From a virus: a stretch of DNA of 25,067 nucleotides. The stretch lies in IMG/VR virus record IMGVR_UViG_3300047562_002562, positions 1 through 25,067 of that record; one strand, written 5' to 3'. Each line of letters opens with the position of its first letter. The first letter of the stretch is position 1. The notes below the pieces were generated by a model. That model ran no database searches. It saw nothing but the letters and a program-made list of their open reading frames with translations, and was not told the DNA's origin. Shown piece after piece: positions 1-25,067 of this stretch. The position numbers and the translations under genes were made by a program.

Positions 1-2702
1 TATCCGTAAATGATGGTTATATCTTAAAGCACGGTCTATCAGCAAATGAAGGTATTTCTGACATTCGAGAAGAAAACTTTGGTTCTCGTCAAGTTTCAAT
101 TTATGCAAATGAATATGTAAAACTTACCAATAGTATTACTGATGATGAAGGCGAAACAACAATTCCTTTTTCTTGGATTAATACAGGAATTGGAACGGAT
201 GTAAGATTTCCTCTGGGATCTTACATCCAAATTGATAATGAATTAATGAGAATTAAATCCACTGGAAGTAATACAAGTTTTAGTGTAATTCGTGGTGTTC
301 TTGGAACTCGTAAAGAATCTCACGATGCGAATTCTTTAATTCGTAAGGTTCATCCTATCCCAATTGAATTCCGTAGACCTTCTATTTTACGTGCTTCTGG
401 ACATACATTTGAATATCTTGGATATGGTCCTGGAAATTATTCCACAGGTCTTCCACAAATTCAAGTTAAATCTCTTTCGGAAAGAGAAGATTTTCTGGTT
501 CAAGCACAAGAAAGGTCTTGTGGTGCAGTAGTCTATACTGGAATGAATAGTAATGGTGATTTCTTCAGTGGAAATACAAAAACATCTTCAGTTTCTGGTG
601 AAATTACTTCTTATGATATTCCAAATCCTACAGTTACTGGTCAAGATCCATCAAAATCTAGTGTTGTTTATGATGAAATTACAATAAAAGAAAGACTTCT
701 TGTAGAAGGAGGAGATTCTGGAACTGTACTTTCTCAATTTGATGGACCAGTTACATTCAACCAGCAAACAAGATTTAAGAATACATCAACATTTAGTGGA
801 AATGTAAGAATTACAAATGAAACTCCTTCTGACTCTATTGGTAAAGGTGCTTTAACTGTTAAGGGTGGTGTTGGTATTTCTAAAGATTTATATGTTGGTG
901 GAAATGTAAGATTTTCAAGTACAACAGATTCAACTTCTAGTAGTACAGGTGCTTTAACTATTAGTGGTGGTGTTGGTATTTCTAAAGATTTATATGTTGG
1001 TGGAAATGTAAGATTTTCAAGTACAACAGATTCAACTTCTAGTAGTACAGGTGCTTTAACTATTAGTGGCGGTGTTGGTATTGCTAAAGATTTATATGTT
1101 GGTAGTAATATAAAAGTTTTAGGCGAAACAAATTCCACTTCTAGTAGTACAGGTGCTTTAACTATTAGTGGCGGTGTTGGTATTGCTAAAGATTTATATG
1201 TTGGTGGAAATGTAAGATTTTCAAGTACAACAGATTCAACTTCTAGTAGTACAGGTGCTTTAACTATTAGTGGTGGTGTTGGTATTGCTAAAGATTTATA
1301 TGTTGGTAGTAATATAAAAGTTTTAGGCGAAACAAATTCCACTTCTAGTAGTACAGGTGCTTTAACTGTTAAGGGTGGTGTTGGTATTTCTAAAGATTTA
1401 TATGTTGGTGGAAATGTAAGATTTTCAAGTACAACAGATTCAACTTCTAGTAGTACAGGTGCTTTAACTATTAGTGGCGGTGTTGGTATTGCTAAAGATT
1501 TATATGTTGGTGGAAATGTAAGATTTTCAAGTACAACAGATTCAACTTCTAGTAGTACAGGTGCTTTAACTATTAGTGGCGGTGTTGGTATTGCTAAAGA
1601 TTTATATGTTGGTGAAACAATTTATCCTAAAGAAATCAGATGGAATGAGAATACTGATTATGCATTTATAAGATTCAATTCTACAAGTGATAGTTTCCCT
1701 CCATCTCAACTTGAAATTGCTGTTGGTGACAATGGAAACAGTGCTGGTAGCGGAACTGCTGAAAGTATAGTATTCAATCAGTATGATTTTACAACTAGTA
1801 CTGTTATAAGATCATTTGTATTATTTGATAATTCTGGTAATACTACTATTCCTGGTGCTCTTACTGTTAATGGTAATGTTTATATAGGTAATTCTTCAAC
1901 CGATACGATTAATTTTACATCAAGAGTTAACTCTAATTTTATACCATCTGCAAATGATACATATAATTTGGGATCCAGTACACTTAAATGGAAAAATATT
2001 TATGCCGTCAATGTTAGTGGAAATGCATCCACTGCAGATGAAGCAGCTACTGCAGTTAAGTTAAAAACATCAAGAAGTATATCAATTAGTGGAGATTTAA
2101 CTTGGAGCGTTAACTTTGATGGAAGTGGTAATGTAACTGCAGCGGGAACTTTAGCAAACTCTGGTGTTACAGCAGGAACTTATGGATCTACTACAAATGT
2201 TCCACAAATTACAGTAGATTCAAAAGGTAGAATAACATCAGTATCAAATCAGAGTATTAATATTCCTTCAATAGGTGGTTCATCTAATCAAGTTATATAT
2301 CGAAATAGTAGTGGTACTATAACAGGTTCAAATAATTTAACTTTTAATGGTAGTAACCTAAGTGTTGGTGGTGATATAACAGCTTTTGCTTCTGATGAAA
2401 GACTTAAAGAAAATATAAAACCAATTGAAAATGCTTTAAATAAAGTATCAAGTCTTTCTGGATTTACTTATAACTTCAATGATCTTGGGAAGTCTTTAGG
2501 ATTTGATACCAATATTCGTTATGCTGGGGTTTCTGCTCAACAAGTTCAAAAAGTTCTTCCAGAAGCAATTAAAACTGCTCCTGCAAATCCAGAATATCTA
2601 ACAGTTCAATATGAAAAAATTATTCCACTTCTAATTGAATCAATTAAAGAATTATCAAATAAAGTTGATTATTTAGAAAATAAAATTATCACCAATAAAT
2701 AG
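1..2702 (+). CDS. Tail-fibre-like virion protein with 34-residue repeats and C-terminal S74 chaperone (5' truncated)
   Basis: The reading frame is open from position 3 with no stop, so the gene starts before the window; the ATG at 246 is internal. About 899 residues are visible. The N-terminal part (to about nt 720) resembles the conserved segment of large structural proteins of T4-like cyanophages (for example RPSILRASGHTFEYLGYGPG). Next come eight 34-residue repeats (849-1613), then a serine/threonine/asparagine-rich shaft, then SNDTYNLGSS-type fibre text near 1950. The C-terminus from nt 2391 (SDERLKENI, then YAGVSAQQV, then YEKIIPLLIESIKEL) matches the S74 intramolecular chaperone, which trimerises the fibre and cuts itself off at the Ser of SDERLK. 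A role in host contact is inferred from the family. A late-type octamer overlaps its stop codon and would serve the next gene. Confidence 0.9.
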   Translation, partial: SVNDGYILKHGLSANEGISDIREENFGSRQVSIYANEYVKLTNSITDDEGETTIPFSWINTGIGTDVRFPLGSYIQIDNELMRIKSTGSNTSFSVIRGVLGTRKESHDANSLIRKVHPIPIEFRRPSILRASGHTFEYLGYGPGNYSTGLPQIQVKSLSEREDFLVQAQERSCGAVVYTGMNSNGDFFSGNTKTSSVSGEITSYDIPNPTVTGQDPSKSSVVYDEITIKERLLVEGGDSGTVLSQFDGPVTFNQQTRFKNTSTFSGNVRITNETPSDSIGKGALTVKGGVGISKDLYVGGNVRFSSTTDSTSSSTGALTISGGVGISKDLYVGGNVRFSSTTDSTSSSTGALTISGGVGIAKDLYVGSNIKVLGETNSTSSSTGALTISGGVGIAKDLYVGGNVRFSSTTDSTSSSTGALTISGGVGIAKDLYVGSNIKVLGETNSTSSSTGALTVKGGVGISKDLYVGGNVRFSSTTDSTSSSTGALTISGGVGIAKDLYVGGNVRFSSTTDSTSSSTGALTISGGVGIAKDLYVGETIYPKEIRWNENTDYAFIRFNSTSDSFPPSQLEIAVGDNGNSAGSGTAESIVFNQYDFTTSTVIRSFVLFDNSGNTTIPGALTVNGNVYIGNSSTDTINFTSRVNSNFIPSANDTYNLGSSTLKWKNIYAVNVSGNASTADEAATAVKLKTSRSISISGDLTWSVNFDGSGNVTAAGTLANSGVTAGTYGSTTNVPQITVDSKGRITSVSNQSINIPSIGGSSNQVIYRNSSGTITGSNNLTFNGSNLSVGGDITAFASDERLKENIKPIENALNKVSSLSGFTYNFNDLGKSLGFDTNIRYAGVSAQQVQKVLPEAIKTAPANPEYLTVQYEKIIPLLIESIKELSNKVDYLENKIITNK
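849..1613 (+). repeat. Eight tandem 102-bp coding repeats in the fibre gene
   Basis: Unit starts are at 849, 951, 1053, 1155, 1257, 1359, 1461 and 1563, exactly 102 bp (34 codons) apart; the last unit diverges after 51 bp. Each unit begins GALT(I/V) and contains GGVGI(S/A)KDLYVG. Two sub-types occur: most carry GGNVRFSSTTD and two carry GSNIKVLGETN. Copies are nearly identical at DNA level, including silent sites, so the array expanded recently or is being homogenised by recombination. The copy number sets the shaft length. Confidence 0.95.
2694..2701 (+). promoter_or_regulatory. Late-promoter-like octamer AATAAATA
   Basis: AATAAATA overlaps the TAG stop of the preceding fibre gene and lies 31 bp before the next start codon. 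T4 late promoters are TATAAATA recognised by the gp55 sigma factor, and cyanophage late promoters keep the ATAAATA core. The same octamer recurs before other genes in this window (4244, 6713, 11850, 16296). In AT-rich DNA single hits are weak evidence; the recurrence at junctions is what supports it. Confidence 0.55.
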
Positions 2703-2732
2703 TTAAAAAAATCAAATAGTGAGTAAATAATA

Positions 2733-3626
2733 ATGACTATTCAATCTTCAGGTGCAATCAAGTTTTCAGATATTGAAAATGAATTTGGTGTTTCACAGTC
2801 AAGATCTTTATCAACATATTATGGTTTTGATATTGGTGTTATTCCTTCAGGTGGTTCAATAAAGTTCTCAAATTTTTATGGATCAATAATTAATGCTAGA
2901 AGGAACATAAGTAGTGTACAAAATTTTAATGCACGTAATGATTTTCCAAATGCTTCAATTGTTGGTGGATTAAAAAGTATCTCAACAGTTATTAATAATA
3001 ATCAAGCAGTTAAATTTATTATTTCCTTTAATGGACTTGTAAGTGCTTCAGACACTTCACAGAGTGCTTTTGATACTGGTCAAGGTTTTCCTACAGGTTC
3101 TTCAATTTATTTGATAAACAATAATTATATTGTTGGTGCTGGTGGTGCAGGAGGTAATAATAGTGGTGGAGCAGGTGGTTCTGGGGGAACAGCAATAACT
3201 TTAAGAATGCCAACCTATATTCAAAATAATGGAGTCATTGCTGGTGGTGGTGGAGGAGGAGGGGCAAATGTAGATGTAGACGGATTTTGGACAGAGTATT
3301 ACAGTTGTAATCAAGTAGTATATAGTAAAACAACCTCTCGGGGTGGTGGAGGAGGTGGAGGTGCAGGATCTGTTGTTGGAAAAGGTGGAACTATTAATGG
3401 ATCTTCAGGAACTCTTATTACTGGTGGTAATGGTGGTTCTGGTGAAACTACAACTGATGGATCTGCAAGGGCTGTATCTGGTGCTGGGGCAAAGGGTGGA
3501 GATTTGGGAGGAGCTGGATCAAATTGTACTGGTGGAGGAGCCGGTGGTGCTGCAGGAAAATATATAAATGGTCAATCTTATTTAATTTGGCTGAAAGTTG
3601 GAACAGTTGCTGGAGGAATATCGTAA
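2733..3626 (+). CDS. Glycine-rich tail adhesin-like protein
   Basis: This encodes 297 residues. The N-terminus holds two related segments, QSSGAIKFSDIENEFG and IPSGGSIKFSNFYGS, a layout seen in marine T4-like phage tail proteins and possibly an attachment domain. The C-terminal half has several poly-glycine runs (about residues 134-150, 170-178, 204-212 and 235-280), including two runs of seven to eight Gly. Glycine-rich motifs of this sort form the polyglycine-II sandwich of T-even gp38-type adhesins, so receptor recognition at the fibre tip is likely but inferred. Its TAA stop shares a base with the ATG of the next gene (TAATG), implying coupled translation. It is preceded by an AATAAATA octamer. 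Confidence 0.75.
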   Translation: MTIQSSGAIKFSDIENEFGVSQSRSLSTYYGFDIGVIPSGGSIKFSNFYGSIINARRNISSVQNFNARNDFPNASIVGGLKSISTVINNNQAVKFIISFNGLVSASDTSQSAFDTGQGFPTGSSIYLINNNYIVGAGGAGGNNSGGAGGSGGTAITLRMPTYIQNNGVIAGGGGGGGANVDVDGFWTEYYSCNQVVYSKTTSRGGGGGGGAGSVVGKGGTINGSSGTLITGGNGGSGETTTDGSARAVSGAGAKGGDLGGAGSNCTGGGAGGAAGKYINGQSYLIWLKVGTVAGGIS

Positions 3627-4252
3627 TGCAACAAGCAAAATTTAAAAGATTTATAGACATTAGAACTAGATTATCTGTAGTATATTGGCACATGAATAAT
3701 GGTGAAATGTTTATTACTTGTGATAGCACAGGAAGTGGACTTAAACCTGGAGATGATAATAAAATTGAAGATTATGGATGTACATTTGCAACAACAGGTA
3801 ATGGGACATTTCAAGTAATAGAAAGTGAAATAATAACAGATTGGAAACCTGGTGATGTTTTTAATAGAAGACCATTGAAGTCAACAATAATTAGATCTTT
3901 AGAAGATAATAGTAGATGGTGTTATGTCATACATTTAGATAGTGTATTTCAAATAAATCCAAATAATCCTTCGGAGTGTTGGCAATGTCCAAATCCTAAA
4001 ATTTTAATAGGGGAACAAATTAAAGTATCTGCGGATGAGATTGTAACTTTATCCGATGATACACAAGACATTTATATTGTGAATCCAATATGTGATGATG
4101 AGATAGAACCAATATCTTATAAACTTTATGATAGTGAAACTTTTACTAATTTAAAATATGGTAAATTTTTAAAAATTAGAAAAGGTAAAAGTTATGATAT
4201 AAAATCTAATATGGATATCTACATTCCAAAGATATCTTTTATTAATAAATAA
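3626..4252 (+). CDS. Unrecognised protein between tail-fibre genes
   Basis: This encodes 208 residues starting MQQAKFKRF. The start was chosen because its ATG overlaps the preceding stop (TAATG); a longer frame reaching back into the glycine-rich gene would overlap coding sequence. The protein is rich in beta-prone and acidic segments, has a CWQC pair at about residue 118 and repeats WKPGD / LKPGD-like turns. There is no signal peptide or membrane segment. Its position and likely co-translation with the adhesin suggest a tail accessory or fibre-assembly protein, but nothing in the sequence names it. An AATAAATA octamer overlaps its 3' end. Confidence 0.75.
   Translation: MQQAKFKRFIDIRTRLSVVYWHMNNGEMFITCDSTGSGLKPGDDNKIEDYGCTFATTGNGTFQVIESEIITDWKPGDVFNRRPLKSTIIRSLEDNSRWCYVIHLDSVFQINPNNPSECWQCPNPKILIGEQIKVSADEIVTLSDDTQDIYIVNPICDDEIEPISYKLYDSETFTNLKYGKFLKIRKGKSYDIKSNMDIYIPKISFINK
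4244..4251 (+). promoter_or_regulatory. Late-promoter-like octamer AATAAATA
   Basis: Identical to the octamer at 2694, again overlapping the preceding stop codon (TAA), and 18 bp upstream of the ATG at 4270. Candidate phage late promoter by analogy with T4 TATAAATA; the leader would be only about 10 bases. Confidence 0.5.
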
Positions 4253-4269
4253 TTAAAAATCCATAAAAA

Positions 4270-6603
4270 ATGGCAAATTATAAAAAGTCATTCAATTTTA
4301 GAAATGGTGTTCAAGTTGATGATGATAATTTTATTATTAATGCAAATGGTTTAGTTGGTATTGGAACATCAATACCAACAGAACTTTTAGACATTTATGG
4401 TGGAATAGTAAAAGTAACAGGACTTGTAACTGCAACTTCACTTTATGCTAAAAATTCTATAGTTGAAAATTTAAAAGTAGACCAGGGAATAAATGCGTCT
4501 GGAGTAATTACTGGAACTGTCTTTTCTGGAAGTGCTTCCGGATTAACAGATATATATGCAATTGCGGTTGACGGTTGGTACATAACAGGTGGAACAATAT
4601 CTACAAGTTCTAAAGTTGGAATTGGAACAACAAATCCATCATACCAATTTCAAGTTGGTAATGATCCTGTAAATACAGATTTTGAGGGATTAACTATTGA
4701 CATTAATGGAAATTTATATTCTAGTGGAGATTTTTCATTTGGTAATGCAAATATATCAGGTTTAACTACAACTAAAGACTTTGAAGTAACTGGTATTGCT
4801 ACTATTAGTGATTTAAATGTATCAGGACTTACTACGACTAAAGACTTTGAAGTAACTGGTATTGCTACTATTAGTGATTTAAATGTATTAGATTTAACTA
4901 CAACTAAAGACTTTGAAGTAACTGGTGTTTCTACTATTGGGTCTTTAAATGTATCCGGTTTAACTACAACTAAAGACCTAATTGTAACTGGTATTGCTAC
5001 TATTAGTGATTTAAATGTATCAGGACTTACTACAACTAAAAACTTAATTGTAACTGGTGTTTCTACTATTGGGTCTTTAAATGTATCAGGACTTACTACA
5101 ACTAAAAACTTAATTGTAACTGGAATTGCTACTATTATTAGTGATTTAAATGTATTAGATTTAACTACAACTAAAGACTTTGAAGTAACTGGTATTGCTA
5201 CTATTAGTGATTTAAATGTATTAGATTTAACTACAACTAAAGACTTTGAAGTAACTGGTATTGCTACTATTAGTGATTTAAATGTATCTGGACTTACTTT
5301 AACTGATGAATTGCATGTAAATAATACAATTTCTGGAGTCGCTAACACTGCATTAGGACTTTCTGGTACACCAAATATTAATGTTGGAGTTATAACTGCT
5401 TCTAAAATTGAAATAACATCTAATAAATTAGTTATTGATGACAATGGAAATGCAAATTATTCTGGAGTTATAACTGCAAGTAATTTTATTGGATCATTAA
5501 CTGGAGTTGCATCTACTGCTGCTTCATTAATTAAAAATATAAATATTGAAATTGGAATAGCTACAGTAAATAATAGTCTATATACAAATTCAATTGGAAT
5601 TGGAACTAATTTACCAAACAGTGATTTACATTTAAGGAAAAATAGTTCATCCAGAATACAAATAACAAGTGATTCTGAAGAATCGTCACTTGTAATAGGA
5701 AGAAGTGTAAACACTCAAGACAAATCTGCATCTTTAAGATTTGGAGATACGAGTGGTATTTTCTCCTATAGTAATAGTAGATCATTAGATATTATAAATT
5801 ATGATAATGGAAATATTAATTTTTACTTAGAATCTGGAACTATTGGAATTGATACAGGTTCTTTTTATTGGAATAGAAGACCTAATTTTTCAAATTTAAT
5901 GACTTTAACATATGATGGAAAACTTGGAATTGGTATTACAAATCCATCAAATACATTACACGTTGTTGGAACTTCAACTGTTACCGAGGATATTTATGTA
6001 GGTAGAAATGTTTCAGTTGTTGGTAGTTTAGATGTTAAAACCATATTAACAGCAAATATTTTAACGGTAAGTAGTAACATCAATGCTACTTTAAATGGCG
6101 ATGTAAATGGTAATGTATACTCCAATACTGGAATTTCAACATTTAACCAAATTGATGTTACTGGAATTGCAACATTATCTAATATTATTACAAATGGTAT
6201 TGGAATTGCAACAGATAATATTGGATCAAATTATTTACAAGTTAGGTCTCCTGGTATTACTGGATTTTTTGTTAATAATCAAGGTCAGGTTGGAGTTAAT
6301 ACTGATATAATTAATAGTAGTGATCTTTATCTTGTATCAATTGATGCTTGTGCTGGAGTTGGATTATTTAAAGGTGTTGGTGTAGGAACAACTTCACCAC
6401 AATGTTTTGCTGATTTTAGTTCTGCTGGATATTCTGCAGGTGGTTTTGGAAATAGTCTTCAGTTTATGCTTCCTCCTAAAATTACAACAACAGTTAGAAA
6501 CAATTTATTTGTTGTAGAGGGAGCATTCATTTATAATACTACTAATAAAAGATTGGAAATTTATAATGGTGATGGTTGGTCTGGTATTGCTACTGTACCA
6601 TAG
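4270..6603 (+). CDS. Long tail-fibre-like virion protein with 22-residue repeats
   Basis: This encodes 777 residues. It opens with ANYKKSFNFRNGVQVDDDNF and a (G)IGT(S/T)-containing segment, as in cyanophage fibre proteins, and contains many NGNLYSSGD / GVGIGT-type beta-strand repeats. A central array of eight 22-23-residue units (4759-5289) alternates KDFEVTGIATISDLNV with LIVTGVSTIGSLNV. After further IGIGT(N/T) segments it ends in a distinct domain (CAGVGLFKGVGVGTTSP, then MLPPKITTTVRNNL, then RLEIYNGDGWSGIA), typical of fibre C-termini; there is no S74 chaperone. A role as receptor-contacting fibre or whisker is inferred from composition and neighbours. No clear Shine-Dalgarno precedes the ATG. 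Confidence 0.85.
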   Translation: MANYKKSFNFRNGVQVDDDNFIINANGLVGIGTSIPTELLDIYGGIVKVTGLVTATSLYAKNSIVENLKVDQGINASGVITGTVFSGSASGLTDIYAIAVDGWYITGGTISTSSKVGIGTTNPSYQFQVGNDPVNTDFEGLTIDINGNLYSSGDFSFGNANISGLTTTKDFEVTGIATISDLNVSGLTTTKDFEVTGIATISDLNVLDLTTTKDFEVTGVSTIGSLNVSGLTTTKDLIVTGIATISDLNVSGLTTTKNLIVTGVSTIGSLNVSGLTTTKNLIVTGIATIISDLNVLDLTTTKDFEVTGIATISDLNVLDLTTTKDFEVTGIATISDLNVSGLTLTDELHVNNTISGVANTALGLSGTPNINVGVITASKIEITSNKLVIDDNGNANYSGVITASNFIGSLTGVASTAASLIKNINIEIGIATVNNSLYTNSIGIGTNLPNSDLHLRKNSSSRIQITSDSEESSLVIGRSVNTQDKSASLRFGDTSGIFSYSNSRSLDIINYDNGNINFYLESGTIGIDTGSFYWNRRPNFSNLMTLTYDGKLGIGITNPSNTLHVVGTSTVTEDIYVGRNVSVVGSLDVKTILTANILTVSSNINATLNGDVNGNVYSNTGISTFNQIDVTGIATLSNIITNGIGIATDNIGSNYLQVRSPGITGFFVNNQGQVGVNTDIINSSDLYLVSIDACAGVGLFKGVGVGTTSPQCFADFSSAGYSAGGFGNSLQFMLPPKITTTVRNNLFVVEGAFIYNTTNKRLEIYNGDGWSGIATVP
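4759..5289 (+). repeat. Eight tandem 66/69-bp coding repeats in the second fibre
   Basis: Units begin at 4759, 4825, 4891, 4957, 5023, 5089, 5158 and 5224. Seven are 66 bp; the unit at 5089 is 69 bp because of one extra ATT, giving ATIISDLN instead of ATISDLN. The unit consensus is (G/D)LTTTK(D/N)(F/L)(E/I)VTG(I/V)(A/S)TI(S/G)(D/S)LNV. The near-identity of DNA between units indicates recent duplication. Confidence 0.93.
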
Positions 6604-6765
6604 GATTTATATAATATCTTAATCCTAATATTGCTAGAGTACCTTTGTCCGGTTTAAAAATGAGTCTTTAGAAAACTTAAAAACACTTAAAGATAAGGTA
6701 ATAAAAATATACAATAAATACTAATATATTAAAATTTATATCAGTTTCTAATATCTCTTAGTTTT
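6604..6765 (+). other. Intergenic stretch with a possible gene remnant
   Basis: No complete gene is visible. From 6638 a frame that begins just after a TAG reads STFVRFKNESLENLKTLKDK before ending near 6722; its composition resembles real protein but there is no start codon, so it may be a decayed C-terminus or chance. An imperfect GGATT/AATCC inverted repeat lies at 6603-6625. A late-type octamer is at 6713. Confidence 0.3.
6713..6720 (+). promoter_or_regulatory. Late-promoter-like octamer AATAAATA
   Basis: Third exact copy of AATAAATA at a structural-gene junction, 45 bp upstream of the protease ATG at 6766. Candidate late promoter by analogy with T4-type phages. Confidence 0.5.
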
Positions 6766-8838
6766 ATGGAAAAAATAATACTGTCTGAAGAAAATTATGA
6801 AGATAAAGATACAGAGATTGTTCAATATATTCCAGAATCAATAGATGAATGGGTTGTAATCGTAAAAGATCCTTCAGACTGGGAGGAAATTCATAATTAT
6901 ATCATTAATGAAAATGAAATAGATAGTATTCCTAATAAAAAAATTGAATGTATTAATGAACAAGTATATTCATTAAGAACATCAATATATTTAATGAGTT
7001 TAGAGGAAGTTGAGATCCTTAGAAATCATCCTAAAATTGAGGCAGTTCAATTAAATCCAGAAAAATATCCACAACCACAAAGTCTTCACATAGCAAGATG
7101 GGGAACTTCAGTTGCATTTCATAAACCAAAATTACCTGCTGCTAGAGATAATCCACCAGTAAATTATTTAAATGGTGTTAGATCAAATTGGTCAATGCTT
7201 TTTGTAAATGATCCAGGTAGTGAACCATTTAAAGGTGTTGGAATTACATCAACATCTTATTATCCAACAGACTTACAATATTCTTTTTCGGGAAAAAATG
7301 TTGATGCTGTAATTCTTGATAGTGGTGTTGCTTTTTTACATCCAGAATTTTTAAAACCAGATGGCACCTCAAGAGTTAAAGATCTTATTTTAGATGGGCC
7401 ATATAAAGTTGACCAAGAATATTTTGATAATAATGGATTAACATATACTAAAATAGTTGATGGAGTTAATCTTGGTGTTGGTATAGCAACAGCAGCATCT
7501 CTAAATTGGTGGTCCAATTCTGCTGCTAGATCAGCAAGATTTTCTGCTCTTGGAACAGTTTCTATTGACTCTAGATATGATGTTCCTCATGTATCTACAA
7601 AGACATCAAACTCAGATAGCAATCAATTGGTTGACGGGCACGGAACTGCTTGTGCTTCTCAAATCGGTGGTAAGTCTTTTGGACTAGCGTTTGAGTGTAA
7701 TTTGTGGAATATAAGAATTGCTCTCGGTGAAGTTGGTGGATATTTGGATCCTTATGTTGGATTATCTGCTTGTACTATATTCCATAATGCTAAAAAGATA
7801 TCCCAAAATGGAGACCCAGATCCAACAATAACAAATAATAGTTATGGAATTACTTCATCTACTGGAAACAGTAATGGGATTTCTTATACTCACAATTACA
7901 GGGGAACAACTTTAAATTATACTGGCAACGGGAATAGTTTTATACCACCAGCAAACTCTGGAGCATGTAGAAATCATAAGTTTTTTTCATTTAATAACAA
8001 TGGAACTAATCTTGTAACATCTTATAGTGGTTCCGGTGAATATATTCCAACAATGTTTGGTAGTACAACAAATACTGCAGCAGAAAACGCAATTGCTTCA
8101 GGAGTAATTGTTTGTGCTTCAGCAGGTAATAGTAATCAAAAATTATCAAATGAAACTGATGTTGATTTTGATAATTGGTATCTTTATTCTACAAATTACA
8201 TCAATCGTGTTGCTGGTGTTCAAAAAGGATTTTCTGGATCTCATTTTAGAGAGGCAGGAACAATAAGAGTTGGTGCTTTGGATTGTGCTGTAGAACCTGC
8301 CGATTCTAAACAAGGGCAAACACCATATTCAGTAAGAAAAGTTTGTTATTCTAATAATGGTCCAATGATTACCGTGTGGGCTCCTGGAGAAATGACTATG
8401 GCTGCTGGATATTATGGATCTTATGAACAATATCCGAGACAAGACAATAGTAATTTTTATGATATGTTTTTTAATGGAACTAGTGCTGCATGTCCAAATG
8501 CAGTATCATTGATATGTTTATACTTAGAATCTAATAGAAGTGCTAGTCAGTCAGATGTAATCAACTGGTTAGATACCACCGGAACAAGAGAAATTGGATT
8601 ATCAGATCCATATGGTATAGATGAACCAGAATATTGGTCTCAAGAATATAATTCTTTATTTGACTCGTCTGACAAAATTGGAGACAGTTATAACTATCGT
8701 GGTAACGGAAATCTTAGAGATGCCACTACAAAAGTAATATTTAACCCTTATGTACCTGCAGCGGAACCTAGAGGACCTCAACCATTTGCAATTGGTAATG
8801 GTCTTTCTTTTCGTGGTTTTACATTAAAAGTTTCATAA
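6766..8838 (+). CDS. Subtilisin-family (S8) serine protease, probably virion-associated
   Basis: This encodes 690 residues. The catalytic triad is readable: Asp185 in AVILDSGV, His292 in DGHGTACASQIGG, Ser573 in NGTSAACPNA; the oxyanion-hole Asn455 lies in VCASAGNSN. Residues about 24-105 look like an inhibitor-I9 propeptide (LRNHPKIEAVQLNP), so the enzyme would be made as a zymogen and mature by self-cleavage. Insertions rich in Asn/Gly/Ser separate the motifs, making it longer than a typical subtilisin. There is no signal peptide, so it is not secreted by the Sec route; placement directly after two fibre genes behind a late-type octamer suggests it travels on the particle. Targets could be virion proteins or host surface proteins; neither is shown by sequence. 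Confidence 0.88.
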   Translation: MEKIILSEENYEDKDTEIVQYIPESIDEWVVIVKDPSDWEEIHNYIINENEIDSIPNKKIECINEQVYSLRTSIYLMSLEEVEILRNHPKIEAVQLNPEKYPQPQSLHIARWGTSVAFHKPKLPAARDNPPVNYLNGVRSNWSMLFVNDPGSEPFKGVGITSTSYYPTDLQYSFSGKNVDAVILDSGVAFLHPEFLKPDGTSRVKDLILDGPYKVDQEYFDNNGLTYTKIVDGVNLGVGIATAASLNWWSNSAARSARFSALGTVSIDSRYDVPHVSTKTSNSDSNQLVDGHGTACASQIGGKSFGLAFECNLWNIRIALGEVGGYLDPYVGLSACTIFHNAKKISQNGDPDPTITNNSYGITSSTGNSNGISYTHNYRGTTLNYTGNGNSFIPPANSGACRNHKFFSFNNNGTNLVTSYSGSGEYIPTMFGSTTNTAAENAIASGVIVCASAGNSNQKLSNETDVDFDNWYLYSTNYINRVAGVQKGFSGSHFREAGTIRVGALDCAVEPADSKQGQTPYSVRKVCYSNNGPMITVWAPGEMTMAAGYYGSYEQYPRQDNSNFYDMFFNGTSAACPNAVSLICLYLESNRSASQSDVINWLDTTGTREIGLSDPYGIDEPEYWSQEYNSLFDSSDKIGDSYNYRGNGNLRDATTKVIFNPYVPAAEPRGPQPFAIGNGLSFRGFTLKVS

Positions 8839-8845
8839 TTAAGTA

Positions 8846-8901
8846 GACACTTTCACAACTGTCACACGGGGTTCCCACGACCCCTTTTTTGATGGTATAA
8901 T
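8846..8901 (+). promoter_or_regulatory. Promoter cassette A (GACAC / AACTGTCAC / TATAAT)
   Basis: GACAC at 8846, AACTGTCAC at 8857 and TATAAT at 8896 match the spacing of ten other cassettes in this window (11 bp between boxes, 50-51 bp to the -10). A stem-loop with T-run fills the spacer. No good -35 is seen 17 bp upstream of the -10. Transcription would start near 8908, only about 7 bases before the helicase ATG, giving a nearly leaderless mRNA. It lies 7 bp after the protease stop and separates the virion module from the helicase. Confidence 0.8.
8868..8890 (+). terminator. Intrinsic terminator within cassette A
   Basis: A GGGGT/ACCCC stem (8868-8872 with 8880-8884) with a 7-base loop is followed by six T (8885-8890). 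It would end transcription from the virion module just before the new promoter. Confidence 0.75.
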
Positions 8902-8914
8902 ATTCCTATATTCA

Positions 8915-10150
8915 ATGAGACCCGTGATTCAACTTCGCCCTCATCAGCAGACTGCCCTGAATGCTCTCCAACAGCATTCTAAAGGTATTTGCGTGTTTCC
9001 CACTGGAGGTGGAAAAACCAATGTTGGTATCTTTGATGCTATGCGTGTGTTTCAGTCTACTACTCCTAAAACCATTGTGGTAGTTGCTCCTCGTATTCTG
9101 TTAGCAGAGCAACTCTCCAGTGAGTATTTGGAGTTTATCACAAATGCATCCATTATGCACGTGCATTCTGGAGAAACTCATCACTTCAGCAGCACCAAAC
9201 CAAATGTAATTCGCACTTGGTACGAAACAACTCAAGGTCATAAACTGATTTTTACCACCTATAATTCTTTGCAACAAATTGCTAATGCAGATATTGATGT
9301 AAATACCATCTATTTTGATGAAGCGCATAACAGTATTCAGCGTCACTTCTTTCCTGCTGTAGAGCACTTCAGTCAAGAAGCAGAGCGTTGTTTCTTCTTT
9401 ACTGCTACTCCCAAGTATTCTTCTACGATTGGGAAACCAGGTATGAATGATGTTGACGTTTATGGTCAAATCATCGCTAAGGTTCCTGCTCCTGAATTGA
9501 TTCGTGGTGGTTACATTATTCCACCAAAGGTCATTGCTAAGCAACTGCGTCTCTCTGTCAAGGGAGAGGATATTGCTCAGCGTGATTGTGATTATCTTTT
9601 GGAAATTATTCAAGATAATCCAGTCAATAAGATTCTAATTTGTGCGAAGGCAACTAAGCATATTATTGGTCTGCTTTCTCACACAGATTTTGCAGAGCAA
9701 CTTTCCAGTGAAGGTTATTCTGTAATGCATATTACTGCAAAGCACGGTGGATTTATTGATGGTCAAAAAGTTAATCGTGAGGTATTTTTTGATACTCTCA
9801 ATGAGTGGGGTAAGAATCCGGACAAAAAGTTTGTAGTTCTTCACCATTCAATTTTGGCAGAAGGTATTAACATCAGTGCTCTGGAAGCAGTTGTATTCAT
9901 GCGTTCTATGGATATTGTTGGAATCGGTCAAACGATTGGTCGTACTCTACGTCTTCATCCTGATGACTCTGCTGGAATTCGCTCTGGTGTTATTCAGGCA
10001 GGAAATCTGGAATCTTATACCAAATCATATGGTCTTGTAATTTGCCCTACCTTTGATAAAACTTCGACTGCTACTGCAAAGAAAGTTCAATCTGTTGTGG
10101 ACATTATTTTTGAGCGTGGAGATGTGGCAGTGTCAACCATCAAAAGATGA
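8915..10150 (+). CDS. SF2 DEAH-box helicase
   Basis: This encodes 411 residues. Motifs in order: Q-like RPHQQTALNAL near residue 8; Walker A PTGGGKT (Lys34); VVVAPRILLAEQL (motif Ia); DEAH at 135-138; FFTATP (motif III, near 165-170); ILICAKATKH starting domain 2; and motif VI GQTIGRTLRL (Gln339, Arg343). It is an ATP-dependent nucleic-acid helicase or translocase. T4 UvsW, which remodels replication and recombination forks, is the best-known T4 SF2 relative, but this protein lacks an extra N-terminal domain and is shorter, so the symbol is withheld. Codons are richer in G/C (CGT, CTC, CTG) than those of the fibre genes upstream. Cassette A lies upstream, and the stop codon overlaps the first bases of cassette B. 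Confidence 0.88.
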   Translation: MRPVIQLRPHQQTALNALQQHSKGICVFPTGGGKTNVGIFDAMRVFQSTTPKTIVVVAPRILLAEQLSSEYLEFITNASIMHVHSGETHHFSSTKPNVIRTWYETTQGHKLIFTTYNSLQQIANADIDVNTIYFDEAHNSIQRHFFPAVEHFSQEAERCFFFTATPKYSSTIGKPGMNDVDVYGQIIAKVPAPELIRGGYIIPPKVIAKQLRLSVKGEDIAQRDCDYLLEIIQDNPVNKILICAKATKHIIGLLSHTDFAEQLSSEGYSVMHITAKHGGFIDGQKVNREVFFDTLNEWGKNPDKKFVVLHHSILAEGINISALEAVVFMRSMDIVGIGQTIGRTLRLHPDDSAGIRSGVIQAGNLESYTKSYGLVICPTFDKTSTATAKKVQSVVDIIFERGDVAVSTIKR

Positions 10151-10205
10151 CACTTTTCAAACTGGCACATTTCTACTTGCTCTATTTTCTTTTTTCCTTT
10201 ATAAT
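10149..10205 (+). promoter_or_regulatory. Promoter cassette B, no hairpin
   Basis: GACAC at 10149 overlaps the helicase TGA; AACTGGCAC is at 10160 and TATAAT at 10200. A fair -35, TTGCTC (10177-10182), sits 17 bp before the -10. The spacer is pyrimidine-rich and forms no obvious stem, so helicase transcription may read through into the following small genes. A GAGG Shine-Dalgarno lies at 10223-10226 before the ATG at 10237. Confidence 0.8.
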
Positions 10206-10236
10206 TCTTCTGTAAACAAAACGAGGTTTCTCTCCA

Positions 10237-10380
10237 ATGAAATACGAAGTAAAACTCTATTCTTCAGGAACAGTTTTTCTGTTTGAATGTTATGCTGGTA
10301 GCGTTGATGAAGCACGGAAACTTGCTAAGCACCAATATCCAAATGCATCAATTGTATCAGCAACTGGCGTGTTTCGTTGA
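10237..10380 (+). CDS. Small phage protein, 47 aa, unknown
   Basis: MKYEVKLYSSGTVFLFECYA begins the 47-residue product, which ends ATGVFR. It follows cassette B with a GAGG ribosome site 10 bases upstream. The pattern of a beta-strand start, then an acidic/Ala/Lys helix (VDEARKLAKHQYP), then NASIVSATGVF is one often seen in small hypothetical proteins of tailed phages, with no known role. Its stop directly abuts the ATG of the next gene. Confidence 0.75.
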   Translation: MKYEVKLYSSGTVFLFECYAGSVDEARKLAKHQYPNASIVSATGVFR

Positions 10381-10641
10381 ATGGAAAACAGAACCATCTT
10401 AGATTCGGTGTCATATTCTCCTGGATATGTCACCAAGGATGGAAAGTGGGCAGCAGTTCCTCTTGGGTCTCAGTTTATGATTCTTAATGAGGGAAATCAA
10501 CTTGATGTCTTTCCTACCATTGAAGAGGCAAAGGATTTCATTGCCAAAAAGGTCAAGGCCACCACTGGGGTTTCAGGGACAAAAAATCCCAAAAAATTGA
10601 AATCCACCTCAAAAGGGACCTTGAACCAGTTCATCAAATGA
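10381..10641 (+). CDS. Small basic-tailed protein, unknown
   Basis: This encodes 86 residues and starts on the base after the previous stop, so it is likely co-translated. Residues 1-55 look folded (GYVTKDGKWAAVPLGSQFMI, then PTIEEAKDFIAKKV), and the last 30 residues are Lys/Ser/Thr-rich (SGTKNPKKLKSTSKG), suggesting a flexible basic tail that could touch nucleic acid. No family is recognised. Confidence 0.7.
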   Translation: MENRTILDSVSYSPGYVTKDGKWAAVPLGSQFMILNEGNQLDVFPTIEEAKDFIAKKVKATTGVSGTKNPKKLKSTSKGTLNQFIK

Positions 10642-10672
10642 AAATTGATGTTTTTTTGATTTTGACAACTCC

Positions 10673-10876
10673 ATGAGTGATTTAACTTGGTTTGAACAAA
10701 CGTGCAACAAATCTTACGATAGACACTGTTATGAAATAGTTCTTAAGAATGGAAAAAAAGTGAAGTTTGATTGGTTTGATGATGTAAGACAATACTGGTT
10801 TGTTCATTGTCAAATTCCAGATTATTTGGATTATGTTGTTGTCAAAGACAAAAAAGTTAATAAAGGTTTTAAATAA
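10673..10876 (+). CDS. Small aromatic-rich protein, unknown
   Basis: This encodes 67 residues, rich in Trp, Tyr and Phe (KFDWFDDVRQYWFVHCQIPDY), with a basic C-terminus. It is separated from the gene before by 31 bp. No Shine-Dalgarno is clear and no family is recognised. It is probably a compact cytoplasmic protein. Confidence 0.6.
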   Translation: MSDLTWFEQTCNKSYDRHCYEIVLKNGKKVKFDWFDDVRQYWFVHCQIPDYLDYVVVKDKKVNKGFK

Positions 10877-10924
10877 ACTTTACATTTTAATAGATAAAAT
10901 ATAGTCCTTAATATATTTCCTAAA

Positions 10925-11854
10925 ATGTACTTAGAAGGAGTCATAGTCTGTGTAAATTACGCAGACTTTTTGGCACACACACTTCCACATAATAAAAATC
11001 AGTTTAATAATTTAGTTGTTGTAACTGATACAAAAGACCAAAAAACAAAAGAAATTTGTGAATATTATCATGTAAAATGTCTACAAACAGATATTTTTTA
11101 TGAGAATGGAAATGACTTTAATAAAGGTGCAGCAATCAATTATGCTCTAAGTGAATTAGAACAACAAGATTGGGTAATTCATATGGATGCTGACATTTAT
11201 ATGCCACCTCTTACTCGACATGTTCTTGAAAATCTTCCATTAGAAGAACATAAAATTTATGGTGCAGACCGATTAATGTGTCCATCATATGATGAGTGGG
11301 ATAAATTTATGAATGAACCTTCACGAATTCATGAAGGGTGGATTTATATTCATATGAACTCATTTCCAATGGGAGTGAGAATTGCTGAATATATGAATAA
11401 AAGTGCTGGTTGGGAACCATTAGGATATTTTCAACTCTGGAATCCAAAAGGTTCCGGAGTTTTTGATTATCCAACAGAACATGATTATTGTGACAGAACT
11501 GATGTTTTACATGCAAAGAAATTTCCAAGAAAAGATAGAGAACTTCTTCCTGAAGTCCTTTTGATTCATTTGGATAGTGAAGGTTTGAATACAGACCAAA
11601 TGGGTAAAAATTGGAAAGGTAGAAAAACTTCTAAATTTTGCCATGTTCCAATTGTAAAATCTCAGGTTGATTTAGAAATTGAATCAGTTATTGAAGAATT
11701 GAAAAAAATTGTAGAAAAATATCAGTTGTCTGATTTAAAAATAAAAGTTAAAAACAAAACAATTGGTTTTTGGAAAAAACTTTATAATAAAGGGATGAAT
11801 ATTATTTTGTTAAAAGATAAAAGAACCAAAAAGTATTTGGTTCGTAAAAAATAA
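10925..11854 (+). CDS. Glycosyltransferase, GT-A fold type
   Basis: This encodes 309 residues. The N-terminus (MYLEGVIVCVNYADFLAHTL, then NNLVVVTDTKD) has the nucleotide-sugar-binding beta-alpha pattern, and WVIHMDADIYMPP carries the metal-binding DxD (Asp88, Asp90). Further motifs (GADRLMCPSYDEW, then a C-terminal HLDSEG) are typical of phage-encoded GT2-like enzymes. The last 60 residues are Lys-rich and helical. It could glycosylate virion proteins, host envelope or phage DNA; the substrate is not visible. Upstream at 10879-10905 is a weak TTTACA / TATAGT pair (15 bp spacing), a possible promoter. Confidence 0.75.
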   Translation: MYLEGVIVCVNYADFLAHTLPHNKNQFNNLVVVTDTKDQKTKEICEYYHVKCLQTDIFYENGNDFNKGAAINYALSELEQQDWVIHMDADIYMPPLTRHVLENLPLEEHKIYGADRLMCPSYDEWDKFMNEPSRIHEGWIYIHMNSFPMGVRIAEYMNKSAGWEPLGYFQLWNPKGSGVFDYPTEHDYCDRTDVLHAKKFPRKDRELLPEVLLIHLDSEGLNTDQMGKNWKGRKTSKFCHVPIVKSQVDLEIESVIEELKKIVEKYQLSDLKIKVKNKTIGFWKKLYNKGMNIILLKDKRTKKYLVRKK

Positions 11855-11857
11855 ATA
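11850..11857 (+). promoter_or_regulatory. Late-promoter-like octamer AATAAATA
   Basis: Exact AATAAATA overlapping the glycosyltransferase stop (TAA), 22 bp before the small lipoprotein-like gene at 11880. Same placement as the octamers upstream of structural genes. Confidence 0.45.
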
Positions 11858-11879
11858 ACAAAAACAAGAATAGTAACAG

Positions 11880-12059
11880 ATGGGGACTTTAATTCTTGCT
11901 ATTTTTATTAGTTGCACTGAATTGTCTGCAATTGCAAAAAGATTAGAAAATTCAAAATCATTGACAGTAGAACAAAAAACTGATATTATAAAAGAATTAA
12001 AAAATGTTGCACCTTCTTGCCCAACTGAATTTAACTTAAATGAAAAATCCAAATCTTAA
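11880..12059 (+). CDS. Putative small secreted or lipoprotein, 59 aa
   Basis: MGTLILAIFISCTEL begins a 59-residue product. The hydrophobic start ending IFISC resembles a lipobox with Cys12, but there are no basic residues before the hydrophobic core, so signal function is uncertain. The rest is a charged helix (AKRLENSKSLTVEQKTDIIK) with a second Cys at 46. It is preceded by a late-type octamer and overlaps the next gene by 20 bases. A small envelope protein made late could act in lysis, but no spanin or holin family is recognised. Confidence 0.6.
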   Translation: MGTLILAIFISCTELSAIAKRLENSKSLTVEQKTDIIKELKNVAPSCPTEFNLNEKSKS

Positions 12060-12213
12060 ATCTAAAATAGCAATTGATTTGCTTTTAGAGGATTTAAAGA
12101 CTACAAATAGTTCTGTTCGCTCCAGAGCAAAAGAGTTTGAATGTGAAAATTATTTAAATTACTGGAGAGATAAAGCAATTGATTTTCTTATGAATGAGAG
12201 ATTTAAAATATGA
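12040..12213 (+). CDS. Small helical protein, 57 aa, unknown
   Basis: The product starts MKNPNLKSKIAIDLLLEDLK and ends FLMNERFKI. It overlaps the previous gene by 20 bases and the next by 4 (ATGA), consistent with translational coupling. The sequence is charged and helical with a WRDKAIDFL segment. No domain is recognised. Confidence 0.6.
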   Translation: MKNPNLKSKIAIDLLLEDLKTTNSSVRSRAKEFECENYLNYWRDKAIDFLMNERFKI

Positions 12214-12752
12214 GTTTCGATATACTTCATTTTTCATATCGCAAATGGAATTCTTATCACGAAACCGGATGCTATAATATTAATCTTGTTTTTCGGGTTT
12301 GGGATAAAACAGAAAATGATTTTATTAAAGGAAAATTTTTACATGAATCTAAAGAATGGAAAGAAACTGAAATTGTTCAGGATTTAGATTTATTTCAACA
12401 ATATTCTGATGGTCTTAGAGTCATTAATAAAAATACTGGAAAAGATATTTTTGACACAACGGAAAAAGATGTAGATAGAAAAGATAAATTAATTCCTCTT
12501 GAATTCACTAATTTAAATAACATTGATAGGAAAGATGTTTATACCAAAGGATTTCAAGAAAACTGGAATAGTATGTTTCAGTATATTGAAAAATTTGATG
12601 TCTTTCGATTCTATGAGTATTTCGAAATAAATCCAATCACAGAAGGTGTCATTGAATACATTGAAGAACTGAAAAAAATGTATAATCCTAGTACATACTA
12701 TGCAGACCAATTATTTCGAACTTTAAAATCTTTAGAACTTTGGTGGGATTAA
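12210..12752 (+). CDS. Unrecognised protein, 180 aa
   Basis: A soluble protein starting MSFDILHFSYRKWNSYHETG. It is rich in Lys, Asp and aromatic residues, with no signal or membrane segment. Residues 1-50 look beta-rich and the C-terminal half helical (GVIEYIEELKKMYNPSTYYA), ending LELWWD. Its ATG overlaps the preceding TGA. No family is recognised. Confidence 0.75.
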   Translation: MSFDILHFSYRKWNSYHETGCYNINLVFRVWDKTENDFIKGKFLHESKEWKETEIVQDLDLFQQYSDGLRVINKNTGKDIFDTTEKDVDRKDKLIPLEFTNLNNIDRKDVYTKGFQENWNSMFQYIEKFDVFRFYEYFEINPITEGVIEYIEELKKMYNPSTYYADQLFRTLKSLELWWD

Positions 12753-12755
12753 CTA

Positions 12756-12995
12756 ATGTCTTCTTATAACTATTTGTTTTTAACTATTTTTGCAATCATT
12801 GCTTGGTTAATGATTATTGACCAAAATGTATCAGAGTATATTAATTTAATATTTAAAATTTTAAGAATCAACATTATTAGATTTATTTGGATGATTAAAT
12901 TTCATCCTAAAAATCCAATTACTAATTTCATAATGGCAAGAAAATATGAGAATCTTGCAAAAGAAATGGAAAAAGAATTTATGAAAGATAAATGA
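12756..12995 (+). CDS. Small membrane protein, 79 aa
   Basis: Residues about 5-22 (YLFLTIFAIIAWLMIID) form a clear membrane segment and residues 30-48 a second, weaker hydrophobic stretch (NLIFKILRINIIRFIWMI). The C-terminus is charged (ENLAKEMEKEFMKDK). It starts 3 bases after the previous stop and overlaps the next gene by 4 (ATGA). An inner-membrane effector or holin-like role is possible but not shown. Confidence 0.65.
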   Translation: MSSYNYLFLTIFAIIAWLMIIDQNVSEYINLIFKILRINIIRFIWMIKFHPKNPITNFIMARKYENLAKEMEKEFMKDK

Positions 12996-13213
12996 CTCTC
13001 TATTATTATATTATAGATGAAAATACATTCATTACACACGATGGATATATGCAACTTGGATTTTACAGAATGTCAATACAAGAGTTTTTAGAAAAAGCAA
13101 AAGTCAATTATGTAGAAACATATTGGGTTCCAGATGTTTTTACTAATCGTTATAAAAGATTGCCATATCAAGTGCATTTAAAAGAAGCAAGTATTGGTAC
13201 AAAAGATAAATAA
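12992..13213 (+). CDS. Small protein, 73 aa, unknown
   Basis: MTLYYYIIDENTFITHDGYM begins a beta-rich, aromatic protein with a WVPDVFTNRYKRLPYQV segment. It overlaps the previous gene by ATGA. Its 3' end (GATAAATA then TAA) contains a late-promoter-like octamer. No family is recognised. Confidence 0.65.
   Translation: MTLYYYIIDENTFITHDGYMQLGFYRMSIQEFLEKAKVNYVETYWVPDVFTNRYKRLPYQVHLKEASIGTKDK
13205..13212 (+). promoter_or_regulatory. Late-promoter-like octamer GATAAATA
   Basis: GATAAATA overlaps the TAA stop (13211-13213) of the preceding gene and lies 21 bp before the ATG at 13234. One base differs from the AATAAATA seen elsewhere; the core ATAAATA is the T4 late motif core. Confidence 0.4.
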
Positions 13214-13233
13214 ATCACTACAGGAAAATTAAA

Positions 13234-13569
13234 ATGCTATCTCATAACTATAGAATGCGACTTGAAGAAATTTGTGGTAGAATAATAAGAAAAGAAGAGG
13301 TGTCTCTTAATGATATAATTTGGTGTGAGAAACTTTCTAAGAGTAATCAAAGTGCTGCATCAATTTTAAGAAAAGCACGAAGAAAAGCAGCAAATCAAGA
13401 TATGACTGAAGATAGTTTAGATGGTTTTTTGAATGCTTTAGACCTTGGACCTGTAGACCCAAATGACAGAGGGATAAGTCATTTTAATAGTCCTGAAGAA
13501 ATTGTAGATTTTTTTAAAAGAGACGATTTAAACGAAGATGACGCAAACAACTGGAGAAGAAGAGACTAA
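13234..13569 (+). CDS. Unrecognised charged protein, 111 aa
   Basis: MLSHNYRMRLEEICGRIIRK starts a charged helical protein (RKARRKAANQD) with an acidic second half (EEIVDFFKRDDLNEDDAN) ending RRRD. An AGGA ribosome site lies about 9 bases upstream. It ends one base before the glutaredoxin start. The basic segment followed by an acidic tail might suit a nucleic-acid or protein adaptor, but no domain is recognised. Confidence 0.7.
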   Translation: MLSHNYRMRLEEICGRIIRKEEVSLNDIIWCEKLSKSNQSAASILRKARRKAANQDMTEDSLDGFLNALDLGPVDPNDRGISHFNSPEEIVDFFKRDDLNEDDANNWRRRD

Positions 13570-13570
13570 A

Positions 13571-13807
13571 ATGAGAGTAGTTCTTTACACAAAAGATAAC
13601 TGTCAAGAATGTGAACGAATTAAAGCATTATTATATCATTTAAATATTATTCATTGTGAGTATAAACTTGGTATTAATTATACTCAAAAACAATTTTATA
13701 ATGAGTTTGGACAACATTCAGAGTTTCCACAAATTTCAATTGATGAAAAACATATTGGGAGAATGAAAGATTTCTTGAACTATCTGAAGGAGAAAAACAT
13801 TATATGA
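13571..13807 (+). CDS. Glutaredoxin
   Basis: This encodes 78 residues: MRVVLYTKDNCQECERIKAL carries the redox pair Cys11-Gln-Glu-Cys14 and the cis-proline is Pro53 in EFPQISID, followed by the usual IG. This is the glutaredoxin fold and length. T4-type phages carry glutaredoxins (T4 nrdC) that feed electrons to ribonucleotide reductase during DNA synthesis; that role is assumed here. The ATG at 13571, just after the preceding stop, was chosen over an upstream start that would overlap the previous gene by 32 bases. Confidence 0.88.
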   Translation: MRVVLYTKDNCQECERIKALLYHLNIIHCEYKLGINYTQKQFYNEFGQHSEFPQISIDEKHIGRMKDFLNYLKEKNII

Positions 13808-14019
13808 CTTATGATGAATTCTTGATGCTTCCTGCAAATTTCATTAATGATATGACTCAATTGATGACTATTAAAACCAAACACAATTTACATATAACAA
13901 GAGAGGAAAAAATATATTTTGAGTATATAAAGAGGTATTTTAATGAAATGAAGATGAATACACAAAAAAGTCATTTAGAAAAATGTTGGAGAGTTAAAAA
14001 TGAAACCAATAGAAAATAA
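13804..14019 (+). CDS. Small basic helical protein, 71 aa
   Basis: MTYDEFLMLPANFINDMTQL begins a helical protein, Lys-rich towards the C-terminus (KMNTQKSHLEKCWRVKNETN). Its ATG overlaps the glutaredoxin stop (ATGA) and its end overlaps the next gene by 20 bases. It is unrecognised. Confidence 0.65.
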   Translation: MTYDEFLMLPANFINDMTQLMTIKTKHNLHITREEKIYFEYIKRYFNEMKMNTQKSHLEKCWRVKNETNRK

Positions 14020-14245
14020 TACACAATTATTAGAAAGATTTACAAAACGCTCTATGCAACTTTCTAAACAATTATCTGAACTTGAACCTCAATATCAAGA
14101 ATATCTAAAAATCAAAAGAGATTTGGAAAGACTTGAGGGTTCAGTTCAAGTAGTCAAATATCTGGAATATGGAATTCTTCCAAATGACGGAAATCATGAT
14201 GGAATGCAAAATCATCGTCCAAATAAACAGGATAGTCCACAATGA
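14000..14245 (+). CDS. Coiled-coil protein, 81 aa
   Basis: Residues about 8-55 (NTQLLERFTKRSMQLSKQLS, then YLKIKRDLERLEGSVQVV) form a likely coiled coil, followed by a polar tail (NDGNHDGMQNHRPNKQ). It overlaps genes on both sides (20 and 4 bases). It probably oligomerises; function unknown. Confidence 0.65.
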   Translation: MKPIENNTQLLERFTKRSMQLSKQLSELEPQYQEYLKIKRDLERLEGSVQVVKYLEYGILPNDGNHDGMQNHRPNKQDSPQ

Positions 14246-14520
14246 AAGAATTATTCATCACACTTATGAGTTTTGCTGATTTCTGGTTTATTCCTTTAAT
14301 TTTTCTATTTTTACTTGCAATTGTAGTAGAACAAGTTTTACTTAGAGTGACAAAATCAGAAGTAGTGCTCTATAATGCGATGAGAATTCGTAAATTATTT
14401 TGGCAACAAAATCTACTTATGAATTTAATTTGGATTATATCTTATTTTTCTCTTTCCTTTATTCAAGCAAAAGAAACTCCTAAAGACCCATTTATGGATT
14501 CTGGACTAATTTGGAAATAA
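14242..14520 (+). CDS. Two-helix membrane protein, 92 aa
   Basis: Hydrophobic segments at about residues 14-33 (FWFIPLIFLFLLAIVVEQVL) and 57-75 (LLMNLIWIISYFSLSFI) are joined by a basic loop (RIRKLFWQQ). Two membrane helices with a short charged tail fit a small inner-membrane protein; a holin is possible but unproven. ATGA overlap with the upstream gene. Confidence 0.65.
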   Translation: MKELFITLMSFADFWFIPLIFLFLLAIVVEQVLLRVTKSEVVLYNAMRIRKLFWQQNLLMNLIWIISYFSLSFIQAKETPKDPFMDSGLIWK

Positions 14521-14521
14521 T

Positions 14522-14704
14522 ATGAAACACGCATTTATATTATCACTTTGTTTTCTTCCAATTGGAATCATTTACATTATAATGAAACTTTCTCTTTTGT
14601 TTTCATCAAGTGTGAATGAAATAAAATATGTAAAAGAAGATGAGAAAAAACCTCATGGTCCATATGTCCCTTATGAAGAAGAGGACAATGAAGATGAATG
14701 GTAA
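14522..14704 (+). CDS. Small membrane protein with acidic tail, 60 aa
   Basis: Residues 4-29 (AFILSLCFLPIGIIYIIMKL onward) form a membrane segment or uncleaved signal. The C-terminal 25 residues are acidic and Pro-rich (HGPYVPYEEEDNEDEW). It starts one base after the stop of the two-helix membrane protein, so the two may act together. Confidence 0.6.
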   Translation: MKHAFILSLCFLPIGIIYIIMKLSLLFSSSVNEIKYVKEDEKKPHGPYVPYEEEDNEDEW

Positions 14705-14888
14705 TTGGGAGTATCAAATGCAAATCTTAAATAAAAGAAAACAAATGATTGAAATTTCGCAGACCATTGACAAAGTTTTGTTTGAGTGGTATAGTGAGAG
14801 AGGAAAGCAGGTTCCAAACTGGAAATCTTCTAAAGACCCTTCTTGGTGGACTGATTATTTGAATGAACTAAAAGAAAATGAACTATAA
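14694..14888 (+). CDS. Small helical protein, 64 aa, related to its neighbour
   Basis: The start at 14694 (MNGNWEYQMQILNKRKQMIE) gives an 11-base overlap with the gene before; 14688 and 14718 are alternatives. The segment SQTIDKVLFEWYSER resembles RDIQDVLFNWIDEYS of the next gene, so the two look like diverged paralogues. It overlaps the next gene by 11 bases. Function unknown. Confidence 0.6.
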   Translation: MNGNWEYQMQILNKRKQMIEISQTIDKVLFEWYSERGKQVPNWKSSKDPSWWTDYLNELKENEL

Positions 14889-15072
14889 ACCTTATTCTCC
14901 CGAGTGGACAAGATATAGGGAACTTAAACAAATCATCTATGAATATCTTGAAGATTCCAATACAGAACCTTACCAAATCTGTCGGGATATTCAGGATGTA
15001 CTTTTTAATTGGATAGATGAATATTCAAATCGTGCTGAGAAAGGAAAAGAACTTAAAGAATTTTTTAAATAA
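14878..15072 (+). CDS. Small helical protein, 64 aa, related to its neighbour
   Basis: MNYKPYSPEWTRYRELKQII starts a charged helical protein that shares a (S/R)xxIxxVLFxW(I/Y) core with the preceding gene product. It ends KGKELKEFFK. The stop shares a base with the next start (TAATG). Function unknown. Confidence 0.65.
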   Translation: MNYKPYSPEWTRYRELKQIIYEYLEDSNTEPYQICRDIQDVLFNWIDEYSNRAEKGKELKEFFK

Positions 15073-15179
15073 TGGAACTAACCGAACTTATTCAACAAAT
15101 AGCATATATTTTATATAATTTTATTGCATTTACTGCAGGTTTATTTCTTGGATACATTATTGCAAAAATGGAACCCTGA
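15072..15179 (+). CDS. Single-helix micro-membrane protein, 35 aa
   Basis: MELTELIQQIAYILYNFIAF starts a 35-residue product, nearly all of which beyond residue 8 is one membrane helix ending in LGYIIAKMEP. Coupled to the upstream stop by TAATG. The stop directly precedes promoter cassette C. It is too short to assign to a family. Confidence 0.55.
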   Translation: MELTELIQQIAYILYNFIAFTAGLFLGYIIAKMEP

Positions 15180-15236
15180 TACACTTTAGAAACTGGCACA
15201 AGGTCTCTTGAATCTTTTTGCCTATCGGTGTATTAT
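15180..15236 (+). promoter_or_regulatory. Promoter cassette C (TACAC / AACTGGCAC / TATTAT)
   Basis: TACAC at 15180 (one change from GACAC), AACTGGCAC at 15191, -35 TTGAAT at 15208-15213, and -10 TATTAT at 15231 after a 17-bp spacer. The box-to-box (11) and box-to-minus-10 (51) distances match the family. No strong hairpin is seen. It begins right after the upstream stop codon and drives the deaminase gene. Confidence 0.75.
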
Positions 15237-15257
15237 GTATTTGTAAAGTTCTTGATT

Positions 15258-15689
15258 ATGGCAACAAAATCTTTCCTTAAGCAAGAGATACTCAATCAAG
15301 CAATTTCTGTTGCAATGGCATCTAATGCACCTAAAAAAATAGGAGCAATTCTTTTAGATAAAAAAAACAGAGTAATTTCTGCTGGTGTAAATTCTTATGA
15401 AAGAACTCACCCGGTTCAATACTGGGCAGCAAAAAATGCATCTAAAGTATTCAATGAACCAAATCTTCAAAAGAAAATTTTTGGTCACGCAGAAATATTT
15501 TCTTTGATTAAAGCAAAAGCGGATGCAGAAACCATTGTAGTTTGTCGTATTGGTGGACACGGAAAACAAGAACTTCGTATGAGTAAACCTTGTAAAATCT
15601 GTTCTCATTATATTTTAAACTGCAGTAAAATTGTTCACGTTCATTATTCAACTTCAAATGGTTTTGTTTATGAATATTGGGGAAAATAA
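15258..15689 (+). CDS. Zinc-dependent nucleotide/nucleoside deaminase family protein
   Basis: The product from the ATG at 15258 is 143 residues; an upstream GTG at 15228 overlaps the -10 box and is unlikely. Zinc and catalytic motifs are HAE (His77, Glu79) and PCKIC (Cys112, Cys115), in the order and spacing of the cytidine/dCMP deaminase superfamily. IGAILLDKKNRVISAGVNSY is the usual first strand pair. T4-type phages carry dCMP deaminase for dTMP supply, but this protein is short and lacks obvious dCMP-deaminase insertions, so the substrate (free nucleotide, nucleoside or nucleic acid) is open. Confidence 0.82.
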   Translation: MATKSFLKQEILNQAISVAMASNAPKKIGAILLDKKNRVISAGVNSYERTHPVQYWAAKNASKVFNEPNLQKKIFGHAEIFSLIKAKADAETIVVCRIGGHGKQELRMSKPCKICSHYILNCSKIVHVHYSTSNGFVYEYWGK

Positions 15690-15693
15690 AAAA

Positions 15694-15849
15694 ATGAAAA
15701 TGCCTGATGAGCAACAACTTAAAACTATGTGGTCAATTGCTAAAACTTCAGCAATTGAAGATGGTTTAAGAAAACCTTATGAAATTTTTGCAAGATTACT
15801 TTACATCCATTTTTTAAATTCAAATTCAAATTCAAAAGTGAAAGTATGA
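15694..15849 (+). CDS. Small protein, 51 aa, unknown
   Basis: MKMPDEQQLKTMWSIAKTSA begins a helical 51-residue product ending in a repetitive NSNSNSKVKV tail. The start 4 bases after the deaminase stop is preferred to an upstream ATG inside the deaminase gene. Its end overlaps the RlpA-like gene by 4 bases (ATGA), so the two are probably translated together. Confidence 0.55.
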   Translation: MKMPDEQQLKTMWSIAKTSAIEDGLRKPYEIFARLLYIHFLNSNSNSKVKV

Positions 15850-16178
15850 TTGAAACTTTATTTGCAACTACTGCTCTTATCTCTAGTCTTTCTTGTGGAA
15901 TCTCAACTTTTTATGGTGTAGGTGATGGATTTCATGGAAAAATAACTGCTAACGGCGAAGTATTTGACGCTTATCGTTGGACTGCAGCACATCCTTATCT
16001 TCCAATGGGGACTAAAATTAGAGTAACAAATCAAGAAAATGGAAAACAAGTAATTGTTAGAGTCAATGATAGGGGACCTTATTCACACGCAGACCTAGAC
16101 CTTTCTTATGCAGCATTTTCTCATATTGAATCTACTAAAAAAGGTAATGCAACAGTTTGCTGGAGGGTTATTGCTTAA
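15846..16178 (+). CDS. Secreted RlpA-like double-psi beta-barrel protein
   Basis: This encodes 110 residues. An N-terminal hydrophobic segment (LFATTALISSLSC) ends in a lipobox-like LSC-G at Cys17. The rest is a compact RlpA domain: STFYGVGDGFHGKITANGE, TAAHPYLPMGTKIRVTN, NGKQVIVRVNDRGPY, DLDLSYAAF. The conserved acidic and His residues of the family are present as Glu38, His49 and Asp75. Bacterial RlpA is an envelope lytic transglycosylase acting on peptidoglycan without stem peptides, and double-psi barrels also occur in phage wall enzymes. A role in wall opening at lysis or in envelope remodelling is inferred. It lacks the SPOR domain of cellular RlpA. Confidence 0.85.
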   Translation: MIETLFATTALISSLSCGISTFYGVGDGFHGKITANGEVFDAYRWTAAHPYLPMGTKIRVTNQENGKQVIVRVNDRGPYSHADLDLSYAAFSHIESTKKGNATVCWRVIA

Positions 16179-16183
16179 CTAAA

Positions 16184-16300
16184 ATGAAAAGTTCTTTATT
16201 TTGCATTTTTTGTATTTTATTTGCTTTTTCAGTTCATTCATATACAGAAAGTAAGACTTTAAAAGAATTAAATAATGTTAATTACTATAAATTAAAATAA
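16184..16300 (+). CDS. Small secreted peptide, 38 aa
   Basis: MKSSLFCIFCILFAFSVHSY begins a 38-residue product with a basic residue, a hydrophobic core and a possible cleavage after VHS, a good Sec signal peptide. The mature part would be under 20 residues (TESKTLKELNNVNYYKLK). It follows the RlpA-like gene by 5 bases, suggesting a joint envelope role. Confidence 0.55.
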   Translation: MKSSLFCIFCILFAFSVHSYTESKTLKELNNVNYYKLK

Positions 16301-16303
16301 ATA
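16296..16303 (+). promoter_or_regulatory. Late-promoter-like octamer AATAAATA
   Basis: Exact AATAAATA overlapping the stop codon (TAA) of the small secreted peptide, 29 bp before the GTG at 16333. Consistent with late expression of the envelope-protein cluster, but AT-rich context makes single matches weak. Confidence 0.4.
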
Positions 16304-16332
16304 AAAATTGAAAAATAATTTTTAAGTCTATT

Positions 16333-16494
16333 GTGACTATAGTAGCAATAATTTTTCTTCTTATCTTTATTATAACTATGACATATCAAGGTAGAATGAT
16401 TGTGATACAAAAACATGGCTATTCTAAAAAAGACTATCAAAGTGAATCAATAAATATGAGAAAAAGAATTGAAGAATTGTTAAAAAACAAATGA
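16333..16494 (+). CDS. Small membrane-anchored protein, 53 aa (GTG start)
   Basis: From GTG at 16333 the product starts MTIVAIIFLLIFIITMTYQG, one strong membrane segment followed by a basic helix (NMRKRIEELLKNK). ATG at 16378 would remove the membrane part; the frame is open back to 16312. The stop overlaps the next ATG. The start choice is uncertain; the membrane segment favours the upstream GTG. Confidence 0.5.
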   Translation: MTIVAIIFLLIFIITMTYQGRMIVIQKHGYSKKDYQSESINMRKRIEELLKNK

Positions 16495-16727
16495 AATTGA
16501 TTAAATTTAGTTATTGTGAAGATTTTGGACACAACTTTTATCTAACTATCTTACGTTTTAATGAATGGTGTGTGTTTCATGGATGTTTCTATACTGCAAT
16601 GTATAGTAGAACTTTTCCATATTTAAATATAATAGTAGGTTCTAGTAGATTACTTGAAATTAATTTTAGTATTTTTAACATAGGATTTAATCTTTCTTTC
16701 TTTACGAGGTGGTGGTTCAATGAATGA
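16491..16727 (+). CDS. Small aromatic protein, 78 aa, related to the product at 18522
   Basis: MKLIKFSYCEDFGHNFYLTI begins the product. Its C-terminal segment (LLEINFSIFNIGFNLSFFTR) aligns with GFALEFIALGFVFTFVFYDC of the gene at 18522, and both begin with M(K/N)LIKF, so they look like diverged copies. The alternating hydrophobic/aromatic residues could be beta-strands or a membrane-associated segment. No family is recognised. Confidence 0.65.
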   Translation: MKLIKFSYCEDFGHNFYLTILRFNEWCVFHGCFYTAMYSRTFPYLNIIVGSSRLLEINFSIFNIGFNLSFFTRWWFNE

Positions 16728-16989
16728 GATTCCAGAATTTAAAACAAAAGAAGAAGAAACTCAGTTTTATCAAAGATTTGATAAAAAACTTCAAGTTTAT
16801 AAAACTTTAATGAATAAAGTAAAAAATGAGTTTATTGGAGAAATTTACAATTATCATAGTCTTCCAGGTACAGTTTTAAGTGAAATTCATAGTATTACAA
16901 GAGATATTACCTATCAAATGTATCTTGAAGAATTACCAAAAATGGAAACTCCAGAACTTCATTTTGAAGATGAATTCATGAGTAAATGA
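16720..16989 (+). CDS. Unrecognised helical protein, 89 aa
   Basis: MNEIPEFKTKEEETQFYQRF begins a charged helical protein with an acidic C-terminus (TPELHFEDEFMSK). A GAGGTGG segment at 16707-16713 serves as ribosome site. It overlaps the gene before by 8 bases and the next by 4 (ATGA). Confidence 0.7.
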   Translation: MNEIPEFKTKEEETQFYQRFDKKLQVYKTLMNKVKNEFIGEIYNYHSLPGTVLSEIHSITRDITYQMYLEELPKMETPELHFEDEFMSK

Positions 16990-17105
16990 CTTTTATTTTC
17001 TTATCTGTTATTCCTTTTGCAATTTTTACTGTTATCATATATTCTAAAAATTTTAAAGACGACAGACCAGATTTAGGTGGTTTTGGTGGGAGAAAAGACA
17101 ATTGA
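16986..17105 (+). CDS. Micro-membrane protein, 39 aa
   Basis: MTFIFLSVIPFAIFTVIIYS is one membrane helix, followed by a charged, Gly-rich tail (DDRPDLGGFGGRKDN). Coupled to the gene before by ATGA. Its last codons (GAC AAT) and TGA belong to promoter cassette D, so the cassette supplies the C-terminus. Confidence 0.55.
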   Translation: MTFIFLSVIPFAIFTVIIYSKNFKDDRPDLGGFGGRKDN

Positions 17106-17153
17106 AGAACTGTCACAAAGGCACTTGAAACAGAGTGCCTTTTGTTGTATAAT
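17097..17153 (+). promoter_or_regulatory. Promoter cassette D with terminator
   Basis: GACAA at 17097, AACTGTCAC at 17108, -35 TTGAAA at 17125-17130, 17-bp spacer, TATAAT at 17148. This is the copy with the best -35, which overlaps the 5' arm and loop of the terminator stem. Transcription would begin near 17160, a few bases before the ATG at 17164, unless translation starts at the later ATGs (17179, 17185). Confidence 0.85.
17120..17143 (+). terminator. Intrinsic terminator within cassette D
   Basis: A GGCACT/AGTGCC stem (17120-17125 with 17134-17139) with an 8-base loop is followed by TTTTGTT. The DNA is shared with the -35 of the promoter. Confidence 0.8.
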
Positions 17154-17163
17154 GACTTTGTAA

Positions 17164-17364
17164 ATGAAAAATCAAAACATGTCCATGCGTCCTAAGTTTT
17201 ATAAAGTATTGGAAGAAGCAATAACTTCTGGGGTTTCCTATGGATATAAACGTGCTTATAAACATGTGGAAAATCCAACAGAAGGTGCTATTATTGATAG
17301 TATTGTAGAACAGGTGATGAATTCAATTGATGACTGGTTTGATTTTCCTGAAGTAAAAGAATAA
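17164..17364 (+). CDS. Small protein, 66 aa, unknown
   Basis: MKNQNMSMRPKFYKVLEEAI begins the product; Met6 (17179) or Met8 (17185) could be the true start because the -10 box lies only 10 bases before 17164. The C-terminal helix (IIDSIVEQVMNSIDDWFDFP) resembles the short amphipathic Trp-containing helices in other small products here. The stop shares a base with the next ATG (TAATG). Confidence 0.65.
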   Translation: MKNQNMSMRPKFYKVLEEAITSGVSYGYKRAYKHVENPTEGAIIDSIVEQVMNSIDDWFDFPEVKE

Positions 17365-17807
17365 TGACTAAAATCTACAATCTTCAAGTCACCGAAGAAC
17401 AACTCAAGGTGATTTCTACTGCTTGTGAGTTACTCTCTCGCATTCAAGGTGGACAAATTACTGAAGCATTTGAGCATCTTCCACTCAAGAAGGGAGTGGA
17501 TTGGAATGTCTATCACGAAATTAAAGATGAAGTTACTAAAAGAATGCCTGAAATTCTTGAAGATGGTATTGATGGGTGGAGTAGTAGTTTTGGTGTAGGG
17601 AGCACCAAAGTTCATAAGTATCATGATATCGCTTGGGATTTGTATACAACTACAAGGCATCAACTTTCTTGGGAGTATGCAATTGAGCAGGGTTGGGTGG
17701 AGGATTTTAATTCACCAAGAGACTGGAGTAAAATGCTTGGAGTTTCTTTTGATGAACCGATGAAGTTTTCTGAAGAACCACTTGCTAAAATTGAAAGGGT
17801 AAAATGA
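17364..17807 (+). CDS. Unrecognised protein, 147 aa
   Basis: MTKIYNLQVTEEQLKVISTA begins a soluble, mostly helical protein of average composition. Notable segments are ELLSRIQGGQITEAFEHL, a Gly/Ser-rich DGWSSSFGVGSTK and a Trp-rich C-terminal region (WEYAIEQGWVEDFNSPRDW). The VTEEQLKVISTACELLSRI start resembles small phage proteins without assigned function. Overlaps the next gene by 4 (ATGA). Confidence 0.75.
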   Translation: MTKIYNLQVTEEQLKVISTACELLSRIQGGQITEAFEHLPLKKGVDWNVYHEIKDEVTKRMPEILEDGIDGWSSSFGVGSTKVHKYHDIAWDLYTTTRHQLSWEYAIEQGWVEDFNSPRDWSKMLGVSFDEPMKFSEEPLAKIERVK

Positions 17808-17950
17808 GTCATCTTTTTGAAATTTGGTATAGAGTAATGTTTCCCCATTTGTATTATGGCGGTTATGACTATACTGATTTAGATGATATGGAACAAACTC
17901 AACTTGATATTGACACTTTTTGGTATTTTCTTAATGGGGAAAAATTATGA
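17804..17950 (+). CDS. Small acidic aromatic protein, 48 aa
   Basis: MSHLFEIWYRVMFPHLYYGG begins a 48-residue product, with YDYTDLDDMEQTQLDID making the rest acidic. ATGA overlaps at both ends place it in a coupled trio (17364-18111). No family is recognised. Confidence 0.6.
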   Translation: MSHLFEIWYRVMFPHLYYGGYDYTDLDDMEQTQLDIDTFWYFLNGEKL

Positions 17951-18111
17951 CTAAATGTTCTTTTGACCCAACAGCAGACATTTATAAGGATGCTCCTATT
18001 GGTATGTTCCACTGCCCTGAATGTGGTGAAATGGTAGTTGCTGGACTTCCTCATCCTGATTGGAGTAAATTTAATGAACTATGGGAGGACACTTCCCAAA
18101 CTGACCACTGA
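17947..18111 (+). CDS. Zinc-ribbon-like micro-protein, 54 aa
   Basis: The central GMFHCPECGEMVVAGLPHPD contains a CPEC knuckle (Cys23, Cys26) with possible extra ligands His22, His36 or Cys4. A single knuckle could bind zinc alone or by dimerisation; role unknown. The last eight codons (EDTSQTDH) are read from promoter cassette E: the usual TGA at cassette offset +6 is TCC here, so translation runs on to the TGA at 18109. Confidence 0.65.
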   Translation: MTKCSFDPTADIYKDAPIGMFHCPECGEMVVAGLPHPDWSKFNELWEDTSQTDH

Positions 18112-18144
18112 CCCTCCAAAGGTCGGTGATTTTGCCCCTATAAT
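18088..18144 (+). promoter_or_regulatory. Promoter cassette E with terminator
   Basis: GACAC at 18088, AACTGACCA at 18099 (variant second box), TATAAT at 18139. The 3' end of the zinc-ribbon gene lies inside it. No clear -35 is seen. The leader reads ACACTCATACACACAGAACTC to the ATG at 18169, much like those of cassettes F to J. Confidence 0.8.
18106..18133 (+). terminator. Intrinsic terminator within cassette E
   Basis: CACTGACC (18106-18113) pairs with GGTCGGTG (18121-18128) through eight base pairs including one G-T, around a 7-base loop, followed by ATTTT. Confidence 0.75.
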
Positions 18145-18168
18145 ACACTCATACACACAGAACTCAAA

Positions 18169-18489
18169 ATGACTAAATGCATTCGTGATGGAAAAGTTGC
18201 TGTTCTCTACTCTCCTGGTTTTGGAGCAGGATGGAGTTCTTGGAACGATGACCGTGATGTACCTAAAGAGTTTCTTCTTCATGATGAGAAACTTGTAGAA
18301 ATGGTTGAGAACGACCAAAGAAATAAAATTCCAAAATATGTAAAGTCAATTTACCCCAATTTTTATTGTGGTGGAGCAGAAGACCTTGCAATTGAATGGG
18401 TCAATCAAGGCACTCAATTCCGCATTGAAGAATATGATGGACATGAGAGTATTATTTTCAATCATGATGCTTATTGGGAGGTTGCCTAA
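18169..18489 (+). CDS. Unrecognised phage protein, 106 aa
   Basis: MTKCIRDGKVAVLYSPGFGA begins the product. It has a Gly/Trp-rich N-terminal part (GAGWSSWNDDRD) and a C-terminal block AIEWVNQGTQFRIEEYDGHE that I recall from small conserved tailed-phage proteins of unknown role. It is the first gene after cassette E, with a leader of about 18 bases and no Shine-Dalgarno. Confidence 0.75.
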   Translation: MTKCIRDGKVAVLYSPGFGAGWSSWNDDRDVPKEFLLHDEKLVEMVENDQRNKIPKYVKSIYPNFYCGGAEDLAIEWVNQGTQFRIEEYDGHESIIFNHDAYWEVA

Positions 18490-18521
18490 GGATTTTTCAC
18501 AAAGAAACTGGAGGTATTCTA

Positions 18522-18797
18522 ATGAACCTTATTAAATTTAACTTTGAGATTTCACTTCCTATTGATAGATGGGAGTATATTTATGAAAAAACTTGGGCAA
18601 CTCCATTCAAAAATAAGTATTTTGAAGTGAATGCTTATAAAACAAATGCTATTCTTGGTTTTTCTACTCATTATAGTATAAAGGAAGACCACGCAGGATT
18701 TGCTTTAGAGTTTATTGCTCTTGGTTTTGTCTTTACATTTGTTTTTTATGATTGTCGGCACTGGGATTATGAAACTGATAGGTGGGTGGCATTATGA
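18522..18797 (+). CDS. Small protein, 91 aa, related to the product at 16491
   Basis: The ATG at 18522 has a strong GGAGG ribosome site 8 bases upstream, deciding the start. MNLIKFNFEISLPIDRWEYI begins the product. The C-terminal hydrophobic strand-like segment (ALEFIALGFVFTFVFYDCRH) matches the pattern of the protein at 16491. Overlaps the next gene by 4 (ATGA). Confidence 0.75.
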   Translation: MNLIKFNFEISLPIDRWEYIYEKTWATPFKNKYFEVNAYKTNAILGFSTHYSIKEDHAGFALEFIALGFVFTFVFYDCRHWDYETDRWVAL

Positions 18798-18997
18798 CTG
18801 ATATGAAAGACAAAGCACAAGCAGTCGCAGATGCTATTGAAGAAGTGAGATTTGACTGGGGTGATATGGAACAATCTCATCCTCATACTATTGCTGTTGC
18901 TACTCTTCGTGAGGCAATCAACCAACTCCAACAAAGTCCTGGTGTGATTATGTGTGCTGATGTGTTAGAATTATGTGAGGAACTTGAAAAACTATGA
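18794..18997 (+). CDS. Small helical protein, 67 aa
   Basis: MTDMKDKAQAVADAIEEVRF begins an acidic helical protein with paired helices (TIAVATLREAINQLQQ and MCADVLELCEELEKL). ATGA overlaps at both ends. A GTG at 18782 is an alternative start. Function unknown. Confidence 0.65.
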   Translation: MTDMKDKAQAVADAIEEVRFDWGDMEQSHPHTIAVATLREAINQLQQSPGVIMCADVLELCEELEKL

Positions 18998-19212
18998 AAT
19001 TTTTTATCTTTACTATTATCATTCCACTTATTATTGTTAGTGTTTTTTTACTTTCAATAAAACTACTGAATATTTACAACACTCAAAATGACAGGGAGAT
19101 GTTCTTGAAGTCTTATGAGATTGTGATAGAATGTAGGAAATCTTATACCGTGAGTGAATCAGCAAATAAGATTTGTGGCGAAGTTCCCTCATTTGTGAGT
19201 TCTGTAGAATGA
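18994..19212 (+). CDS. Small membrane-anchored protein, 72 aa
   Basis: Residues 2-25 (KFFIFTIIIPLIIVSVFLLS) form one membrane helix, and the remainder is polar with two Cys (IECRKSY and NKICGEV) that could pair outside the cytoplasm. ATGA overlaps with both neighbours. The next gene has the same plan, so they may be a pair. Confidence 0.65.
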   Translation: MKFFIFTIIIPLIIVSVFLLSIKLLNIYNTQNDREMFLKSYEIVIECRKSYTVSESANKICGEVPSFVSSVE

Positions 19213-19415
19213 AGAATGAAGAATTTCAAGCATTAGGTTTTGGATTTCTTAGTATACTTATTCTTATTTTTTATGGTTTTGGAACTTTCAATATGGGTGC
19301 CTTTTATGCAAGAAAAGAAGCAATAAATCAAACTACTATTGAATGTATAGAAAAACCTGAAAAATGTAAGCAAAGGTATGAGTATCTTAAACTTCGTGAA
19401 AAACTTGGAGAATAG
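19209..19415 (+). CDS. Small membrane-anchored protein, 68 aa
   Basis: From the ATG overlapping the previous stop (ATGA), MKNEEFQALGFGFLSILILI leads into a membrane helix (residues 9-28), followed by a polar domain with two Cys (TTIECIEKPEKCKQRYEYLK). Architecture matches the preceding gene product. Function unknown. Confidence 0.65.
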   Translation: MKNEEFQALGFGFLSILILIFYGFGTFNMGAFYARKEAINQTTIECIEKPEKCKQRYEYLKLREKLGE

Positions 19416-19418
19416 AAA

Positions 19419-19703
19419 ATGAGTAATCCTTTACTACAAAAATATGAGGAACTTTATGGAAAGAAAGAACCTCCAAAAATGCCCCGCATAGAAGATTATA
19501 AGGGTGAAGAGACAATCGCAGATGAACTGAAAAAATCAAAATCACGAAAAATCACAACTTATGACCCTGATGACCTGAAAGTATCTTTTCAACAGGTCGC
19601 AGAACAAGTCAAAAATGGTGATGCCCAAGTATCCAGTATGAGTATGGAAATGGATATAATGAGTGGAACAAAAATTACCTTTGAGGTTTATGTGGACACT
19701 TGA
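19419..19703 (+). CDS. Unrecognised acidic protein, 94 aa
   Basis: MSNPLLQKYEELYGKKEPPK begins the product. The N-terminal half is charged and flexible; the C-terminal half (YDPDDLKVSFQQVAEQV, then SMSMEMDIMSGTKITFEVYV) looks like a folded alpha-beta unit. A GGAG ribosome site lies 11 bases upstream. The final Asp-Thr and TGA come from promoter cassette F. Confidence 0.7.
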   Translation: MSNPLLQKYEELYGKKEPPKMPRIEDYKGEETIADELKKSKSRKITTYDPDDLKVSFQQVAEQVKNGDAQVSSMSMEMDIMSGTKITFEVYVDT

Positions 19704-19751
19704 AGAACTGGAACAATGGCACTTTAAATCAGGTGCCTTTTGTCGTATAAT
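19695..19751 (+). promoter_or_regulatory. Promoter cassette F with terminator
   Basis: GACAC at 19695, AACTGGAAC at 19706, TATAAT at 19746; a poor -35 (TTTAAA, 19723-19728) lies within the hairpin. The preceding gene stops at TGA 19701-19703, cassette offset +6. The leader contains CACAGAAACCTG directly before the ATG at 19775, the same as in cassettes G and H. Confidence 0.85.
19718..19741 (+). terminator. Intrinsic terminator within cassette F
   Basis: GGCACTT (19718-19724) pairs with AGGTGCC (19731-19737) through seven base pairs including one G-T, with a 6-base loop, followed by TTTTGT. Confidence 0.8.
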
Positions 19752-19774
19752 ATTCTCATACACACAGAAACCTG

Positions 19775-19936
19775 ATGGAAACACTTTGGAACACAATACA
19801 TAGAGAACTCACTGATAATGGGTCTCTTTCCACCTATAAAGTTGATGTTGAAGAACTTACAAATCATTTAGAGCACCTTTATAATGAGATTGAAGAACTG
19901 AAAAGTGAAATTCGTCAACTGAAAGGGGATACTTGA
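19775..19936 (+). CDS. Coiled-coil micro-protein, 53 aa, related to the product at 24563
   Basis: METLWNTIHRELTDNGSLST precedes a coiled coil (VEELTNHLEHLYNEIEELKS). The segment YKVDVEELTNHLEHLYNE resembles GKVNFYNLTAHLEELYLQ of the gene at 24563, so the two are likely paralogues. It is a one-gene module enclosed by cassettes F and G; the last residues (Asp-Thr-stop) come from cassette G. Confidence 0.7.
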   Translation: METLWNTIHRELTDNGSLSTYKVDVEELTNHLEHLYNEIEELKSEIRQLKGDT

Positions 19937-19983
19937 AGAACTGGCACACAGGGCATTCACACCCCACCTGGATGCCCTATAAT
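19928..19983 (+). promoter_or_regulatory. Promoter cassette G with hairpin flush to the -10
   Basis: GATAC at 19928, AACTGGCAC at 19939, TTCACA as a possible -35 (19956-19961), TATAAT at 19978. AGGGCAT (19950-19956) pairs with ATGCCCT (19972-19978), so the stem ends on the first base of the -10 and there is no T-run; it is therefore not a normal terminator. The previous gene ends at cassette offset +6 (TGA). Confidence 0.8.
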
Positions 19984-20006
19984 ACTCTCATACTCACAGA
20001 AACCTG

Positions 20007-20042
20007 ATGACCGACTACAAACAACTTTTTGATTATGACTAA
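20007..20042 (+). CDS. Tiny ORF of 11 codons at the cassette start site
   Basis: The ATG sits in exactly the position (AAACCTG-ATG) used by the genes after cassettes F and H but opens only MTDYKQLFDYD before TAA. It overlaps the ATG at 20035 by 8 bases in another frame. It could be a leader peptide, or the original 5' end of the next gene cut off by a one-base change in the T5 run at 20026-20030. Confidence 0.35.
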   Translation: MTDYKQLFDYD

Positions 20043-20241
20043 AACATACACAAGAGAACAACTTATTCAAAAAATGAATAAGAAAGATATTCCAGAAAGG
20101 TATTTGCTTTTTGCTGGAAAGGGGTATATTCCTAAAAAAGTTTCTTTTACTATCTACCAAGAATTTGATAATTTAACCGATTTTTTAAATATGAGACAAA
20201 CACATATTCAAAATGGACTAAATGTTTTATGTTTTGCTTGA
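20035..20241 (+). CDS. Small basic protein, 68 aa, unknown
   Basis: MTKTYTREQLIQKMNKKDIP begins the product. The middle is GKGYIPKKVSFTIYQEFDNL, and it ends LNVLCFA. The start lies inside the preceding 11-codon frame, so initiation may depend on translation of that frame; TTG at 20029 is an alternative. Cassette H begins 2 bases after its stop. No family is recognised. Confidence 0.6.
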   Translation: MTKTYTREQLIQKMNKKDIPERYLLFAGKGYIPKKVSFTIYQEFDNLTDFLNMRQTHIQNGLNVLCFA

Positions 20242-20242
20242 G

Positions 20243-20298
20243 GACACTTGACGAACTGGCACAGTAGAACCCACAGGTGCCTCTGGATGCCTTATAAT
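20243..20298 (+). promoter_or_regulatory. Promoter cassette H
   Basis: GACAC at 20243, AACTGGCAC at 20254, TATAAT at 20293. The preceding stop lies just before the cassette rather than inside it. Only a weak, imperfect stem can be drawn in the spacer, and no -35 is apparent. The leader is nearly identical to that of cassette G (CTCATACTCACAGAAACC, then TG-ATG at 20322). Confidence 0.8.
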
Positions 20299-20321
20299 AC
20301 TCTCATACTCACAGAAACCTG

Positions 20322-20573
20322 ATGGAAGAATTTTTAGACAATCTTTTGCTTCAACAATTTTATTGGAAACGGTTTGGTATTGCTTTTAAGAGTTGGTATT
20401 TTCGTATGACTACTCTTACAGAAGATGATTTAAAAAATAAAATTCCAGTTAATAAATTGGGAATTTATAGTTTGTATTGTGATAAGTCCCAGTGGTCTTG
20501 TGGAAATGGAATTCAAAATTTTTGGAATTCCATTAACGAAGGTTATATTGATATGATGTTGGAAGACACCTGA
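20322..20573 (+). CDS. Small aromatic protein, 83 aa, unknown
   Basis: MEEFLDNLLLQQFYWKRFGI begins a Trp/Tyr/Phe-rich protein with a Cys/Gly segment (LYCDKSQWSCGNGIQNFW). It is a one-gene module between cassettes H and I, and its last residues (Glu-Asp-Thr-stop) overlap cassette I. No family is recognised. Confidence 0.7.
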   Translation: MEEFLDNLLLQQFYWKRFGIAFKSWYFRMTTLTEDDLKNKIPVNKLGIYSLYCDKSQWSCGNGIQNFWNSINEGYIDMMLEDT

Positions 20574-20621
20574 CGAACTGGCACAGCAGGCACCCCACCA
20601 GGGCACCTGATGCCCTATAAT
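20565..20621 (+). promoter_or_regulatory. Promoter cassette I with hairpin flush to the -10
   Basis: GACAC at 20565, AACTGGCAC at 20576, TATAAT at 20616. AGGGCA (20600-20605) pairs with TGCCCT (20611-20616), so the stem's last base is the first T of the -10 and there is no T-run. The previous gene stops at TGA with cassette offset +6. The leader is TAGTGTTATACACACAGAAC and then a short run to the ATG at 20646. Confidence 0.8.
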
Positions 20622-20645
20622 AGTGTTATACACACAGAACTCCAA

Positions 20646-20858
20646 ATGAACTACAAAGACCAGTTGCTTCTTGAAATCAATCAAATCTGGCAACAACTTA
20701 CTGATGCTGGATGGAAAACTGCTGCTGATGGTGTAGATGCTGCTGCAACTTCTGCGGGGAATGATGTAACTAAACTTATGGCAGCACACGATTATGCTTG
20801 CTGGCATCTTCAAGAATTTGAAAAAGCAGGTATGATTGATACAACAATTATTGAGTGA
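20646..20858 (+). CDS. Small Ala-rich protein, 70 aa, unknown
   Basis: MNYKDQLLLEINQIWQQLTD begins the product; the middle is Ala-rich (GWKTAADGVDAAATSAGNDV), followed by HDYACWHLQEFEKAG. It is probably a small helical bundle. The start at 20646 follows the cassette leader; an upstream in-frame ATG at 20610 lies in the promoter and is rejected. Confidence 0.7.
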   Translation: MNYKDQLLLEINQIWQQLTDAGWKTAADGVDAAATSAGNDVTKLMAAHDYACWHLQEFEKAGMIDTTIIE

Positions 20859-20864
20859 ATAAAA

Positions 20865-21050
20865 ATGACCGAAAAAGTAAAATTCACCTACATTACAAGA
20901 ACAATCTGCCCGAAGACAGGTGTTCATTATCTTGATGCAATTAGTGAAGATGGGATTCATTGGGTTGCTCAACAAGAAATTGGTGTGGAACGGTGGATTA
21001 CTTATAAGGAAACTTGGAAAAAAGACCCTCAACAACCATTAGACCTATGA
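20865..21050 (+). CDS. Small beta-rich protein, 61 aa, unknown
   Basis: MTEKVKFTYITRTICPKTGV begins the product, which continues HYLDAISEDGIHWVAQQEIG, an alternating beta pattern. It starts 6 bases after the previous stop and overlaps the next gene by 4 (ATGA). No family is recognised. Confidence 0.7.
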   Translation: MTEKVKFTYITRTICPKTGVHYLDAISEDGIHWVAQQEIGVERWITYKETWKKDPQQPLDL

Positions 21051-21250
21051 ACGAAGAAGAAATGGAACAAAAGTTTCAGGATTGGTTTACTGACAATCTA
21101 ACTCCTTATACTTTTCGTTGTGAATGGGCATATGGAGATATTGGAACTGAATGTATTGAGACCCGTGAAAAAAATATGAAGCAATGGTTAATGTCTGCTT
21201 ATTATGCTGGTTATGAACGGGCACAATATGATATGTTGGAGGACACTTGA
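21047..21250 (+). CDS. Small protein, 67 aa, unknown
   Basis: MNEEEMEQKFQDWFTDNLTP begins the product. A helical C-terminal segment (KQWLMSAYYAGYERAQYDML) resembles the short (W/F)xxG(W/Y)-type motif of many small phage proteins. It ends Glu-Asp-Thr, the codons supplied by cassette J. ATGA overlap with the preceding gene fixes the start. Confidence 0.7.
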   Translation: MNEEEMEQKFQDWFTDNLTPYTFRCEWAYGDIGTECIETREKNMKQWLMSAYYAGYERAQYDMLEDT

Positions 21251-21298
21251 AAAACCGTCACAAGGACACTTCACAAGTGTCCCTTTTTGGTCTATAAT
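21242..21298 (+). promoter_or_regulatory. Promoter cassette J with terminator
   Basis: GACAC at 21242, AACCGTCAC at 21253, TATAAT at 21293; no clear -35. The previous stop is at cassette offset +6. Downstream, a GAGG ribosome site (21315-21318) is followed by AAA and CCTC, a small stem that could mask the ribosome site before the ATG at 21328. Confidence 0.85.
21264..21288 (+). terminator. Intrinsic terminator within cassette J
   Basis: GGACACTT (21264-21271) pairs perfectly with AAGTGTCC (21275-21282), with a 3-base loop, followed by C and TTTTT. The stem's 5' arm repeats the GGACACTT at the cassette's own start. Confidence 0.85.
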
Positions 21299-21327
21299 AC
21301 TCTTATAACTCACAGAGGAAACCTCCA

Positions 21328-21531
21328 ATGTCTCGGGAAGACGGTCTTACTTATCGGCACAAAGCATATGCAAATTCTATGAAAGCATATCGTCAGGCAA
21401 ATCCTAATTGGAAAGAACAACTACGAGAAAGTGAAGAGTATGCCAAAGAATGGATGGAACGTTCTGCTCTTGCTTACAAAATAGCACAGGAAAAACTTGC
21501 TAAACTAAATGAAGAAGTAAATGAAAATTGA
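21328..21531 (+). CDS. Charged helical protein, 67 aa
   Basis: MSREDGLTYRHKAYANSMKA begins a highly charged, nearly all-helical product (KEQLRESEEYAKEWMERSAL, then EKLAKLNEEVNEN). It is the first gene of a six-gene run (21328-23450) after cassette J. It overlaps the next gene by 11 bases. Function unknown. Confidence 0.7.
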   Translation: MSREDGLTYRHKAYANSMKAYRQANPNWKEQLRESEEYAKEWMERSALAYKIAQEKLAKLNEEVNEN

Positions 21532-21709
21532 AATCACCCAGATTCCAGAGACAAATATGTATGAATATAAGGTCTGGGACGGACCAGATGGTATAGATTA
21601 TAAAGAAGGTTTAGAATTAGATTTGGGACAATGTTTTGAACAAATCGTAATCTTTCGCACACTTAACGCACAACATTATGTTGATGGAACTGAAAATGAT
21701 GGAAATTGA
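21521..21709 (+). CDS. Small acidic beta-rich protein, 62 aa
   Basis: MKIEITQIPETNMYEYKVWD begins a product with GPDGIDYKEGLELDLGQCFE. It is compact and acidic with no signal peptide, and overlaps neighbours on both sides. No family is recognised. Confidence 0.65.
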   Translation: MKIEITQIPETNMYEYKVWDGPDGIDYKEGLELDLGQCFEQIVIFRTLNAQHYVDGTENDGN

Positions 21710-22034
21710 CCCCTCACATATTCTCAAATCTGGTGATTTTCTGTATTATCACGGAGAAAAGTATCAAAAAGTAGAAGCACCCAAAAGTTTTTATAATAAA
21801 CTATGGGACTTGCTAAAAACCAAATTGAATGATACTGTTGATTGTGATGAACTGACTGATAGAATTATGGATTTGATTAAAGACCATAATCCAGAACCTA
21901 CGGATGAAGAGATTGGTGATTGGGGAGATTATATATTTCTTCCATCTCTTTCTAAAGCAGAAAAACTTTCATTTCCAATTACAGATAAAGACTTGAGAAT
22001 TATTGTTCGCGCTGCTCTTGCTCATTGGAAATGA
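21699..22034 (+). CDS. Unrecognised acidic protein, 111 aa
   Basis: The start at 21699 (MEIDPSHILKSGDFLYYHGE) gives an 11-base overlap; 21696, 21684 and 21678 are alternatives. The middle has a Cys-Asp-Glu helix (KLNDTVDCDELTDRIMDLIK) similar in style to the DLCDRIQLWI segment of the gene at 22615, suggesting a shared small helical module. ATGA overlap with the next gene. Confidence 0.65.
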   Translation: MEIDPSHILKSGDFLYYHGEKYQKVEAPKSFYNKLWDLLKTKLNDTVDCDELTDRIMDLIKDHNPEPTDEEIGDWGDYIFLPSLSKAEKLSFPITDKDLRIIVRAALAHWK

Positions 22035-22615
22035 CTGATATAATCTACTACAAAAATGGTAAAGAAACATTCCGTATTTCTCCTCCAACTGATGAAATTA
22101 AATGTCCCAAAACTAAACTTGAAATTAAAATGAACGACATTGAAAAATTAAATCAAGAAATCAAAATGCTTCAAAGTAAGGTTGAGTTTCTTCAATCCAT
22201 AGAAGAACATAAAGACCAAGAAATGAGAAAAGCATTTAAGGACGATTATGGATATGCCCCATACCGTAATGAGTTGAGTTGGGTTGGATTTCAAAAAGGT
22301 TGGGAAGTATCTCAAAAGAATCAAAATAACATTGAGGAAATCATAGATAATCCAACGACAATTCCAGAACCAAAAATGAGTGAGTTCCGTCAAAAACTCT
22401 TTGATGGAATTAAATCTGTGTTCTATGACCCGGAATACGAAAGAACTCATTGGAAAATGAAAGTCAATATGGCGGTGGATGAGGTTCTTACTCACTTTCT
22501 GGAAGAACTACCAGAACCTGATGAATACATTGGGGATTATGGTCCATCACAAGAGTATGTGGATGGATGGAATCATTATTATGAAATTATCAAAGAAAAA
22601 TTGCAAGGATACTGA
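22031..22615 (+). CDS. Coiled-coil protein, 194 aa, unknown
   Basis: After a short strand-forming N-terminus (MTDIIYYKNGKETFRISPPT), residues about 35-70 form a coiled coil (IEKLNQEIKMLQSKVEFLQS). This is followed by a small block (DDYGYAPYRNELSWVGFQKG) of a type I know from phage hypothetical proteins, then a helical C-terminal region with Trp and acidic residues (AVDEVLTHFLEELPEPDEYI). An internal ATG at 22131 could give a shorter form. Junctions overlap: ATGA at the start, TGATG at the end. Confidence 0.7.
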   Translation: MTDIIYYKNGKETFRISPPTDEIKCPKTKLEIKMNDIEKLNQEIKMLQSKVEFLQSIEEHKDQEMRKAFKDDYGYAPYRNELSWVGFQKGWEVSQKNQNNIEEIIDNPTTIPEPKMSEFRQKLFDGIKSVFYDPEYERTHWKMKVNMAVDEVLTHFLEELPEPDEYIGDYGPSQEYVDGWNHYYEIIKEKLQGY

Positions 22616-23220
22616 TGACTGAAACCATTCAACAACTCAAAGAAGATATTGCAATTCTTCAAGAAAAACTCAATAAACTTGAAGACATTGAGAAGCGTAA
22701 TGCTATACCAAGAATGAACCTTGAGACTGAAGGTAAATTTGATATTGTTTCTTATAACAATGATATTTTCTATCGGTTAGAATATCCAACTGGTATTATT
22801 TGGTGTAAAAGACGATATAAATGTGCTTCTGATGAAATGCAACTCACTACTATTACTGACCAAGAAACTTTTCGGTTGCTTGATGGAGTTTGGTATAATG
22901 ATGTGCAAGTAAAAAGAGAAAAGAAAGGATTTCAACCAAAACCGCAACATCCAGAAGAAGTCGCAGAAGGACTTCGTGATGCAATGAGACAGGCAAAGAA
23001 AGATGGTGTCTTTGATGAACCCACAAAACCTATGGATGAAGTTATGGATAGGTTAGAGGATAAGTATAAGCAAGCAGAAGATGCTCCAAAAACCCTTTAT
23101 AACATTATAGACCGTTGGTGGAGTGATATATTTGGAATTCATTCAGATTGGGATATGGAGACTTCTATTGAAGATTTGTGTGATAGAATTCAACTTTGGA
23201 TTTTAAGAAACAAAAAATGA
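22615..23220 (+). CDS. Coiled-coil protein, 201 aa, unknown
   Basis: MTETIQQLKEDIAILQEKLN starts a coiled coil (residues 3-30). A beta-rich central part with two Cys follows (YRLEYPTGIIWCKRRYKCAS), then a long charged linker (KPQHPEEVAEGLRDAMRQAK) and a Trp-rich helical end (NIIDRWWSDIFG, SIEDLCDRIQLWI). It appears to be built from modules shared with neighbours: a coiled coil like that of the gene at 22031 and a Trp helix like that at 21699. Confidence 0.7.
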   Translation: MTETIQQLKEDIAILQEKLNKLEDIEKRNAIPRMNLETEGKFDIVSYNNDIFYRLEYPTGIIWCKRRYKCASDEMQLTTITDQETFRLLDGVWYNDVQVKREKKGFQPKPQHPEEVAEGLRDAMRQAKKDGVFDEPTKPMDEVMDRLEDKYKQAEDAPKTLYNIIDRWWSDIFGIHSDWDMETSIEDLCDRIQLWILRNKK

Positions 23221-23450
23221 CCGAACAAGAACAAGACGAAATTTTTAAAAAATCTTTAGAACTAATTGAAAAGTGGGGAGAAGAGAATAAACCTCCAACA
23301 CTTTTTGAAAGACTAAGAGAACTTGGATATTCTGTAGACTGCGTTTACGAAATTATTGATGTCGTAAAAAAATGGATACCTCCATCACATCCAACAAATG
23401 GATATGAATGGGAAAAATGCTTAAAAATGATGCGAGACAAATTAGAATAG
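23217..23450 (+). CDS. Small charged protein, 77 aa
   Basis: MTEQEQDEIFKKSLELIEKW begins the product; ERLRELGYSVDCVYEIIDVV and a helical end with WEKCLKMMRDKLE follow. The helical, Trp/Cys-containing C-terminus again resembles those of the neighbouring products. ATGA overlap fixes the start. Cassette K begins right after its TAG. Confidence 0.7.
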   Translation: MTEQEQDEIFKKSLELIEKWGEENKPPTLFERLRELGYSVDCVYEIIDVVKKWIPPSHPTNGYEWEKCLKMMRDKLE

Positions 23451-23507
23451 GACACTTACTAAACTGTCACAAAACTCCTTTTCAAATTTCCCTTAATCCC
23501 CTATAAT
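23451..23507 (+). promoter_or_regulatory. Promoter cassette K, no hairpin
   Basis: GACAC at 23451 follows the TAG stop directly; AACTGTCAC at 23462; TATAAT at 23502. The spacer is pyrimidine-rich without a stem, with only a poor -35 (TTTTCA, 23479-23484). The leader to the ATG at 23535 differs from the F-H type (AAACCAAACAAAC). Confidence 0.8.
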
Positions 23508-23534
23508 AATACACAAGTAAACCAAACAAACATT

Positions 23535-23870
23535 ATGACAACTACTGCTTCTCTTTCTACGATCGAAATCAACGGTGTCACATACGCTCCTGTTGGGTCT
23601 CAAACAACTGTTCCTACCGGAAATCGTGCAGTGTGCGTCATTGACCGTGGGTGGATTTTCGCTGGCGATATTGAGACCGATGAAGTAACTAAAGACCTTG
23701 TAATTCACAATGCTATCCATGTATTTCGTTGGGAATCTATCGGTTTCACTGGTGTTCTTGAAAATCCAAAGGATAGTAAAGTAACGCTCAAGACCTCTCC
23801 TTATCCGGTTCGTGTTCCGTCAGGTTCGGTAATCTTCACTGTTCCTGTGAATGAAAATTGGGGTAAGTGA
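23535..23870 (+). CDS. Beta-rich protein, 111 aa, G/C-richer than its neighbours
   Basis: MTTTASLSTIEINGVTYAPV begins a product with no membrane segment, a strongly beta pattern (NRAVCVIDRGWIFAGDIE, VKSDS-free core, PYPVRVPSGSVIFTVPV) and few charged helices. Codons such as ATC, AAC, ACC and CGT are far more frequent than in the genes before, suggesting high expression or a different origin. It is a single-gene unit: cassette K upstream, a strong terminator right after the stop. It resembles small abundant phage proteins of unknown role, but no family is assigned. Confidence 0.75.
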   Translation: MTTTASLSTIEINGVTYAPVGSQTTVPTGNRAVCVIDRGWIFAGDIETDEVTKDLVIHNAIHVFRWESIGFTGVLENPKDSKVTLKTSPYPVRVPSGSVIFTVPVNENWGK

Positions 23871-23879
23871 TTTTTTATG

Positions 23880-23906
23880 GAGGGATTGACTCCCTCTTTT
23901 TTCTTT
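23880..23906 (+). terminator. Intrinsic terminator after the 23535 gene
   Basis: GAGGGA (23880-23885) pairs with TCCCTC (23891-23896) around TTGAC, followed by TTTTTTCTTT. It isolates the upstream gene. There is no promoter cassette before the next ATG, so the Gly/Tyr repeat gene depends on read-through or an unseen promoter. Confidence 0.85.
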
Positions 23907-23916
23907 GGAGATTATT

Positions 23917-24213
23917 ATGATTGAATACTTCTATCCTGTAGGTTCCGGTTACGATGACGGTTCCGGTGACGGTTACGGTGACGGTGACGGTTACGGTGGC
24001 GGTTCCGGTTACGGTTCCGGTGACGGTTACGATGAAGGTTCCGGTTACAGTTACAGTTCCGGTTACGGTGACGGTTACGGTTCCGGTTACGATGACGGTT
24101 ACGGTTACGGTTATGGTGGCGGTTCCGGTTACGGTTCCGGTTACGGTTACGGTTATGGTGGCGGTTCCGGTTACGGTTACGATACAATTTCCACAAGAAC
24201 CAGGAGAACTTAA
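23917..24213 (+). CDS. Low-complexity Gly/Tyr/Ser/Asp repeat protein, 98 aa
   Basis: The ATG at 23917 has a GGAG site 7 bases upstream. After MIEYFYPV, residues 9-88 are almost purely alternating Gly with Tyr, Ser or Asp (SGYDDGSGDGYGDGDGYGGG and similar), ending DTISTRTRRT. Such (G/S)Y(G/S) sequences are intrinsically disordered and, in FUS-like proteins, drive condensate or fibre formation through tyrosines; that behaviour is inferred only from composition. Gly is nearly always GGT and the partner codon ends in C or T, in contrast to the AT-rich neighbours. The DNA is clearly G/C-richer than the window average. It has a clean start, ribosome site and stop, and is followed by coupled small genes, so it is probably a real gene rather than a repeat with chance coding. 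Confidence 0.75.
   Translation: MIEYFYPVGSGYDDGSGDGYGDGDGYGGGSGYGSGDGYDEGSGYSYSSGYGDGYGSGYDDGYGYGYGGGSGYGSGYGYGYGGGSGYGYDTISTRTRRT
23941..24180 (+). repeat. Hexanucleotide microsatellite-like tract (GGT-NNC) with a 42-bp tandem duplication
   Basis: About forty alternating codons GGT and TAC/TCC/GAC/GAT make a six-base period. The final part is a tandem 42-bp duplication (24097-24138 and 24139-24180) differing at one base (TCC versus TAC). Such tracts change length by slippage in steps of 6 bases and stay in frame. Confidence 0.9.
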
Positions 24214-24214
24214 A

Positions 24215-24397
24215 ATGACTAAAAGAAACTTCGCTCAAGAACTTTGCTATACATATTATGAAGATATGGAATATGGTGAAGAAATTAATAGTATTGACTA
24301 TCGTTCTTTGATACAAATCATCACAGAATTATGTGATAGAATTGAACAGTTGGAAAAAGACAACGAATTATTAAAGTCGTATGCGTGGGAACAATGA
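24215..24397 (+). CDS. Small helical protein with coiled coil, 60 aa
   Basis: The ATG at 24215 has an AGGAG site 8 bases upstream, at the end of the Gly/Tyr gene. MTKRNFAQELCYTYYEDMEY leads to a leucine-spaced helix (IITELCDRIEQLEKDNELLK). It has the same plan as the products at 24563 and 19775. Overlaps the next gene by 4 bases (ATGA). Confidence 0.75.
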   Translation: MTKRNFAQELCYTYYEDMEYGEEINSIDYRSLIQIITELCDRIEQLEKDNELLKSYAWEQ

Positions 24398-24570
24398 GTT
24401 ACCGTTGGTTAAAAACAGAAGACCTATCAAATGCCATCAGGCATCAAAATATTCTAAATTCAAGAGTAAAACGAGGTGAGATTGAACAACCATCAAAGTA
24501 TTCTTATGTTGTGTGTGGTTGTGGTGAACCTGGGTGTGGTTTTATAAGTATTCACAAGAAAAATGACTGA
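24394..24570 (+). CDS. Small Cys-rich protein, 58 aa, possible zinc binder
   Basis: MSYRWLKTEDLSNAIRHQNI begins the product. Near the C-terminus VVCGCGEPGCGFISIHKK has three Cys (C-x-C-x4-C) and a His, a possible metal site. The start at 24394 overlaps the previous stop; GTG at 24385 is an alternative. It overlaps the next gene by 8 bases. Function unknown. Confidence 0.65.
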   Translation: MSYRWLKTEDLSNAIRHQNILNSRVKRGEIEQPSKYSYVVCGCGEPGCGFISIHKKND

Positions 24571-24793
24571 AACATCAAACTTCAAAAAAATCTTCAACGA
24601 AATCTCTCAAAGTGATGTGCATGTTGTAGGTAAAGTAAATTTCTATAATCTCACAGCACATTTGGAAGAACTCTACCTACAAAATCAAGAACTCAAAAAA
24701 AGAATTGAAGCACTTGAAAAATCAAATCTCAATGTATATACTGACCTTGCAAATTCTATGAAACAAGCATCACGAGAGGTGTTTGGGAAATGA
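24563..24793 (+). CDS. Coiled-coil protein, 76 aa, related to the product at 19775
   Basis: MTETSNFKKIFNEISQSDVH begins the product; GKVNFYNLTAHLEELYLQNQ, then a heptad-like ELKKRIEALEKS, matches the 19775 gene product over about 30 residues. It ends MKQASREVFGK. Overlaps at both ends suggest coupled translation. Function unknown. Confidence 0.7.
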   Translation: MTETSNFKKIFNEISQSDVHVVGKVNFYNLTAHLEELYLQNQELKKRIEALEKSNLNVYTDLANSMKQASREVFGK

Positions 24794-25067
24794 GTAAAGA
24801 ATACGAAGATTATACAGACGAACAAATTCAAGAGTGGAATAAAGAAGATATGGGAAATCTTCCAGATGGTTTCTTTCTTTCACAACAAGAAATAGAAGAA
24901 TTACGAAAATCAAAAAAAGAACTTACTGAATACGCCAGAGAAAAACTTAAAGCAATGAATAGTGACTTTTTAAAAGATTATCCAGATGTAACTCGTGTGG
25001 AGGTAATTACAAATTCTGGAAGAGAATTTGTTCGTTATGAGTGCTCTAATGTTCAGGTAAGTCTTCA
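24790..25067 (+). CDS. Acidic helical protein, 3' end beyond the window
   Basis: The frame starts with ATGA overlap and stays open to the window edge (92 full codons). MSKEYEDYTDEQIQEWNKED begins a charged helical part (EIEELRKSKKELTEYAREKL), followed by a beta-like stretch (VTRVEVITNSGREFVRYECS). No family is recognised. The gene is incomplete here. Confidence 0.65.
   Translation, partial: MSKEYEDYTDEQIQEWNKEDMGNLPDGFFLSQQEIEELRKSKKELTEYAREKLKAMNSDFLKDYPDVTRVEVITNSGREFVRYECSNVQVSL

Follow-up and report, generated by a model that had tools for sequence, protein, structure and literature searches.

The window analysed here, meaning the whole stretch of 25,067 bases of an IMG/VR virus record, matches the Synechococcus phages S-SRM01 and S-PM2 at the DNA level. 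Close to its end lie two small genes on the same strand, together with the signals and internal features collected in Table 1. The downstream gene codes for a protein in which glycine alternates with another residue (Gly-X), and the upstream gene codes for a predicted Sm/LSm-like protein, called here the partner. An earlier note on this DNA had dealt with the downstream gene; it overlooked the Sm-like gene upstream and the near-universal pairing of the two, which is the real finding at this locus.

Table 1. Genes, signals and internal features of the two-gene region, in window coordinates
Feature	Position	Strand	Remarks
Promoter-like site TTTTCA-17-TATAAT, 10/12	23479..23510	+	5' of the Sm-like gene; consensus match only
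Partner gene, 111-aa Sm/LSm-like protein, DUF6948 superfamily (divergent branch)	23535..23870	+	Predicted from AF2, Foldseek/VIA and profile chain
Hairpin with T run, terminator/attenuator-like, between the two genes	23879..23904	+	Consensus-type prediction
Shine-Dalgarno GGAG	23907..23910	+	6 nt 5' of ATG
Gly-X gene, 98 aa, ATG to TAA	23917..24213	+	YFYPVG head, [GX] tract, basic tail
Gly-X tract, 80 residues, X = Tyr/Ser/Asp, few Gly/Glu	23941..24180	+	Low-complexity, predicted disordered
42-bp tandem duplication, one mismatch, 14 codons, in frame	24095..24178	+	
Basic C-terminal tail DTISTRTRRT	24181..24210	+	Cyanophage-type branch keeps T-I-[ST]-T-R-T-R-R

The Gly-X gene of the window

The Gly-X protein is laid out as a MIEYFYPVG head, the tract and a DTISTRTRRT tail, and contains 38 Gly, 21 Tyr, 13 Ser and 11 Asp. 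Glycine occupies 35 of the 40 even and 3 of the 40 odd positions of the 80-residue core, an alternation equalled by none of 100,000 residue shuffles, which bears out the earlier description of about 80 residues of Gly alternating with Tyr, Ser or Asp. The other sequence features reported in that note were also recovered: GGT serves for nearly all Gly (35 of 38 codons; in six further ORFs of the window its share is 144 of 289), the tract is G/C-rich in an AT-rich background (0.57 against 0.33 for the window), the one-mismatch 42-bp tandem duplication is present, and the ribosome site is a good one. The Gly-X protein has no family match in Pfam or PHROGs, and its only match in NCBIfam is at chance level. 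We consider that this ORF probably is translated into a real Tyr-rich low-complexity protein.

Structure prediction agrees with the disordered style that had been proposed for this Tyr-rich protein. AF2 predicted no structure (pLDDT 31.5, pTM 0.13, every residue below 50), and the protein is apparently disordered. Tyrosine makes up 24% of the tract, with gaps of 2, 4 and 6 residues and one of 8, an arrangement of Tyr stickers spaced by Gly and Ser. The tract contains 0% Gln or Asn, so the term prion-like used in the earlier note holds for the FUS-type resemblance in Gly, Ser and Tyr only and fails in the yeast-type, Q/N-rich sense. A Tyr/Gly-rich disordered motif (F/YGG) of hnRNPA2 reportedly binds both RNA and DNA (PMC9067507). 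Like such low-complexity domains of FUS and hnRNPA2, the Gly-X protein is rich in Tyr and Gly, predicted to be disordered and regular in its Tyr spacing; unlike them, it keeps a strict dipeptide alternation, lacks Gln and Asn in the tract of the window, and is a small protein standing alone.

The nearest good candidate promoter for the gene pair is the one upstream of the Sm-like gene, in a region where 10 promoter-like sites were observed and 4.1 expected, all of them consensus matches only. The lone match overlapping the gap between the genes (23886-23915) scores 9/12, a weak score such as chance alone would produce. The hairpin of the window lies at 23879-23897. In part of the branch nearest to the window a hairpin with a T run, of other sequence and similar shape, also separates the two genes at five other loci (L002, L003, L005, L019 and L020), and it is absent from L021-L025; it may be an attenuator by which the relative amounts of the two proteins are controlled. 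Among the nearby cases that we collected, the Gly-X start overlaps the partner stop in 104 of 136, mostly as ATGA or TAATG, and this type of overlap is a layout known from translational coupling.

Two tail-fibre-like ORFs elsewhere in the window, at 834-1614 and 4749-5298, also contain internal repeats, with a 102-bp unit in 7.7 copies and a 66-bp unit in 8.3 copies.

The upstream partner: predicted fold and family

Built with 75 relatives, the AF2 model of the partner reached a pLDDT of 90.7 and a pTM of 0.74. When this model was compared with the PDB by Foldseek, archaeal SmAP1 came first (probability 1.00, E 1.2e-3), followed by LSm and Sm proteins, and VIA-align gave Z 8.2 both to an LSm1-7 chain and to a Sm chain of the 6S snRNP, and Z 7.6 to 3by7, a protein from an uncultured source whose description notes its structural similarity to the Sm/LSm group; Foldseek E values near 1e-3 and VIA Z scores near 8 also arise from common small-barrel arrangements. 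The best matches among predicted viral structures were uncharacterised phage proteins and proteins named DUF6948. Together, the partner is predicted with high confidence to be a Sm/LSm-like beta-barrel.

The partner resembles Sm, LSm and Hfq proteins (SmAP1, 3by7) in its predicted barrel, over residues 29-108, and in the Sm1-like spacing DRGWIFAGD (G-x4-G), which is kept with an aliphatic strand: G39 in 65 and G44 in all of the 75 sequences. It differs from them in an identity of about 10-15% and in the Sm2 signature, Arg-Gly, which is not kept; positions 96-97 read E, A, Q or S followed by Gly, or lack Gly, with no Arg, and the Sm2-equivalent position is P-x-G or without Gly. A PDB sequence search with the partner profiles gave no match. 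Since the fold is a prediction and the Sm2 Arg-Gly is not kept, RNA binding must not be assumed for this protein; it is putative, as is ring formation.

The Pfam model of DUF6948 (PF22253) misses the window partner, for which no Pfam family exceeded its cut-off, and matches 12 of the 75 relatives (alignment A2), the best at 7.1e-34. Profile comparison led from the window branch (A3) to an intermediate set (A5) with probability 99.4 and E 1.8e-21, and from this to the DUF6948 set (A4) with probability 97.4 and E 1.4e-11; the direct comparison of the window branch with core DUF6948 was weak (probability 5). Judged by these profiles, the window partner joins the DUF6948 superfamily through intermediates. 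The core members of that superfamily likewise adjoin Gly-X tracts. DUF6948 is a name without a function, and no mention of it was found in the literature searched.

A short motif, Y-x-P-V-G-S, is common to the N-terminus of the Sm-like protein (GVTYAPVGS, 23574-23600) and the head of the Gly-X protein (YFYPVGS, 23917-23946). A common origin or a common binding site is possible.

Pairing of the two genes

Fourteen relatives of the upstream gene were found in viral contigs, and most of them precede another Gly-X gene, in DNA that differs widely from case to case (GGTTAC, GGCAAC, GGAGAT). A profile scan extended the set to 87 partner loci, 81 of which have a tract of at least 12 units. Among the other six, the partner stop is directly followed by a tract that is shorter or degenerate in L025, L070, L080/L081 (one sequence) and L091, very short in L091 and L080 (about 5 Gly-X units), and in L068 the tract begins and the contig ends there. 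The tract precedes the partner in a few loci (L047, L062/L063 and L218), and in L004 it is displaced by an inserted endonuclease-like ORF (5331-5960) between the Sm-like gene and the hairpin and Gly-X gene. The tblastn searches of the phage collection gave no match with the window partner or a core DUF6948 protein as query; other relatives used as queries did match.

The pairing was also approached from the tract. A codon-degenerate pattern of Gly-X DNA, blind to the neighbouring genes, found at least 120 stretches in the viral collection. The matches listed comprise 112 tract loci, 20 of them with less than 500 nt of upstream sequence; for the remaining 92, a gene of the partner superfamily lies within 1.5 kb upstream in 85 and within 400 nt upstream in 82. 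Partner genes that had at first been overlooked proved to be DUF6948 proteins, and all five that were submitted exceed the curated Pfam cut-off. Over the 1.03 Mb of blind-scan loci listed, 83 partner genes adjoin a tract and 8 lie elsewhere. Furthermore, in a sample of 150 bacterial genomes DUF6948 occurred in three, each time with a tract directly downstream.

Because public contigs are redundant, a fair count is one of clusters. All partner proteins, those of the blind scan being taken from the matches listed, fell into 94 clusters at about 70% similarity, and a tract lies within 0.5-0.7 kb in 91 of these, being displaced in the remaining three. The blind-scan clusters had a tract by selection, and the independent direction is given by the partner-led set, in which 16 clusters are exclusive and 7 occur in the blind-scan set too. 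These results show well that the Sm-like gene and the Gly-X gene form a widespread two-gene phage cassette; in more than 90 distinct phage gene groups, the Gly-X gene almost always adjoins a Sm-like gene. A tally of 123 neighbouring genes yielded varied functions, mostly in DNA metabolism, and no constant third partner was found among them.

Several variations on the tract were seen. It is fused in frame to a C-terminal domain in L130, L151, L219 and L227 (also in L095, L122 and L136), a domain with the pattern ..AKGYIL..DLT.. / ..FAHG.T.. / WHHxLTGSCxxGRxxF.. and no Pfam match; in L136, sequence similar to this domain follows DUF7666 and the Gly-X tract. A small domain, ..V..xGAC..GV.., lies N-terminal to the tract within the same ORF in L097, L192, L209, L114, L184 and L206, and the clearest example tested belongs to no Pfam family. 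In L181 the tract that accompanies the DUF6948 gene, near position 4710 as counted on the reverse strand, is (Gly-Thr/Gly-Pro)n and not Gly-Tyr/Asp.

The pair is present in the named phages Rheinheimera phage Barba1A (gp018/gp017), Pectobacterium phage Sabo, Vibrio phage IKEMa6-1, Chlorobiaceae phage CV-1-33 and Iodobacter phage PhiPLPE, and in several of these it sits among genes for RecE, RecT, Erf, SSB, DNA polymerase and exonuclease. Annotation of the Gly-X gene is poor: the ORF annotated in CV-1-33 is in the wrong frame (MAMAMA), the gene is unannotated in PhiPLPE, and it is called 'lamprin' in MW202613; in the GenBank entries MT192033 (gene25), NC_011142 (near 46.05-46.27 kb) and MW202613 it is wrong-frame, missing or 'lamprin'. 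DNA polymerase and an exonuclease flank the pair in Rheinheimera phage Barba, where it belongs to a published non-structural module that its authors termed host interaction (PMC6715854). The same group reports, for the Barba transcriptome, an early cluster in which replication genes are dominant (PMC9305737).

The Rheinheimera phage isolates also gave length alleles. The earlier note had named frame-breaking length variants as one observation that would speak against its reading; among 60 records listed of the 115 that match, the matching stretch measures 840, 846, 870 or 882 nt, with differences in 6-nt steps only. At the protein level whole Gly-X units are gained or lost and the head is kept. 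The tract had also been called recent or under strong codon pressure; recent is right for its length and wrong for the gene, which is widespread.

Selection on the protein and possible functions of the pair

The mixture of X residues is constant in every G+C class, from below 35% to above 55% (Tyr 0.38-0.44, Asp 0.21-0.25), while the Gly codons shift from GGT to GGC across these classes. A residue mix that stays fixed as the Gly codons follow genome G+C means that selection acts on the protein. The tract typically has 33 units and reaches 67, and the gene occurs in up to seven tandem copies with conserved ends. In the branch nearest to the window both ends are nearly invariant (YPVG; T-R-T-R-R), and in the canonical DUF6948 branch the Gly-X protein usually has no basic tail. 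The tract could instead be a DNA-level repeat, serving as a recombination, packaging or replication signal, or an untranslated slippage tract with accidental open frames, and its period of 6, unusual G+C and further open frames are what such an element would display; we regard this as hardly credible, given that the DNA words differ completely among relatives (GGT TAC, GGC TAT, GGA GAT) and the protein pattern stays, that the start overlap and both ends are kept, and that the length alleles preserve frame and unit.

Two further candidates were considered and rejected. Diversity-generating mutagenesis, suggested by AAC-type codons at X, does not fit as the main cause with an X limited to Tyr, Asp, Asn and Ser, and is also contradicted by X codons that shift to NAT in some phages. 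The antisense frame of 133 aa and the +1 frame of 147 aa have no ribosome site, no overlap of start and stop among relatives and no conserved ends, all of which the Gly-X frame does have.

Our best reading of the pair, tentative and possibly correct, is a Sm-like nucleic-acid-binding assembly multimerised by a separately encoded Gly-X chain, plausibly as a condensate. The first gene would supply a small protein of the DUF6948 superfamily, folded as a Sm/LSm-like beta-barrel, and the second a disordered (Gly-X)n protein, with X mostly Tyr, Asp, Asn or Ser and often with a short basic tail. Assembled as a ring or multimer, the Sm-like protein would bind RNA or single-stranded DNA of the phage (or host). 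Many Sm, LSm and Hfq proteins have a low-complexity tail in cis, as in eukaryotic LSm4, SmB and SmD and at the C-terminus of Hfq; the Gly-X chain would provide a tail of this kind in trans. The Tyr residues of the chain would be its stickers, with Gly for flexible spacing, and its basic tail would touch nucleic acid or the ring. Early in infection, many such units would come together in a ribonucleoprotein or replication-associated assembly, which is plausibly a condensate. The variation of the tract by whole units, and of the gene up to seven tandem copies, would on this proposal arise because valence matters and exact sequence does not. The complex of the two proteins, its binding of nucleic acid and its condensation are steps that we infer.

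A parallel is provided by polyphosphate, which acts in trans on Hfq, a Sm protein of the host, and scaffolds it into condensates (preprint PMC11839049). Both these HP-bodies and the tails of LSm4, SmB, SmD and Hfq join a Sm protein to a low-complexity or polymeric element able to drive assembly, as the phage pair would; the phage element differs from all of them in being a separate gene, mostly with start/stop overlap, and strictly Gly-X. The more specific proposal, that the phage Sm-like protein and its separate Gly-X polymer jointly make up a ribonucleoprotein or replication condensate specific to the phage, and correspond in split form to the tailed eukaryotic Sm/LSm proteins, is on balance doubtful.

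Other functions for the pair have to be weighed against such an assembly. Hfq has a disordered C-terminal tail that tunes, in cis, how it binds ligand or assembles its ring, and the Gly-X protein might be a soluble disordered co-factor of the same kind, a detached tail acting without phase separation. This is rather unlikely; the same pairing and coupling evidence would fit it, and tracts of about 5 units, as in L091 and L080, would hardly be enough for condensates, but the typical 33 units, the maximum of 67 and the amplification to seven copies suggest that valence or mass matters. Less probable still is a role in counter-defence or host interference, in which the Sm-like barrel would capture a nucleotide, a signal or host nucleic acid. 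Its Gly-X neighbour would sequester a host factor or be a growth inhibitor restrained by the barrel. The two are small phage genes of patchy distribution, the tract evolves fast and the gene is amplified, as is usual for arms-race genes, and since polyphosphate and host Hfq silence prophages, according to one report (PMC10954037), a phage antagonist would make sense; against this, the window and DUF6948 proteins found no match in the PADLOC defence library, whose coverage excludes anti-defence proteins, and the neighbours are varied genes of DNA metabolism.

The surface polymer or virion scaffold proposed in the earlier note finds no support, and we hold a structural role of this sort to be highly unlikely. 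The silk-like alternation of Gly and the tail-fibre-like genes at the other end of the window would accord with it, but the pair lies outside the structural block and adjoins DNA polymerase and exonuclease, Erf, or RecE and RecT in named phages, the Barba pair belongs to a non-structural module (PMC6715854), and the start of the Gly-X protein, MIEYFYPVG, has no hydrophobic leader.

A description of the Sm-like/Gly-X pair was not found in the literature searched (DUF6948, GYGDGYG and phage low-complexity proteins). The pair is kept in phages of Gammaproteobacteria and of green sulfur bacteria and in genomes of gut bacteria; it is also kept in many metagenomic phages, cyanophage-like ones among them. 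If the two proteins cooperate, they would provide a minimal natural model of a Sm protein and a Tyr/Gly polymer that together make a nucleic-acid assembly, and the use of condensates by phages early in infection would become directly testable with two small genes.
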